DNA from: Aliiglaciecola lipolytica
GTDB lineage: Bacteria > Pseudomonadota > Gammaproteobacteria > Enterobacterales > Alteromonadaceae
DNA: 64,000 nucleotides
Assembly (NCBI RefSeq): GCF_018860635.1
Contig: NZ_JAHKPT010000025.1
Span: 229,867-293,866 of the forward strand
Direction of reading: 5' to 3'
Shown here: in pieces, positions 1 through 64,000 of the stretch
How positions within the stretch are numbered: the stretch's first letter is position 1
How the letters are laid out: every line of letters begins with the position of its first letter
Notes under the pieces: generated by a model
Seen by the model: the letters and a program-made list of their open reading frames with translations, nothing else
Database searches by the model: none
Told to the model about the DNA's origin: nothing
Position numbers and translations under genes: made by a program

Positions 1-976
1 AGGCGTTATTAATGGAAAAACTCATTACCTGTTCAATATTATTGAGCTCACACGCAAGCATAATTAGCCTATCAACTCCCAGCGCGACGCCTGAACAATC
101 AGGTAAACCACTTTCCATAGCAGCCATAAAGTGCGGGTCTAAAGAAATCTTTCCTAATCCATTTTGTATACGAGCTTGATTGTCCCGTTCAAATCGTGTT
201 TGTTGCTCCTTCACATCGGCCAGTTCATGGTACCCATTGGCAAGTTCTAATCCTTTGAAATAAATTTCAAAACGCTCAGCAACTCGTGGATCATCTTTAT
301 TCAACCGCGCTAATGCAGCTTGTGATGCGGGAAACTGGGTTAATGCCACAGGTCTTAAACATCCAATTTTAGGTTCGACAACTTGGCTACAAAGCAGTTG
401 CAACAACACATCTTTCGAATTCTCTACTTGGGCGATATTAGCAAAGCCAAAATATTCTGCTTTGCGTTTTAACTCCGCTAAACTGCAGGTCAAGGGATCG
501 ATATCACAGTATGTAAGAAACGCCTGCTGATAGCTTAACCTGTCAAGTGGTTCTGTTTTGAGTACGAGTTGTAATAGCGCATCGACTTCGTCGATTAACT
601 GCAAATGGTTAAAACCCACTCGATACCACTCTAACATGGTAAATTCTGGATTATGCTGCTTGCCAGCCTCTTCATTGCGGAAAGATTTACACAATTGAAA
701 GATACAGCCGCTACCTGCACACAAAAGTCGTTTCATGGCAAATTCTGGGGATGTCTGCAAAAATAAATTTGCGGGTTCTGGGTTCAGAGGGCTATTGAAT
801 TGAGTGTTAAATGCGTGCAAATGTATATCAGTGACACCGGCGTGGGCTAACGCAGGCGTTTCCACCTCTAATACATTACGTTGTGCAAAAAATTGGCGGA
901 TCTGAGCGTTAATCTCAGCCCGTTTTTTCAAAGTTTGAATAGACGCGGTTGGTCGCCAGTTAACTGATGAATTCAT
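1..976 (-). CDS. epmA: Elongation factor P--(R)-beta-lysine ligase EpmA (reaches the window edge)
   Basis: EpmA is a class II lysyl-tRNA synthetase paralogue that attaches (R)-beta-lysine to Lys34 of EF-P in the cytoplasm. The reading frame starts at an ATG at 976 and gives 325 codons before the window ends, which matches the usual family length of about 325; only the stop lies outside. Visible class II features are the N-terminal WRP segment, FLQTSPE and MKRLL, FRNEE (motif 2), and near the C terminus [11 protein letters not shown] and a motif 3 segment with [10 protein letters not shown]. The tRNA anticodon-binding domain of LysS is absent, as expected for EpmA. It lies 52 bp downstream of efp in the same direction, so enzyme and substrate are probably co-transcribed. 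Identification is confident. Confidence 0.93.
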
Positions 977-994
977 AAAAACCAGATAAATTGC

Positions 995-1016
995 GAGCCC
1001 AATTGAGATTGGGCTC
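995..1016 (-). terminator. Hairpin between efp and epmA, possible attenuator
   Basis: A perfect 9-bp stem (GAGCCCAAT / ATTGGGCTC) with a 4-nt loop sits in the 52-bp gap just after the efp stop codon. No run of T follows it in the direction of transcription, so it is more likely a partial terminator or mRNA-stabilising hairpin that lowers epmA expression relative to efp than a full terminator. The role is inferred. Confidence 0.45.
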
Positions 1017-1028
1017 TAGAAAGGTAGA

Positions 1029-1598
1029 CTACTTTTGAGCCCGTGAAACGTATTCACCGCTGCGAGTGTCAACTTTTATCACTTCGCCAGTTTGTACAAA
1101 CAAAGGTACCCTAACTACTGCACCGGTGACCAAAGTGGCTGGTTTACCACCTGTACCTGCAGTATCACCTTTCAAACCAGGATCAGTTTCTGTGATCTCT
1201 AGTTCAACGAAGTTTGGAGGCGTAACAACAATTGGGCTACCATTCCACAAGGTGATTGTGCAATTGTCGTTCTCGACTAGCCATTTCACATTTTCACCAA
1301 CTGCTTTTTCGTCAGCGGCAATCTGTTCGAAAGTTTCGTTGTTCATAAAATGATAGAATTCGCCATCGTTATACAAATACGTAAGTTCCGTGTCCATTAC
1401 GTCTGCACCTTCGACGCTATCACCGGATCTGAATGTTTTTTCTAACACTTTACCGGAAATAAGTTTACGAATTTTAACGCGGTTAAAGGCCTGACCTTTA
1501 CCTGGTTTAACATATTCGTTCTCAAGAACGTTGCAAGGTTCGCCGTCGAGCATTATCTTTAAGCCCGCTTTGAATTCATTTGTGCTGTAATTAGCCAT
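1029..1598 (-). CDS. efp: Translation elongation factor P
   Basis: EF-P binds ribosomes stalled at consecutive prolines and promotes peptide bond formation. The 189-residue product is the usual length and has the three-domain layout (KOW-like N domain, two OB domains). The modified residue is Lys34 in the segment KPGKGQAF; the C terminus has the conserved FVQTGE and [12 protein letters not shown]. The start ATG is preceded by GAGG at a good distance. The modifying enzymes EpmA (same strand, downstream) and EpmB (divergent, start 20 bp away) flank it, so substrate and both modification enzymes form one locus and the beta-lysyl form is expected here. Confidence 0.97.
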
Positions 1599-1618
1599 AA
1601 ATCCTCTAAATTAATCGA

Positions 1619-2656
1619 TTGAGTACTCGTTTGGCGCTGATAATACCTAAAAAATCCATCTCTGTAGAGAGTAACTGGCAAAAAGAACTGGCAACTAGTT
1701 TTAATGATCCGCAAAAACTGCTGGAATATCTTGATATTCCAGTGGAAAAACAGATCGAAAATATTAAGGCTAGATCACTTTTTCCCATGCGTGTCCCACA
1801 ACACTTTGCTCGTTTAATGAGCAAAGGAGATCCCCAAGATCCGTTGTTTAAGCAGGTCTTCCCATTATATGAGGAATTCCTTGAAGACCCCAGATACACT
1901 GTGGATCCGTTGCAAGAGCAAGAAACCCCACAGCAAGGGATACTACACAAATATCAAACCAGAGCTCTGCTGATGGTGCGTGGTGGCTGTGCAGTCAATT
2001 GTCGTTATTGTTTTCGCCGGCATTTTCCATATCAGCAAAATAGTTTAAATAAACAAGGATGGTTGGAAGCCTTGGATTATATTGCGCAAGATTCAAAATT
2101 AAATGAAATTATATACTCCGGTGGTGATCCGTTAATGGCTAAAGATGACTTTTTGGCTTGGCTTACCAATCAAATTGAACAAATTCCCCATATTACACGA
2201 CTAAGATTACACACACGTTTACCCGTGGTGATTCCCAATAGAATAGACTCTCAATTGACCAGTTGGATTTCACAGTCTCGTTTAAAAGTAATTATGGTAC
2301 TGCATGTTAACCATGCTAATGAAATAGACTCAAATTTGATTGCAAAATTAAATTTACTCCGGGAAAAACAGGTAACACTGTTGAATCAATCCGTTTTGCT
2401 CGCAGGGGTGAATGACACTGCGGAGAGTCAAATAGGGTTAAGTGAACGCCTATTTGAAGCAGGGGTGATGCCCTATTATCTGCACATGCTAGATAAAGTA
2501 AAAGGTGCTTCGCATTTTGATGTGAGCGAAAATCAGGCAAGGGAAATCATGGCTGAAATGATAAAGCGCTTGCCAGGATTTCTTGTCCCAAAACTCGTTA
2601 GAGAAATTGGCGGACAACCTGGCAAGACACCTCTAGACTTACATCTTCATCCTTAA
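1619..2656 (+). CDS. epmB: EF-P-specific L-lysine 2,3-aminomutase EpmB
   Basis: EpmB is a radical-SAM, PLP-dependent enzyme that converts L-lysine to (R)-beta-lysine for EF-P modification. The radical-SAM cluster motif CAVNCRYC has its three cysteines at about 124, 128 and 131, followed by FRRHFPY; the glycine-rich SGGDPLM and the C-terminal HMLDKVKGASHF segment are typical of the aminomutase family. Length (345) fits. The start is uncertain: the frame opens at a TTG at 1619 with no clear ribosome site, and a second TTG at 1631 has a GAG about 7 nt upstream and gives an N terminus nearer to relatives. The gene is divergent from efp with only 20 bp between the start codons. Confidence 0.95.
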   Translation: MSTRLALIIPKKSISVESNWQKELATSFNDPQKLLEYLDIPVEKQIENIKARSLFPMRVPQHFARLMSKGDPQDPLFKQVFPLYEEFLEDPRYTVDPLQEQETPQQGILHKYQTRALLMVRGGCAVNCRYCFRRHFPYQQNSLNKQGWLEALDYIAQDSKLNEIIYSGGDPLMAKDDFLAWLTNQIEQIPHITRLRLHTRLPVVIPNRIDSQLTSWISQSRLKVIMVLHVNHANEIDSNLIAKLNLLREKQVTLLNQSVLLAGVNDTAESQIGLSERLFEAGVMPYYLHMLDKVKGASHFDVSENQAREIMAEMIKRLPGFLVPKLVREIGGQPGKTPLDLHLHP

Positions 2657-2845
2657 TTAGGCGAATGTATTTACGTTCGACCCAAGTGCAGGATTTGAAG
2701 AAACTTTTGGTACGTCAGCCGCTGATTCCAACAACTGAAGCGTCGCCTGGCCTTGTGTCTCTTGATTTGATTTCGCGAGTTGCAAGGCTTTTGTTTCAAG
2801 GGACGCACCGGTAGTTCCAGATGTATTTACACCCTGAAGTTCCAT
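2657..2845 (-). CDS. Small YjfB-like putative motility protein
   Basis: A 62-residue protein matching the layout of the YjfB putative motility family: a short N-terminal part, a helix with the QGQATLQLLE pattern, then a C-terminal PALGSNVN turn. The molecular role of the family is unknown; members are often found with flagellar genes. Its stop lies back to back with the epmB stop, so the genes converge without overlap. It resembles no enzyme. Assignment rests on this short pattern only. Confidence 0.6.
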   Translation of the reverse strand: MELQGVNTSGTTGASLETKALQLAKSNQETQGQATLQLLESAADVPKVSSNPALGSNVNTFA

Positions 2846-2967
2846 ACCAATTACCTCATTGCTTGTAGCAATTTAAAAAAACAGGCAAAATTACCCGTCC
2901 ACGGTCGTTATCGGCCCACAAAAAACTTCCTTGAGTATTTTTTTTCACTTTATTGAGATCATTTTTC

Positions 2968-3297
2968 ATGTCCGCACAATCGAACAGTACACTTCGCCCG
3001 TTATTTGAAAAATTAACCGAAAATATGCAGCTCATTTATCGTAAGTCGATAGATGCAGATGAAGCATTATCTAAATTGCAACAATCTGGAAAAGGCAAGT
3101 TTAATCATATCTTTGCTGAAGATGCCGGCTTTGCAGTTCAAAGCAAACGTTTCATGCCCTACGTTAAAGAACTCGCCGCTGAGGTAGCCAGCTTGGAAAC
3201 CGCGGATCAAGCGCAATTTGAAAGTTCGCTGCCTGAGATTGTCAAAAAAATGGAATTATTATTGAGCACCTTGAGCCAATTAAAAACCACCTTGTAA
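2968..3297 (+). CDS. Conserved hypothetical protein, helical
   Basis: An uncharacterised 109-residue cytosolic protein. The frame is open from a TTG at 2953, but the ATG at 2968 (MSAQSN) is the more plausible start. The sequence is charged and helix-forming throughout, with no signal peptide, membrane segment, cysteine or recognisable catalytic motif. Its neighbours are a YjfB-like small protein and another small unknown gene, which hints at a motility or surface context but does not prove it. No function is proposed. Confidence 0.6.
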   Translation: MSAQSNSTLRPLFEKLTENMQLIYRKSIDADEALSKLQQSGKGKFNHIFAEDAGFAVQSKRFMPYVKELAAEVASLETADQAQFESSLPEIVKKMELLLSTLSQLKTTL

Positions 3298-3487
3298 GTG
3301 CTGGTTGTTCCCATAGCTTAATAATCACCGAGCCCCCTATCAAAATGGCGTAACTGACAACCAACAAGATAGGTTGTTTTTTGAGCATATTAGACCATAA
3401 TAAATAAAGGGATCTCTCACCAATAAAAAGCAAATTAAATAAACTGAGCATAAATGTTTTGCATGTTTAATATTTGGAGGTATGAGT

Positions 3488-3823
3488 ATGGAAATTACAG
3501 CAGGTAACAGCCTGAATAATCTATCTAAATCTCTTTCTAGTGCTGCTAACGGTAGAGAGTCTAGTGTGAATGCATTTGGCATTGGGAATGCCAACAAACC
3601 TGAAGTTGAACTGTCAGCTCAGGCTCGGATTTTACAACAAAACGAGCAAACACAAAATGAACGAAACCAAAGTGCCCAAATGAACAGTCAAAGTAACCAA
3701 ACCGAGGCACTTTCTGGTACTGAATTTATTCGCGTTTCCAGTAGCGTTGGTTCAGCTGCTCGCAATAATCTGACTACCGAAAAAGCCACAGAAGTCTACC
3801 GCTCTATTCAAGATCTTCTATAG
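3488..3823 (+). CDS. Hypothetical protein, Ser/Asn/Gln-rich
   Basis: An uncharacterised 111-residue protein rich in Ser, Asn and Gln, with a likely disordered middle and a short helical C terminus ending near YRSIQDLL. Two in-frame ATGs exist at 3482 and 3488; the ribosome site GGAGG at 3476-3480 is only 1 nt from the first and 7 nt from the second, so the start at 3488 is chosen. Its TAG stop shares the palindrome CTATAG with the stop of the convergent gene, so the two genes overlap by 6 bp. No function is proposed. Confidence 0.65.
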   Translation: MEITAGNSLNNLSKSLSSAANGRESSVNAFGIGNANKPEVELSAQARILQQNEQTQNERNQSAQMNSQSNQTEALSGTEFIRVSSSVGSAARNNLTTEKATEVYRSIQDLL

Positions 3824-5137
3824 CAGGTTATTACTGTCACTTTCTTTGATAGTAAGATCTTGGTACAGGGGAAGATTTTCGATCTGCCGGTTAATACTGC
3901 GCACAACCTCCTTGTATTCCTCACTTTCGACATTGCCATATTGCCGGCTGAAAACGTCCTTACTCAATCCCTCGGGTAAGTTATCAATGATAGGGAAGAA
4001 CTGATCTTCACTTTGGACTTGTGCCAAAGCATCTTGCAATGCTTCCGCATATTGGGGATCTATCGCCATAACTGCCAACTTAATACCGGCCAAATCAGCG
4101 GCTAAATCAGCGAAGCTAAAACCTGATCCCCCTTCAGCCCTATCCATCAACTCCTTAAACTCTCCCACAGCATTGCTTATCCCCTGTTGGGTTAAAATTT
4201 TGATTGCTGCGGAAATAACAAAATGTTGAGTTAAATCACTACGCCCTCTTAAAAGGGGCCGATAATAAGGCATAACCACTTTGTTTTGATATGGTTGCAC
4301 GTCACCAATAAAATTGGCCATGCGGTGATGACCTACATAAATCGCTAGGGCTAGTAAAGCCGATTCATTTTCTAGTACCGCTGACGACTTAGCCGTTCTA
4401 ACCTTTACTTTTTTGAATAAGGGATTGATGTAATCTGCTAATTGTAACCCTGCTGGATGTTGAGAAAAACTCAATCCGTCTAAATACGTCAAATAATAGC
4501 TAACTCTTTGTTTAAGTTCCTCATCACCGCTGCCTGACAGACCGTTTTTAATTTCATTTAAACTAACCAAAAACTCATGAATAGGAATTAGCCTAACGTT
4601 TAGTTCATCAGCAGAAACAGTCACTTCAGAGACTTGATTTAACGCCAAGTCTCCCAAATCACTTTTGGTCCAGCGGTTGATAATAAACGTCATCATCGAA
4701 ATAGCCCAGTCCCCTGAAATGGGTAAATCACCTAAATGTACATTAGCCACTTTAATGCCCTGAGCTGGGACTAACTCACCTTCGAAATTAACATAAGCTG
4801 TTAGCCAGTTGATGGGAATTTTATAGCTAAATTTAACGCCTAGCTTTTGTTTACTTGTGTCTATTTGCCCTGAGAACTCCGGAACAGCGCGTTGTAAAAA
4901 GCCTACAATACTGTTCATTTGCGCTTTGGAAATAACAATGGTTTGGGGAATGTAGCGCTTACGAGTGACTTGTCGTGCTTGAGAAAGCAGTAAATTTATG
5001 GTGTCTGCATCATCCACTTGTACAGATGCGTTAGCAACGACAATGGGCTTTGATTCAACAATTAACACCGTTAAAATAATTAAGCATGCAACTAAAGTTA
5101 GCAATAGTACTTTGCATAATTTAATGATTTTTGACAT
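3818..5137 (-). CDS. Membrane-anchored conserved hypothetical protein
   Basis: A roughly 439-residue protein with one N-terminal hydrophobic segment (about residues 8-28: LCKVLLLTLVACLIILTVLI) and a long soluble part expected in the periplasm. The frame is open to a TTG at 5155, but the ATG at 5137 placed just before the basic and hydrophobic anchor is the better start. The soluble part has no enzymatic motif I recognise; it mixes beta-rich (about 80-170) and helical (about 180-430) stretches. It stands alone on the minus strand, convergent with the preceding small gene. Likely a lineage-specific envelope protein; function unknown. Confidence 0.75.
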   Translation of the reverse strand: MSKIIKLCKVLLLTLVACLIILTVLIVESKPIVVANASVQVDDADTINLLLSQARQVTRKRYIPQTIVISKAQMNSIVGFLQRAVPEFSGQIDTSKQKLGVKFSYKIPINWLTAYVNFEGELVPAQGIKVANVHLGDLPISGDWAISMMTFIINRWTKSDLGDLALNQVSEVTVSADELNVRLIPIHEFLVSLNEIKNGLSGSGDEELKQRVSYYLTYLDGLSFSQHPAGLQLADYINPLFKKVKVRTAKSSAVLENESALLALAIYVGHHRMANFIGDVQPYQNKVVMPYYRPLLRGRSDLTQHFVISAAIKILTQQGISNAVGEFKELMDRAEGGSGFSFADLAADLAGIKLAVMAIDPQYAEALQDALAQVQSEDQFFPIIDNLPEGLSKDVFSRQYGNVESEEYKEVVRSINRQIENLPLYQDLTIKESDSNNLL

Positions 5138-5265
5138 AAGGTGACGTCCAAACAACTTGCAACACCGAGCTGATAAAATTCATACTTGTTTTACCGATTT
5201 ACTTAATTTATGTGATGGGAAACCAACTCTGTATTCTGCTTGAAGCCTGAACTATAAGTCACTTT

Positions 5266-5775
5266 TTAACAGTCTATGTCGACGACTTCTATAGTACAGT
5301 CAGGCTCTGCAAAAGAATCATAGATCACGTAGCAACCTTGGTCAGTAGGAACACCTGAACTAGGTACAGCGTAACCTATTAATGCGTATTGATTAGTGGT
5401 TCGCGTTTCTAAATCTTCGTCTGATGAAATATCCATGAATTCGAAGAAATCCACAGAATCGCCTAATTCAGATTCGGCTTCCGGGCAAAGATTCCCAAAG
5501 TAGAGTTCAGTCTCCGCAAAGCCAAAATCAACAATCAGCTCTGATTGACCATCACCAGGATTCACTGTAGACGTTTCAAGCCCTTGGATTCTGGCTTTAT
5601 TTTGCACTAAACGAACGGTGGTACGCATATTTCCAGCAATACCATTTAGCACCGAAATCTTTGCATCACTTGAAATTCCGACGAATTTTGGTGCAGCAAA
5701 CACCGTTAGGATACCTAATATCACAATAACTAAAATCAACTCTATCAGCGTAAAACCACGTTGAACTAAATTCAC
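5266..5775 (-). CDS. Type IV pilin-like (MSHA-type) prepilin
   Basis: A 169-residue prepilin. The N terminus has a short leader ending in G followed by FTLIELILVIVILGIL, the class III signal cut by the prepilin peptidase before Phe, and the invariant Glu at position 5 of the mature protein. After the hydrophobic helix comes APKFVGISSDA, a segment typical of MSHA pilins. Two cysteines near the C terminus (about 150 and at the end) could form the D-loop disulfide. The gene is alone, with no mannose-sensitive hemagglutinin biogenesis genes next to it, so it may be a stand-alone minor or major pilin assembled by machinery encoded elsewhere. Confidence 0.82.
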   Translation of the reverse strand: MNLVQRGFTLIELILVIVILGILTVFAAPKFVGISSDAKISVLNGIAGNMRTTVRLVQNKARIQGLETSTVNPGDGQSELIVDFGFAETELYFGNLCPEAESELGDSVDFFEFMDISSDEDLETRTTNQYALIGYAVPSSGVPTDQGCYVIYDSFAEPDCTIEVVDIDC

Positions 5776-5822
5776 ACATTCACCTGTCTATTTGTCACTT
5801 TTTTGTAGCTAATTATGATTAC

Positions 5823-7766
<1,944 letters not shown>

Positions 7767-7890
7767 CTACTGATGTTACCAACTCAAGATGCACTGAGCA
7801 ATCAACATATTGTGTTTTTCTTTAGGCAAAAATAACATTCAATTTTTCCTCCCAATAAGACAAAGAAAGACTAGGGGCAGATGAATTAAG

Positions 7891-8466
7891 TTATGTCAGC
7901 AAAAATTCAAATATTTCTGGCAAATGATCGCCGTAGTTTTGGAAACTATGATCGCCTCCCTGTTCAATGGTCAGGCGACTATTCGCATATTTTTGTTCTG
8001 CTTGACGATAATCTAAGGTTTCATCATTAGTTTGCAATAGTGCCCAATACGCCTGCGGATCCTTTAATTCAGTTGTGTTTAAATCAACAAGCTGCTGAAT
8101 ATGCGGTTCTTGTAAGGTAAATTCTTGAGCAGTGTAGGGATTGATATGAGTGCCTAAAAATCCTTTCAATAACTCAAAGGGACGCACCGCAGGATTGATC
8201 AGCACGGCTTTGCCACCAAACATTTCAACCAAATGAGTGGACATAAACCCGCCCATAGAACTGCCAATAAAACCTAGCTTTTTACCTTCATATTTGCGTG
8301 CCAAGGCTTCCAACATTTGAGCTGCATCTAGCGGATAGTTGGGTACTTGCGGTACTTCCATTGTCAATTCTGAATGGTGTTGACGCACATAAGCTAGAGT
8401 TTGTTGAGCTTTAACAGATTGCGGCGAACTCATAAAACCGTGAATATAAATTAGTACATTTTCCAT
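7891..8466 (-). CDS. yqiA: YqiA-type alpha/beta-hydrolase (esterase)
   Basis: A 191-residue alpha/beta-hydrolase of the YqiA/UPF0227 type. The E. coli protein has esterase activity on short-chain substrates; the physiological substrate is unknown. The N terminus shows YIHGFMSSP (oxyanion region), the nucleophile elbow GSSMGG, a TNDETLDY stretch that probably carries the acid residue, and GGDHSF with the catalytic His. It begins directly at the end of cpdA with no spacing, so the two are probably translated from one message. Confidence 0.9.
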   Translation of the reverse strand: MENVLIYIHGFMSSPQSVKAQQTLAYVRQHHSELTMEVPQVPNYPLDAAQMLEALARKYEGKKLGFIGSSMGGFMSTHLVEMFGGKAVLINPAVRPFELLKGFLGTHINPYTAQEFTLQEPHIQQLVDLNTTELKDPQAYWALLQTNDETLDYRQAEQKYANSRLTIEQGGDHSFQNYGDHLPEIFEFLLT

Positions 8467-9222
8467 TTAACCTAATTGCTCCTGTTGCAAGCGGATAGTT
8501 TGATTATCGAAAGTCCCATCGTTATGCAATTGATAAACCTTGAAACCCGGCATTTCCTCGCTTAATGCAAAATCAGCCATATTCGCAAATTGCCAACAAG
8601 TAGACGGACTAGATTGAAAACAACAGCCATGCAGATTTTGTTGTATATCATTATGAATGTGTCCGTATGCGACTAACTTCACTTGCGGCAGTTGCTTTAT
8701 TTGATGAACAAATTGGTGACGGTTGAGCCATTCATGTTTATCCATCCAACCACCACACTCAATCGGGTGATGGTGACAAACAATCATATGAAAATCGTCA
8801 GGGTGATTCTGCAACTTATTTATCAAACTTTGTAAATCTGCAGCACCAACCTGTCCCAAAGTCCCTTGATGACGAGTGTCTAAACCATGAATAACCCAGT
8901 TGTCTTGTCGCCAAGGTTGCCCCTTTGCTAAATCAAATTGGCCTAACAGGCTATCAAATAAACCAGTTTGATCGTGGTTACCAGCAATAACTTTTAGGTT
9001 GTGGGATAGGTTAAACTGTTCCATCAAATCCAAAAAGTGCAGGTAACTTTGCTCGCTATCGTCACCTGAAATGTCACCGGTTACTATTATCCCGTCGGGA
9101 TTGAGTTGCTCAACCCGTAACAACAATAACTTGAGGGTTTGGTAGGGATTAATATTATTGTAGCCAGATTTGTTTTTGTCTTTAAACAAATGGCAATCAC
9201 TTAGTTGGACTATCTTTGCCAT
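8467..9222 (-). CDS. cpdA: 3',5'-cyclic-AMP phosphodiesterase CpdA
   Basis: CpdA hydrolyses cAMP to AMP and so limits CRP-dependent regulation. The 251-residue protein has all metallophosphoesterase motifs in order: SDCHLF (D-x-H), VTGDISGDD (GD), AGNHD (GNHD), CHHHP and YGHIH (GHxH). It sits between yqiB (11-bp gap) and yqiA (no gap), the standard order downstream of nudF. The metal-binding residues are all visible, so an active enzyme is expected. Confidence 0.93.
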   Translation of the reverse strand: MAKIVQLSDCHLFKDKNKSGYNNINPYQTLKLLLLRVEQLNPDGIIVTGDISGDDSEQSYLHFLDLMEQFNLSHNLKVIAGNHDQTGLFDSLLGQFDLAKGQPWRQDNWVIHGLDTRHQGTLGQVGAADLQSLINKLQNHPDDFHMIVCHHHPIECGGWMDKHEWLNRHQFVHQIKQLPQVKLVAYGHIHNDIQQNLHGCCFQSSPSTCWQFANMADFALSEEMPGFKVYQLHNDGTFDNQTIRLQQEQLG

Positions 9223-9233
9223 GATAATTTACG

Positions 9234-9680
9234 CTAAATCTCTGAAGAGCCTATTGATTCAGCGTGACGCAAACAAAACGATAACCATTCAGCAAGAAAT
9301 CGGTTGGTCATTTCTTTTTCGTTGGGCTGGTGCATATTAGTATTGGGGTAGGCATAGCTGGGTTTGAGTGAGCCAATGTGTTGCGCACTGAGTACTTCCG
9401 CTACGTTGGCGTCATGATATAGCCGAATCTGCATCACTGGACGTAAAAAAGCAGGCACGCCATCCGCCAACTGGGCTAACTCAACAGTACTGGTATAACG
9501 ACTACTATCAATAATTTTTACGCGATAATACAAACCATCGTTAATTTCAAAAGTATAACTTAGTGTCACAGTGTCACAGTCAGGTAACAAACGCAGCAAA
9601 CGCGCATAATTAGCCTCACACACCGCCAGCAATGACGGTAAGTTTGGAACATATTTGCGTTGTCGACTAAGTGTTTTCAT
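9234..9680 (-). CDS. yqiB: DUF1249 family protein YqiB
   Basis: A 148-residue protein of the DUF1249 (YqiB) family of unknown function, found in this position between nudF and cpdA in many gammaproteobacteria. Recognisable family features are the N-terminal RKYVPNLPSLL segment with the following ANYARLLRL helix and the central YHDANVAEV stretch. Its start codon overlaps the 3' end of nudF by 14 bp, implying translational coupling. No catalytic residues can be proposed. Confidence 0.88.
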   Translation of the reverse strand: MKTLSRQRKYVPNLPSLLAVCEANYARLLRLLPDCDTVTLSYTFEINDGLYYRVKIIDSSRYTSTVELAQLADGVPAFLRPVMQIRLYHDANVAEVLSAQHIGSLKPSYAYPNTNMHQPNEKEMTNRFLAEWLSFCLRHAESIGSSEI

Positions 9681-10302
9681 GCCAAGTATTACGTACTTTT
9701 TGTTCGTTAATAAGAAACCATTGTAACGCGATAAGCGTAGCAGCGTTATCGATTTTCCCTTCGTTTAGCCAATCAATTGCTTCTAACTTAGTCGCGCGAC
9801 GTACCAAAATATCTTCACTTTCATGATCGAGTCCGTGTACACCATGGGCAGTTGACGCGTCCACTTCACCTACATAAATATGAATCCGCTCTGTGGTCCC
9901 ACCGGGGCTTGAAAGGTAACTCAATGCTTTGTGTAGACGTTTTATGGTAACACCCGCTTCTTCGAAAGCTTCACGACGACATACCTCTTCGATGGCTTCA
10001 TCTTTCTCAATCATGCCAGCAACAATCTCAATCAACCATGGCGATTCACTAGTGGCATAAGCCCCAATACGAAATTGTTCGATAAAAACAAATTCATCTA
10101 GAATTGGGTCAAACAATAAGACAGCAACGGCATGTCCTCGCTCTAACACTTCACGCTTAACTGAACTACTCCACCCGCCATCAAATAAACGATGGCTAAA
10201 TTGATAATCGATCAGTTCGAAAAAGCCACTATAAAGTGGTGCAGTTTTAGTTAGTTTTACATCGTTTTTAGTAAACGTTGGAAAAGGCTTCAATTTATTC
10301 AT
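9667..10302 (-). CDS. nudF: ADP-ribose pyrophosphatase NudF
   Basis: NudF hydrolyses ADP-ribose to AMP and ribose-5-phosphate. The protein of about 211 residues carries a full Nudix box with the G-x5-E-x7-REUXEEXGU pattern, visible as GMIEKDE followed by REAFEEAGV, and the flanking SSPGGTTERIHIY segment typical of ADP-ribose pyrophosphatases. The frame extends two codons upstream to a TTG at 10308; the ATG at 10302 is preferred. It is the first gene of the nudF-yqiB-cpdA-yqiA unit and is divergent from tolC. Confidence 0.93.
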   Translation of the reverse strand: MNKLKPFPTFTKNDVKLTKTAPLYSGFFELIDYQFSHRLFDGGWSSSVKREVLERGHAVAVLLFDPILDEFVFIEQFRIGAYATSESPWLIEIVAGMIEKDEAIEEVCRREAFEEAGVTIKRLHKALSYLSSPGGTTERIHIYVGEVDASTAHGVHGLDHESEDILVRRATKLEAIDWLNEGKIDNAATLIALQWFLINEQKVRNTWHENT

Positions 10303-10658
10303 CCCCAAATTTAATACAGATCTGCTAATTTATCAGTTCAATTACCTTGATATACAACCTATCCCATAGCCTAATAGCATTATTAATTTCGCTGCTGCTT
10401 TGCTTCCCAAGAAAGTACCGATATTTTGCACAAAACATTGGGGAAAATACGCGAGCTTGCTTAGCAAAGTACAAAAGCGAAGTAAAATGGCAACAGAGCA
10501 TAGGTTCTAGCTAACATATTCTGTTACACTTCAAGGGATACTGTTACCACTTATCGATTTCGGTTAACGCTTGATTTACTTACACTTTGAATCGAAATAA
10601 AAATAATCGAATAAACTAGCATCATGCAATACACTACGGAACATAAATAGGAAAGCAA
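10303..10658. promoter_or_regulatory. Divergent promoter region between nudF and tolC
   Basis: An AT-rich gene-free stretch of about 355 bp between two divergently transcribed genes; it must contain the promoters for both. No convincing small gene or hairpin with a T run was seen. tolC has an AGGA ribosome site shortly before its ATG. No regulator site could be named from sequence alone. Confidence 0.55.
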
Positions 10659-11996
10659 ATGAAAAAATCAATTCTGTCTCTGCTTATTGGCTTTAGCGTG
10701 GCCACTCAAGCCTATGCAGATGATCTTTATCAGGTGTATCAACGCGCACTGGAACAAGATCCCACGATCAATAAAGCGAAAGCTGATCGCGACGCAGCCT
10801 TTGAAGGCATATCAATCAGTCGGGCGAACTTATTGCCTCAAGTTTCTGGTGTTATTAGCTATAGTAAAAGTTCTCAGGAATCACTTAATTATTCAAACGA
10901 CAGTTCGTCGCCATCAATAATTACCACTGACACAACCAATTTGGGTTGGGATATCAACCTTTCGTTGTCGGTATATGACCATAAGAATTGGGTTGGTCTA
11001 AATCGAGCAGAAAAAATTGCTCAGCAAAGTGACACCACTTTTGCATTGGCCAAACAAGAGCTTATTGTTAGAACCACGATTGCCTATTTGGCGGTACTTC
11101 GTGCCAAAGATGGCTTAGAATTTGTGCAAGCAGAAAAGCGCGCGATTGAACGTCAGTTAGAACAAACTAAACAACGCTTTGAAGTAGGATTAACTGCAAT
11201 TACTGATGTGCATGAAGCTCAAGCTAATTTCGATAATACGGTTGCACAAGAAATTGTGGCTGAAAATTTAGTTGAACTTAGATTAGAAGAATTGCGAGAA
11301 ATCACTGGCAAGTATCACGATAACTTGTCGGTACTCAATACTGAAAGCTTTTCAGCTTCAAGACCCATTCCAGAGCGAGTAGATGGCTGGCTTTCCATCG
11401 CCGAAGAAAAGAATCTGGATTTAATGGTGAGTAAATTGGCAACTGAAATAGCCAAAGATGACATTAAACACGCTCGAGCTGGCCATTATCCAACAGTTAG
11501 CCTCACGGCCTCAATTGGCAGTGATGATACCGAAGTTCTTGGTATTGACTTACCGGCACGAGACAATGATTCGATAGGCCTAAGCTTAAATGTGCCTATT
11601 TACTCAGGTGGCAGTGTGAGCTCGCAAACGGCCCAAGCAAAATACAATTTCATTGCAGCCAGTGAAAATTTAGAGTTGACCCATCGTTCGACTGTTCGCT
11701 CTATTCGCAGTTCTTATAATGATGTAGTGGCAGCAACGTCAACGATTCGCGCTTTTGAACAAGCGGTTATTTCAGCACAAAGTGCGCTCCAAGCCACTGA
11801 AGCAGGATTTGACGTAGGTACGCGCACCATAGTTGATGTGCTTAACAGCACTCGTAACCTGTTTGATGCGCGTCGGAATCTTGCCAGCGCACGTTATGAT
11901 TTCATCTCCGCAGTAATGACCTTGAAACGTTCTGCAGGTAACCTAACAGAACAAGACTTAGAAGATATTAACCGAGGGTTAAGACCCGCTTCTTAA
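10659..11996 (+). CDS. tolC: Outer-membrane efflux channel TolC
   Basis: TolC is the trimeric outer-membrane channel used by RND/ABC drug efflux pumps and type I secretion. The 445-residue protein has a Sec signal peptide (residues 1-20, ending AYA before DDLYQVY) and the two-fold internal repeat of the outer-membrane efflux family. Family segments include DLYQVYQRALEQDP, YLAVLRAKDGLE, RFEVGLTAITDVHEAQ, and in the second half AGFDVGTRTIVDVLNS. Position divergent from nudF is conserved in gammaproteobacteria. A strong terminator follows directly. Confidence 0.95.
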   Translation: MKKSILSLLIGFSVATQAYADDLYQVYQRALEQDPTINKAKADRDAAFEGISISRANLLPQVSGVISYSKSSQESLNYSNDSSSPSIITTDTTNLGWDINLSLSVYDHKNWVGLNRAEKIAQQSDTTFALAKQELIVRTTIAYLAVLRAKDGLEFVQAEKRAIERQLEQTKQRFEVGLTAITDVHEAQANFDNTVAQEIVAENLVELRLEELREITGKYHDNLSVLNTESFSASRPIPERVDGWLSIAEEKNLDLMVSKLATEIAKDDIKHARAGHYPTVSLTASIGSDDTEVLGIDLPARDNDSIGLSLNVPIYSGGSVSSQTAQAKYNFIAASENLELTHRSTVRSIRSSYNDVVAATSTIRAFEQAVISAQSALQATEAGFDVGTRTIVDVLNSTRNLFDARRNLASARYDFISAVMTLKRSAGNLTEQDLEDINRGLRPAS

Positions 11997-12010
11997 CCCC
12001 ATTAACGTGC

Positions 12011-12049
12011 AAAAAATCCGTTACCGGCTTTGCCGCTAGCGGATTTTTT
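12011..12049 (+). terminator. Intrinsic terminator of tolC
   Basis: A hairpin whose outer stem is AAAAAATCCG / CGGATTTTTT, with an inner CGGC / GCCG stem and a T run at the 3' side. It lies 14 bp after the tolC stop, and the A-rich 5' arm makes it potentially bidirectional. Confidence 0.85.
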
Positions 12050-12121
12050 ATGTTCACCTTGTCATGCTGTTTGATAATATATCGGCGCTTTGTTTAACTC
12101 TTTCTTTGGACTCCAACTGAC

Positions 12122-12964
12122 ATGAATGCGTCTGCAATAAAAGCTAAATTTATAAAGATTCGGTCTAACAAAATTTTCGAACTTGTGGTTATTTCGGTAA
12201 TTATTTTTTCGGCCTTACTAGTTGGCGCGAAAACTTATGAAATGTCACCGACTCTAATATCGGTCACCACCTTTTTGGATTGGTTTATTACCTTTTTCTT
12301 TTTCGCTGAAATAACCATTCGTTTTTTTGCGGAACCTCGTAAACGAGACTTTTTTAAAAGTCTTTGGAATATATTTGACACCTTAATTGTATTGGTAAGT
12401 ATTATTCCTGCAGACAACACCGACATGGCAATAATAGCCCGTTTGGTAAGGGTTTTTAGGGTGCTCAGAATGGTTTCTATTATTCCTGAACTGCGCCTAC
12501 TGTTAACATCATTGGTCAAAGCCATGCCCCAACTCGGCTATGTCATGTTATTAATGTTTATAATCTTTTATATTTATGGAGCAATTGGAAGCACCTTATT
12601 TGAAGAAATTAACCCTGTGCTATGGGGTGATATTACAATTTCCATGTTAACTCTATTTAGGGTCATGACGTTTGAAGATTGGACTGACGTGATGTATGAA
12701 ACCATGGAGGTTTATCCACTTAGCTGGATATTTTATTTAACCTTCATATTTTTAAGTGCCTTTGCTTTCCTAAACATGGTGATAGGTATTGTGGTTAATG
12801 TCATGGAACAGGAAAACCAAAAAGCACGAAATGATAAGATGTTGGAGTTAGGCGAACCGACAATTGCTGACTTATCCAAACAATTAAATGACATTCACGA
12901 GCAGATTCAACAACTTAATAAAAACAATCAACAAAAAATATCTGTAAAATCAGAAGGTAACTGA
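12122..12964 (+). CDS. Bacterial voltage-gated sodium channel-like ion transporter
   Basis: A 280-residue six-transmembrane ion channel subunit of the NaChBac/BacNav type, acting as a tetramer in the inner membrane. Visible are S1 (about residues 20-40), S2-S3, an S4 voltage sensor with spaced arginines (ARLVRVFRVLRMV, about 106-118), S5, a pore loop with the filter TFEDW, and S6 (FLNMVIGIVVNVMEQE). The filter has FEDW where well-studied BacNav channels have LESW, so ion preference could differ. The C terminus (about 235-275) is a short coiled coil, typical for tetramerisation. Single gene, with tolC's terminator upstream. Sodium transport is inferred from the family. Confidence 0.88.
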   Translation: MNASAIKAKFIKIRSNKIFELVVISVIIFSALLVGAKTYEMSPTLISVTTFLDWFITFFFFAEITIRFFAEPRKRDFFKSLWNIFDTLIVLVSIIPADNTDMAIIARLVRVFRVLRMVSIIPELRLLLTSLVKAMPQLGYVMLLMFIIFYIYGAIGSTLFEEINPVLWGDITISMLTLFRVMTFEDWTDVMYETMEVYPLSWIFYLTFIFLSAFAFLNMVIGIVVNVMEQENQKARNDKMLELGEPTIADLSKQLNDIHEQIQQLNKNNQQKISVKSEGN

Positions 12965-13368
12965 ACATCACCAATCCGTTGTGTTGGCAAAAGGCGCAGA
13001 GTGCAGTCAGCGGATTGGTCAACTTCCCCCACGAATGTAAACATTTATGCTCACTGCTTTGTTAATTTATTCATCTCAAATGAGAGTAAAGCCGCTCTAA
13101 TTGCACTATAAAGGTATAGCGTCAAAAAATTATTGACGTTTGGACGTTTTTTAAGGGATTAAGCGTCAAAAGTATAGCTAACCATAACTATTAGGTAAAT
13201 TAAATAACCGTAAAGACAGTAAAAGTTGTATTATTCAATTTTTAAAAGCTGGCATTGTTTTCGCTTAGTAATAATTAAAGCAGTGAAACCAAAATGATAG
13301 CTAACAATGATTGTACCAGTGGCCGAAATTAATTTGACCACGGTTAAAATCTCAAATGGAATAAAATT
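12965..13368. other. Intergenic stretch with a long-range inverted repeat
   Basis: About 400 bp without a convincing gene. Just after the channel gene an inverted repeat ACCAATCCG (12970-12978) / CGGATTGGT (13011-13019) could form a hairpin with a large loop, but no T run follows. The rest is AT-rich and probably carries the promoter of the small gene at 13369. Confidence 0.4.
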
Positions 13369-13539
13369 ATGCGTATTAAAAGAGTCTCAGAACCATTTAA
13401 GCACTTGGCTGGTAAGTCTTTTAAGTTAGTTTGTATAGATTTGAATAAGGAAAGTTCAAACCAAAAACCCACAGTGCCATTGAACAATGTGGTGAATTTT
13501 CCTATTTCCCAAAAGTGTAAGAATTTCAAAAAGGATTAG
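13369..13539 (+). CDS. Small basic hypothetical protein (56 aa)
   Basis: An open frame of 56 codons from an ATG, encoding a basic peptide (MRIKRVSEPFKHL at the start, ending CKNFKKD). No membrane segment or known motif. It is followed 30 bp later by a strong intrinsic terminator, which is the main argument that it is a real transcribed gene; the ribosome site (GGA about 10 nt upstream) is weak. The antisense strand also has an open frame here, so coding on this strand is not certain. Confidence 0.4.
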   Translation: MRIKRVSEPFKHLAGKSFKLVCIDLNKESSNQKPTVPLNNVVNFPISQKCKNFKKD

Positions 13540-13568
13540 AACTTTTTCCTAACCTTCTGAACCGAAAT

Positions 13569-13596
13569 AAAAATGGGAGCGTCCGCTCCCATTTTT
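13569..13596. terminator. Strong bidirectional intrinsic terminator
   Basis: A 12-bp perfect stem (AAAAATGGGAGC / GCTCCCATTTTT) with a 4-nt loop and A/T runs at both ends. It serves the small plus-strand gene ending at 13539 and the minus-strand TPR gene ending at 13667. Confidence 0.9.
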
Positions 13597-13666
13597 ATGT
13601 CTCAATTTGTTAATTTCAATTTACCAAGCGCACAGCCACTTCATTGAGGTGAGCATGTTGCACTCA

Positions 13667-16408
13667 TTAAATTCCATACTGCGTTTTTAGGCTTTTGACT
13701 CGTGCGATGGTATTTTCATCCGTAAAAGTGCGCTCCACAAGCTTTCTTCTCGCTAAGCTGTTGTTACCACTTGCCAGTAATACTTCTACATAATTAAGAT
13801 AGATCTCGTTATTCTCCATCGAATCATTTATCACACGGTCATAATATTTTAAGGCTTCCTCATACTTTTCCTGTTTCATCAAAGCTTGCGCCAAGGTGTC
13901 CACCGCATCAGGGTTGTTAGGATGTTGTTCAACCGCCTGCTTCGCATATTTTTCGGCTTCTTTTAAACGTCCATTTTGCGCATACAAATAAGCCAAGTTA
14001 TTCAGTACAACAAAGTTATTTGGGTTTAACTCTAAGGTTTTCTCATAAGTGGCGATGGCTTTTTCTTCATCACCGCTTATTTGACGTTCTGCAACCATCA
14101 TTTTCACCGCAATATCATTGGGATACTTTTCAGCATGTTTTTGCAGCAGCGCGAGCGCTTGAGATTTTTGATCAAGTCGTTCTAGATTCACCGCAAGCAA
14201 CACTGCATTTCGACTATTGGGTATTGCTTCATATACGGCTTCAGAATTAACCAGAGCATCGGCATATTCTTGGTCGGACATTTGAATGCGGGCTTTGAAG
14301 CCTTTGACTACAGGCAATTGTTGAGTGGCTTCTGGTAACTTTGCAAGCGCGGCCTTAGCTTCTTCAAACTGTCTGGACATAACTAAGAAATGTGTTCTCA
14401 ACACCTCTACACTTAAATCATCACGAGCTTCAAGAAAACGACTGCTTAGTTTGGCACCTTCGGCGAAATCTCCTTTGGCATCAAGCAATAGCATTTTACC
14501 TAAGTTGGCATCTCTACTATTTGGATAACTGGCAAGCCATTTATCATAATGTTGATTGGCATCTGCTATACCGCCAATTCCAAGCAAAGCTTTACCTTTT
14601 AAATTCCAAAAAGATGAAGGTATAGAATCATTCTCAGGGATACTCTCAAGGGTTGTTAAAACCTGATTCCAATCTTGTTCAGTTAAATACATTCGAGCTA
14701 CTACCAGCTTCAAGTCTGTATTTTGCGGTTCATTTCGTAGAGCTGTTAACGCCGGCTGCATACCTTTGGCACTTTCTTTCAATTGACGATGAGAAAGGTA
14801 ATAGGATGCTAAAGCGGGTATAAAGCTTGGTTTCTTAGATAAAATAGCCAGTAATTTTTCATGCCCGGAATCACGATTACCTTTGGCTATGTCTAAGTTG
14901 GCAATAGCTAGCTTTATCAAACCATTTTCAGGATCTAGCGCTTCGGCCTTCTTATACATAGCCAATGCACTATCAAAATCACTTTGCTTAATCGCCAGTT
15001 CTCCGGCGAGCATATAGGCTTTAAAGTCTTCTGGATTAGAGGCAATCCATTCGTCAGCAAGTTCTTGTGCCTTATCGAATTGTCGAGTTGCAAGGTACGC
15101 ATTTGCTAAGGTTGCTCTTGTTACATCCATATCTGGACTTTGTTCAAGCGCATTTTCTAAGTCTATGATGCCGCTGACATCATTTAATGAGAGTCTTAAT
15201 ACGCCCAATCTAGTTAGGTCTTCCGCAGAACGGCTTATCTCTGCTGAGCGTGCAACGACTTCTTTGGCATCGATTAGATTGCCAGCACGAATTAACTCGT
15301 ATCCGGCTTTGGAAAACAGCTTAGCATCTTGCTCGGTCACTTCACTGAACATTTCCAATACATTGCTAGCATCTTCAGATAACCCCAGCTCCAATTGACT
15401 GGCCGCCAACATTTTTAGCGCTGGATGGTTAGCTGGCAAAGAACTGGCAATATAAGACAAGTGAGTATTCGCCGCTTCATAGTCTTTGAGCACGTATGCC
15501 GCATGCCCTGCAATCAATCTCAAAACTGGGTCACCGCGACCACTTTGAATTGCTTTTTCAGCATATTTTTGCGCGTTTTCATGCTCGTTTTTGGCTGCAC
15601 TGACGACGCTTTTCAATTGATTAAGTAAGGCATTATCTTGGTTGATCGCTAATAATTGATCAATGTATGGTTCTGCTTGGGTAATTTTTCCGTTATCAAC
15701 TAAAAGTTTTGCTAAGACAAATACAATCTGTGTATCTTCTGGATATAACGCTAAGTACTTTTCATATACCTCAGCTGCTTTATCAGCCTGTTGAGTACGT
15801 AAATACAATTGACCTTGCAACTTAAGTACATCGGCATTTTCAGGATACTTTTGCGCCAACGAATCGGTTTTATTTATCGCTTCGTCGATATTTTGATTTA
15901 ACACTAAACCAAAGACTTCAACTAATCCGCTATAAACAGTATCAGCGTTAATGGTACTAAGTTGTTCTAATAATAATTTCGCATCTGCTTCTTTTCCTAA
16001 TTGGGCCAGCGACTGCAATTTAAAGAAGCCCACTTCTATCTCTTGCTCAGGTGTCATCCCTGCTTCTGAGTGGTCAATTTCACTCAATTCTGCATAAGCA
16101 CCGGAATTTTGATAGGCCTGAGATAATAAAGGAATGACGTCTGAAGCAGGTTGACCATATTCTAATGCTCGATTTAGTTCTTTTTCTGCACTTTCATATT
16201 GTTTTTGTCTTAAGTACACTTTTCCAAGTTCGAAACGCGCTTTAGGATTTTTAGGGTCAGCTTGAACGGCACTTTTCAGTTCAATAACTGCAGAATTAAA
16301 TTTATTCTGTTCAACGAATTCTTGCGCGGACGTTAAGTGTTCCTCACTTGTTTTTTGAGTGCATCCTAGAATGAGGCTAACGCTAAATGCTATTAGTAAT
16401 GTTCTCAT
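13667..16408 (-). CDS. PrsT-like TPR-repeat lipoprotein (PEP-CTERM/XrtA-type)
   Basis: A 913-residue lipoprotein made almost entirely of tetratricopeptide repeats, matching the PEP-CTERM/XrtA-system TPR lipoprotein family (PrsT). The signal peptide ends in the lipobox LILGC, so Cys16 is the lipidated residue. Typical repeat units are the ones with AVIELKSAVQADPKNPKARFELG-like register in the N-terminal 100 residues and YAKQAVEQHPNNPDAVDTLA-like register near 840. In other bacteria PrsT is coded with exopolysaccharide and exosortase genes; none are adjacent here, so it either works with genes elsewhere or has been recruited separately. Sub-family assignment is moderately confident. Confidence 0.8.
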   Translation of the reverse strand: MRTLLIAFSVSLILGCTQKTSEEHLTSAQEFVEQNKFNSAVIELKSAVQADPKNPKARFELGKVYLRQKQYESAEKELNRALEYGQPASDVIPLLSQAYQNSGAYAELSEIDHSEAGMTPEQEIEVGFFKLQSLAQLGKEADAKLLLEQLSTINADTVYSGLVEVFGLVLNQNIDEAINKTDSLAQKYPENADVLKLQGQLYLRTQQADKAAEVYEKYLALYPEDTQIVFVLAKLLVDNGKITQAEPYIDQLLAINQDNALLNQLKSVVSAAKNEHENAQKYAEKAIQSGRGDPVLRLIAGHAAYVLKDYEAANTHLSYIASSLPANHPALKMLAASQLELGLSEDASNVLEMFSEVTEQDAKLFSKAGYELIRAGNLIDAKEVVARSAEISRSAEDLTRLGVLRLSLNDVSGIIDLENALEQSPDMDVTRATLANAYLATRQFDKAQELADEWIASNPEDFKAYMLAGELAIKQSDFDSALAMYKKAEALDPENGLIKLAIANLDIAKGNRDSGHEKLLAILSKKPSFIPALASYYLSHRQLKESAKGMQPALTALRNEPQNTDLKLVVARMYLTEQDWNQVLTTLESIPENDSIPSSFWNLKGKALLGIGGIADANQHYDKWLASYPNSRDANLGKMLLLDAKGDFAEGAKLSSRFLEARDDLSVEVLRTHFLVMSRQFEEAKAALAKLPEATQQLPVVKGFKARIQMSDQEYADALVNSEAVYEAIPNSRNAVLLAVNLERLDQKSQALALLQKHAEKYPNDIAVKMMVAERQISGDEEKAIATYEKTLELNPNNFVVLNNLAYLYAQNGRLKEAEKYAKQAVEQHPNNPDAVDTLAQALMKQEKYEEALKYYDRVINDSMENNEIYLNYVEVLLASGNNSLARRKLVERTFTDENTIARVKSLKTQYGI

Positions 16409-16728
16409 ATTGTTAACTCTTCCTTAATGTCGAATTAGCTCTATGCTACAAGGCTTGTTATTTTTTTAACAGTAAGTTTTTGTTTAAAAACGCCTAGACT
16501 AACACTGATTTTATTAAAATTATGCCTCTTATGTTAATTCACCGTTAACTACCAGTTAAAAAACCAAAAAATATCACCTGAAATGAGACCTTTGTTGGCT
16601 TAAAATAAGGTTATCTAATATACTACGCCTTTAAACAATACCGGCCTTTAGGCACTTTTCAAGATTGCCTGTTTAGCTGTAATTAGCTGATGTCAGTTAA
16701 TTACTTATCCGGTAACCAGGGATCATGA
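16409..16728. promoter_or_regulatory. Divergent regulatory region, long leader of the DEAD-box helicase gene
   Basis: A 320-bp AT-rich region between divergent genes. It holds promoters for the TPR lipoprotein and the helicase. Long 5' leaders are usual for deaD-type genes, and a stretch near 16620-16700 could be such a leader, but no defined structure could be established by eye. Confidence 0.4.
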
Positions 16729-18456
16729 ATGACCAGTACGACAGATATAACATTTAAAGAACTTAATCTACCTGAAGCACTCTTGCAAGCGATTGAAAAA
16801 GTGGGCTATGAAAAGCCTTCTCCAATTCAAGCTGAGAGTATACCGTTAATATTACAAGGGCATGACCTTCTTGGCCAAGCACAAACAGGTACAGGTAAAA
16901 CCGGTGCGTTTGCACTTCCTATGTTGGCCAATCTAGACATTGACGCAGATTACACTCAACTATTAGTTTTAGCGCCTACCCGCGAATTAGCTATCCAAGT
17001 AGCAGAAGCGTTTCAAGTGTATGCTAGCTTTTCGAAAAAAATCCGCGTTCTACCTATCTATGGTGGCCAATCTTACGACAATCAAATTCGTCAGTTAAAA
17101 CGTGGCGTTCAGGTAGTGGTAGGTACGCCAGGGCGTGTTATTGACCATATTAAACGCGGCACGCTTAAACTAGACAAATTACGCTTCTTGGTACTAGATG
17201 AAGCCGATGAAATGTTGCGTATGGGATTCATTGACGACGTGGAATGGATTTTAAGCCACGCGCCAGCGACTCGCCAAACTGCGCTTTTCTCAGCGACAAT
17301 GCCAGCGCCAATTAAGAAAATAACTGAACGTTATTTGAATAATCCTAAACATGTAAAAATTGCGTCCAAAGTGAGTACCGCAAGTACCATTAGACAGCGT
17401 TTTTGTCAGGTTGCTGGACATCATAAGTTAGAAGCCTTAACCCGTATCATGGAAGTGGAAGAATTTGATGGTGTCATCATTTTCGTACGTACCAAAACCG
17501 CTACCGTAGAATTAGCTGATAAATTATCAGCCCGTGGTTACGATGTTGAACCATTAAATGGTGACATCGCGCAAAACGCACGAGAAAGAACGGTTGATCG
17601 CCTTAAACAAGGTAAAATTGATATTCTTGTGGCCACCGACGTAGTAGCCCGTGGATTGGACGTTGAGCGTGTCAGCCACGTTATCAACTACGATGTTCCC
17701 TATGATACCGAATCTTACGTACACAGAATTGGTCGTACCGGTCGTGCGGGACGCCAAGGCGATGCGATTTTATTTATTTCACATCGTGAAAAGCGCATGT
17801 TGTTCTCTATCGAGAAAGCAACCAAACAAAGCATTGAACAGATGCCGATTCCATCGATTTCAGAAATCAATGAAACTCGACTATCTCGTTTTAAAACCAG
17901 CGTAATCGAAGCCATTCAAGATGATTCAATTGAGAGCTTAATTCCAATTGTTGAATCAATTCAAAAAGAAACTGAAGCAGCTCCAGAGAAAATCATGGCC
18001 GCTTTAGCTAAAATTGCGCAAGGTGATGAGCCATTAATTCTTAAAGAAGGCGACCGCCCTGACTTAAATGCAAAACCTGCTTATAATGATCGGGAAAGAG
18101 CACCTCGTAGCGGCGGCAGAGAACGTGGTTCAAGAGATGATCGTGGACCAAAACGTAGCCGCAGCAGCAAACCCGATGAAGGTATGCAACGTTATAGAAT
18201 TGATGTTGGTCATACACACGGTGCCAAGCCTGGTAATATCGTTGGAGCTATAGCTAACGAAGCAAATATTAGCAGTAAAAATATTGGTGCTATTGAAATA
18301 TTTGATAACTTCAGTACCGTTGATTTGCCAAAAGGCATGCCGGCTAACACTTTTGGTGTACTTGAAAAGACACGTGTAGCAGGACAGCGTTTAGCCATTC
18401 GTGAGTGGAGCGAAGAGCCACCGAAACGTAAATCACGGAAATTCGATAAACGATAA
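16729..18456 (+). CDS. deaD: DEAD-box ATP-dependent RNA helicase DeaD/CsdA
   Basis: A 575-residue RNA helicase involved in ribosome assembly and RNA turnover, especially in the cold. The helicase core has all motifs: Q motif before SPIQAESIP, Walker A AQTGTGKT, PTRELA, TPGR, DEAD, SAT, and HRIGRTGRAGR. A basic linker (about 460-490, RGSRDDRGPKRSR) is followed by the C-terminal DbpA-type RNA-binding domain (about 495-570, RYRIDVGHTHGAKPGNIVGAI onward), which separates DeaD from RhlE and SrmB. Monocistronic with its own terminator. Confidence 0.93.
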   Translation: MTSTTDITFKELNLPEALLQAIEKVGYEKPSPIQAESIPLILQGHDLLGQAQTGTGKTGAFALPMLANLDIDADYTQLLVLAPTRELAIQVAEAFQVYASFSKKIRVLPIYGGQSYDNQIRQLKRGVQVVVGTPGRVIDHIKRGTLKLDKLRFLVLDEADEMLRMGFIDDVEWILSHAPATRQTALFSATMPAPIKKITERYLNNPKHVKIASKVSTASTIRQRFCQVAGHHKLEALTRIMEVEEFDGVIIFVRTKTATVELADKLSARGYDVEPLNGDIAQNARERTVDRLKQGKIDILVATDVVARGLDVERVSHVINYDVPYDTESYVHRIGRTGRAGRQGDAILFISHREKRMLFSIEKATKQSIEQMPIPSISEINETRLSRFKTSVIEAIQDDSIESLIPIVESIQKETEAAPEKIMAALAKIAQGDEPLILKEGDRPDLNAKPAYNDRERAPRSGGRERGSRDDRGPKRSRSSKPDEGMQRYRIDVGHTHGAKPGNIVGAIANEANISSKNIGAIEIFDNFSTVDLPKGMPANTFGVLEKTRVAGQRLAIREWSEEPPKRKSRKFDKR

Positions 18457-18462
18457 AATATC

Positions 18463-18488
18463 AAACCCGCTCACAAGGCGGGTTTTTT
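18463..18488 (+). terminator. Intrinsic terminator of deaD
   Basis: Stem AAACCCGC / GCGGGTTT with a 7-nt loop followed by a T run, located 7 bp after the deaD stop. Confidence 0.88.
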
Positions 18489-18598
18489 GATTCAAATTCT
18501 AAATAACCAAAAGAACTATCAATTAGCTTTTAATACTTTTGTTCTATATGGATTTTCACGCAGAATCTATTTCTCAACTACTACTATAGGCAACCGAT

Positions 18599-19996
18599 AT
18601 GCGTTATTTCCCCATTTTTATTGATACTCAAAAGTTAAACTGCTTAGTAGTAGGAGCAGGGGAAGTGGCTGCCCGTAAAATAGAATTGCTACTTAAAAGC
18701 GAAGCAAAAATTACAGTAGTAGCACCTTGGATGTGTAACACAGTAGCGCAGTTTGCAGAACAAGGCTTAATCACCGTCATTTCAAGAGAATTTAGCCATG
18801 ACGATATTACGCAGCGAGACCTGATTTTTGTGGCAACCGATAGCAGCGAAGTGAACCAACAAGTTCATAAACTGGCTAGTGATGCCAATATTTTAGTTAA
18901 TGTGGTTGATAACACACCTTTGTGCAAGTTTATCACCCCGTCGATTATCGACCGTTCGCCAATTGTGATCGCCATGAGCAGTGGTGGCGTTGCACCGGTT
19001 TTATTACGCTATTTACGCCAAAAGTTAGAATCTTACATCCCGCAAAAAACAGCTCGTTTAGGGCAATTTTCAGAAAAGTTTAGAGAGTTGGTAAAGCAGA
19101 AATTATCGACGGTAACTGCCCGTAGGTTTTTTTGGGAAGATATCCTTGATGGTCCTGTAGCAGAGCAGGTGTTTAACGGTAATCAACAAAAAGCAGAGGC
19201 GTTATTTGCCGAGTCATTGGAAAACCACCAGCAAAAGAAAGTCCATGGTGAAGTTTACTTAGTAGGTGCGGGTCCTGGTGATCCAGATTTGCTTACCTTC
19301 AAAGCCCTGCGGTTAATGCAAAAAGCGGATGTTGTGGTCTACGATAGATTGGTGTCCAAAGAAGTTCTAGAGTTGGTGCGTCGAGATGCTGAAAAGATTT
19401 ATGTGGGGAAAGCTAAAAGCCAACATACTCTGCCCCAGCAAGACATAAACGTTTTACTTGCCGATTTAGCCGCAGAAGGAAAACGAGTGGTTCGACTCAA
19501 AGGCGGAGACCCTTTTATTTTTGGACGTGGTGGAGAAGAGATTGAGACCCTAGTGAGTCGTAATATTGCATTCCAAGTGGTGCCGGGGATCACCGCAGCA
19601 ACAGGGGCGGCAAGTTATGCAGGAATCCCGTTAACCCATCGCGACCATGCGCAATCAGTAGTATTCGCAACCGGCCATTTAAAAGACAATACTATTGATT
19701 TAGATTGGCCTGCTTTAGTACAAAAAAATCAAACTATCGTTTTTTATATGGGGATAACTGGCCTAACTATTATCCGTGACAAGCTCATTGAACATGGTAT
19801 GCCCAAAGATATGCCAATAGCGATGGTGCAATCTGCCACCACTGATAAACAAAAAGTTGTGACAGGCAGTTTAGCTACCATTCAAGAGCTTGCCGCAGCA
19901 GCTGACATTAAACCACCTTCACTTATCATTATTGGCACAGTAGTTACCCTGCGAGACAAACTAAATTGGTTTCTTACTGAACAAACAACAAAATAA
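18599..19996 (+). CDS. cysG: Siroheme synthase CysG (multifunctional)
   Basis: CysG makes siroheme from uroporphyrinogen III for sulfite and nitrite reductases. The 465-residue protein fuses an N-terminal precorrin-2 dehydrogenase/ferrochelatase (residues about 1-205, NAD-binding VVGAGEVAARK) to a C-terminal SAM-dependent uroporphyrinogen-III methyltransferase (about 215-465, with VGAGPGDPDLLT, RLKGGDPFIFGRGGEE and the VVPGITAATGAASYAGIPLTHR-type loop). It stands alone here; assimilatory sulfate genes are not adjacent. Confidence 0.95.
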   Translation: MRYFPIFIDTQKLNCLVVGAGEVAARKIELLLKSEAKITVVAPWMCNTVAQFAEQGLITVISREFSHDDITQRDLIFVATDSSEVNQQVHKLASDANILVNVVDNTPLCKFITPSIIDRSPIVIAMSSGGVAPVLLRYLRQKLESYIPQKTARLGQFSEKFRELVKQKLSTVTARRFFWEDILDGPVAEQVFNGNQQKAEALFAESLENHQQKKVHGEVYLVGAGPGDPDLLTFKALRLMQKADVVVYDRLVSKEVLELVRRDAEKIYVGKAKSQHTLPQQDINVLLADLAAEGKRVVRLKGGDPFIFGRGGEEIETLVSRNIAFQVVPGITAATGAASYAGIPLTHRDHAQSVVFATGHLKDNTIDLDWPALVQKNQTIVFYMGITGLTIIRDKLIEHGMPKDMPIAMVQSATTDKQKVVTGSLATIQELAAAADIKPPSLIIIGTVVTLRDKLNWFLTEQTTK

Positions 19997-20077
19997 TCTC
20001 AGAATTCGTTGCCCATAAATTTAACCTCAACTCTGAAATTCGCTACTATGCTTAAGACAAAGAGACGGTGAATTCCA

Positions 20078-21031
20078 ATGAAACGATTATTAGTAAGTTT
20101 GTGTGTATTATTTTCTGCAGCCTCGATATTTGCGGTTGACGCGCAACAGTTACAATTTAACCAATCTTCTGATGGAGAAAACGTCGTTTTCAACTATCAA
20201 TGGATTGACCAGTCAAACCAAACTAAGACGTTGGAATTTTCACTCGACAAATCTGCAGCCCAAGATCAGTATCAAAATCAAACCGTATTTAAACCAGAAA
20301 TTGCTCAGCGCTATGTTTACATTGAACTGATGAAACAGGCCCAAAGGGTCGATCCTAAAGAAGCCCGCGTCCTCATTCAGCAACGCGGTAATCGTTTAGA
20401 GATTGAAGTGACTAGCCGATATCAAGAAATGCTAGACAAGTGGAAATCACTTATGTCTGAAAAGCAAGATAGTGCATTTGATGATTATTTATTTGCAAAC
20501 CACTACACTCGCTTCGTCAACCATTTGGGACAAGAAGGCGTCATTCCCGACCATATTCGTTATATCCAGGAAAGCAGAGAAATTTTACTGCCCGCAGCTC
20601 AAGCTATATACGAGCAATTAGAACAAGGAAGTGACACGCGAACATACGTGAACTTGATGCTAGGCTGGATTCAAACAATTCCCTACAACGAATTGACTAG
20701 TCGCATAGATTCCAACGGCGCGGGATTCTTCACACCGATAGAGGTGCTCAATAACAATAAAGGAGATTGCGATAGCAAAGCCACATTAACAGCCTCCTTG
20801 ATGCGCTCTTTGCTGCCAGATCTCAGCATGGCAATGGTCTACCTGCCCAATCATGCTCTTCTAGCCGTAAACTTGGGCGAGCGTCCAGACGAAAAAGCCA
20901 TCGATATTCGTGGTGCCCTACATGTTTTAATTGAACCGACAGGGCCTGCAATGGTGAGCATTGGAAAAATTTCAGATGACACCGCCAGACATATTGCAAA
21001 TGGCACTTTTCGAGTTGTGCCAATCCCTTAG
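20078..21031 (+). CDS. Secreted transglutaminase-like cysteine peptidase family protein
   Basis: A 317-residue exported protein with a signal peptide (residues 1-22, ending in VDA) and a C-terminal transglutaminase-like fold. The segment NKGDCDSKATL provides the candidate catalytic Cys (about residue 232), and PNHALLAV about 30 residues later the candidate His, the usual spacing for this superfamily. The N-terminal 200 residues are helical and not assignable. It could be a periplasmic peptidase or amidase; substrate unknown. A strong terminator lies downstream at 21157. Confidence 0.72.
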   Translation: MKRLLVSLCVLFSAASIFAVDAQQLQFNQSSDGENVVFNYQWIDQSNQTKTLEFSLDKSAAQDQYQNQTVFKPEIAQRYVYIELMKQAQRVDPKEARVLIQQRGNRLEIEVTSRYQEMLDKWKSLMSEKQDSAFDDYLFANHYTRFVNHLGQEGVIPDHIRYIQESREILLPAAQAIYEQLEQGSDTRTYVNLMLGWIQTIPYNELTSRIDSNGAGFFTPIEVLNNNKGDCDSKATLTASLMRSLLPDLSMAMVYLPNHALLAVNLGERPDEKAIDIRGALHVLIEPTGPAMVSIGKISDDTARHIANGTFRVVPIP

Positions 21032-21156
21032 CTGTGAATCAGTTAGAAACCACTCAAGCACACATTCGGCTTATTATTGAAACCCAATAATCTATACCAA
21101 TACGAGATTTACTTGGCTCTTTACGTTGCAGGTAAACGTGATAAATAAAAACGAAT

Positions 21157-21186
21157 AAAAAAAGAGATGTGAAAACATCTCTTTTT
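21157..21186. terminator. Bidirectional intrinsic terminator
   Basis: A 12-bp stem (AAAAAGAGATGT / ACATCTCTTTTT) with a GAAA tetraloop, A run before and T run after. It lies between the transglutaminase-like gene and the convergent phoH fragment and can serve both. Confidence 0.9.
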
Positions 21187-21219
21187 AATTAATCTAGTGA
21201 CTGTTTGAGTAAACTAGTT

Positions 21220-21469
21220 CTATAAATTCTCTTCCGCAAATTCAGCCAAACGGCTACGCACAACGCCATCTAGGTTGATAGTTGCACTACCTGAGAAATC
21301 TTTGAATTTCTCCACCAAATAAGTTAATCCTGAAGTAACTGCACTTAGGTAATTACTATCAATTTGCGCCAAGTTTCCGCCGCAAATCAGCTTAGTGCCC
21401 TCTCCGCATCGGGTTATGATGGTTTTTAGTTGAGAAGCTGTGAGGTTCTGTGATTCGTCTAAAATCACC
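21220..21469 (-). pseudogene. 3' fragment of a PhoH-family gene, cut by the island
   Basis: The last 83 or so codons of a PIN/PhoH-type ATPase gene. Visible are the Walker B region VILDESQNL, QLKTIITRCGEGTK, GNLAQIDSNYL, SGLTYLVEKFKDF and the ending RSRLAEFAEENL, all in the order found at the C terminus of this family. Upstream of Walker B the homology stops abruptly at about 21469-21472: the frame continues for only five codons of unrelated sequence and then meets a stop at 21484-21486. The missing N-terminal part (PIN domain, Walker A) is not anywhere in the window. The gene was therefore interrupted by the element that begins here. Confidence 0.85.
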
Positions 21470-21555
21470 CCCGAAGTGCTACCTTACTATCATACCCCTA
21501 AGAAACTTGATTAAAAAAGTTTTTACAAATAAGATATTATTAGAGGTGAATTGAT

Positions 21556-23040
21556 ATGGTAGTACTAACAAAATCTAAAATAATAAAAACAGAGGTCAAT
21601 TTGGGAAAAGGGATGTCTTTTCACCTAGATCAATCTGGGCAACCTATTAACACTGAAGAGGGCATCAGAACTCATTCATACCGTCATGATAAAGTAGAGC
21701 CTAATTTCTCTCTACTTTATCACCCAGATCGTATTACCGAATGCCAAGAAATGAACTTGTTCTTAATGCACCGATTCGAAGGTCACTTCTGCCTCAAGAA
21801 GAACATAAAAGAGAGCGAAGCTTTCAGTGATGCTTACTATGCAAGTCAACCGGGAAAAAAGTTAGACGTAAAAACTGTTCATAGTATAGCTAAGCATTTA
21901 AAAGCCTTTTTAGACTGGTTAGTCAAAGATGGAGCTTCTTACTTTGAAGTCATAGCAGCCCCACTCTCTAGACAATCCGTAGACGATGATATTTCACAAT
22001 TGCCTGTTTGGCGCTATCACAAATACTTATGTGATCGAGTAGCCACTAATGATAAAACCAAACGGCTAAGTTACAACACGGCTCAAGAGCGAATAAGAGC
22101 TGTAAAAACATTTTATATTTGGAGTCATAAACGAGGCGCTATAGATAGCCTTCCTTTTTCACTTGAATATAAGCAAGTACGTATAAAATCCAAAGCTAAG
22201 CCTAGTGAAAGCTCGTTGTTTCAATTACCAACTAGCACAACACGTTCAGGTGGTTTATGGGAATGGGTCAGTAACCTGAGCATTCCTAGAACAATAAAAC
22301 AAAAAGAAGATTCACCTGACAAAGAGCTTCAACCATACTCACCGCAAGAACTTAAACAGCTATTACAGACAGTTACTGCACAAAGGAATTCTTACAAAAT
22401 CTACTTACAGTGTGCGCTATTGGGTGGATTACGTTCCTTTGAAGTCTCTGCAATTGACCAGAGTGATATTTTTGATCCAGACAAAATAGAAAACAAAAAA
22501 CGCATCCCGAAATTAAACATTGTTCGCAAGGGGCATAAACCTGTAAGACTGACAATAGCCAGAGTATTGATGAAGCTTTTATATCTTCACACTCTGCTGC
22601 CAGAGAACAAGAAGCATCGTACAAAACACGAAACCACATACGGTATGAACAATAGCGAACATCCGCTCCCTTTGTTTATGAATAGCTCAGGAGAACGGAT
22701 AAATGAAGAAACACCGGGAAACACTATATCCATTGTCAGAAAAGAGCAAAGAGAGCGGGAATTAGAAATACTATCGCGCACATTTCATGATTTACGCGCT
22801 ACTTTCGCAACCTATATAGCCAAATACCTAATAGAGAAGGGTGAATCCGAAAGTTCGATTCGGCAGATATTGATGACATTGATGAGCCATGAGAGCTTCA
22901 AAACCACCAAGCGTTACATCGATTTTGCTAAGAGCGTTGGTGGCGACTCAAACGGTGCAATGTCTGAGTGGGTTCAAGACATCTACGGTGACGTTGATGA
23001 ACTTCTATTGCGTGAGGCTGAAAATGCTACAGCAAATTAA
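21556..23040 (+). CDS. Tyrosine recombinase, first gene of the island recombinase module
   Basis: A 494-residue site-specific tyrosine recombinase. The catalytic set is visible in the C-terminal half: Arg in GGLRSFEVSA (about 293), His and Arg in FHDLRATF (about 411 and 414), His in MSHES (about 445) and the nucleophile in KRYIDF (Tyr about 454). The N-terminal half (about 100-195) looks like a SAM-like core-binding domain. The ATG has an AGAGGTG ribosome site. It starts only 86 bp inside the island edge and heads a chain of overlapping genes (the next begins 17 bp before its stop). Layout resembles GmtY of gamma-mobile-trio elements or TnpA of Tn554; which is closer cannot be settled here. 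Confidence 0.85.
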   Translation: MVVLTKSKIIKTEVNLGKGMSFHLDQSGQPINTEEGIRTHSYRHDKVEPNFSLLYHPDRITECQEMNLFLMHRFEGHFCLKKNIKESEAFSDAYYASQPGKKLDVKTVHSIAKHLKAFLDWLVKDGASYFEVIAAPLSRQSVDDDISQLPVWRYHKYLCDRVATNDKTKRLSYNTAQERIRAVKTFYIWSHKRGAIDSLPFSLEYKQVRIKSKAKPSESSLFQLPTSTTRSGGLWEWVSNLSIPRTIKQKEDSPDKELQPYSPQELKQLLQTVTAQRNSYKIYLQCALLGGLRSFEVSAIDQSDIFDPDKIENKKRIPKLNIVRKGHKPVRLTIARVLMKLLYLHTLLPENKKHRTKHETTYGMNNSEHPLPLFMNSSGERINEETPGNTISIVRKEQRERELEILSRTFHDLRATFATYIAKYLIEKGESESSIRQILMTLMSHESFKTTKRYIDFAKSVGGDSNGAMSEWVQDIYGDVDELLLREAENATAN

Positions 23041-25798
23041 AAAGCGTAAATCCAATCGCATTCCAGCTAGGTTCATCCCTTACTCAACTGTTCTAGCCGA
23101 ACAGTTAGAAGAGCTATTTAATAGAGCGTATGACAAAGCAAACAACATTAGCACAGGAGACGACACTGCAATTTCAATGAGTCGCTTGCGGAATGCCTGT
23201 GTCAGTTTACAGCACATTCTTCCACTCGTGCTAAATAAAGTAAGTGCTGATACAGCGACATCAATTCAAACTTCGGGATTAAATGCTCTATTAGACTTTG
23301 AAACTTGGAAAGAATTAGAATACTTCTGCGTTAATGAAATAAACAATGTCAAGTTACCTACTTGGGCTACGCGTATAGAAGAAGCTCTAGAAAACCTCGC
23401 TCAATTTCACCTTAAAAACAACAAAATCAACGCCCCATTTAGGCTAACTAATGAATCTATTTCAATTGATATTATCAAATTGCACGCACTAAAATTTCAT
23501 CAGTTTAAAGAGGTTCGTGAATCACTAAAGGGATATCTAGATTATCTTGTATTACCTGAGTTAAATATTAAAGACTCTACAATTAGAGACAACATTCTCA
23601 AAACATCTGCGGCTATTATAAGCCTTTTTCAGCACGATAGCCTTAAAGAAGCTGAACGCGCCAAACTACCTTTGGTAGAAATATTACAAGATAGAGCATT
23701 TATTTCACCATTTATAATCAATCACAATTTCCGCACTTTTTTAAAATTTTTATTACCAGACGTATGGGGAATAGTTAGAGGTAATCACCTTAGAACTGAA
23801 GCCGAAGTTATGAAGTGCGCTCATAGAGTATCCCCAAATTTTGGCGCAGAAGTGGATGCTTTTTTGAAGAACCAATTGGCAAACACTCCAGAAGCCCAAA
23901 AATTTAGAGTTAGATCTGTGACTTTAACTTTTCCAAGATGGTTACATAATAGTGGTAATGTTGCTTACCCAATAGTCGAGTTACTCCGTGAGTATGGCAT
24001 TTCAGGGCTAGTAACAAATGACCATCAAGGATTTAAATACCTTTGTAAACTATACCAAGAGGAAAGTACTCAAAATAAAAGGCAGTTTATACTGGTACTA
24101 AACGCTGCGTTAGATCTTTACCATTTCATAACTGGCGAAAAAATTGTTAAAGATAGTTTATTGCCGTACTCATTGGGGTACTACTTCAAAGAGAGTAATA
24201 CTACGGAATGGCAGAAACATGAATGGGTATATGATAATGCTCATAAATTTTATCAAAATCTAGTCGAATACCATGACGTTTTTACAAAGCGCATTGATGG
24301 TGAAAGCATAAATATTAGCACTCTCAAGAGCTACATAGGCAGTATGGCTTCGGTATTAAAATACACCTCGTCATCACTAACTGAAGGACAAATGAAACTC
24401 ATTGCAACTAATGGGATTCACGCTTTTGTAGAAAATGATTTTGAAATATTAAAAGCTGTAAGAGAAGGTATCCAGCTAAAATCAAAACAAGACGATTTAT
24501 CGATTTTTTTAGCTAAACATTATCAGAGTGCAGTTGATAAGCTACTGACCTTTTATGGTCTAGATACAATAATCAGCTTTCCTGTTAGCACTGAGTTAAG
24601 AGCACAACACCAGAACCAACTTTCGCAAAATCAAGACAAACTATACTCGTACAAAGAAGCCGTCAAACTAGCCTATTTTATCGAAAAAGGACTTTCTGAC
24701 ACCTTACTAGCAACTAAAGATAAAGTTACGCTGTATGCAGCAAAAGTCATATTGAAAACAGGCTGGAACCTAACCCCTACCCTAGAACTAGATACTAACG
24801 ACTTATTTTTCTTAGATGCGCCACTACATTTAAGCAAAACACCTGCTATTCGCTTGTTTAAACGCAGAGCTGACTATCAAACTCAATGGCATAAATTCAA
24901 GATAGATTATAAAGACTTAGAAAAAGAAGGAGTATTGACTGGTTACAAAGTTGCTCCTGTTATTTTTGACATTAAATCCGCGATAAAGCTAACTACCTCA
25001 TACCATCCCTCTATTCAGGAGTTATCCCAAAGAGTTTTTGTATATCCCCAAACAAATAGTATTGGAAAAGAAGATGTACTAGTTTTAACAGTTGGTCGTT
25101 TCTCAATGAATATAGCGAGGATTTTATCTAATCTCGGTTGTGACATCTCGTTTAATTCACAAAAGGTCAGAAAAACAGGTCTTAATTATATATATCGGAA
25201 GGTCTCTAAAGAATTCAAGTGGTATCAAAAAGCAGGCAAACACTCTTATGAAACATTCTTACGTCATTATTTAATGCAGGATAACAAAGATGTTGCAATG
25301 ACAATCAATAGAGCGACAAAAACAATGGCCGACTATTTTGTTCGCGATGTTTCCGACAATGTAATTATTTTGCTGACTCCACCAGACGACGGTAAAAAAG
25401 TCCCTAATGGCGTATGCGTCAATTCTAAAGATGAATCAGCAGTAAAAGCATTCGAATCGCAAAACAGAAAATTATTAGACCAGCGAGGAGCAGACGAACG
25501 AGCATGTGCAGATTTTAACGCATGTCTTTGGTGTCCGTTTTATCGCTGTGTTGCTGACGCACTGCATGTATGGAAGCTATTGTCATATCGGGACTTTGTT
25601 GTTGCTGATATGGAAAACTCTGCCGCAACATTTGACACTATTACTGAGCAATTGGAAAACATCGAGCAATTAAAAAGTCGAGTAAATAAAGTACTAAATG
25701 ATATTTCGAAGCTAAATGCACAGGCAGTCATTGATGGAAAAGATCTATTGAGAACTGCGGGTCTACACCCTCATTGGAAAGACACAGGTTTGCTATGA
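23024..25798 (+). CDS. Large integrase-like protein with degenerate catalytic motifs and C-terminal Cys cluster
   Basis: A 924-residue protein, second in the recombinase chain. The frame is open further upstream, but the ATG at 23024 has GAGG 6 nt before it and overlaps the first gene by 17 bp. Most of the protein is helical and unassignable. Around residues 570-800 the order of a tyrosine recombinase catalytic domain can be followed in weak form: KTGWNLTPTLEL in place of the first Arg box, QKVRKTGLNYIYRK in place of the HxxR box, and GKHSYETFLRHYLM resembling the HxxH-Tyr box. Near 825-850 a compact cluster (ACADFNACLWCPFYRC) suggests a zinc site. It may be the GmtZ-like partner of a gamma-mobile-trio; this is tentative. 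Confidence 0.65.
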   Translation: MLQQIKKRKSNRIPARFIPYSTVLAEQLEELFNRAYDKANNISTGDDTAISMSRLRNACVSLQHILPLVLNKVSADTATSIQTSGLNALLDFETWKELEYFCVNEINNVKLPTWATRIEEALENLAQFHLKNNKINAPFRLTNESISIDIIKLHALKFHQFKEVRESLKGYLDYLVLPELNIKDSTIRDNILKTSAAIISLFQHDSLKEAERAKLPLVEILQDRAFISPFIINHNFRTFLKFLLPDVWGIVRGNHLRTEAEVMKCAHRVSPNFGAEVDAFLKNQLANTPEAQKFRVRSVTLTFPRWLHNSGNVAYPIVELLREYGISGLVTNDHQGFKYLCKLYQEESTQNKRQFILVLNAALDLYHFITGEKIVKDSLLPYSLGYYFKESNTTEWQKHEWVYDNAHKFYQNLVEYHDVFTKRIDGESINISTLKSYIGSMASVLKYTSSSLTEGQMKLIATNGIHAFVENDFEILKAVREGIQLKSKQDDLSIFLAKHYQSAVDKLLTFYGLDTIISFPVSTELRAQHQNQLSQNQDKLYSYKEAVKLAYFIEKGLSDTLLATKDKVTLYAAKVILKTGWNLTPTLELDTNDLFFLDAPLHLSKTPAIRLFKRRADYQTQWHKFKIDYKDLEKEGVLTGYKVAPVIFDIKSAIKLTTSYHPSIQELSQRVFVYPQTNSIGKEDVLVLTVGRFSMNIARILSNLGCDISFNSQKVRKTGLNYIYRKVSKEFKWYQKAGKHSYETFLRHYLMQDNKDVAMTINRATKTMADYFVRDVSDNVIILLTPPDDGKKVPNGVCVNSKDESAVKAFESQNRKLLDQRGADERACADFNACLWCPFYRCVADALHVWKLLSYRDFVVADMENSAATFDTITEQLENIEQLKSRVNKVLNDISKLNAQAVIDGKDLLRTAGLHPHWKDTGLL

Positions 25799-27876
25799 CA
25801 ACAGAGATAACTAAAACAATACTATTAGACCATGCTGTAGGTAAAACACATAAAGGGCACATCACTATAAAACCTTTAGCTCAAGTATTGGAAGGTCTTA
25901 AAGTTAGTGACTCTAGCGAGTTCATTAATATCCCTTTGTGGGAAAACAAAGCATTAAATATTGCCAAGCATGGCACGGTTCATTTTGGTGATAAGACATG
26001 GCATAGTTATGAAGAAGCACAAAGAAATGTCACTTTTAGCGGTGAAGATGAACTAACGTATCAAATTCGTATTTATTCACTACTTAAGCTCACACATGGT
26101 GATGTCGTAGGGGGGAAGCCCCTTAAAATGTCTACACTCCAAAATGATGTAACCTATTTAAACTTAATAGCTGATTTCATCAGAGAGAGAGGTTACCACT
26201 CCTTTCATGAATTAGAATTTAAATCTGATTTAGTTATCAGAAACTTGATTAAAGACTATCTATATGAAATTGCTAAGATAGCATTATATAACCAAAGTCA
26301 CTCATTTACTAAGCTATTTGATGTAAGAAGAAGCTTCAAGTTATTTGGTCCCAAAGTGTGTAGTATTTTCTTTAATGTACTTGAGCATTTAAATAACCTT
26401 CATCATCCGAGACCTGTAACATACTCACATCCTGTCATTCCTACTAAAGTAATGAAGAATATTTTAAAGTTTACAGCCAAAGTGGTTGAAAGCTTGAAAG
26501 AAAAAATCGACCGATGGCTCGAATTAAATGCACGTTTAATTGAGAGTTTACATGGAGGCTTGATAGAACCTCCTCCAAAAAATGACACATTCGAGCTAAT
26601 CGCAAAGCACATCAGAAACTTGCCTCATGAAGAAGAATTCTTTCAATTATCTGAAGAATTGGAATATTTAAAGTTAGCCACGTATATCAACATTCTAGCC
26701 TATACAGGTATGAGGTATAACGAGGCGCTCACTTGTAAGATTGGTTGTGCCAATCATAAAGGTGATATTTACTACTTAACGGCAACAATGACCAAAACTG
26801 ACAACAGTAAGGTCGAGATGGAGTGGTTTTCAAACGCTGAAGTATATGAGTCTATTGAATTATATGAAAAATATGTAATAGGTATGCAAGAACGAGCACA
26901 AGCTGTCCTTTCCTCATGCAGAGCCAATATTAAAAACAGTCAAGCCCACAATTTAAAGGAGGGGTTGAAGAAAAATCGACTCTTTGGTGTTTCACATAGT
27001 AGCGGCAGTGTTAGCTTTAGTAACTCTGGAAGATTTACAAAGTTCGAAATCAAAAATAGCGAACACGCTGAGCTTTTTAATTTAACAGTAGATAATGAAG
27101 ACATAGCTGAGCTTGAGCGCCTTGAATCTAACTATAAAGCAATTAGAGGTGATAAAAGAGGAGTTCCTTACGAAGAAGGAGAAACACTAAGACTAACAGC
27201 CCACATGTTTCGACATACATTAGCGTATTTTGTCATAGCAAATAAGTTAGGCGAGCTTGATGACATTAGATATCAATTTAAACATTTAACTAGTCTAATG
27301 ACATTCGTATACACGCGAAGAGCATTTTTAGCTTCAACAACTTTAATTAAAACTACAGAAGAATTTAGTGAGATTTTAATCGAGCGTGTAGCTGAAGAAT
27401 TAATTGATGAAGCAGAGTCACAATCTTTGAAAGGTGGTGCTGGTGAACAAATTAATAAAACTTCAAAAGATCTCATAATAGGAATTACAGATAGTCAAAA
27501 CAAAGATTCAAATGTCATCAAGCAGATCCATTTCAGTTCTATAGAAGAACTGAAAAAATTCCTTGTGAAAAATATTCAAAACATTCGCGGCTTGCCTACA
27601 GGTTACTGTACGGCAGGAGAAGGCTGTAAGATAAAAGGAGTGGGAATCCCTAGTGGGTGCGTTTATTGCGGAAGTAAAATAATCAGTAAACGCCATAAGG
27701 TGAATTGGCAAATAATAAAAAAAGAGGCAACTGACAAACTAGAGGCATATGCTGCATCATCCAAAGAGGAGCAAGAAGAGTACGAGCTATTTGCTATTCA
27801 CTGGAAAAACAACATAGCAGCAGCCGATTATGTACTTGATGACGCATATAAGAATAACAAAGGGGCACGAGCATGA
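25795..27876 (+). CDS. Tyrosine recombinase, TnpB-like, third gene of the module
   Basis: A 693-residue site-specific recombinase. Catalytic boxes: YTGMRYNEALTCK (Arg), HMFRHTLAYF (His, Arg) and FKHLTSLMTFVYTRR (His, then candidate Tyr nucleophile). A C-terminal CTAGEGCKIKGVGIPSGCVYCG segment has paired cysteines as in the C-terminal region of Tn554 TnpB-type proteins. The ATG overlaps the preceding stop by 4 bp (ATGA), and its own stop overlaps the next ATG in the same way. The chain of overlaps implies fixed stoichiometry and a joint role in moving the element. Confidence 0.78.
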   Translation: MTTEITKTILLDHAVGKTHKGHITIKPLAQVLEGLKVSDSSEFINIPLWENKALNIAKHGTVHFGDKTWHSYEEAQRNVTFSGEDELTYQIRIYSLLKLTHGDVVGGKPLKMSTLQNDVTYLNLIADFIRERGYHSFHELEFKSDLVIRNLIKDYLYEIAKIALYNQSHSFTKLFDVRRSFKLFGPKVCSIFFNVLEHLNNLHHPRPVTYSHPVIPTKVMKNILKFTAKVVESLKEKIDRWLELNARLIESLHGGLIEPPPKNDTFELIAKHIRNLPHEEEFFQLSEELEYLKLATYINILAYTGMRYNEALTCKIGCANHKGDIYYLTATMTKTDNSKVEMEWFSNAEVYESIELYEKYVIGMQERAQAVLSSCRANIKNSQAHNLKEGLKKNRLFGVSHSSGSVSFSNSGRFTKFEIKNSEHAELFNLTVDNEDIAELERLESNYKAIRGDKRGVPYEEGETLRLTAHMFRHTLAYFVIANKLGELDDIRYQFKHLTSLMTFVYTRRAFLASTTLIKTTEEFSEILIERVAEELIDEAESQSLKGGAGEQINKTSKDLIIGITDSQNKDSNVIKQIHFSSIEELKKFLVKNIQNIRGLPTGYCTAGEGCKIKGVGIPSGCVYCGSKIISKRHKVNWQIIKKEATDKLEAYAASSKEEQEEYELFAIHWKNNIAAADYVLDDAYKNNKGARA

Positions 27877-28358
27877 GTAGCGCTTACGACGATATCAAAC
27901 GAGCCCTTGATGAAATGGAGTCAGATGGTAGCAAAATTACCAAAAATGCTGTTGCTACTAGAGCAAAAAGGAATATTGCAAATCTGTCGAAAATAGAAGA
28001 AAAATGGATAAACTTACGAGTAGAGATCGAAGATGCTCAAACAAGGTGGGAGGAAAAAAAGGAAGAAACTAACAAGGATGAATTAATCCAGCAGCTCAAA
28101 GCCCACGTATCTAATCTCAAAAGTAAACTGGCAAACGAAAAGCATAAAAGTGATATTGATCCAAAAGTTTATGACAAAAAAATAGAGAAATTTCTGGTAT
28201 TACTGCAAGAAATGTATGCAGAGATAGATAAGCTAAAACTAATAAATGCAGATTTACAAAATCAACTAGTTCACTCAGGGCAACAGAGAGAAATAAGAAT
28301 GGATGAATCTACAGGAGAAATTATTGAATTAATTTCAAGTACGAAGCGTAATGAATGA
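27873..28358 (+). CDS. Small coiled-coil DNA-binding-like protein, fourth gene of the module
   Basis: A 161-residue protein. The first 45 residues (ITKNAVATRAKRNIANLSK) resemble the helix-turn-helix-like start of TnpC/DUF6262 proteins; residues about 50-140 form a long charged coiled coil. It overlaps the preceding gene by 4 bp. In Tn554 the corresponding TnpC helps orientation and efficiency of transposition, and a small third protein (GmtX) exists in gamma-mobile-trio elements; either relation is inferred from position and type only. The IS481-type element begins 23 bp after its stop. Confidence 0.65.
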   Translation: MSSAYDDIKRALDEMESDGSKITKNAVATRAKRNIANLSKIEEKWINLRVEIEDAQTRWEEKKEETNKDELIQQLKAHVSNLKSKLANEKHKSDIDPKVYDKKIEKFLVLLQEMYAEIDKLKLINADLQNQLVHSGQQREIRMDESTGEIIELISSTKRNE

Positions 28359-28381
28359 ATTTTATGAACCAGAACTTAATT

Positions 28382-29401
28382 TGTGTGATTCATAGACATC
28401 CTTTCACTATACTTGGGTGTTATGAACGATGAAATTCAACAAAAATTAGTCTGGATAAAGTTACCTGAATCTTCAGGTGACGCGGGGTTAGTTTGCCGTA
28501 AATGTGGTATCACTAGACCAACTCTTCGTAAATGGTGGCGACGCTATCAAGAGCTAGGACAAGATGGTCTGGTTGGTCTTAGTAAACGGCCTCATTCGTC
28601 ACCAAACCTTAAAACTACAGATAAGGTTGCGAAACTGATTTTAGAATTACGGGCTACGAGAAACCTCGGTGCTAGAAGGCTTCAAAGTGAGCTGTTTAGA
28701 CTTCACAATACTTCGCTAGCTCTCGCGACAATTCACAAAGTTCTGAAGAAGTACTAAGTTAAACCCGTTCAAAAATTTAGGCGAAAGGTTGATTACATTC
28801 GATATGAACGACCTCTGCCTGGCGATAGAGTACAAATGGATACGTGTAAAATAGGTCCTGGACTTTATCAATACACTTCCGTTGACGATTGCACTAGATA
28901 TAGAGTTCTGAGGCTTTACAAGCGGCGCACTGCTGCAAATACGTTAGACTTTATTGATGCTGTCGTTGAAGAAATGCCGTTTCCTATCCAGCGGTTTCAA
29001 ACTGATCGTGGCAGAGAGTTTTTTGCTGAAAAGGTTCAGAAAAAAATGATGTCTTTGGGCATCAAGTTCCGTCCCAACAAACCAGCTTCACCACATCTCA
29101 ATGGAAAGGTTGAGCGGTCTCAGAAAACCGATAAAGCTGAATTTTATGCAACTGTAGATATCGAATCTAAAGATTTGGATAACCAACTGTCTGAATGGCA
29201 GCACTATTACAATTGGAACCGACCACATAGCGCTCACAAGGGAAAAACACCAATGGAAAAGTATTTCATTGTCTCAAATGAAACACCTTTTTCAGATGAA
29301 GTTTTAGACAACTATAAAGTCAAGAATGAAAGGGTTCAGGATGCCAATTACAAGCTAGATTTAGAGATCGCGAGATTGAAACGATCTCTATGAATCACAC
29401 A
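28382..29401 (+). mobile_element. IS481-family insertion sequence, 1020 bp, transposase disrupted
   Basis: The element is bounded by perfect 15-bp terminal inverted repeats, TGTGTGATTCATAGA at the left (28382-28396) and its complement at the right (29387-29401). Length and the TGT ends fit the IS481 family. No convincing target-site duplication is seen; the right end abuts the inside of an IS1182-type remnant while the left flank is the end of the recombinase operon, which points to a deletion or rearrangement next to the element. A degraded second copy lies at 46770-47235. Confidence 0.85.
28413..29393 (+). pseudogene. IS481-type DDE transposase with in-frame nonsense codon
   Basis: One continuous reading frame of 327 codons interrupted by a TAA at 28755-28757. 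The first part (114 codons) carries helix-turn-helix segments (TRPTLRKWWRRYQELG); the second carries the DDE catalytic domain with QMDTCK (first Asp), QTDRGREF (second Asp) and LNGKVERS (Glu). Everything on both sides of the TAA stays in frame, so a single base change explains the loss. Unless the stop is read through, the element is not autonomous. Confidence 0.88.
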
Positions 29402-29666
29402 GATAACTCCAAAGAATTGATAAACATATCGATGGCACGAATTGGGTTATCTTCATGGATATAGTCATCCAGAACTTCGGGAAACATCGTGCTTTGCGTT
29501 CTGCTTTGGCCTTCGATAAACCTCGACATGTATATGAAACCTATCAGCTTTTTGATAGTTTCATTTTACCAATTACCACCCTAATTGAGGATCGATACTT
29601 AAGACCGATTGCTCATATTAAACACATACTTAGACCAAAAGGTGATCAATAGTTTTCACACAGCCT
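29402..29666 (-). mobile_element. IS1182-family remnant (5' end of transposase plus terminal repeat)
   Basis: On the minus strand the first 40 or so codons of an IS1182-type transposase are readable, starting near 29532 with MSRFIEGQSRTQ and continuing FPEVLDDYIHEDNPIRAID. This matches the N terminus of the intact transposase at 37678-39108 (FPEALDDFVTDDNPVRVID). Upstream sequence and the terminal repeat GTTTTCACACAG (29652-29663) also match the intact copy. The gene is cut exactly at the right end of the IS481 element. An open frame on the opposite strand over this stretch is an artefact of the remnant. Confidence 0.8.
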
Positions 29667-29788
29667 GTACGTAAAGCGGTCGTTGGCTTTTAGACTACCT
29701 TCTCGGATACCAGAATCACTACGGGTTTGTGGTATACTTCAAAAAGTATGTAAATCCTAGAGCTCCCAGTAATAAATACTTCTAGTAG

Positions 29789-30139
29789 CTATCTTGTGTC
29801 CATAAACCACTCTTCACTGGTATTGGTTCGATAAAGTACAGGATCTAAATCTTCGTCTGCTCCATTAACACCAAGATAAAAGCCATCGGTTTCTTTTACA
29901 TAATCCCATTTTTTTACGCCGACCATTGGTTCAGGGATGTTCTTCAAGTACGCTGGAGTGAGGTCAGTAAGTTTCATTGGATAACTGCCTTCAGTTTCTC
30001 TATATTTCTCTAAAGTAATTGATAATTTATTTCCCAAATTAATTGTTTCATCAATATTCTCTTGCTTCCAATCACTACACCCACTCGATATAATAAATGT
30101 CACTAAAAAAATTACTAATGTTTTGAATCGAATTTTCAT
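29789..30139 (-). CDS. Small lipoprotein downstream of the RHS gene, candidate immunity protein
   Basis: A 116-residue lipoprotein. The signal peptide ends in IISSGC, so the mature protein starts at Cys. The mature part has an LTDLTPAYLKNIPEP segment reminiscent of pseudopilin-type folds. The ATG at 30139 has the AGGTG of the RHS stop region as ribosome site at 6-nt spacing, and lies 9 bp after the RHS stop, so it is translationally coupled to the RHS gene. A small envelope protein directly after a secreted polymorphic toxin is the usual place for an immunity gene; that role is inferred and untested. Confidence 0.7.
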   Translation of the reverse strand: MKIRFKTLVIFLVTFIISSGCSDWKQENIDETINLGNKLSITLEKYRETEGSYPMKLTDLTPAYLKNIPEPMVGVKKWDYVKETDGFYLGVNGADEDLDPVLYRTNTSEEWFMDTR

Positions 30140-30148
30140 TTTTATCAC

Positions 30149-33100
30149 CTAACAATTAGGATAAGAACCACTACTGCAACTGCTTGTACTGCTATCGCTG
30201 CCACCACTACTGTCACTTCCTGAACCACCATAAGAAGAATTATTTGAGCCAACGAAATTCGGTAAAGATTGATTGATTCTTGGATCGGTCCAAGTTGTTA
30301 TGATACTACCTGTTGCTAATTCAGTTGCAATTGAACTTACAACTTCATCCAAGTCTTTGGAGTTCTGTCCAATTGATTGGCCAACTATGTTATTGTGTTG
30401 ATCTATTTTACTGTCCTTGCTTTCAGTTTCACCTAGCTCGTGAAGCCTACCAATCTCAACTGCTGATTCCAATCCCTCTTCTAAAGTAATACTCGCTTGC
30501 CAAGCAACATGGCGAATTCCATTTTTCAATCGCTCTTTTTGAGCTTTTGTCAAACCATTTCCATGGGATTTCACAAATTGATTTGATACAGATACTGCGA
30601 AATCTTTGTGTTTTCCAATCCCTACCTGATAAGCATCAACAGGGCCGACTGTAAAAATTCCTTTCATCTTTTCCCACAGCTTATTGAGAGTCCCTGCCGC
30701 TTTGCCGTCAGGATCGACATATTTGTATGGATTATTATTAGCATATGCATAACGGTTGAATGTATGAACGTTTGTAAATCCAACTGGGTCATTCGAATAA
30801 AAGCGTCCTATCATAGGATCGTAATACCGTGCTTGCATGTAGCTTAAACCTAAATCAGTATCGAATTTATGGCCTGAATAACCTATGTCATCTTTAGGAG
30901 TCTCTATAGTTTCTCCGAAAGGTCGAAAATGTTGGCGACTATTCGATAGAGGTTGTGGTGTTACATCGCCATATTTTGCTATTAATTTTTTCCCTAGATA
31001 TATATTGCTTGTCCCATTTCCAACGAAGGTTTCTTTTTCTTGATATAATAAAACCCCACTTTGGCTATACATAGAATATCGAGTGCCATTTCCGTCAACT
31101 TGTTTTACTCGCCGGTTGTGACCATCGTAAAGGTAACTGTTTCCTTTTGCAGAACTCAACTGATTGGCAGCATTAAAGGTAAGTCCAAATGTACCGTTGT
31201 GCTTAATGTTCCCTCGATCATCATATTGGATATTGCCGTATTTCCCATTGGTGCCAGTTCCAGTGACAGATGTCAGGCGATTATTTGAACTATGATAAGA
31301 GTAGTTTAGCGAGCGCCCCTTACTAGTGTAATTTTTAATGTTGCCAAGTGCATCGTAGCTGATACTGCTGTTACCAATACTGGAGCCACCGGTCACACCT
31401 GTCACTCTATCCAAACCATCATAAGCCAAGTTGGTTAGACTGTAGGAGGTATTTTGTCGATCCGTAATTGATTTTAGATTACCGTTATCATCATATGTGT
31501 AACTAAGATTAACAATGTTTCCATTTCCTCTGACGTCTTTAATTTCTCTAGGCAATAAACTGGTAGAATTTAGTGACGTTGTATGTTTAACACCATTTCC
31601 GTAAGTGAATGTGTGAATCATTCCATTGCCATGATACTTAACATCTTCTGCAAAAAGCATTTGAGGGCTTATTGCTTGAGTTGGTGAGCCAAAGCCATTG
31701 GGCTTGAAATTCACTTGAGTACCGTCAGGATAAGTTACACTGTCAATATGCGTAAGATTATTGTACGTGTAATCGACCTCTAAAGTGCCCTCCGCTCCAA
31801 TGGTTAGAGTTTCATCTTCAAGAAGATTAAGGTTATTGTAACTATACTCTTGAATAATGTTTCCAGCAGTCAGGGTTGTAACATTGCCCCTGTTGTCTCG
31901 TTCGTATGTTACATCTAAATCAGAACCTGGATAATTTATCTTGTACATGTCACCTAAGTTATCATAAACAAAATATGTGCTACCAGATGGAGCAGAAGCT
32001 ACGCAATGGTTATCACTTACACCGTGCTTCTGCCAAACAAGCTCACCTAAAGGATTGTATTTAAATACTGTGTTTCCAACATCAGCTCTTTGAATTAAAC
32101 ACAATTGATTTGATGTATCGTATTTTCGAGTTTCGGTAAAAGACTTACCATGACCAGACTGTGTGACGCTTTTTGTCAACCCAAATACATCTATTTCGAT
32201 GTCAGTTGTGACTCCCTCGGGTGAAGCTATTTTAGTTGCGAGTTCGAAGCTTGGGCTCCCGAACGCTTGATAGGTAGTTGTAGTAACGTTACTTTCGCCA
32301 TCATTTACTTGTATTTCATTCCCAGTAAGATATGCGTAGCTTATAGTGCCTTGCCCACTAGTTATAACCTTCTGTTTCCGATTTAAAACATCATACTCCG
32401 TGCGGATCCCTTTGTTTTCATTGGGATCGAAACTCACAAAAGATGAAAATGTGACCTGATTACGAGTGTTGTATTCAAAATTTTCATATCGTACTTTGGT
32501 GTTACTATCTGAACTCAATAGATCTTCAGTTTTTCTAGATACAAGTCTTCCTAGTGCGTCATAAAACTCAGTTGTTTTGAAACTAGGAGAATCAGAGCAA
32601 GCATTCCTAGTTGCGTTTAGAGTACACAAATAAACAATTTTGGTATTTGCAACATCATCCCAAACAGTCAGCAAATCCAACCATGAATTGTTGAATAGAC
32701 TATCATTTGCAATGTCTTTAGATATTAGTCGTCCAAGATTATCGTAAGTAAAGTGCGTAGTTACTTGATCATAATCAATTTTCTTAGTCACACGCCCAAA
32801 GCTATCAGCCTCTTGATATGAAGTAATAAATTCTTCTTTAGTACGATTATATGTTTTTGATTCATATGGCTTATCAGCATTATAGTCGTCGCTATAACTT
32901 ACTTCTCTGCGTTCACTACTGTTAATTCGATTTATACTTGATTTGATGCTTTTAAGTGCTCCTTTATTATTTCCTGAATTAAAATATTCAAAGCTACTAG
33001 TCTTAAAGCCATTTTTATATACTTCTTTGGTGTTTAAAGTTGTGTTGTCTAAAACATATTTATCAGTGACCTTAAATCCAGAATCAGTTTCCGAGATACT

Positions 33101-34699
33101 ACTTTGCTGTAATTTATCAAGAAGCCATTGGTCTTTATTGTGCTGGTATTGATTAAGAGTGAATCTTGAGTTTCCAGAAATGCTACTGATCTCATCAATT
33201 CTATCTGACGGAAGCGAAGTGCTATTTGAAAAAGTCTCTTTATACTTAGATATTGCGAAGTAAGAAGAGTAATCAATGTATTCTTTAAAATAAGTATCGT
33301 AACCGTTATCGGCTTTGTAGCTAGTGAATTCTTTTATTTTCCGCACATCTCTGCAATGAGGTGTTGAACTGTAGTTTGGAGAATTTAACTGTTTATGGCA
33401 ACCAGAAGTGCCAAGTTTGTATGAGTCCCATTGCACCTCATTCTTGACCAACAAAGCTCCCTCTTCCCATCGAGAATTGAACACCCACCCAGTTGATAAA
33501 AGCTCCCCTAAGTACACTTCTCGTTTGTATATTTCTCCCATAAAATCAGCACTGCTGTGTATATAGTTAACCTGCGTTAAAGCGTTGCTCTGATCATCTA
33601 CATTGTATTCATATACAACAGAACGATGTCCTTGAAATCCAGGGTAATTAAGTTCAGGCGATGTCAATGTATATGTGAACTGTCGCGTGGCTATATCTGG
33701 ACCGGAAATAGTTTTGCTGCTAACGGTTAAGCTGTTTCTACTATCTTCCCAATATCCTTGATATGAGTATTCAACTTTTAACTTTGAAGGAAAAGTAATG
33801 CTTTCTATGGATGTCGGTGCTCCCGTGAAAGGTCCAGTATGAGTATATTTTGTAATATTACCATCTGGGTCAGTAATGGATTCTATTTCTTTCCTGGCGT
33901 TGTAGTGGAAAGTTGTTTCATAGTCTTTTTCGCTAGACTTTAAAATTAATTTATCCAATCTACCGTTAGAAATGACTCGTTGAATTTCAACACCATTTGC
34001 AAGTAAAGTACCAGAGGAAAAATCAACAATATTCCCATCTTTATCAGATACACTTGCCAATGACCAAGTGAAATAGTTTGAAGTGCCACTTGCAGACTGT
34101 TTAGCTCCAAATTTAAACTTGACTCCATCTGGATAGGTTATAACAGGTAGTGCAGATTCGCATGTAAGAACACCATTATCTTTAAACAGTGCTAAAGAAC
34201 CTTGAGGCATATCTCCAGTATTATATCCTAATGGTTTTGAGTATTGAGGTTGACCTACTGAGCTTTTTCTTAACCCAAGCTGGCTGAGGTTACCTAGACA
34301 ACCAAATCCTCTCAAACTGAAGTAACCTCCAGTAGAAGAACTGCCTCTTAGTTGAAGTCTCGTATCACGCCCATTCAGCATTAAAAATGGCTCAACTATG
34401 CCACCACTGAACCCTTTGACTTCATAGCCAACTTGCACTTTCGAGCCATTTGAGAAAGGAATGCTAGCCACTTCAAATGTATGCCTTAATTTCAAATCCT
34501 GAATGCTAATTGATTCTGAAGGCAGGTCGCTGTAGCTGCTTTTGAAAACGGATCCAAACCCTTCTTCGCTTGAAGAGTCTGGTGGTATTATTGGATCATC
34601 CGCTTTAACCGCTACAGAAAATGAGAGCGCCAAAGCAATTAAAAGTGGTTTAAAGATGGCATTCTTATAAGTATTTGTTTGTACGATGCTAATTTTCAC
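30149..34699 (-). CDS. Secreted RHS-repeat protein with C-terminal toxin-like domain
   Basis: A 1516-residue RHS/YD-repeat protein. It starts with GTG (34699), preceded by GGAG, and has a Sec signal peptide (about 1-33, ending KADD). The body holds many YD repeats; the core ends with the hallmark YMQARYYDPMIGRFYSNDPVGF at about 1290-1310, followed by the NRYAYANNNPYKYVDPDGK junction. The variable C terminus of about 190 residues contains GIRHVAWQASITLEEG, IGRLHE and DQHNNIVGQSIG, a pattern resembling the DUF6973 domain (His-Trp, His-Glu, Asn-Asn motifs), and ends in a Ser/Gly-rich tail with cysteines. No PAAR or type VI adaptor is present. Toxin activity is inferred. Confidence 0.85.
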   Translation of the reverse strand: MKISIVQTNTYKNAIFKPLLIALALSFSVAVKADDPIIPPDSSSEEGFGSVFKSSYSDLPSESISIQDLKLRHTFEVASIPFSNGSKVQVGYEVKGFSGGIVEPFLMLNGRDTRLQLRGSSSTGGYFSLRGFGCLGNLSQLGLRKSSVGQPQYSKPLGYNTGDMPQGSLALFKDNGVLTCESALPVITYPDGVKFKFGAKQSASGTSNYFTWSLASVSDKDGNIVDFSSGTLLANGVEIQRVISNGRLDKLILKSSEKDYETTFHYNARKEIESITDPDGNITKYTHTGPFTGAPTSIESITFPSKLKVEYSYQGYWEDSRNSLTVSSKTISGPDIATRQFTYTLTSPELNYPGFQGHRSVVYEYNVDDQSNALTQVNYIHSSADFMGEIYKREVYLGELLSTGWVFNSRWEEGALLVKNEVQWDSYKLGTSGCHKQLNSPNYSSTPHCRDVRKIKEFTSYKADNGYDTYFKEYIDYSSYFAISKYKETFSNSTSLPSDRIDEISSISGNSRFTLNQYQHNKDQWLLDKLQQSSISETDSGFKVTDKYVLDNTTLNTKEVYKNGFKTSSFEYFNSGNNKGALKSIKSSINRINSSERREVSYSDDYNADKPYESKTYNRTKEEFITSYQEADSFGRVTKKIDYDQVTTHFTYDNLGRLISKDIANDSLFNNSWLDLLTVWDDVANTKIVYLCTLNATRNACSDSPSFKTTEFYDALGRLVSRKTEDLLSSDSNTKVRYENFEYNTRNQVTFSSFVSFDPNENKGIRTEYDVLNRKQKVITSGQGTISYAYLTGNEIQVNDGESNVTTTTYQAFGSPSFELATKIASPEGVTTDIEIDVFGLTKSVTQSGHGKSFTETRKYDTSNQLCLIQRADVGNTVFKYNPLGELVWQKHGVSDNHCVASAPSGSTYFVYDNLGDMYKINYPGSDLDVTYERDNRGNVTTLTAGNIIQEYSYNNLNLLEDETLTIGAEGTLEVDYTYNNLTHIDSVTYPDGTQVNFKPNGFGSPTQAISPQMLFAEDVKYHGNGMIHTFTYGNGVKHTTSLNSTSLLPREIKDVRGNGNIVNLSYTYDDNGNLKSITDRQNTSYSLTNLAYDGLDRVTGVTGGSSIGNSSISYDALGNIKNYTSKGRSLNYSYHSSNNRLTSVTGTGTNGKYGNIQYDDRGNIKHNGTFGLTFNAANQLSSAKGNSYLYDGHNRRVKQVDGNGTRYSMYSQSGVLLYQEKETFVGNGTSNIYLGKKLIAKYGDVTPQPLSNSRQHFRPFGETIETPKDDIGYSGHKFDTDLGLSYMQARYYDPMIGRFYSNDPVGFTNVHTFNRYAYANNNPYKYVDPDGKAAGTLNKLWEKMKGIFTVGPVDAYQVGIGKHKDFAVSVSNQFVKSHGNGLTKAQKERLKNGIRHVAWQASITLEEGLESAVEIGRLHELGETESKDSKIDQHNNIVGQSIGQNSKDLDEVVSSIATELATGSIITTWTDPRINQSLPNFVGSNNSSYGGSGSDSSGGSDSSTSSCSSGSYPNC

Positions 34700-34704
34700 T
34701 GTTA

Positions 34705-35133
34705 TTACTCCAAAGTCTCAGCGACAGGACTGCCTAACAAATCCGTGTGAATAAAAATAACTTTAGTATTTGGATCGATTTCTTCTATATCCACCCTAGC
34801 TTGACCAGCATATAGCCAACTTGAGGAGCTCGGGGATGTACATTGACGATAAAAAACACCGAAGTGATAAGTAGCAGGAACAGTAATATTATTGATGTAT
34901 TTATACTTGATATAGCTCCAACGCTGATAGAGAGTAGAAATAAGCTGACCGTTTCTTCTAACTGATATTTTGTAACTGTTTAAATTTGAACAACGGCTAA
35001 CATCTGCTGTATTGGTCCACTGTATTTTAACCGTTCCATTGTCATCAATGGTTGGTGCTAGCACTGCCCCATTAACGGGAAAAAAAGATAAAGTGATTAA
35101 TAGTGAGAATAATAATTTAATTGTACTTGTCAT
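34705..35133 (-). CDS. Small exported FN3-like protein carrying an RHS-type C-terminal motif
   Basis: A 142-residue protein with a signal peptide (about 1-22, ending NGA). Residues about 25-120 look like one fibronectin type III-like beta sandwich (ISVRRNGQLISTLY). The last 14 residues are HTDLLGSPVAETLE, a motif that in typical RHS proteins sits inside the core a short way before the YMQARYYDP hallmark. Its stop is 5 bp before the RHS start, with the ribosome site of the RHS gene inside its last codons, so the two are coupled. It may act as an accessory or secretion partner of the RHS protein. Confidence 0.7.
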   Translation of the reverse strand: MTSTIKLLFSLLITLSFFPVNGAVLAPTIDDNGTVKIQWTNTADVSRCSNLNSYKISVRRNGQLISTLYQRWSYIKYKYINNITVPATYHFGVFYRQCTSPSSSSWLYAGQARVDIEEIDPNTKVIFIHTDLLGSPVAETLE

Positions 35134-35163
35134 AGTAATATCAGCTCCATGGTTACTTGACTT

Positions 35164-36855
35164 TTAGCGTGCTATATCCAGAAGCATGACATCGCCATGA
35201 TTCAATTTTATTGTTTGCGGAATTTGAATTTCTTGGCCTGAGATTAGCTCAAGTCCATATTTACCAGTGTGAGTACCCATTTCGATTTCAACAACGTGGT
35301 TGGGATAGGGATTTGCCAGCAGCAATCTGAACTCAGTTTTGTTTTCATATCTTAAATAAATGGCTCGAGCAGAATCGTCTTCGATAGAAACAGATTCAAC
35401 AGCAGACATTACGGTATCATTAGTTTTGACTTCTAAAGCTGCTTGATAGAAACGTAAGAGAGAATTAGTGTCTTGAAGTTGGGAATCAGCATCTTTATCT
35501 TTGTCTAAATTTACTGCGTCTTCAAACCAAGGAAGATAACTTCTATTCCAGTCAAGCGTCACTTCATCTATCCAAGGCGTATGACCAGAATTGAAACCAG
35601 CGTTCTGAGTTTTGTCCCAAAGCATGATCCCTCGCTTGTATATATGCTCGCCTATATTGCGTTGCGAGATACCCAATTCTTCACCATAATATACAGAAAT
35701 ATTGACCGGACTAAACACGCTCAAGGCCGCGATTATTTTTTCTTCGCCATCATTGTTTACCGTCAATCCTTTGTATCTGACGACATCGTGATTATTCAAA
35801 AACGTATAAATTTGCTTATCTTTGGGCTTAAAGTCCAAAAGCATTTTATAATCGCTCTGAATAGATTGATTGATGAGAGAGCCTGTTTGCATTTGGCTTT
35901 CTAATTTTAATGTCTCCTCACTTAATGTGTCTCTAATCCCATTAAAAAACTCAAAGTTAAAGACTGCATCGAACCCGTTCTCAATCTTCAAATACTGAGA
36001 GCTTGTTTCAATATCAGCAAAAGTTTCTCCAATGACAAATACTTGAGGGTCGATATCTTTGATATAGCCAATCAATTCAGAAATAAGTGCAAAATTCGAA
36101 GCTGTATCCTCTTGTAGTGGGTTGGAACCTTCTTCAACCAAATGCCTTGCTGCATCAATCCTAAAACCATTTACTCCTTTATTAATCCAGAAGTGAAGTA
36201 TGTCCTTTACTTGCTGTCTAACCTCATCATTCTTAAAATTCAAATCTGGGCTGGCATAGCCAAATAATCCATAGTAATACCCATCACGTTCTTTTTTGGT
36301 ATGCCAGACAGATGTAGCAGGAGATGTTTCATCCCAAGGTTGCCCATAATCTTCAGGTAATTCACCGTTCCACCTATAAAAATCTTGGTAACTGCCATCC
36401 TTAGAATATGAATTCACAAACCAAGGATGCTGGTCAGATGTATGATTTAACGGAATGTCTAAGATTATTTTTAATCCATTGGCATGCGCTTCACTCAACA
36501 ACTTATCGAAGTCTTCCATTGAGCCAAAATCGAAATTTATCGATTTGTAATCAATAACATCGTAACCGTGATTAGAAGGACTCGCGAATATTGGACTCAA
36601 CAAAATAGACGTGACATTGAGTGATTTGATATACGGGATTTTTTGAGTAATTCCTTTTAGGTCGCCGTTTCCATCATTGTTGGTATCGAAGAATGACCTT
36701 ACCCAGACGTGATAGATGACATTATTCTTCCAAGAAGGGTCTAAAGGCTGTTTTTTAACTACGGATACATCTTTTTTAGCCAAATCGACATCGATATTTG
36801 GCTGGCAAGACACGCAAAAAGATAAACATAATAAGGTAAGAGAAAGCTTAGTCAT
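35164..36855 (-). CDS. GH13 alpha-amylase-family lipoprotein
   Basis: A 563-residue alpha-glucan hydrolase of glycoside hydrolase family 13. The signal peptide ends in FCVSC, so it is lipid-anchored in the envelope. The four conserved regions are readable: DIPLNHTS (I), GFRIDAARH with the nucleophile Asp (II), VIGETF with the acid/base Glu (III) and NNHDVVR with the transition-state Asp (IV). The C terminus (about 480-563) is a beta domain. A WHIRAHGWV-type N-terminal start (NVIYHVWVRSFFDTNNDG) is typical of oligo-glucosidases and neopullulanases. It precedes the FN3-like/RHS pair by 30 bp on the same strand and may share their transcript. Confidence 0.88.
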   Translation of the reverse strand: MTKLSLTLLCLSFCVSCQPNIDVDLAKKDVSVVKKQPLDPSWKNNVIYHVWVRSFFDTNNDGNGDLKGITQKIPYIKSLNVTSILLSPIFASPSNHGYDVIDYKSINFDFGSMEDFDKLLSEAHANGLKIILDIPLNHTSDQHPWFVNSYSKDGSYQDFYRWNGELPEDYGQPWDETSPATSVWHTKKERDGYYYGLFGYASPDLNFKNDEVRQQVKDILHFWINKGVNGFRIDAARHLVEEGSNPLQEDTASNFALISELIGYIKDIDPQVFVIGETFADIETSSQYLKIENGFDAVFNFEFFNGIRDTLSEETLKLESQMQTGSLINQSIQSDYKMLLDFKPKDKQIYTFLNNHDVVRYKGLTVNNDGEEKIIAALSVFSPVNISVYYGEELGISQRNIGEHIYKRGIMLWDKTQNAGFNSGHTPWIDEVTLDWNRSYLPWFEDAVNLDKDKDADSQLQDTNSLLRFYQAALEVKTNDTVMSAVESVSIEDDSARAIYLRYENKTEFRLLLANPYPNHVVEIEMGTHTGKYGLELISGQEIQIPQTIKLNHGDVMLLDIAR

Positions 36856-37072
36856 AAAGTGAGTCCATTCGACTGCGTTTTAAAATCCTTGATTTAGTTA
36901 GACTTCCTCGTGCTATGAATAACTAAATTTATTTCGGTACAAATGTTTACCGTAGAGCCAAAATATCACCATTAATCCGAAGGAGCAATATAGATAAACC
37001 AAATTATTCTCAAGTATTTTGACCCATTCAAACTTTACGTGATTATTTACACATGCTTGGTACCCGGGCACA

Positions 37073-37312
37073 GTGAATGGTAGATCTTTCGCCTACAACT
37101 TTTATTACAAGGAATTGGTGGTCGTGGACCAGTCTGCTATCCAAACGCTGGCAAATGTGCCTGACGCTTATGCCGTGATGTCACCGGCGGAGTATCTTGC
37201 CGAACTATATGCAGTCTATTACTACCTGGATGCAGACATCAGTTTTCTGCCCGAACCAATCAGGGCATGGTTTGAAGAGAATATTGGAGTGCGTGGCTCT
37301 CAGCTAGATTAG
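37073..37312 (+). pseudogene. Isolated C-terminal fragment of an unidentified protein
   Basis: A short open frame (79 codons from a GTG; the frame opens only ten codons further upstream at a stop). The segment MSPAEYLAELYAVYYYL followed by PEPIRAWFEENIG looks like the C-terminal helical end of a larger enzyme or toxin, somewhat as in lethal-factor-like metallopeptidases, but the catalytic part is absent. The local composition is richer in G and C than its surroundings. With no ribosome site, it is most likely a relic left by the rearrangements next to the IS1182 element. Confidence 0.4.
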
Positions 37313-37490
37313 TGAATCATGTGAAACAGACATTATCCTACTGATTCATCTAAAGAGGGACTATAACATAATTTCAAAACCGAAGAGTTGAACGTTCGTT
37401 TTTTCCAACAGTTAAACTTACTGTTCAACCGATTAAACTATTCTGAGGAATATGACTCTAGAGGCAAGTTTAAATGTCCGCTCTTTGTCC

Positions 37491-39246
37491 AGACTGTGTG
37501 AAAACCACTAAAGCAACTGCGTCTTTGCCGGATCTAGCCCACTTTTTGCAAAACTAATGTGCAGTTTCTTTTTTAAGTTTCAGGTTTATCAAGAATTGTA
37601 GCTGATACGAAAATAAAATAAGTGGTGAGCAGGTTGTTGGGCTTAATTAGGCAACTTAACGGTAAAAAAAGCCGCGATTATGCCTTCATTGCTTGTATCA
37701 GTGTCGGTACGCCAAATATCGATATCATTCGTCTAAGGTTATAAGCCAACACATGCAGGCTCATCTCGGTTTTGACGTTTTTTAACCTTCTCATTAAAAA
37801 GTGAGTCGACCCCATCCACATTTTAATTGTGCCAAACGGGTGTTCGACGGTTTGTTTACGCAGAACCGTCGTTTCTGGTGACTCATCTAATGTCGTTTGC
37901 ATCGTATCTATTAGTTTTTCGTGCACCCATCGCCTCATTCGTCTGGGGTCACGTTTAGCTGTAGTGCATTTTGCTCGAATAGTGCAATCGCGACAGGCAA
38001 TATGATTGAAGTAAACATCTTGCTCTAGGCCACTATCAAAGACCCGCATTCGATTTTGTAACTCTTCTCCCGCAGGGCAAATATAAATATCCTTTTCTTT
38101 GTCATATTTGAATAACGATTTATTAAAAATGCCTTTGAGTTTGGCACCCGATGTATCGCTTTGGGGGATAAGTGCGGTGACACCAATATCGTCCAATAAC
38201 TTGATATCGTTTCGACTAAAATAACCTTTGTCTGCGATAACGGTGATGTCCTGTTTATTGAGTGCTTCCTGAACTTGTTTGGCGACTAATGTGAGATACC
38301 CCATGTCGGTAGATTGAACAATGTCATGGCTGACAATTAGATGATGTTTGGTATCTACTGCGCTTTGCACGTTATAGCAAACTTGCCTGTTCAGATGATG
38401 TAACTTCATTAATCGAGAATCAGGGTCGGTAAGTGATACTTGTTTATCTGGATGCTCTTGAACGGTTTCCTCCATTTTTTTGAGTTCTGCCAAGCGTTTT
38501 CTTAACCACTTAATTTTTGATGATGATGCTTTTTCTTCAGTTTGCTGATTGTCTTTGTCTTGCTTATCTAATCCGTCAAGATACTCTTGAATACTATTTT
38601 CAACGCGCGTGATATGAAACTTTACTTTGCTAGATGTGTAGTTTCTTGATCTATTGTTGACGGCTTTAAACTTGCTACCATCAATGGCAATCAGTGACTC
38701 GGAAAACATGTTCATCTGGCGACATAGCTCGATAAACTGACGGCAGACCCCTTTAACTGCTTTGCCATTATCTTTTCTAAAATCAGCGATAGTTTTAAAA
38801 TCGGGTGTTAAGCGCTCAAGTAACCACATCAACTCAACATTCCGATGTGACTCTTTTTCGAGTCTACGGGAAGATTGAATGCGATTCAGATAGCCGTAAA
38901 TATAGAGTTTAAGTAAGGTTGCAGGATGATAACCGGGGCGACCTGTACGTTTGGCATGTACTCGTTCAAACCCTAGTTCAACCAAATCGATTTCATCCAC
39001 AAATACATCGATAACACGAACAGGGTTATCATCAGTGACAAAATCGTCTAGTGCTTCAGGAAATAGAGTCGTTTGTTGTCGTCCTTGGTCTTGAATGTGA
39101 TGAGACATAGCAGCGCACTTGATGTTTGTGATACTACTAATTTTACCCTATGACAAAACAGTTTTGGCGGCTTAACTAGACTGATTGATCATATGAAAAA
39201 GCTGCTTAGACCAAAAGATGATCAAGACAGAGTTTTCACACAGTCT
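37491..39246 (-). mobile_element. Complete IS1182-family insertion sequence, 1756 bp
   Basis: The transposase gene is bounded by perfect 15-bp terminal inverted repeats: AGACTGTGTGAAAAC at 37491-37505 and its complement at 39232-39246. The size fits the IS1182 family. No target-site duplication was recognised. A related remnant is at 29402-29666, so the family has been active in this island more than once. Confidence 0.85.
37678..39108 (-). CDS. IS1182-family transposase
   Basis: A 476-residue DDE transposase of the IS1182 group, full length. The N terminus has FPEALDDFVTDDNPVRVID and the family segment GRPGYHPATLLKLYIYGY; catalytic residues are likely the Asp in IAIDGSKF, the Asp in VIADKGYF and the Glu in QTVEHPFGTIK. 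The cysteine-rich stretch near 365-400 (CPAGEE, CRDCTIRAKC) is typical for the family. No stop or frameshift is seen, so the enzyme is probably functional. Confidence 0.9.
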   Translation of the reverse strand: MSHHIQDQGRQQTTLFPEALDDFVTDDNPVRVIDVFVDEIDLVELGFERVHAKRTGRPGYHPATLLKLYIYGYLNRIQSSRRLEKESHRNVELMWLLERLTPDFKTIADFRKDNGKAVKGVCRQFIELCRQMNMFSESLIAIDGSKFKAVNNRSRNYTSSKVKFHITRVENSIQEYLDGLDKQDKDNQQTEEKASSSKIKWLRKRLAELKKMEETVQEHPDKQVSLTDPDSRLMKLHHLNRQVCYNVQSAVDTKHHLIVSHDIVQSTDMGYLTLVAKQVQEALNKQDITVIADKGYFSRNDIKLLDDIGVTALIPQSDTSGAKLKGIFNKSLFKYDKEKDIYICPAGEELQNRMRVFDSGLEQDVYFNHIACRDCTIRAKCTTAKRDPRRMRRWVHEKLIDTMQTTLDESPETTVLRKQTVEHPFGTIKMWMGSTHFLMRRLKNVKTEMSLHVLAYNLRRMISIFGVPTLIQAMKA

Positions 39247-39412
39247 CGGTCGTAAGCCGTCGTTCAAAGACAACGAAACCAATTACCGCTATTCGCTCAC
39301 TTCCGTCGGTCAAGGTTGAGTACCAATACCGACCGTTGAAGTTCACGTTAAGTAACGATTTACCAAGAGTTGAGTTTTCTACCAAGATATGATTTAAGCC
39401 ATAGCAGTGAGG

Positions 39413-40673
39413 TCATGGTCGAAGAACCCCTCCCCCCATTGACGAAACAATTGACAACAATGTCATCGCAATGACTACGATCACACCAATTACGCCAATT
39501 ACGCCAATTGTTAATATCGCATTGCCAGTGGATTTCGAAGTACCAACGATGGATGCTTTGATAGTCTTCCTAAAAACTTGTTGGCGCTTTACGGATAAAT
39601 CCATCTTATCGTAGAACATTCCAATTAAATGGGCAGAAAAGTTGTTGTTCTCTGTTTCATTCAACAACATCGCCCCGCCCCCAGGCAATGGGAAGCGTGT
39701 AATGTTGTCGCATAAATTCGTTACCAATACTAGCTCATTTACTTTGGTTTTATTTGTAGGCGATATTGAGGGAAGGTCTTTCTCTTGAGCGGTTTTTGTA
39801 TACCAATTAAGGAAAGCCTCATGTGAATTGGGAGGGCATGCAATTAACTCAAGCTGATCGCGCTTTAGCATGTGTGCGGGTATTTCAATATTTGAATGTC
39901 GGGCATTTGTCACGACTGCATGTTCTATGTCAGTCCATTGAGTATATTTCTTTTGAATGACTTTTTCTGCCAGCTCAGATGCATCCTTAGTTCGTAAACC
40001 AATATAAAATGCCTCTTTGAGCGGACTGACGACATTATTATAGATTTCCAAATCTTCATTTTTGGAACTAAAATACAATTCCATCGGAGTATCACAAGTG
40101 AGAGATTTTTCTAGTAGCTGTATTACTGATGTAAATGAAAAGCCGGTCTTGTTACATTGTGCAATCACGGCCTTTTTTTCTGTCGTGAGTATTGCTTTTA
40201 AAACGGCTAATTCTATTTGATTTTCATGCTGACTTGTTGTTAGGTGGCTATAGCTTTTGAGGATGGACTTTTTGCGCTCTTCAATTGGTTTATTATCTTG
40301 CTCAAAAAAATTAAATTTGGTGGAAGAAACACCTAGATTTAACAAGTATACGTCGGTGGCTGAAAAGAAATGTGTTAATTCTGGTAAGTCCGCTAGAGAT
40401 AGCTGGCTGTGACGAAGTTTAGCGCCAAAAAAAAATTTGCATCAGATGTGGGTAAATTCTACACATAAATACTTGGTATTCGTTGTATGGCAAATGCTCT
40501 GACTCATCTAGAGATAGTCGACCTTCGATTATTTGATCCAAAACCCTAACAGTATCATGTTTAGCTGTACTTCGTTGCAACGCAGCTTCTAATTGCTCAC
40601 TTTTAATATTTGCTTTTAGCAACGATAACGCCGCACTAAAGTGGTGGTCATCAATCAAGTAATTAGGGTACAT
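39413..40673 (-). pseudogene. Hypothetical membrane-tailed protein interrupted by a frameshift in a 9-T run
   Basis: Two overlapping frames read as one gene of 419 codons if one base is removed from the run of nine T (coding strand) at 40427-40435. The first part (83 residues before the run) is a helical unknown domain; after the shift the frame continues through GAKLRHSQLSLADLPEL into LNLGVSSTKFNFFEQ and on to the end. The C terminus has a hydrophobic segment rich in Gly, Val and Ile (about 380-405) followed by a Gly-rich end, so a tail anchor is likely. No known domain. It may be truly broken, phase-variable, subject to slippage, or a sequencing error. Confidence 0.65.
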
Positions 40674-41138
40674 GTTTGAACCTTTTTGATTTTAAAAGCA
40701 GTCTATGGTCGACAAGGTGGCTATGAAGACGTCTTATGTTATAGAGTATTTATATGTAATCAAATAAATCGGTTTTTGCGTCACTTCGCGTCAGTGAAAT
40801 TCTTGGTTCTCATGTGTCCTTAGTCGCCAATCTTCCGTAATTGGAATACTAACCAAAAACATCGCATACTTTAAAGTAATTAGGTAACTCGAACGGCCGG
40901 TCCTCAAAACGGTCATACAAATTGAAAGAAAAATTACTAACTGACATCTTGTCTACGACAAAGTCGCTCGGTAATTAGACCGACAGTTTCCCTTGGTAAT
41001 CACACTAGTACACTTGTTCATTGTGATTACCAAGGGAGACTGAGACTGCATCAGTTGCTGTTTCTTCCATATAACTTTTATTTTTACTCATCCATAAAAC
41101 TCTATCAAAATGCCTATTGTTATGAGCCTATTAAATGA
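40674..41138. other. Gene-free stretch upstream of two divergent/convergent small genes
   Basis: About 465 bp with no convincing gene. It must hold the promoter of the frameshifted gene at its left side. Its main feature is the long palindrome described separately at 40986-41040. No ribosome site or codon pattern suggests a hidden protein. Confidence 0.5.
40986..41040. repeat. Long perfect inverted repeat (16-bp arms)
   Basis: Arms TCCCTTGGTAATCACA (40989-41004) and its exact complement (41022-41037), extended by three more base pairs with one mismatch, separated by 17 nt. No T run follows on either side, so it is not an ordinary terminator. It could be an operator for the neighbouring XRE regulator, a recombination site, or a remnant of a small inverted-repeat element. 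Confidence 0.7.
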
Positions 41139-41390
41139 TCACCTATCAGATTCCGATCCGTTTTTAAGTTGTTTCAATCCATGTTTTGGATCCAAGCCTA
41201 ACGCTTCACAGTACTGCACATATTCATATACAAAAAGTTTTCGCTGTCCTTTTTCTATTTTACTGACTGTTTGGAAAGGCTCGTCTAATAGTAAGCCTAA
41301 CTCACGCGCAGTCATGCCCTTCTTAATACGCTCATTTTTAAGCCAAGAAAGCAATCGGGTGTAACTTTGGTCATTGGTGGACTTTTTCAT
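41139..41390 (-). CDS. XRE-family helix-turn-helix regulator
   Basis: An 83-residue DNA-binding protein that is essentially one Cro/C1-type HTH domain (residues about 10-70). The pattern RIKKGMTARELGLLLDEP followed by QTVSKIEKGQRKL is the classic XRE signature. Such small regulators usually control neighbouring accessory genes or act as antitoxins; no partner toxin is adjacent. The long palindrome at 40986 is a candidate binding site. Confidence 0.85.
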   Translation of the reverse strand: MKKSTNDQSYTRLLSWLKNERIKKGMTARELGLLLDEPFQTVSKIEKGQRKLFVYEYVQYCEALGLDPKHGLKQLKNGSESDR

Positions 41391-41623
41391 CTTGTCCCTA
41401 TTATGACGACATGGTACGATGTCCCGAAATTAGGGACGAATGGATTGAAAATTTGAAGTATTGTGTCAGATTTTAGCTGGCCTATTTCAAAATGATAATG
41501 AGATTAGAATTCCTAAGTCTACTGAATAGAAGAAGTTAGCTGTCCTATTTTGAAATATTTGTCCATCAGCAAAATATGATAATGAATATCTAGCATCTAA
41601 ACTATAAACACGAGGTGTTTTTC

Positions 41624-41860
41624 ATGAGCAATGAAGATAGAAATAAGAATAGCCAATATACAATGTTCAAAACATTGGACGATACCGGTCTGCATTCAGC
41701 GCATATTACTATCTCAAACCCAACAGATTTGGCCATAAGGGTTGACACATCTAACTCAGGCAAAACCACTTCCCAATTGACAATTGAAATCGCAGGTGAG
41801 GACTTTGATAAATTAACGAAAAATTGGGTTGAGATGAGGTCTAAGGAAGAGCGGGGTTGA
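41624..41860 (+). CDS. Small hypothetical protein (78 aa)
   Basis: An uncharacterised 78-residue acidic protein (starts MSNEDRNKN, ends RSKEERG). The ATG at 41624 has GAGGT at 7-nt spacing; an earlier in-frame GTG at 41615 lies inside that ribosome site and is unlikely. The middle part (HITISNPTDLAIRV) suggests a small beta-rich fold. No homologous family recognised. A hairpin at 41976 may terminate its transcript. Confidence 0.6.
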   Translation: MSNEDRNKNSQYTMFKTLDDTGLHSAHITISNPTDLAIRVDTSNSGKTTSQLTIEIAGEDFDKLTKNWVEMRSKEERG

Positions 41861-42186
41861 AGCATATACCGATAGCGATTTACGTTATAGATGTTGTGGC
41901 ATTAAGGGAAACTCTGCCGCAAGCCAGCCAAGGATATTGCTTTCTAATCCGAGATGAAGAGAGGGGAATAAATATCTCGGCCTCAAGCGGCCGAGTTTCA
42001 AGAGCTGTTTAGCTTAAGCAACACCGCCAAGTGCAATAGTATTAATATATTTCAAAGCATCATAAATATTCACCCGCGCTACAGCAACTTTAGCTGTGCA
42101 GCTAAGCTCCAATATATGTTCGGGTTCGTGCTATTTGGAGGCGGGTTTGTCACTGTCAGCCCATGTGTTAATTTTAAAACTATTTG
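41861..42186. other. Intergenic stretch with one stable hairpin
   Basis: About 325 bp without a gene between two convergent genes. A stable hairpin CTCGGCC / GGCCGAG with a 6-nt loop sits at 41976-41995, followed by only a short T run; it is the most likely transcription end for the small plus-strand gene. Nothing else stands out. Confidence 0.5.
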
Positions 42187-43020
42187 TTATTCGTCGTTTA
42201 CCGCAGTTTCTAATAATTGTACTTTTAAATTAAATTGATCATATAGCCGCTTAGATGAAGATGAGCATACTTTTGCTACTTTTTTGCACCAGTCTATATA
42301 AGCTAACTTCCGTTCAAGCGACCACTGGCTAGGGATAGAAGATACGTTAGATATTACTTCAGCTAATTTGATTGATTGCGCAGCATTACTCCCTATGGAA
42401 ATCTGATTAAGTAATTCTATTTTTTTATCATCAGAATTTTCCGCTGAGTTGCACGTCAGCTCTAGAACTATTTTTGAAACTTCGCTTCCAAATAGGTACT
42501 TTAGACCAATACTGGTAACCTCAGTATCTTCTAAAATGTTATGCAAAACTGCCGCTATAAACATATTTTCATTGCTATTTGATTCATAAAACTGGATGAG
42601 TTGCACCACTTCAATCAAGTGGTTTACATATGGCTCGCCAGTACTCTTACATTTTTGGTTCGCATGATGTAGTGAGGCAAATTTAATCGCAGAATGTAGA
42701 GAGCAGGAATGCTGATATCCGTATAATTTAGCGCTGAACACACAGCGAATTAGTGTCTCATAGGGTTTCATCTCATCTGTAGTGGTATGCTCAATAGGTA
42801 ATGTTGATAAGACAACAGCATGTAGTTCATTGCCTTTAAGACTGCTATTTGAAATTAAGCATTGATATTCGCTTGGCAACTCATATACGTCAAAATTTCC
42901 TAGGCCGGCATAGAATCCGTATAAATATTTCTTGCGCTCTGGACTGTAATAAAGAGATTTAGCCGCTATCCAGTTGCTAATATTTTTTAACGCTATCTTA
43001 AGACTTGTATCGTACCCCAT
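42187..43020 (-). CDS. HD-domain (SpoT/MESH1-like) protein with altered HD pair
   Basis: A 277-residue protein whose central part (about 105-185) matches the HD domain of (p)ppGpp hydrolases: ASLHHANQKCKSTGEPYVNHL, then AAVLHNILEDTEVT. The first His (about 119), the His at about 134 and the ED pair (about 164-165) are present, but the metal-binding His-Asp pair reads His-Asn (about 160-161). This change would be expected to weaken or abolish the hydrolase, so it may be a binding protein or have altered metal use. The N-terminal 100 residues are unassigned. No synthetase domain is present. Stand-alone gene. Confidence 0.7.
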   Translation of the reverse strand: MGYDTSLKIALKNISNWIAAKSLYYSPERKKYLYGFYAGLGNFDVYELPSEYQCLISNSSLKGNELHAVVLSTLPIEHTTTDEMKPYETLIRCVFSAKLYGYQHSCSLHSAIKFASLHHANQKCKSTGEPYVNHLIEVVQLIQFYESNSNENMFIAAVLHNILEDTEVTSIGLKYLFGSEVSKIVLELTCNSAENSDDKKIELLNQISIGSNAAQSIKLAEVISNVSSIPSQWSLERKLAYIDWCKKVAKVCSSSSKRLYDQFNLKVQLLETAVNDE

Positions 43021-43335
43021 GATTTCTCCCGTCTAGCTTTCTATTAATACGCTGAATCTAACTTAAGTAGCCAAGCCTGATGTACGAATAGGAGAATTAG
43101 GAGTGTGAGTTCATATCATCATTATTACCGTTACTTAGCCGAATCTTAATTCATGAAAAATAAGCGGTCAATGAAAAATAAACGTAACCATTTGTATTTA
43201 ATACACTTTTAAAATAAATGATTGACAAAATATCAAAGAAAAACTCTCTATCAGAACATTTAGCTGTTGGTAACCATTAACAAATGTAAATCAATCACCC
43301 CTTATATAAAGGAAATTATAAGAAGGATTATAAAA
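43021..43335. promoter_or_regulatory. AT-rich upstream region between the HD gene and the hsdM fragment
   Basis: About 315 bp between divergent genes, very AT-rich. It likely holds promoters for both sides. An in-frame extension of hsdM reaches a GTG at 43267, but the ATG at 43336, preceded by AAGGA-like purines, fits the family start. No repeats or RNA gene seen. Confidence 0.4.
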
Positions 43336-43932
43336 ATGGCAGATTTTAAAAAGATAGAAGAATTAGAAAAACGATTATGGTCAGCAACTGACTCACTTCG
43401 AGCCAACACAGGCTTAATAGCGCAAGAGTATTCCCGACCAATACTAGGCTTAATTTTCCTTAAGTATGCTGAATATCGTTTTTCACTCGCAAAAAGTATG
43501 ATTGAAGAGCAAAACAGTTCACGGCGTCGAGGTGGGGCTTTATTTGGTCATGGTATTAAATCAAAAATTCAAGCAGAAGGCGCTATGTATGTGCCGGATG
43601 ATGCACTCTACTCTAATTTATTGGCATTACCAGAAGGTTCAAACATCGGTATTAATGTTAACAACTCCATGAAAGCACTTGAAGCAGATAACGAAGCAAT
43701 TAAAGATGCCCTGCCTAAAACTTATACTCGCTTTGAAAACGATATACTCAAAAGCTTGCTTAAAAACTTTAACGACATCGACTTCAGCCTTGGTTCTGAT
43801 ATTTTCGGTCGAATTTACGAATACTTCCTTAATGAGTTTGCTAAAACAGAAGGTCAAGGTGGTGGTGAGTTCTTCACGCCCTCAGCATTAGTAAAGCTAA
43901 TCACAGAAGTGATTGAACCTTATCAACGGTAA
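43336..43932 (+). pseudogene. N-terminal fragment of a type I restriction-modification methyltransferase (HsdM)
   Basis: The first 195 or so codons of an HsdM subunit: the N-terminal helical domain ([20 protein letters not shown]) and the beginning of the methylase domain ([39 protein letters not shown]). The frame then leaves homology two codons before its stop, just where the SAM-binding DPACGSGG motif should follow. No hsdS or hsdR gene is present. It is joined directly to a histidine-kinase fragment, so it is a deletion scar and inactive as a methylase. Confidence 0.85.
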
Positions 43933-44668
43933 TCGTTTTAAACAAATTTTGGTTAACTTTGTATCTAACGCAATTAAGTTTACTTTAATCGGTAGAGTAG
44001 AAATTAGAATATCTGTAGAAGCTAAAGCTTTAGAATTTACAGTGAAAGATACGGGTATTGGAATGTCTCAGGAAACCATTGATACGTTGTTTGATCGCTT
44101 TTCTTAGGCAGACACCTCAATAACACGAAAGTTTGGCGGCACTGGATTAGGTATGTCTATTTGCAAAAATTTAGTGAATTTGATGCAAGGTAATATCACC
44201 GTCTCTAGTGAACTAAAACTAGGTGTTGAATTTACCGTTACGTTACCGCTAGAACGGGCAGAAACAACAATTTATAACGAACAGGCTTTCAGATCTGAAT
44301 TACCTAATTTGAGCAATAAACGAATATTATTGGCAGAGGATAATCAGATCAATCAAATGGTATTTCAAGCTATGCTTGAAGCAACCAAAGCAGAGTTGGT
44401 TATAACAAATGATGGGCAACAGGCAGTCGATTTATTCCAAAATGGACAATTTGACATTGTATTTTTGGATATTCAAATGTCTGTGATGGATGGGATCGAA
44501 GCTTGCCAGCTTATTCGGCGAATTTCTAAAGATGTACCATTAGTGTCTCTAACTGCCAATGTATCTTCTCAGGATATAAAAAAGTATCTAGCTGTTGGGT
44601 TTGATTATCATATTGGTAAACCTATAGACCTAGAGGCGTTATTTATGCCACTTAAAACTTTGGTGTAG
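43922..44668 (+). pseudogene. C-terminal fragment of a hybrid histidine kinase with a nonsense codon
   Basis: Reading one frame through an in-frame TAG at 44105-44107 gives the ATPase domain and receiver domain of a hybrid sensor kinase: N box NFVSNAIKFT, G1 box DTGIGM, F box LFDRFS then (stop) ADTSITRKFGGTGLG, and a receiver with the phosphoacceptor in DIVFLDIQM and the Lys in HIGKP. In relatives the stop position is a Gln (CAG), so one base change created it. The sensor part and the phospho-accepting His domain are missing; the fragment is fused to hsdM. Confidence 0.85.
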
Positions 44669-44876
44669 GCATTTTGAGTTTTATTACCTCGACTATTATT
44701 CGAGAAACAGTGAATGTAGGCAATGTCGGAATTTTTTTCGTTAGTAGATTGGTAAAAATCGACACACTCGCCAAAATCTTCAGTCCATTGAGTATCTACA
44801 AACAAGACACCTATAATTCCGGAAAGGTTGTCATGCCCGCAATAGAGTTCTTATTAGACAGTTCACTTATAAATTA

Positions 44877-44901
44877 AAAGCCAGCATAAAGTGCTGGCTT
44901 T
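44877..44901. terminator. Intrinsic terminator
   Basis: A perfect 10-bp stem AAAGCCAGCA / TGCTGGCTTT with a 5-nt loop and A/T runs at both ends. It separates the broken kinase (plus strand) from the two minus-strand genes ending at 44936 and can work in both directions. Confidence 0.85.
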
Positions 44902-44935
44902 AAAAATATCAACTCGTTCTACTACAGGATATAAA

Positions 44936-45133
44936 TCACTTGTCTAGAGACTTTTTATTTTCCAATACTATTGAAAAAAGAAAGTAACCTATCCAGCTAA
45001 AAAGTAGTGTCCCTAAAAGCCATAAAGCTTTTTTTGTTCCTGAATGTTTATTCGAAATTAGAACAAGGACTATAGGCAAAAAAATTATCAGTAATACGAA
45101 CAATACTTGAACATATCCAATAGATCCCATCAT
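44936..45133 (-). CDS. Small two-helix membrane protein
   Basis: A 65-residue protein with two hydrophobic helices (about 9-27, FVLLIIFLPIVLVLI, and 37-57, LWLLGTLLFSWIGYFLF) joined by a short basic loop, resembling the membrane domain found at the start of cardiolipin-synthase-like proteins. Spaced 7 bp after the preceding exported protein gene, so both are probably co-transcribed. Function unknown. Confidence 0.6.
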   Translation of the reverse strand: MMGSIGYVQVLFVLLIIFLPIVLVLISNKHSGTKKALWLLGTLLFSWIGYFLFSIVLENKKSLDK

Positions 45134-45140
45134 TTGCTCC

Positions 45141-45974
45141 TTAGTGAACTTTACATGTAACGGTAAGACCAGTTTCAGTCTCTTTCGATGAACAAGTCAT
45201 AGAGATACCACTTCCTGTACCACCACCATTAATCGTGACTGGAATGTTTAGTCTGTTGATCGCTTCTAAGTAATTGTTTACGTTAGTTTCACCGGACAAT
45301 TCAACTGGCGCACCAGATGCGACAGCTGTAGATGTCTGGTTAATGGTGTTATTTTGACTATCAACCATCTCGATAAACTCCCCCGATAAGCTACCATTAA
45401 AGCTTATTTTATCAAAGCTTATTTTAGCAGTACTACCATCTGAAAAAGTAATATCTAATATATAAGGGTAATCTTTAGTTAAATAAAACATATCCATTAT
45501 TTGATAGATTTGATAATTTAGATAATCCTCAAATGTGCGATTTTCAATTGCATAATCCATAACATCATTAGATTTATTTGATTTAACAACATCATAGGCA
45601 CTATCTGCGATTTCGCTTGGGATTGTTACATCAAGAGCGCTAATTTTAGCTGCCCCCCACAAATCTAACAATGTACTTACTTTTTGAATTTCGTCAGTGG
45701 TAGGTACGAGAGTTATAATATGAACAGAAGGTGGAACCCCTGGCTCTTGAGTAATTATATTTATAACTCTATACTTTTTATGCTGAGCAGCAGGACGATT
45801 AACCACCGTAACGGTGTTCATAGAACCTCCGTGGTCTATGGCATCGAACCTAGCTTTTGTTTCAAAATCATATTCCGAAACGCAACTGTCACAATAACTA
45901 AATAAATTTTCACTTAAGCTCAATTTTGAGTAAAAACTACAGATAACTACTAAACTTACAACTATATATTTCAT
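45141..45974 (-). CDS. Exported hypothetical protein
   Basis: A 277-residue protein with a signal peptide (about 1-21, ending LSLSE) and a mature part starting with a CDSC cysteine pair; another cysteine pair is near the C terminus (MTCSSKE, TVTCKVH). The middle is a mixture of helix and strand with no known domain. Its operon partner is a small membrane protein. Possibly an envelope or secreted cargo protein of the island; no function is proposed. Confidence 0.65.
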   Translation of the reverse strand: MKYIVVSLVVICSFYSKLSLSENLFSYCDSCVSEYDFETKARFDAIDHGGSMNTVTVVNRPAAQHKKYRVINIITQEPGVPPSVHIITLVPTTDEIQKVSTLLDLWGAAKISALDVTIPSEIADSAYDVVKSNKSNDVMDYAIENRTFEDYLNYQIYQIMDMFYLTKDYPYILDITFSDGSTAKISFDKISFNGSLSGEFIEMVDSQNNTINQTSTAVASGAPVELSGETNVNNYLEAINRLNIPVTINGGGTGSGISMTCSSKETETGLTVTCKVH

Positions 45975-46479
45975 TACAACTCCAATTAAATAATTTTATA
46001 TTCCATTTTAGAAATTTTATATTTGGGTACGTTCTTGTGCCTTATTATCGAGCTAATAGAACCCGCCCTAAAATTTCGGGTGAGGATGTTATCATGTTAA
46101 AACCAGTGATAAAAGGTAATATTTTTATACACCCTTTGGAGCAAATGAATTGGCGAATGATAAAAATACTTCTACATCAAAACTTTTTACTAGAGCATAA
46201 ATATCCACACACAAGGAATAATTGTTAACAGCAGTTTAAATTTCGCCTTTTTCGGTGATGGAGGTACGCGAGGTAACTGATAACTGAATGCACGGTTAAA
46301 GTACCTCTTTTACGATAACCTTCTAATCTATTTTCACGTACCATGGCAGGAATTGCTCAATATCGATTTCTAAGTTGATAGGCTGCGACAGCAGGTGCAT
46401 TAGGTAACCGAATAACAACTAAACCAATTGTTTTGGCGGTTTCGATGATTGCTTAAAGCACTGCAACAGCCAATCATAA
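45975..46479. other. Gene-poor stretch with degraded sequence
   Basis: About 505 bp with no convincing gene. A 63-codon open frame on the plus strand (46037-46228) starts with TTG, lacks a ribosome site and has no protein-like character. The right part (from about 46260) may belong to the degraded reverse-transcriptase gene that is recognisable from 46480, but I could not confirm this. Confidence 0.45.
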
Positions 46480-46760
46480 GAGGCTTTATCTCGTGTTCAG
46501 CGGGTGCTAGCAATGTGGATTTTGGTCGTGGTCACAACCACAATTTTAAACGCTGAATCAGGTGCTTGCTGATTACATGAAGGACGCGTTTATGCCCTCA
46601 GGGGCGTGTTCACAAGTAGAGTCAAGTCATCCGCATAGCGGGCAAATTTGCTAACGCATTTCTTTAAATCTTTGTCCAAAGGATCGATAATTATGTTCGC
46701 TAAGAGCGGTAATAATGCCTTGCATCTGTTTCACCGCTTGTTGTCCATTTCGACTTGATA
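46480..46760 (-). pseudogene. Remnant of a group II intron reverse transcriptase
   Basis: On the minus strand, codons from 46709 down to 46590 read LLANIIIDPLDKDL and KFARYADDLTLLVNT, the SPLLANI and YADD polymerase motifs of group II intron maturases. After a stop and a frame change the next motif region (RVLHVISKHLIQRLKLWL) is still recognisable. The frame is broken by at least two lesions, and the maturase and endonuclease parts are not recognisable. No intron RNA structure was identified. Confidence 0.75.
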
Positions 46761-46769
46761 AAGCTAAAA

Positions 46770-47235
46770 TGTGTGATTCATAGAGATCGTTTCAATCTTG
46801 AGATCTCTAAATCTAGTTTGTAATTGGCATCCTGAATCTTTTCATTACTAATTTCATAGTTATCTAAAACTTCATCTGAGAAAGGTGTTCCGTTTGAGAC
46901 TATGAAATACTTTTCCATTGGCGTTTTACCTTTATGCACGCCGTGTGGACGATTCCACTTGTAGTAGTGCTGCCATTCAGAGAGTTGATTATCCAAGTAA
47001 TCAGAATCAATATCTACAGTTGCGTAGAATTCGGCTCTATCCGTTTTTTGCGAACGCTCGACCTTTCCATTTAAGTGTGGCGATGCCGGTTTATTTGGAC
47101 GAAATTAATACCTAGTGTCATCATTTGATTCTGAACTTTCTCAGCAAAAAACTCTCTACCTCGATCTGTTTGGAAACGTCATCTCTTCAACCACTGCGTC
47201 AATAAAGTCTAATGTGTTTGCAGCTGTACTGTAAC
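46770..47235 (-). mobile_element. Degraded and truncated IS481-family copy
   Basis: The terminal repeat TGTGTGATTCATAGA is present at 46770-46784, and the minus strand encodes the C-terminal 72 residues of the same transposase as at 28413-29393 (DNQLSEWQHYYKWNRPH), followed upstream by matching DNA with small deletions and frameshifts up to about 47235 (counterpart of the AANTLDFIDAVVEEM region). The left half of the element is missing. Confidence 0.82.
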
Positions 47236-47506
47236 CCTCCCTTTTATCGATCACATTTAAAGAAAGTTTCCCTGATTGTAGCCGTAGGCTGAGATAACAT
47301 AAATATACTGGTCACATATATGCCACAATATAGAGCAAAGTTACTTTCTTTAGGCTAACCCTATTTAGTATTAGTTAAAGTTAGGTTTACAATAATGACA
47401 CACTGTATGTTAAAACAGTTGTTATGGACTTTTTCTTATAAATATGAGAAATTCTCTTACAATAGTACAAAGCATTTAAATACATTTGATTACATAACGG
47501 ATTATT

Positions 47507-48361
47507 ATGAACAAATTAAAAAAGAGCATTACTGTCAGGTTTTTCTCAATTGAAGCTGAGAACTCTTTTTTTAGTGAGTTTATTTCCAATTACCAAGCTA
47601 ATCAAAGTAACGATAATCAAACTCGGATTATCAACATTCGAAATAAGAAGCACTTAGTAAAAGCATTTAACTCTACCAAGCTAAATGTTTTTCCAGTAAC
47701 AGTAGTTCGTGAAAGGAATACATGGCAAACAAAAGCCACAAGCGATGGTAAGATTTCCTCCATAGCGATAAACCAAGGTATTATTGGTGACCCATATTTT
47801 TTTAAAATAGTACCAAATTTAAAGCTTGTTATCGGCTTTACGTCGGGGCCAAGTGTTAGCTTGAAAAGCGTTGGAACGTCATTGTTGGAACAGTTCAGTA
47901 ATAATAGATCAAGTAAAATTAAATTAGAGCTTATTCCAAAAGAAAAAGAGTTTTCAAAATTAACTGAAATAAGTGATTACAGTAGTCTGCATTTTAAAAT
48001 AGGAACATCGTCACTTTCAGATGTATCTGAAAATGCCCCCCAGTTAATTCGAGATTTAAGTTGTGCTCCATACCTAGAGAGCAACATGCAACTTGCTTTA
48101 GATTTTGCCATTGATGAAAAAGAAGATTCGGGTTTATCAAAAGAGAATGTCATTGAGATTGTAAATTATTTATCAAATCATGATGACTGTACACTTTTAA
48201 AAGTTAAAGGAAAAAATGAAGACGGCTCTGTAGTTCATTTAGATTTTGGTAATGCATTCTTTAATTATAAAACTGAAATTACTACACGCCATAAATATAT
48301 CGATGAAAAAGCTGCTCAAGAAGTTTTAGAAGCAGCCCTAACCAGTTTTAAATCCTTGTAA
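47507..48361 (+). CDS. Hypothetical protein next to the Hachiman locus
   Basis: An uncharacterised 284-residue cytosolic protein, basic at the N terminus (MNKLKKSITVRFFSIE) and of mixed alpha/beta character, without membrane segments or metal motifs. It begins like many phage- or defence-associated proteins of unknown function (a short strand with TVRFFSIE followed by a helix). It is convergent with hamB and separated from it by a small hairpin, so it is not part of the Hachiman operon. Because it lies among defence genes and IS remnants it may be a stand-alone defence gene; this is speculation from context. Confidence 0.6.
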   Translation: MNKLKKSITVRFFSIEAENSFFSEFISNYQANQSNDNQTRIINIRNKKHLVKAFNSTKLNVFPVTVVRERNTWQTKATSDGKISSIAINQGIIGDPYFFKIVPNLKLVIGFTSGPSVSLKSVGTSLLEQFSNNRSSKIKLELIPKEKEFSKLTEISDYSSLHFKIGTSSLSDVSENAPQLIRDLSCAPYLESNMQLALDFAIDEKEDSGLSKENVIEIVNYLSNHDDCTLLKVKGKNEDGSVVHLDFGNAFFNYKTEITTRHKYIDEKAAQEVLEAALTSFKSL

Positions 48362-48383
48362 TAACGAGTGCATAATCGTTATT
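48360..48383. terminator. Bidirectional hairpin between convergent genes
   Basis: Stem AATAACGA / TCGTTATT with an 8-nt loop, starting at the last base of the plus-strand stop codon and ending one base before the hamB stop. A T-rich stretch follows on the plus side, so it can end transcription of the plus-strand gene. Confidence 0.65.
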
Positions 48384-50885
48384 TTATTTAGACATTGATA
48401 ATATTTCTTTTCTGGTTATAGGGTGAATGCCAGCCAACACGTCATTATTGAGCAACTCTAAAAGTTTATGTAAAGAACCTACTTCAATATTATCAGCAAG
48501 CGTTTCATTAATTTCTTTAGAAGCTTCACGAGATAAACCGATATTAATTAATTCAATCACTCTATCGTCACTTGCTCCTATTTCAATAAATGTATGTAAC
48601 TTAGTACTCGATAGTTCTAATTTTTTTAGGGCTATAACATTTGTTAGTAATACTTGATAGCACCGTAAAGCATTTGCCATTCTAAACCTAATATCATTAT
48701 TAATAACTTTAATAACATCCCTCACGGCTTTATTAGGGTTTATTCCATCCCCCTTATTTTTGCGTTTTTCCATCCATAAGATTTGTTCATTTATAATCTC
48801 TTTTAAACTATCACCTTGAACCCATTTAGCGGCAATAACGCACATGTATGACATATGATATTCTCCAGTCGGAGCATAAACACCAAACTCCTCCAACTTC
48901 TCACAGACTTTTACTAATACGCTATAGAGACTTTTTGATTTTGGATGGGGTAATATCCAATCAGTCAAATCATCAATTCCATTCAAAAAATTAAACAATT
49001 TGTTTTGTTGTATATAACCAATAGTAGGACTTGCTTCAAGTGTGAAGGGTGCAACTTTCAAGCTTCTATAAGCAATTTTAACTGCGTTCTCCAAGGCAGT
49101 AATTTCATGTTGGCTTAACTCTAACTCAGGAGACTCTAAAGTGTTATATAATTTCCCTTCTGCAATTTCTTTAATCAATTTGTTTGCAATAGTGTAAAAC
49201 TTATACTGGTTGTCCTCATCGTGCGCAAAGGTTCCGGCTAATGCTTGAAATACAAAGACGAGTTCCTCATTTAAAGCTTTATAATATGTAGGGATTTTGT
49301 CTTCATCACCATCATTTTCATCGAAATAATCATCTACTTGCCATTCATCAGGTTCAACTATAAAAATATTACCAGCAAAATGTTCAAGCATTCTTCCAGC
49401 TCGACCAGTAATATTATTAATTTTGACATCATCCAATCTTTCTGGAGCACCCCTTCCTTTTGACTGCATAGGCTTAAATAAAAACAAGTTCTTGGCAGGT
49501 AGATTAACACCTTCGGCTAGTGTACTAGTACATGCAACAAATTTTATCTGATCCTCTTTAACAAGGTTTTCTATCAGAACTCTCAATGAACTAGGTAGTG
49601 GTCCATAGTGAAAGGCAACTCCTTTGCGCAGGTTATTAGCCAATGTGAAACGATTATGGATAAACTTTTCCACATAATCTGCGGCCTCTTCAAGCTCATC
49701 AGTTGTATCAAAACTGTCTATCTTACTAGCTATATTTTGTGCAATATTTTCACAGTGGTCAGTTTGATTTCTATAAATAATATTACTTTGCCCCTGCCCA
49801 AGCCGTAAGGATATGTCTGCCAAATGTAGGCCTGTAAAGTTCTTTGGAATTCGTATACTGTCGTTGGTATTGAGTCTATTAATAGCTAGTTCTCTACCTA
49901 CAAGCTTTACCTCCATCATAATTTTCGCAACAGGAGAAAAAGATGTAATTTCTTTTTTGAATTCAACATCTTTAAATACAGATGAAAAGGAATCTTGATA
50001 GCTTGCAGAAGGCATACTTACAATTACTTGAGGGAAACTATTTTCCAGCAATTTATCTATTGTTAAGTGAAGTAATACGCCTCGGCTTTCATCAGCAATA
50101 TTGTGAGCTTCATCAATAAACAAAAAGTTAAAAGATATGTCACCTGATTGCAGTGCATCAAATAACCTTTCTTGAGTCATTACGAAAAATGTTCTATCGG
50201 CATAACCACCATCTTGAGGAACAGTGCAAATTTCAATTTCCTGCTCAAAACTTTGTTCTTTGGCAATTTCATATAATTTACTAGCCACTTCAGAAATTAA
50301 CGCTCTAGTTGGAACGATTATCGCAGCAAAAGCACCATCTGAGTCAATCATCCGACGTGTTAAATAACTCAAGATAATATGAGTTTTTCCCGCTGAAGTT
50401 GGCGCAACAGTTATAACATCATTATCGGACATTAAGTTTTCCCAAAGCGTTCTTTGGAAGTCCGTGAGTGGAAAATTTAATTCCTCTACTGTATTCAACT
50501 CTTGTCTGAACTCCATTTCAGCTTCAGAATAAAAACTATATCTAAAGTTGAGTTCGGGATAATTATTTTCAATAAGTGTAATATTAGGAAAATCACCTGC
50601 GCTTGAAAATACCTTATTCGCAATACCTATTACCTCTGGGTATGTATCACCAGATACATCTATAAGCATTGAGAGCAATGCTGCCCCTTCTTTTCGAAAC
50701 TTGCTATCATTAACCTGATATAAGTATTGGGCTACTGAAGCCAACTGTTTTACATGTTTCCTATCAAGCTCCCCATTACCTCCAACCATCTTGAATATAT
50801 AAGAGCGAAACAATTCATTGCTAGCACTTTTAAAGTCGTCACTAGCCATAGCTTTTAAAGTAAGCTTTTTTACAAATTCACTCAT
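48384..50885 (-). CDS. hamB: Hachiman system helicase HamB
   Basis: An 833-residue superfamily 2 helicase, the HamB partner of Hachiman anti-phage defence. Walker A APTSAGKT is at about 161-168, DEAH at about 258-261, a later NITGRAGRM box at about 470, and between them VPTRALI (motif Ia). The C-terminal third is helical. In Hachiman, HamB is thought to sense damaged or invading DNA and release the nuclease HamA. Its ATG overlaps the end of hamA by 4 bp, and the pairing with a DUF1837 protein makes the assignment firm. Confidence 0.9.
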   Translation of the reverse strand: MSEFVKKLTLKAMASDDFKSASNELFRSYIFKMVGGNGELDRKHVKQLASVAQYLYQVNDSKFRKEGAALLSMLIDVSGDTYPEVIGIANKVFSSAGDFPNITLIENNYPELNFRYSFYSEAEMEFRQELNTVEELNFPLTDFQRTLWENLMSDNDVITVAPTSAGKTHIILSYLTRRMIDSDGAFAAIIVPTRALISEVASKLYEIAKEQSFEQEIEICTVPQDGGYADRTFFVMTQERLFDALQSGDISFNFLFIDEAHNIADESRGVLLHLTIDKLLENSFPQVIVSMPSASYQDSFSSVFKDVEFKKEITSFSPVAKIMMEVKLVGRELAINRLNTNDSIRIPKNFTGLHLADISLRLGQGQSNIIYRNQTDHCENIAQNIASKIDSFDTTDELEEAADYVEKFIHNRFTLANNLRKGVAFHYGPLPSSLRVLIENLVKEDQIKFVACTSTLAEGVNLPAKNLFLFKPMQSKGRGAPERLDDVKINNITGRAGRMLEHFAGNIFIVEPDEWQVDDYFDENDGDEDKIPTYYKALNEELVFVFQALAGTFAHDEDNQYKFYTIANKLIKEIAEGKLYNTLESPELELSQHEITALENAVKIAYRSLKVAPFTLEASPTIGYIQQNKLFNFLNGIDDLTDWILPHPKSKSLYSVLVKVCEKLEEFGVYAPTGEYHMSYMCVIAAKWVQGDSLKEIINEQILWMEKRKNKGDGINPNKAVRDVIKVINNDIRFRMANALRCYQVLLTNVIALKKLELSSTKLHTFIEIGASDDRVIELINIGLSREASKEINETLADNIEVGSLHKLLELLNNDVLAGIHPITRKEILSMSK

Positions 50886-51775
50886 TTTTTAATATCCATA
50901 TATTTAATAAATTGCTTAACGAGATCATCAATACACTCGAAAGGTAATATCATCAGTACCGTTTTATTGACAGGCAACTCTTGTTTTTCAAGTTTCCTAT
51001 AAAAATCACCTATATAATCACCAGCAATATCAATATACTTTTGTTCGAATTCATCCGGAGTACATTCTTGCAACTCAGGTTTCGCAAAACCAATGAAGCA
51101 GGAATTGTGCAATATATCTTCGAGGTCAGAATTTGAAACAGGATTCAAAATATCTAAAAGGTGATCTTCCAACTCTTCATCTAAATTTGGGAAGTCCATG
51201 AAGCTATCAATTAAATCAAACTCATCTTGATATTTATCTTTTGCAGATTTAATTGATTTAGTAGCATCACTTGCGGCAGACTTGAAATCCTTATAGAGCT
51301 TAGATTCACCAAGGAAAAGTTTAAACTTTCCATCATAAAATTGCCCATGTACACCATCTGCACCAAAAACAGGCACCTTGCGAGAAGTCTTAGTAGAGAT
51401 TTTACTGAGCAACTTTGGGGCTTCTAAATAAACATCCATTAACGTAAATAATATTAACTCTCCCAACTCGCCTTGAGCTGTGTGTTGGCTCAGTTTTCGA
51501 ATTGCCTTTTCAAAGAGTCTATTAGCAGCGCCATCTTTCTTGATGCCAAGTTTCTTTTCAATTTCAGAGCATTTAAAAACAAAATTAGCCATTATTCCGT
51601 TTTTAATTGCTAAAAATAATTGTGTAAGTGCGTCATTTGTATCGGCAGGAGGCAAATAAACTAGCAAAGTTTCGACACATCTTTCATCAGCTAACTGAAA
51701 GGAAACATTCACTCTTCTTAAAACTGTTTTAATTTCTTCGTTATTTTTTATTTGTGGCTCTAAACGTGCTTCCAT
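50882..51775 (-). CDS. hamA: Hachiman system nuclease HamA (DUF1837)
   Basis: A 297-residue DUF1837 protein. The family core is visible in the middle: GELGELILFTLMD, APKLLSKIS, then FGADGVH and FLGESKLYKD, which give the Asp and Glu-x-Lys of a PD-(D/E)xK-type nuclease. It precedes hamB with a 4-bp overlap. HamA is kept inactive by HamB and degrades DNA in the cell once released, giving abortive infection; this role is taken from the family. It lies 63 bp after kwaB on the same strand. Confidence 0.9.
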   Translation of the reverse strand: MEARLEPQIKNNEEIKTVLRRVNVSFQLADERCVETLLVYLPPADTNDALTQLFLAIKNGIMANFVFKCSEIEKKLGIKKDGAANRLFEKAIRKLSQHTAQGELGELILFTLMDVYLEAPKLLSKISTKTSRKVPVFGADGVHGQFYDGKFKLFLGESKLYKDFKSAASDATKSIKSAKDKYQDEFDLIDSFMDFPNLDEELEDHLLDILNPVSNSDLEDILHNSCFIGFAKPELQECTPDEFEQKYIDIAGDYIGDFYRKLEKQELPVNKTVLMILPFECIDDLVKQFIKYMDIKK

Positions 51776-51838
51776 ATCGTTTTGTTACGTCCCTTTAAAT
51801 TAGATCTATTTTAATGAAAACCATCTAAAAATATTATG

Positions 51839-52804
51839 CTATGTAGTATCATTATCAGCTTGCTCATCAGCTTCATCTTTAGCTAAGCTTGTATAGTGGA
51901 AACTGGTTAATTCAGAAGTTAAGAAATCATCCATCAATAATTTAATAAATAAATTCTTTGACACTTTAGTATCCAATTGAATCTTATCGTTGGCTGCGTT
52001 GAATCTAATTTTCCCCCTCAATGATGGGAATGCTCTACAAAATTCAACAATGCGCTGATTTTCAATGCCAGCTTTTAAAACAGGGGAATTCTTTGCTATC
52101 TTGGTGAGTTTCCTAGCAGTTGTTACATCGTCAATTAACTCATGTAAAGTTTCAGGATTTTCCAACAACTCAATAGCTTCAACAGCTTCGACCGCTAGCA
52201 TAGCTTCTTTTTGTATCACTTCGTGGAAGCCAAATGACTTTTCCAACGTTTTAAGATCAATTACCAGTAAGGAATCATCAATCCTAAAAAATTGAAAATT
52301 TGAACTTAACCTGAAGAACTCTTCTTTTAACTCTTCAAACCGATGAGCTGATTTTTTCAAAAAGAAACTGGATCGCCCGTATATATTAATTTGAGCCATC
52401 GTTTTATATAATACAACTTGATTTTGTTCGTCACCTATTTCAATGATAAGAGAGGATACAGAAGTAATTTCATCATTCTCAAGATCAAAAGTATCTTGAT
52501 CATCTGACTCGATCACTGACTGTAAGCCCTGCAAAGACTCAGGTACATCAATATCATATTCGTAAATAACATTCTTTCTTTCGTCAGAAGTAGATAAAGG
52601 AACAACACTTAATTCTTCATCATTAATTATTGTATCGACGAGATTTCCGACAAACATTGCTCTAATACTAGGAAGATCATCCGCTCTTATATCTAGTTTT
52701 TTCGGAACAATTTCGCCTTTCAAAAGTACATATACTGTAACGCCAATTTGTTCGATATTGTCGGAGAAGTATTGCAGCTTATTATTAAGTTCTTCCTTGT
52801 TCAT
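51839..52804 (-). CDS. kwaB: Kiwa system protein KwaB (DUF4868)
   Basis: A 321-residue DUF4868 protein. Recognisable are the strand-rich middle FFRIDDSLLVIDLKTLEKSFGF, the helix with EAIELLENPE, and the C-terminal FIKLLMDDFLTSELT followed by HYTSLAKDEAD. The gene overlaps kwaA by a single base (TAATG). In Kiwa, KwaB is the DNA-binding effector that works with the membrane sensor KwaA to block phage replication. Length and partner fit the known system. Confidence 0.88.
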   Translation of the reverse strand: MNKEELNNKLQYFSDNIEQIGVTVYVLLKGEIVPKKLDIRADDLPSIRAMFVGNLVDTIINDEELSVVPLSTSDERKNVIYEYDIDVPESLQGLQSVIESDDQDTFDLENDEITSVSSLIIEIGDEQNQVVLYKTMAQINIYGRSSFFLKKSAHRFEELKEEFFRLSSNFQFFRIDDSLLVIDLKTLEKSFGFHEVIQKEAMLAVEAVEAIELLENPETLHELIDDVTTARKLTKIAKNSPVLKAGIENQRIVEFCRAFPSLRGKIRFNAANDKIQLDTKVSKNLFIKLLMDDFLTSELTSFHYTSLAKDEADEQADNDTT

Positions 52805-53382
52805 TATTCAACTATTGCTCCGTAGTATATTCTTTCATCTAATTTAATGTATGACACTCGATCTAAACTTTTTAACTTACATCGAGTAATGATTATTATA
52901 TTTTGCCTAGACTCATGGTTTTTGAAGTCACCATCAGCCTTATAAATATGAAATCCCAGTAATGCTAATGAAGGGTTTGCATAGAACAAATCCGTCTTTA
53001 TGTAGATAACCCCCATAAAGACTAATAACAAAGCTAACACAATCAAATATCGAGTACTTTCAAAATCAAAGGTTACCAATGGAATTATATATGTCGCCAA
53101 AAATGTTAAGTGTTCGTAGTTGATACTTTCAACCTTAACCAATTTAAAAGGAATATTGGTTGAGCCTTTTATTGCAAAATCAAATTTTTTGAATTCATAC
53201 CCACCCCAAATCAAACATACAACACATATTGCCGGGACTATGATAGAAGAATTTAAATTTTCGATACCAACAAAGTGACAACTATCCCCCCAACAGATCG
53301 GAATCTTCGCCGTAATTATTATGACTAACAAAAATAATAACCAAAGAGAAATAATGTATAGCCCAAATTTCCGTCTGATCAT
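52804..53382 (-). CDS. kwaA: Kiwa system membrane protein KwaA
   Basis: A 192-residue inner-membrane protein with four predicted helices (about 6-25, 46-62, 90-106 and 110-128), including LTFLATYIIPLV, a stretch typical of KwaA. KwaA is the membrane component of Kiwa and senses phage attachment or injection. Its ATG overlaps the stop of the upstream serine resolvase by 4 bp (ATGA), so translation is coupled to a recombinase, which is unusual. kwaB follows with a 1-bp overlap. Confidence 0.87.
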   Translation of the reverse strand: MIRRKFGLYIISLWLLFLLVIIITAKIPICWGDSCHFVGIENLNSSIIVPAICVVCLIWGGYEFKKFDFAIKGSTNIPFKLVKVESINYEHLTFLATYIIPLVTFDFESTRYLIVLALLLVFMGVIYIKTDLFYANPSLALLGFHIYKADGDFKNHESRQNIIIITRCKLKSLDRVSYIKLDERIYYGAIVE

Positions 53383-53966
53383 TTATCCTCCTTTTTAGTA
53401 ATCCCTTTCGCGATACGTTCTAATGTGCGATGAACAGTAGGTCTACCAATACCATATTTTCGTGAAAGAGCGGATATAGATTCGCCTTTTAATTTCGCTT
53501 GATATAACTCTTTAGCTTGTTTGTCTGTCAAGGCAGATGTTCGGCCAAGGTGTTTACCTTTGGCCTTCGCTTCTGCTCGCCCCTCCGCAGTTCTCGCCTT
53601 TATCAAATCCCGCTCTAGCTGAGCGAAGACTCCACACAAATTTATCATAGCGTTAGAGAAAGGATTATCATTGCTAGTATTGAATGAGCCGTCAATGATA
53701 TTCAAACACGCGCCCTTACTATGAATATTATCTATCGCATCAAGAATAGACTTTAATGAGCGCCCTAAGCGATCAAGGCGTGTAACAATAACTTCATCAC
53801 CTTCACGAATAAATTCAATTAATTCTTTAAGTTTTTCTTCATTTTTAATTGAAGCGCCTGATTGCTTACCTTGAAAAACTTTTTCACAGCCGAAGCCATT
53901 CAACTTGGACAGTTGAACCTTTAAATCTTGTTCTTGAGTAGAAACTCGTGCAAACCCTACTTTCAT
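53379..53966 (-). CDS. Serine resolvase/invertase, first gene of the Kiwa operon
   Basis: A 195-residue small serine recombinase of the resolvase type. The N terminus GFARVSTQEQDL contains the catalytic Ser (about residue 9); QGKQSGAS, VTRLDRLGRSL and FAQLERDLIKART are the other conserved blocks, and a C-terminal helix-turn-helix (KYGIGRPTVHRTL) binds the site. No transposase gene accompanies it. The upstream region has three inverted repeats of the kind bound by resolvases. Expression of kwaA and kwaB depends on the same message. Confidence 0.9.
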   Translation of the reverse strand: MKVGFARVSTQEQDLKVQLSKLNGFGCEKVFQGKQSGASIKNEEKLKELIEFIREGDEVIVTRLDRLGRSLKSILDAIDNIHSKGACLNIIDGSFNTSNDNPFSNAMINLCGVFAQLERDLIKARTAEGRAEAKAKGKHLGRTSALTDKQAKELYQAKLKGESISALSRKYGIGRPTVHRTLERIAKGITKKEDK

Positions 53967-53967
53967 A

Positions 53968-54070
53968 TGTACGAAACCAATACCTTTCGTACAGGCTAAT
54001 CAATGACTGTACGTAAGTCAAAATCTATACATTCGTACACGAACGAAATAACAAAGGTACTTACGTACGC
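53968..54070. promoter_or_regulatory. res-like array of inverted repeats upstream of the resolvase
   Basis: Three imperfect dyads share a TGTACG/CGTACA core: TGTACGAAA / TTTCGTACA at 53968-53993 (9-bp perfect arms, 8-bp spacer), TGTACGTAA / ATTCGTACA at 54008-54039, and a looser one with CGAACGAAA and TTACGTACG at 54041-54070. Three dimer sites of unequal spacing next to the resolvase gene are what a resolution site looks like, and would also let the resolvase repress its own operon, including kwaAB. Function inferred. Confidence 0.6.
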
Positions 54071-54122
54071 TAAATATATGTCGCTTACAAAGAGCAAGTG
54101 AACAAATGCGGGTTGTGAGCAA

Positions 54123-54190
54123 TTTTTGATTTGAAAATCAAAAAATTATTTACTAAACTTATTTAAGTTAAATAACTTAATTAACTTATT
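54123..54190. promoter_or_regulatory. AT-rich palindromes upstream of the KfrA-like gene
   Basis: Two AT-rich dyads directly before the gene: TTTTTGATT / AATCAAAAA (54123-54144) and AAGTTA / TAACTT with a 2-bp spacer (54165-54178), the latter followed by another TTAACTT half-site at 54181. They are candidate operators for autoregulation by the KfrA-like protein, as known for plasmid KfrA. Confidence 0.5.
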
Positions 54191-54200
54191 TGGGTGAAGT

Positions 54201-54809
54201 ATGGGTAGAAAAGCTGAATTTACAGATCAACAAATTATCGATGCGGGAATTATCATCGAAACAGAAGGCAAGCTTGTGAGTCCGTTTGCAATTAGAAATC
54301 GATTGGACGGCGGTAGCTCAGAACGAATAAAAAAAGTATGGGAAAAATACGTAGCCCAAAAAGAAGTGGTAGTTGATGAAAAAGTCGAAGAAATTGATCT
54401 ACCAAGTGAAATTTTAGATAAATTAGAAAAGAATCAGCAAACTGCCAAACTCCAACTGGAGAAATTAGCACTTGAAAGTTATCGGGTAGCTCAACAAGTA
54501 GCTGAAAAGAGAGTTAAATCTACTATTGAGGATTACCAATCAAAAATAGCTGCGTTTGAAGAATCCGAAAACCAAGCTTCATTAGCTATCGACTCAAGTG
54601 ACAGAAAAATAGATCAACTTGAATCAACTTTAGACTCTCTAAGTACGAAAAATGAAAAACTATTAGCGGAAAACTCAAAGTTACAAGGTTCACTCGACAC
54701 CTTAGTTGAGCGTTCCCTCAAGTTAGAAGAAAAAGAAAAACAATACGAGAAATTGCAACGTGATTTTGGAAAGCTCGAAGGAAAATTAGAGTCATTGCAA
54801 AAACGGTAA
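54201..54809 (+). CDS. KfrA-like DNA-binding coiled-coil protein
   Basis: A 202-residue protein with an N-terminal KfrA-type DNA-binding domain (about 1-55, including FAIRNRLDGGSSERIKKVWE) and a long coiled coil (about 75-200). KfrA proteins are plasmid-borne regulators or partition-support proteins. The gene is divergent from the resolvase, with about 230 bp of repeat-rich DNA between them. A resolvase-KfrA pair suggests this segment came from a plasmid. Confidence 0.75.
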   Translation: MGRKAEFTDQQIIDAGIIIETEGKLVSPFAIRNRLDGGSSERIKKVWEKYVAQKEVVVDEKVEEIDLPSEILDKLEKNQQTAKLQLEKLALESYRVAQQVAEKRVKSTIEDYQSKIAAFEESENQASLAIDSSDRKIDQLESTLDSLSTKNEKLLAENSKLQGSLDTLVERSLKLEEKEKQYEKLQRDFGKLEGKLESLQKR

Positions 54810-55346
54810 TGTTAGTTACTCTTAATTTTAATCAAGTAGTACGTATTAAAATTGGTTTATTGTACTAAGGAATTTTCCCTAAGCTGTCATTTGCAATATG
54901 CATTAAATACATATTCTTTAGTCTGAAAAGTGCTCAATGAAGTTAACTTGCTTACGACAAAATTTATAAAAAAGCTGACCTAAGCAACTGTGGAATGATG
55001 AATTTATTGCCGGTTGACTTAATGGCAATTCGGAGCGCCATTAATTGCGGTATGAATTCTAACTATTTATCCGTAGTGATTAACACTTGACAGCCGATTA
55101 TAGCGTTGCAACTATAAATTTGTATTGCTTAGGTGATTCAAGGACAGCGTAATGTTTTTTATGCCGCCAATAAGGGCGGACTATTGGTGACGTAAATTAA
55201 GCAAATTTACTCAGTAATGAGCCAGCCCAATATCGGTTGCGTTAATTTTGTAAAGCGCGGAGTCTGATTAGCATTTTAGCGAATAGACTAAGGTCAGGAT
55301 ATTCAAACATTGCACATAGTCAACCAAGAGGCGGTTAAAAGCGTTT
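54810..55346. other. Long gene-free stretch
   Basis: About 537 bp without a supported gene. Right after the KfrA-like gene a weak AT-only hairpin (54824-54853, AATTTTAAT / ATTAAAATT) could act as a terminator. The remaining sequence probably carries the promoter of the diguanylate cyclase gene. No tRNA or repeat was recognised. Confidence 0.45.
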
Positions 55347-57706
55347 ATGAAGGAAGCTATATGTTTGTTGTTTAAATGGTGTCGCGTAAACCTGATTTTA
55401 GTTTTAACTATTTTCGTTTTTGTGACGAGTCTATCGCTGACTCTAGTGGCATATCAGTACACTGTAGATATGGTCGCTACAAAAAAACAAAAAATCTTCC
55501 AGCAAAAAACCACCAATATTCTGGATTTAGTCCAAGAACGGTTTGCAACTTATGAACAAGTGCTTCATGGCGTGAGGGGATTGTTTGTTGGTTCAGAAAA
55601 ATAAGTAGAAGCGAGTTTAAAGCCTATATAAACGAACTTAATCTGGAAGAAAACTATCCGGAAATCATTTGCGTCTCGTTCATTACTAGCATCGCGGCGA
55701 ATAAAATCGAACAGCACATAGCCAGTATTCGGTCTGAAGGTTTCCCTCAGTATACTTTGACACCAAAGGGGGAGCGGGAACAGTATACTGCTATAAAATT
55801 TATCGAACCTTTTAGCGAAGGTAATTTAAGCGTTTTCGGATTCGACATGTATACCGAAAAGGCGGCTCAACTTGCAATGGATGATGCAAAACGGAGCAAT
55901 GCATTGACACTTGCAGGTAAGGCAAGTCAGATAAGCGAGAGTGTTCCTGATCCTTTATCTGGTGTAAGGCTGTTTCTTACTTTGTACAGAGGGGGCGTGA
56001 ATCAAGCGAATGGAATTACGGATAATTTTCTGGGTTGGATTGAGGCGTCTTTAAGTTTTAGTGCGCTAATTGAGAATATCCTTTTAAATGAGTCGCAAAT
56101 TAACGTGGCAATCTACGATGACACCATTGCCAACGGAGAGTCATTGCTTTATTCCTCGAAGGGTACATCTCAACAAACCATCGAATTGCCTTTTCTTCGA
56201 ACCAAACAGTTAGTGATTGCCCAACGTTCATGGACATTCGTGTTCTCAGCAGACAACCGTTTTGCCCAAACATATGACAACATCGAGCCCAGTATTGTGA
56301 TGTTTGTAGGTGGATTATTTACCGTACTTTTGACTTTCCTTATCTGGACATTATCTTCCAGCAAAAGACGTGCTGAAACTAAAGCGGCGGCAATGACCCG
56401 AGAGTTGTCTGAAACAGAATTCAGGTTAAATGTCGCGCTATCTGGAGCTGCACATGGCGTTTGGGATTGGAATAACCTGACCAATGAAGTGACTTATGAC
56501 TCTAAATGGAAATCCATGCTGGGGTATGCGGATGATGAGATCAAGAATGAATTTTCAGAGTGGCAGCGTTTGCTTCATCCCCAAGACAGGGAGCGGGCTG
56601 AAGCTGTTATTGATGAATTCATCAGCGGTAAAACGGAGTTCTACAGCTTAGAGCACAGGCTTAAAGCCCGTGATGGCCGATGGCTTTGGATTGTAGCCAG
56701 AGGAGACATCGTTAGCTGGACTGAAAATGGCGATGTTGCTCGCACTATTGGAACCCATACCGATATAACATCTCAAAAAAGTCTGGAGTTGGCGCTCAGA
56801 GAAAGCGAGCAACGGTTTAGAGGAGTATTTGAAACGTCGGCAATAGGAATCGCTCTGGTGGGATTAAACGGCGAATGGATCAAAGTCAATCAGTCATTGC
56901 TGGACATGCTTCAATATGAGGAGGCAGAACTTTTAAATCTGACTTTCCAAGATATTACTCACCCTGATGACATCAGCTCAGACCTTGCACAATTAAAAGC
57001 GCTTACAGCAAAGGAAATACAAACCTATCAGATGGAGAAACGTTATTTTCGAAAAGATAGCTCAATTATCTGGATCTATCTCAGTGTTTCAATGGTAACC
57101 GACATTTATGGAGCCCCTATTCACTATGTATCCCAGATTGTGAACATCACTGACCGAAAGGAGCTTCAGAATAAAATTTTGCATCAGTCTACTCATGATG
57201 AATTAACGGGCCTGCCCAATCGTCGGTTATTGTATGACAGACTATCCAGTACTTTTGCCCTAAGTCGCCGCTACAACCGCCCTATTGCGGTTATGTATAT
57301 AGATATCGATCATTTTAAACAGGTTAACGATGAATATGGCCACGATGTTGGTGACAAACTGCTTAAATGGTTGGCGAACAAAATAAGTTTCTGTATCAGA
57401 ACATCTGATACTTTGGCTAGACATGGTGGTGACGAGTTCGTATTGATGTTAACCGAAATCAGCAAACCTGATGACACCGTAGTGATAGCTGAAAAGATTT
57501 TTCATACGATAAGTGAAGTATTTAGTGTCGATAATATTCAGATGCAGGTTACTCTTAGTGTTGGCATTGCTATCTTCGACCCTCAGAGTTCAGATTCAAT
57601 TGATGACCTTTTGAAAAAGGCTGACCTCGCGCTCTACCGGATGAAGCGCAATGGCAGGAACGGTTTCAGGCTTTATGAAGACGGAGACGAATGCTCGACG
57701 AGCTAA
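55347..57706 (+). pseudogene. CHASE-PAS-PAS-GGDEF diguanylate cyclase with a one-base frameshift
   Basis: Two frames join into a 786-residue membrane sensor if one A is added to the run at 55597-55601. Order: N-terminal membrane helix (about 11-32), CHASE-like periplasmic domain (VRGLFVGSEK, then ISRSEFKAYINEL after the shift), second helix (about 318-340), two PAS domains with PAC motifs (RTIGTHTDIT; VSQIVNITDRK) and a GGDEF domain with an intact GGDEF active site (about 715), preceded by DELTGLPNRR. No EAL domain. The catalytic part is intact, but without frame restoration the sensor is lost. The defect may be natural or a sequencing error. Confidence 0.8.
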
Positions 57707-57909
57707 GACATTAGGTTCGCCAGTCAGGCTTGGGTTTTACCATCATGAGAAAATTTATAAAGGCCTTGTAATAACCGACTTTATTAACTGAAATTGGTTG
57801 CTGATATTGACATGGCTTTTTAATGGGCCGACAGATATAGAACGACCTCTACGTTAGATCAACTTCAATTCTGGGCTGAATGTTCGCCTTGTTTGCTTGC
57901 TCATTTTGT

Positions 57910-57954
57910 CACCTAACTCTACTATGCCAATAGCATAGCACCTCTAGTTAGGTG
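57910..57954. repeat. Nested inverted repeat between the GGDEF and WYL genes
   Basis: An outer pair CACCTAACT / AGTTAGGTG encloses an inner pair CTATGC / GCATAG, giving a long interrupted hairpin. It lies in the gap between two convergent genes and is most likely a transcription-end structure, though there is no clear T run. Confidence 0.55.
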
Positions 57955-58001
57955 GCCAAATCAACTATGCCATTACACTGATAGTTTCACCAATTACATA
58001 G

Positions 58002-58826
58002 TTACAATGTGGTAATTTCCAGCACTTTGAGGGGGAAAAGCTTATCTGGTAGACAGTCGTACTCTAAAGGAGCAATATTCCAATCAGATAAAAAATAGAA
58101 CACTAAGGCTTTTCTCATCTTAAGTACTATTTGTCCTGACTCTAATCCGTAATCAAAGGTAATGGCTTCAGGTTTTTTTGGTTTACCATTGATACCAATT
58201 TTAATTTCAACCTCTTGATTCCAATCAGGATCAAAAGGTTTGGTCTGTTTTTCCTCAACTGAAATCTCAGAGTCACGAGAGGCAACGACTCGATTCAACT
58301 TAAAGCTTCTGAAGTCTCCTGACTTGTGGTCAAAAGCCCTGATGTACACAAAATTACCTGTTTCGATCAGTGTGTGCGGGGCAATTATCCTGCTGGATTC
58401 GCCACTGCTACGCGATAAGTAATTAATGTCTACTTTAATTCCAAGGTTGAGTGCTCTGAAAATCGGTGCGACAACCTTTAACTCCGGCATAACACTTGGA
58501 ATTCTGTAACTATTTACGTTTTTGGCAAACTTAGGCTCACACACAAGTCGTTGCGTACCAGAAGAAACTAGATCAATTGCTTCTTCTATTTGATGTTCAA
58601 AACAAGGGCTGAACCATTTTGTTGGAGCGTAGGCTCTCAATCGATGGTTATAAATAAGATTGTTCTCAGCCATTTCTTGGTAACACTTAAAGTCACGGGT
58701 GGACCAAGCTTCTTTGATTTCAAAACGATTCATTAGCTGACGTCTGTTTGTAGTTCCGAGTACAAAAGCACATAAATCGATATAACGTAGTCGTCTTTCT
58801 TGCCGAATGTCGGTGATGTTTTCCAT
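58002..58826 (-). CDS. WYL-domain transcriptional regulator
   Basis: A 274-residue regulator. Residues about 10-75 form a helix-turn-helix-type N-terminal domain (RRQLMNRFEIKEAWSTRDFKCY); about 115-200 form a WYL domain (VDINYLSRSSGESSRIIAPHTLIETG, then YIRAFDHKSGDFRSFKLNRV); the rest is a WYL C-terminal extension. WYL proteins of this type (BrxR/CapW-like) repress defence operons and respond to nucleic-acid or nucleotide signals. It is divergent from the Toprim-SMC operon with a 103-bp gap that holds direct repeats, so it probably controls that operon. Confidence 0.85.
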   Translation of the reverse strand: MENITDIRQERRLRYIDLCAFVLGTTNRRQLMNRFEIKEAWSTRDFKCYQEMAENNLIYNHRLRAYAPTKWFSPCFEHQIEEAIDLVSSGTQRLVCEPKFAKNVNSYRIPSVMPELKVVAPIFRALNLGIKVDINYLSRSSGESSRIIAPHTLIETGNFVYIRAFDHKSGDFRSFKLNRVVASRDSEISVEEKQTKPFDPDWNQEVEIKIGINGKPKKPEAITFDYGLESGQIVLKMRKALVFYFLSDWNIAPLEYDCLPDKLFPLKVLEITTL

Positions 58827-58866
58827 TGGTCAATAAAATCCCAGTTGATCTATCTACATAATATAA

Positions 58867-58897
58867 TATATAGTGCATACTAATGTATAGTGAATAT
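58867..58897. promoter_or_regulatory. Direct repeats in the WYL/Toprim divergent promoter
   Basis: Two copies of TATAGTGnATAnTA lie 17 bp apart (58867-58880 and 58884-58897) in the short gap between the WYL gene and the operon, about 35-60 bp before the first start codon. Position and spacing suit operators for the WYL regulator overlapping the operon promoter. Binding is inferred. Confidence 0.55.
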
Positions 58898-58929
58898 TAA
58901 TATACACACAAATCTTTGTGGAATGTAAA

Positions 58930-59739
58930 ATGAATTACGGCAAGCAAATTGTAAAGTACTTAAAGAAGATTGATGAAGGAAGGGCAATTGATTACGCCCA
59001 ATTCCTCAATTTATTGAATTCTCCTGAGTTAAATCTTGACGCAACTAATCGAGACTTTGAAGTGAGAAGGGTTGGGACGAATACCTATAAAGTTACGCAT
59101 ATAGCGCCTTGGCTCAGAGTTCAATTTGATAATATCATTGGAGAGATATATAAGGATCGTAATTCAGCAGCTAAACAAAACAACAGCCACGCATACAGTG
59201 TAAATGGCTCAATGCTTCTCGTCAGAGAAGGGATAATACATCCTCAGGTAGTAATGTTTGATACTGATGGAAATTACTTACCCAAACGAGAATGGCATGA
59301 TTACGCCTTATTAATTGAAAACAGACAAAATTTCATCAGCATTGATAAAACCTTATCTTTTATAAAAACATACTGCGATATCGGGGATGTAGATTTACAA
59401 AAAACATTAACAGTTTTCACCGAAGGTAACGCAATTACTAACGCTTTACACATATCATTTCTTTGTAAATTCAAGTCGATTTTCCTGTTGTTGGATGTAG
59501 ACGCTGGGGGGCTTCAGATAGCTAGTAACCTCCTCACTCTTTTACCTAATTCAAACGTAGTTTTTCTCGTACCAAGTGACATAAAAGATAGATTGAAAAT
59601 GGTAAGGGTACCAGCAAAAACAGTATCAATTGAGAAAGCCATCACACTGGGACGAAAACACCCAGAGCTAACTCATATTGCACAACTGATTTATAAAACC
59701 GAAAGAGAATTGGAGCAGGAGAGCTACCTTGATGAATAA
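58930..59739 (+). CDS. Toprim-domain protein (short JetD-like subunit)
   Basis: A 269-residue protein with a C-terminal Toprim fold: the conserved Glu in LLIENRQNF (about 130), a second acidic segment FTEGNA, and the D-x-D-x-x-G pair in LLLDVDAGGLQIAS (about 189-194). This is the Toprim style of topoisomerase VI-A and of Wadjet JetD, which cuts plasmid DNA after loop extrusion. The first 110 residues are unassigned and much shorter than the N-terminal part of usual JetD proteins of about 380-400 residues. The ATG at 58930 (GTGGA 7 nt upstream) is preferred over a GTG at 58918. It is first in the operon, overlapping the SMC gene by 8 bp. Confidence 0.78.
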   Translation: MNYGKQIVKYLKKIDEGRAIDYAQFLNLLNSPELNLDATNRDFEVRRVGTNTYKVTHIAPWLRVQFDNIIGEIYKDRNSAAKQNNSHAYSVNGSMLLVREGIIHPQVVMFDTDGNYLPKREWHDYALLIENRQNFISIDKTLSFIKTYCDIGDVDLQKTLTVFTEGNAITNALHISFLCKFKSIFLLLDVDAGGLQIASNLLTLLPNSNVVFLVPSDIKDRLKMVRVPAKTVSIEKAITLGRKHPELTHIAQLIYKTERELEQESYLDE

Positions 59740-62605
59740 TTTTGTTACTAAAGGATTATTGGCAGAGGATTACATACTTAAACGTCTAGTTTATGTTAAC
59801 TCAGCAAATCATGGGTATTCGGAGATATTACTGGATAGGCACCTTGCAATGTTTGGTGGGAACAATGTTGGAAAAACTGCGAGTCTCGCTGGCACCAAAT
59901 TGCTACTGTATCCAGAAGTTAATTTTAGCCGCTGTGAAAAGAAGTTTAAATTTGTTGGTAATAGAGGGACCTTTTCACAAGAAGACTCCTATGATTTTTA
60001 CTTTCCTGATTTAACCTCGTTCATTATTCTCGAAGTTCAGAACCCTGAGGGGTCGTTTTGTATGTTGTTATACAAAACCAACAATTACACCTACAGCCGA
60101 CTTTTCGTCCCCTTATCATTCGATGAAATGCGCCATCTTTTTTGGGATGTGGATAAAGATGATTTCAATGACGACCTGAGTGTCAAAACAGTTAAGCAGT
60201 TTGTTATCGAAAACGACGGTCTGCAAACATCGGACGCGGCAGAAATACGCTCCTTAATGTTTGAAGGTATGCGTGGTACTAAAAAGCAACGCCGCTTTTG
60301 CATTCTACCTATGAAAGATGCTCGTTTGGACTCAATTGAAGCTTTCAGGAATATTTATCAACTAGCGTTTGACATTAAAAGCTCGGAGACAGATACCTTA
60401 CCTAAAGCCATTGCCACGCTTCTTGAGATGGGCCGGGGCAGAGATGAAGAGCGACTGAGCGCAGATCTCCTTGACTTAGCAACAGACTACGAAGAACTGT
60501 TTGCAAAACAAGCGCAACTTCAAACTTTGAAAAATGCTGAGCCAATTTTCAACAGAGTGTCATCTAATTTTGAACAACTGACAAACAGTTACAAACATTA
60601 CACACTTATCCATAAATCGTTGCGACACCTGTTAAATGAAGCAAAAGAAAGCTTTGATGAAAGATACGTCAGTATGCAGAATCTTACTGATGAAGCGAGT
60701 AAACAACAATTTACTACCAGAGAAGAAGTCGAAAAAGCTAACGAGGCTTCCATTAAAGCTAAAAGCCAAGTGGAGTACTTGGAGGAACAATTAACGCTTC
60801 AGTCTAAGCGAGTAGCTGAGGTGAAAAATCTATATACTTCTTTAGGCTTTTCTTCAGTCGAAAATACTCTTGAACATCTGGACCATGAATATCGCTGCGT
60901 GGATAGCTTATTAAGAGAACTTCGCAAGGAGGATGGCGTTAAAAGACAACTCCAGAAAGAGCTAACAAAGAAAAAGCAACTTTTAGGTTCAAAAAAAGAA
61001 CTACAAAACATAATAGAAGATCAATCGAGAACGGTTGCGAGTCAGTTAAACAATTCTACAAGTGCGAGTATTTTGTACTCATTGAATCAAAATATTGCCA
61101 AAACAATAGTACCTCTGACTGAGAGTCATCGCGATGCGGTAGTCAACTTTACTTCATTATTTGACTCTGATCATGCAGGATTACTTACTTTCCTCGATAA
61201 GCCGATCAAAGGTGTCAATTTTAAAGAGATAAATCCTGAAAGAATGGTTGAAGAGGCCACTCTTGAGTTAGTTAGAGTTGAACAGCAACTTGAGATTGTG
61301 GAGCAAAATATCACCGAACAAGGCAGAGCTTTAAAAAATAATGATATTGAATCGCTAATAACGAACACCGAACAAACTTTACAAAAAGTTGAAATTCAGC
61401 GTGACAATATTCGTGCTTTAAGTGAACTCATAAGAGCCGAAGACGATACATCCAAAAAACTTAAAGATAAAAGAGATATGTATATTAAGGCGAATATCTC
61501 GTTTGAAAAAGGGCGTAATAAACTTCAAGAACACACTGCAACTGCTAATCAGTGTCAAAATAAACTTGATACCTTGAAAGATGAGTCAGCCAGACTTAAA
61601 AGGTATGAGAGTGTTTTTAATACCATCCAGAGGCATGCCGATATTGACTTTCTGTTTGAAGAGATCTCTGACGAAGTAGTACTAAATGATTCGTGGTTTG
61701 AAAAGCTATACAAATTGAGCACCGATCTGTCTTCTTTGAAAACCAGTGTTATTAGAGAATTACATCTTTTATCAGGACAGGTTCAGATCGAAGGTGTTGA
61801 TCCCCACAAACAATTCGATTCAGTTACCGCAATATCTAAAGCTGTTGACAGTTACGCAGGCGAGTACGCCACGTTACAGTATGATTTAATACAGTTGAAT
61901 ACAAGCATTTGTACTCACAATCAATTTGTTAGCAATCAGATAAAAGAACTGAAAACATCGAAACAGTTTCTTTCAAATTTCATCAAAGAAATTAATGATG
62001 AACTCAATAGTAAACTTGTTTCAAACCTCTCTGAGATCAACTTACGGCCAGAAATCAATGTACGATTTGAATCTTTACTATCTACTCTCGATAAGCAAGA
62101 TATTTCAGATGAGACATTGTTGGAGCCTGAGTTTTATCAGGCGCTGACCCAGTTTGCAGATAGTTACTTCGATAAGCGGACACGAAAACTTAAGATGCAT
62201 GACATTATTCATGCAGTGCATTATGAATATACCCTAGAAGAAACTGGTGAGCGTTTTACTAAAAGCCAGTCAGGAGGAACGACTAGTACAATAACAGCCT
62301 TCGTGCTATCGGTGTTACTTAAGAAAATCACTCCAGACTATGTATCGCTCAAGATGCCGATTATTGTGGATGAAGTGGGTACGTTAGATTTCAAAAATAC
62401 AAAAGCTACTATTCAGCAAATCAGTGAGCACGGCTTTTCAATCTTTTGTGCCACACCAACATTTTCAGGCTTTGTTAGCAAAAACGTTGGTCGTTGGATA
62501 ATGATTGATAGAGCCAAAATCAAAAAGCCACGTGTCCCAAAATGCCACATGCACATCCTACCAGAGTATATTGAAAGTTTTGGGAGTCAATCCAATGAGG
62601 CTTAA
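59732..62605 (+). CDS. SMC/MukB-like coiled-coil ATPase (JetC-like)
   Basis: A 957-residue ATPase of the SMC type. Walker A is GGNNVGKT (about 42-49); the head then continues to about 250; coiled-coil segments run from about 260 to 420 and 510 to 620; the C-terminal head has the signature QSGGTTSTITAF and Walker B PIIVDEVGTLD (about 877). It is shorter than MukB and JetC proteins (about 1100-1500), so the arms are shorter. By analogy with Wadjet it would extrude loops on circular DNA and activate the Toprim nuclease. It starts with ATG at 59732 inside the end of the Toprim gene. Confidence 0.82.
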   Translation: MNNFVTKGLLAEDYILKRLVYVNSANHGYSEILLDRHLAMFGGNNVGKTASLAGTKLLLYPEVNFSRCEKKFKFVGNRGTFSQEDSYDFYFPDLTSFIILEVQNPEGSFCMLLYKTNNYTYSRLFVPLSFDEMRHLFWDVDKDDFNDDLSVKTVKQFVIENDGLQTSDAAEIRSLMFEGMRGTKKQRRFCILPMKDARLDSIEAFRNIYQLAFDIKSSETDTLPKAIATLLEMGRGRDEERLSADLLDLATDYEELFAKQAQLQTLKNAEPIFNRVSSNFEQLTNSYKHYTLIHKSLRHLLNEAKESFDERYVSMQNLTDEASKQQFTTREEVEKANEASIKAKSQVEYLEEQLTLQSKRVAEVKNLYTSLGFSSVENTLEHLDHEYRCVDSLLRELRKEDGVKRQLQKELTKKKQLLGSKKELQNIIEDQSRTVASQLNNSTSASILYSLNQNIAKTIVPLTESHRDAVVNFTSLFDSDHAGLLTFLDKPIKGVNFKEINPERMVEEATLELVRVEQQLEIVEQNITEQGRALKNNDIESLITNTEQTLQKVEIQRDNIRALSELIRAEDDTSKKLKDKRDMYIKANISFEKGRNKLQEHTATANQCQNKLDTLKDESARLKRYESVFNTIQRHADIDFLFEEISDEVVLNDSWFEKLYKLSTDLSSLKTSVIRELHLLSGQVQIEGVDPHKQFDSVTAISKAVDSYAGEYATLQYDLIQLNTSICTHNQFVSNQIKELKTSKQFLSNFIKEINDELNSKLVSNLSEINLRPEINVRFESLLSTLDKQDISDETLLEPEFYQALTQFADSYFDKRTRKLKMHDIIHAVHYEYTLEETGERFTKSQSGGTTSTITAFVLSVLLKKITPDYVSLKMPIIVDEVGTLDFKNTKATIQQISEHGFSIFCATPTFSGFVSKNVGRWIMIDRAKIKKPRVPKCHMHILPEYIESFGSQSNEA

Positions 62606-63965
62606 TCGTGATGTGATCCTCAGTTCTATCCTCAAGCATCAAAATAGTTTTCTAAAAATATTGGATTTTATTGACAAGGAAGGTGGGGTGCCAGAGATAC
62701 CAGAAAAACTTTTTCTAGATTTGTATAGTCATTACATTTGTGAAGATGATGATCAAAATGTTCATGCGCAGTTAAGTTTGGCGGCCTTACTAAAGAACGG
62801 AGTATTCATTCATCATGATAAGAATACTGGGACCATTTCTGTTGCGGATGTAATCATCAATATGCTCCGGTTTATAGATGTAAAACGTGCGAGGGAATTG
62901 AACAGGCATGATCTAGAAGATTTGCGCCAGCGTGTGTCTGACTTTGTAGATAGGTTATTGGAGTGCGCCTATCTGGAAGATGATGATACAAGAGAACTGT
63001 ATGGGAGCTTCTATCGATTACTTAGCGAAATACATTCGAAGATAAAAGAAAATGTATCGGCACTGGATGCACAAGTAAAGCGCGTCTCGCAGCAATACAA
63101 GGAATTCAACGCAGGGGATAGTGAAGCCTCGGTTTTTGAATTATATGACCGTGTAACAGATCTTTACAGCAAATATGTATTGCCGTGTTATGAATTTATT
63201 GACCCAAATATGGAAATGAAAGGAAAAAGAACTTTAACTCAGTCTATTGAGCAGTTAATAAAGCATCTCGCAGATGTACCTGCAAAACTGCATGAGTCAA
63301 ACCGTCTTCAATACCGTTTTACGGCAATTAGCAGTTATTATAAAGACATAGGGCTACTCGTCCGTAAACTTAAGCAATACTCAACTTATTTGGCTCAGGA
63401 TCGCGATAGATACATTGCAATTGACAATGCATTCAATGCCTTAATGGATAATGTTGTGCCATTACGCCACGGAAAACAGAAAAATAAGTATTTAACACCA
63501 AATGCACCAATATTCTTAACGCTGTCAACTATAGATGGGTTGAGAGACCTACGTACAAACCAAGCACCAAAATTTAACTGGGATGAAGGTAAAACAACAC
63601 TTCGATTCAAAGAATATTTGAATATGCTCCAAAGTGTGGAAAGTAAACCTAAAAAACAACAGATCAAACCTTTACCAGAAGAGGTCCGAATCGAAGAGGA
63701 AAGACAGATAGAGATTGCTAGATTAATAGCTGAGGCCGGACTTCCAATCTCAATCCCCGACGTACATAAGTTCGTATTTGAGTTGCTAAGCCAAAACTTG
63801 GATAGTTTTTGGTTAGGAGACGTTTTGTTTGGTATTGAAGAGGTGATGCCGTATGCACCATTAGAGCATTTGGTCTTTAGTCGAGAGCGACGGAGGCAGC
63901 AGGATGAGCAATATTACTTGGAATATTTAAAAATTGAATTAGCACAAGGTGAACTGGATGTATAA
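62595..63965 (+). CDS. MukF/JetA-like kleisin subunit candidate
   Basis: A 456-residue largely helical protein. The frame is open from 62505, but the ATG at 62595 overlaps the SMC stop by 11 bp, as in the rest of the operon. The N-terminal winged-helix-like part (about 20-90) followed by long helices and a C-terminal small domain match the layout of kleisins of MukBEF/Wadjet type, and its place next to the SMC gene supports the role of bridging the ATPase heads. Sequence identity to known families could not be judged by eye. Confidence 0.65.
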   Translation: MRLNRDVILSSILKHQNSFLKILDFIDKEGGVPEIPEKLFLDLYSHYICEDDDQNVHAQLSLAALLKNGVFIHHDKNTGTISVADVIINMLRFIDVKRARELNRHDLEDLRQRVSDFVDRLLECAYLEDDDTRELYGSFYRLLSEIHSKIKENVSALDAQVKRVSQQYKEFNAGDSEASVFELYDRVTDLYSKYVLPCYEFIDPNMEMKGKRTLTQSIEQLIKHLADVPAKLHESNRLQYRFTAISSYYKDIGLLVRKLKQYSTYLAQDRDRYIAIDNAFNALMDNVVPLRHGKQKNKYLTPNAPIFLTLSTIDGLRDLRTNQAPKFNWDEGKTTLRFKEYLNMLQSVESKPKKQQIKPLPEEVRIEEERQIEIARLIAEAGLPISIPDVHKFVFELLSQNLDSFWLGDVLFGIEEVMPYAPLEHLVFSRERRRQQDEQYYLEYLKIELAQGELDV

Positions 63966-64000
63966 CACTGACTTGAGCGTAGAAATCTACCAAACACTAA
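63958..64000 (+). CDS. Start of a further operon gene, probably MukE/JetB-like (cut by the window end)
   Basis: An ATG at 63958 overlaps the preceding stop by 8 bp and opens a frame (MYNTDLSVEIYQTL) that runs to the window end. Its coupled position after the kleisin-like gene is where the small winged-helix subunit (MukE/JetB) would be expected. Only 14 codons are visible, so the product cannot be confirmed. Confidence 0.45.
   Translation, partial: MYNTDLSVEIYQTL

What the first reader, a model, noticed from the sequence alone, without database searches (positions are those of the whole stretch)
58002..64000. Wadjet-like SMC defence operon with unusual gene order and a short Toprim subunit
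Seen: a divergent WYL regulator, then Toprim protein (269 aa) - SMC ATPase (957 aa) - helical protein (456 aa) - start of another gene, all overlapping by 8-11 bp. Known: Wadjet systems (JetABCD) couple a MukBEF-like condensin to the Toprim nuclease JetD and usually list the kleisin first and the Toprim gene last; JetD is about 380-400 aa. Inference: this operon is the same kind of machine in reversed order (D-C-A-B), with a Toprim protein lacking most of the usual N-terminal arm and a shortened SMC, so it may be a poorly described subtype.
Basis: partly seen in the sequence, partly recalled or inferred. Interest (0 to 1): 0.78.

Follow-up and report, generated by a model that had tools for sequence, protein, structure and literature searches.

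The report
Rearranged Wadjet-type DNA-cutting condensin operon
A marine bacterium carries a divergent, rearranged version of the Wadjet machine, a DNA motor paired with a DNA-cutting enzyme that in known cases destroys invading plasmids, and here the genes travel as one cassette with a second, unrelated immune system.

Summary
Past base 64000 the fourth gene is MksE-like (Pfam, E=1.3e-12), so the operon is Toprim-SMC-kleisin-KITE (D-C-A-B), overlapping by 8, 11 and 8 bp. The Toprim protein folds like MksG/JetD/Top6A and keeps the catalytic residues, but lacks about 120 N-terminal residues. The 456-aa protein best resembles MukF/JetA kleisins. D-C-A-B order holds in 20 of 20 loci with all four genes (some are near-copies). 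In 18 of 18 ordinary Wadjet loci fetched, the Toprim gene follows the SMC gene. An SMC tree groups the family (91/96), apart from type I JetC (100/100 branch). Types II and III could not be placed. Among the window's four subunits PADLOC matches only the Toprim one at E<0.001, weakly. Directly downstream, outside the window, lie a CBASS cyclase and 4TM effector. The 8,466-bp block from a BrxR/CapW-type regulator to that effector recurs at 95% identity, with unrelated flanks, in two other genomes. Most likely this is a plasmid-restricting SMC nuclease of a poorly described Wadjet-group subtype. Its activity is untested.

The parts
58002..58826 (-). WYL-domain transcriptional regulator of the BrxR/CapW family (274 aa), divergent from the operon
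   Evidence: Pfam WYL 2e-11; PDB sequence matches 7qfz 2.8e-37, CapW 7tb6 5.4e-21, BrxR 7t8k 1.1e-19
58827..58929 (.). Shared intergenic region with putative operator: near-palindrome 58890-58907 (one mismatched pair) and a 17-bp direct repeat 58864-58880/58881-58897
   Evidence: 103 bp, largely conserved in L020 and L021 (one base of the palindrome differs); AT-rich palindromes also in this interval in L010, L025, L023 and L150, none reported in L016; function inferred, chance level not measured
58930..59739 (+). D: short JetD/MksG-like Toprim nuclease, 269 aa; E130-N131, D189-x-D191, E262-Q263-E264
   Evidence: PADLOC JetD1 3.6e-7; JetD_C 20.5 bits, cut-off 22, 22.1 bits in the six-frame search; AlphaFold2 pLDDT 87; VIA-align MksG Z 13.6, Top6A 10.8, JetD 10.5; residues shared with type I JetD
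59732..62605 (+). C: SMC ATPase, 957 aa; Walker A GGNNVGKT, signature QSGGTT, Walker B IIVDE
   Evidence: motifs; tree; no significant SMC or JetC match in PADLOC, Pfam or NCBIfam (best E about 0.01)
62595..63965 (+). A: kleisin of MukF/JetA architecture, 456 aa
   Evidence: AlphaFold2 pLDDT 74; Foldseek's first four are chains of MukBEF, MukE-MukF and JetABC entries, E 3.6e-3 to 7.5e-2, none under 0.001; MukF 1t98 Z 13.3, MukE-MukF 3euh Z 13.5 over 275 residues, tied with a STAT coiled coil
63958..64000 (+). B: start of the KITE subunit (MksE/JetB-like, 187 aa); continues to window-equivalent 64521 (L002:7825-8388)
   Evidence: Pfam MksE PF21980 1.3e-12, over the gathering cut-off; beyond the window follow CD-NTase L002:8407-9399 and S_4TM L002:9399-10346

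Best explanation
A four-subunit SMC nuclease of the MukBEF-like (Mks)/Wadjet group. C dimerises as the SMC motor, A bridges the ATPase heads as kleisin, B is the KITE, and D is a metal-dependent Toprim endonuclease. By analogy with type I Wadjet, the motor extrudes DNA loops. On a small closed circle it runs out of DNA, stalls and bends the DNA into a D dimer, which cuts it, so small plasmids are lost. Shown here: subunit classes, conserved catalytic and ATPase motifs, a conserved D-C-A-B operon, an SMC lineage apart from type I, mobility as a cassette. Inferred: assembly, loop extrusion, size sensing, cleavage, plasmid specificity. D seems to keep a Top6A/Spo11-like layout (an N-terminal winged-helix-like part plus Toprim) without the long JetD N-terminal extension, so it probably docks on the motor differently. 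A BrxR/CapW-type repressor probably controls one transcript that also carries a two-gene CBASS.
For: Toprim fold and residues; kleisin-like fold; MksE match; SMC motifs; order conserved in 20 of 20 complete loci; SMC tree. Patchy distribution: D family in 13 of 394 genomes of the order, D-C-A-B in 9 of them. Presence on large plasmids. The cassette lies at 95% identity between unrelated flanks. The host has a separate MukB-like condensin. Defence neighbours: CBASS here, CBASS type II in Colwellia L028, GmrSD in L029, an IetA-like ATPase in L027.
Against: No activity data exist. C and A of the window match no Wadjet profile significantly. The D tree does not make D-C-A-B nucleases one clade: 3 changes, with type I, D-C-B-A and solo D proteins among them. 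Support for the SMC clade is 91/96, not starred. The kleisin match is individually weak and ties with an unrelated coiled coil on Z. Three members have A instead of the first Walker A glycine (L011, L016, L019) and four have QSN instead of QSG in the signature (L011, L016, L019, L081). L017 has E for the second aspartate of DxD and L028 has Q for the last E of EQE.
Confidence: 0.78

Rival explanations
1. It is an accessory chromosomal condensin of the MksBEF kind whose Toprim partner acts as a topology or repair factor, not as a defence nuclease.
For: The SMC groups with short MksB-type and MukB-like SMCs (my labels) rather than with type I JetC; MksBEF in P. aeruginosa is a chromosome-segregation condensin (PMC7485682, passages).
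Against: Rare and patchy (D-C-A-B in 9 of 394 genomes); on plasmids and in a mobile cassette; the host keeps another MukB-like condensin; defence neighbours and a BrxR/CapW regulator.
Confidence: 0.1
2. It is simply a divergent member of an already defined Wadjet type II or III with shuffled genes.
For: D proteins match a JetD3 model as often as a JetD1 model (7 of 12 members each); one SMC member matches JetC2 at 1.6e-4 and one JetC3 at 3.7e-4. Types II and III could not be placed on the tree.
Against: The window SMC and all 8 kleisins scanned match no JetC or JetA model at E 0.001. SMCs of about 950-1030 aa and D of about 260-290 aa are consistent within the family.
Confidence: 0.15
3. Lamassu-like SMC system (LmuA/B/C) instead of Wadjet.
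For: Weak LmuB hits: window kleisin 0.013; 1 of 8 SMC members at 4.4e-7.
Against: Kleisin-like and KITE subunits are present; the nuclease is JetD/MksG-like; the window kleisin hit lies in its helical bundle (residues 100-310).
Confidence: 0.02

Closest known systems
Wadjet type I (JetABCD / MksBEFG), e.g. C. glutamicum MksG 8b7f, P. aeruginosa JetD 7til
   Same: Four subunits of the same classes; Toprim E, DxD and (E/D)QE present in 14 of 14 type I D proteins compared
   Different: Gene order D-C-A-B instead of A-B-C-D; SMC 957 aa against 1131-1231 aa; D 269 aa against 375-439 aa (longest ORFs); separate SMC lineage
Short MksB-type systems (my label) with a short Toprim gene (L082, L083)
   Same: Short SMC (936, 917 aa), short D (277, 287 aa), Walker A with NN; closest by kleisin and KITE profiles (hhalign E 3.2e-6 and 1.3e-11; only 3 kleisin rows)
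   Different: Order A-B-C-D; D matches DUF7281 (L083 over, L082 under the cut-off), not JetD_C; own SMC clade 100/99
MukB-like C-B-A condensins (my label; own genome G000:C27, G006, G020)
   Same: Related SMC by tree; in G020 a D of this family stands directly before C-B-A
   Different: SMC about 1230 aa; KITE before kleisin by position and size; no D in the own-genome copy
CBASS with CD-NTase and S-4TM effector; BrxR/CapW regulators
   Same: Cyclase 6.3e-143 and 4TM effector 7.7e-121 against PADLOC; WYL matches BrxR and CapW structures
   Different: In one cassette, apparently one transcript, with a Wadjet-like operon

Membership tests
Wadjet / Mks group | SMC ATPase with Walker A, signature and Walker B | tested here: met
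   (sequence motifs)
Wadjet / Mks group | MukF/JetA-type kleisin in the operon | tested here: met
   predicted structure only, moderate strength; no sequence profile match
Wadjet / Mks group | KITE (MukE/MksE/JetB) in the operon | tested here: met
Wadjet / Mks group | Toprim nuclease JetD/MksG with E, DxD, EQE | tested here: met
Wadjet / Mks group | ATP-dependent cleavage of circular DNA; plasmid restriction | not testable with these tools
   needs bench work
Wadjet type I | SMC falls within type I JetC | tested here: not met
   separated by a 100/100 branch from 15 of 15 type I rows
Wadjet type I | Full-length JetD with N-terminal DUF3322 region | tested here: not met
   window residue 127 aligns to JetD1 profile position 248; 269 aa in all
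Wadjet type I | Toprim gene after the SMC gene (usual order; not strictly defining) | tested here: not met
   D precedes C; D follows C in 18 of 18 reference loci fetched
Wadjet types II and III | Membership by SMC phylogeny | tested here: inconclusive
   no type II loci and only weak type III-model matches retrieved
CBASS | CD-NTase plus effector | tested here: met
   (downstream genes outside the window)
Lamassu | SMC-like LmuB with an LmuA effector, no kleisin or KITE (recalled) | tested here: not met
   kleisin-like and KITE genes present

The most novel reading that the evidence does not exclude
The cassette is a functionally coupled two-stage immune system. A short-armed SMC nuclease (D-C-A-B) restricts circular DNA, and CBASS, made from the same BrxR/CapW-controlled transcript, serves as the abortive back-up, or is triggered by what the SMC nuclease does to invading DNA. 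The pairing may have arisen at least twice: a cyclase plus 4TM CBASS downstream here, a type II CBASS with a SAVED-HNH effector upstream in Colwellia.
Probability: 0.15. Interest if true: 0.82.

Novelty: new variant of a known kind. Interest (0 to 1): 0.56.

Why it matters
Most Wadjet research has been on type I, as PMC10586767 notes (passages). A lineage with a shorter SMC and a stripped-down nuclease would show which JetD parts are needed for activation and whether arm length sets the size of circle that is sensed. It is nearly invisible to current annotation: the four genes are 'hypothetical protein' in the two annotated plasmid relatives, and for the window proteins PADLOC sees only D, weakly. 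So Wadjet-group defence may be under-counted. The single-unit Wadjet-CBASS cassette makes joint regulation of two unrelated immune systems directly testable.

Tried and rejected
Lamassu membership: weak LmuB hits only. CorA, relaxase and nitrate-reductase delta hits to A and C are below the curated cut-offs and were taken as coiled-coil noise. STAT, SPX, syntaxin and CorA structural matches to A cover only the helical bundle (about residues 100-297), whereas MukF covers 1-296. The PADLOC TIR match upstream of D in L081 (residues 26-115) was set aside because Pfam shows cNMP-binding and rhodanese domains in that protein.

CBASS is not a conserved part of the system. The window's cyclase and effector were sought by phmmer in the loci and found only in the three near-copies of the cassette; L079-L081 were not scanned so. 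That search missed the Colwellia CBASS, which PADLOC found, and only some neighbours went to PADLOC, so other CBASS types may have been missed.

Profile comparison with the C-B-A kleisin and KITE is uninformative, because the L089 rows were probably wrong ORFs. PDB sequence search with the D profile gave only T7 primase Toprim matches at E 0.09 or worse; the C profile gave coiled-coil proteins. The SMC profile found nothing in viral contigs (99 pattern matches, none confirmed), nor did the window SMC in phage records. JetD2 rang nowhere; JetD3 gave weak matches in 8 of 150 genomes. In five reference loci (L090, L092, L093, L094, L107) A and B were not resolved by my simple ORF caller or lie off the contig. 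Paper searches showed no description of a D-C-A-B Wadjet in the titles, abstracts and passages that I saw; supplements could not be opened.

Full report
WHAT IS THERE. The window lies at 229867-293866 of a 509-kb contig of a 5.03-Mb genome; named carriers of near-copies are Alteromonadaceae. Reading past the window gives B (187 aa), then an 18-bp gap, a 330-aa protein and a 315-aa protein. Overlaps are D/C 8, C/A 11 and A/B 8 bp; CD-NTase and 4TM overlap by 1 bp. B is MksE-like (PF21980, 1.3e-12). The last two are a CBASS cyclase (PADLOC 6.3e-143) and a 4TM effector (7.7e-121; Pfam S_4TM 1.5e-87).

D IS A SHORT JETD/MKSG. The window D matches PADLOC JetD1 at 3.6e-7 and JetD3 at 6.4e-5, and Pfam JetD_C at 20.5 bits against a cut-off of 22; a six-frame search of the genome gives 22.1 bits. 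Of 4 other family members scanned with Pfam, 2 pass the cut-off (L023, L027). An AlphaFold2 model from 12 relatives (pLDDT 87, pTM 0.65) has one Foldseek match under E 0.001, Topo VI 9o8p at 1.1e-4, then JetD 7til at 5e-3. VIA-align on Foldseek's candidates gives MksG 8b7f Z 13.6 (153 residues, 2.9 A), Top6A 1d3y Z 10.8 and JetD 7til Z 10.5, over residues 91 or 94 to 269. Of the rows shown only Topo VI 9o0g aligns from residue 1 (219 residues, rmsd 8.9), which hints at a Top6A-like N-terminal part in another orientation; this is weak. In an alignment of 20 D-C-A-B D proteins with 14 type I ones, E130, N131 and D189 are present in 20 of 20 and 14 of 14; D191 in 19 of 20 and 14 of 14; E262 in 20 of 20 (E or D in type I); E264 in 19 of 20 and 14 of 14. 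Window residue 127 aligns to position 248 of the JetD1 profile, so about 120 N-terminal residues are missing. H87 is present in 18 of 20 but not conserved in type I; its role is unknown.

A IS PROBABLY A KLEISIN. The 456-aa protein has no significant Wadjet profile match. Its model (8 sequences, pLDDT 74) has chains of MukBEF, MukE-MukF, MukBEF and JetABC (8dk2) entries as Foldseek's first four, E 3.6e-3 to 7.5e-2; that these are the MukF and JetA chains is inferred from chain lengths and from MukF 1t98 at rank 8. By VIA-align 3euh has Z 13.5 over 275 residues spanning 1-296 and 1t98 Z 13.3, with large inter-domain shifts (rmsd about 12); a STAT coiled coil ties on Z (13.6) but covers only the helical bundle.

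C IS AN SMC. Walker A GGNNVGKT, signature QSGGTT and Walker B IIVDE are present. On a head-domain tree of 42 rows and 414 columns the 15 D-C-A-B SMCs form one group (91/96). They share a 100/100 branch with short MksB-type SMCs (6), MukB-like C-B-A SMCs (3) and one Persicobacter SMC, against all 15 type I JetC plus two SMCs without a Toprim gene found. The group names are mine; E. coli MukB and P. aeruginosa MksB are not in the tree. Left out of it: partial loci L025, L030 and L080, near-copies L014 and L020, later finds L145, L146, L149, L150 and L151, and reference loci L085, L090, L093 and L107. Profile comparison: KITE and kleisin of this family match the short systems (hhalign E 1.3e-11 and 3.2e-6), not type I (0.007 and 0.19). 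D matches type I D (3.4e-7) and short D (3.2e-6) about equally. Type I and short KITEs also match each other (1.6e-6).

ORDER. Loci were chosen by similarity to C or D, not by order. D-C-A-B is seen in 20 of 20 loci that hold all four genes: the window, L010, L011, L014, L015, L016, L017, L019, L021, L023, L024, L027, L028, L079, L081, L145, L146, L149, L150 and L151. Window/L014/L021 and L149/L150 are near-copies, and L019/L145 are close. In L011 two small genes stand between C and A; in L019 A was placed by position and alignment. Four partial loci agree as far as they go (L025 with a broken SMC frame, L026, L030, L080). Not counted: L148 (D before a MukB-like C-B-A) and two solo D genes, L018 and L147; these D proteins fall among the D-C-A-B ones in the D tree. 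For comparison, 18 of the 26 JetD_C matches were fetched with their surroundings: D follows C in 18 of 18, and A-B-C-D is resolved, A and B by position and size, in 13. Eight of 8 reference D proteins scanned are best matched by JetD1, type I.

CASSETTE AND REGULATOR. L002 1863-10328 (window-equivalent 57996-66461) matches L020 and L021 in one block of 8,466 bp at 95%, with no other match at E 1e-5 between the fetched stretches. It begins 6 bp beyond the WYL stop codon and ends 18 bp before the end of the 4TM gene. L020 and L021 share flanks with each other (98% over 14.3 kb), so this is two genomic contexts, not three. All seven genes are open in the window and L020 copies, with 91-97% protein identity. 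The WYL protein matches BrxR and CapW structures; BrxR homologues sit beside many defence systems, including Wadjet and CBASS (PMC9122601, passages). The intergenic region carries a near-palindrome and a direct repeat. No promoter-like site was listed on the + strand between 6369 and 8996 of L002, so one transcript is plausible, but such sites are no more frequent here than in shuffles (26 against a mean of 29.7).

NEIGHBOURS. WYL genes adjoin D in 12 of 24 loci (the one in L080 judged by eye). Colwellia L028 has a type II CBASS (cyclase, E1-E2, a short JAB, SAVED-HNH effector) ending 68 bp before D. L029 has GmrSD and L027 an IetA-like ATPase just before D. In L010 PIN and GreAB-C genes follow. 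Other scanned neighbours gave no defence match or housekeeping domains, and not all neighbours were scanned.

PREVALENCE. The D protein hits 7 of 295 genomes of the order by single sequence and 13 of 394 by profile. Of those 13, 9 hold D-C-A-B, 1 D-C-B-A, 2 solo D and 1 a fragment with stops. In the class, 19 of 369 genomes match the SMC profile, but only 4, the window's genome included, over most of its length. The genome-contig scan with two restrictive peptide patterns gave 11 loci, a lower bound. Plasmids: 5 records match the SMC, 2 of them over most of it.

MECHANISM AND KNOWN WORK. Wadjet/MksBEF complexes recognise circular DNA to activate JetD/MksG (PMC10512200, passages), and loop extrusion is proposed to promote cleavage once the DNA is bent enough (PMC13040014, passages). 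MksG E236 and D279 mutants have drastically impaired nuclease activity (PMC10123090, passages). The same logic is the best explanation here; motor action, size sensing and cleavage are inferred. A 2025 survey defined the whole Mks/Wadjet group, allowing SMCs above 890 aa and a flanking MksG (PMC7617805, passages and its phylogeny section); its operon list could already contain these loci, and I could not open it. Doron 2018 and Deep 2022 were not held.

VERDICT. A real, conserved, rearranged and shortened Wadjet-group lineage, probably a subtype not yet described as such, here joined with CBASS in a mobile cassette. New variant of a known kind.

Noticed in passing
L002:8407-10346 (window-equivalent 64540-66479): A two-gene CBASS (CD-NTase plus S-4TM effector) directly downstream of the operon, moving with it as one 8,466-bp block.
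   Followed up: partly
L148 (G020) 6643-13115: A D nuclease of this family stands directly before a MukB-like condensin with order C-B-A, so the same nuclease lineage pairs with two SMC lineages.
   Followed up: partly
L018 4615-5502 and L147 6581-7414: Solo D genes without neighbouring SMC genes in two genomes of one genus; the MukB-like SMC query found no match in either genome.
   Followed up: partly
L131 2775-8331 (own genome, contig 27): The host has a separate MukB-like SMC-KITE-kleisin operon without a Toprim gene.
   Followed up: partly
L082, L083, L013: A second group of short-SMC operons in the order A-B-C-D. D of L083 passes the DUF7281 cut-off, L082 is under it. In L013 (Pseudomonas plasmid pMPPla107) the 308-aa gene after C has no Pfam match and does not align its Toprim residues, so it may not be a Toprim protein.
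   Followed up: partly
L028 3327-8136: Type II CBASS with SAVED-HNH effector immediately upstream of D-C-A-B in Colwellia; the JAB ORF looks short (101 aa against profiles of about 160).
   Followed up: partly
L010 8061-8168: A 44-bp near-perfect palindrome (one mismatched pair) of TATAAATATTTATA-like repeats between WYL and D on the Methylophaga plasmid, a candidate operator.
   Followed up: no
D proteins, window residue 87: H87 is present in 18 of 20 D-C-A-B D proteins, in a loop of lower model confidence before the Toprim domain, but not conserved in type I JetD; its role is unknown.
   Followed up: no
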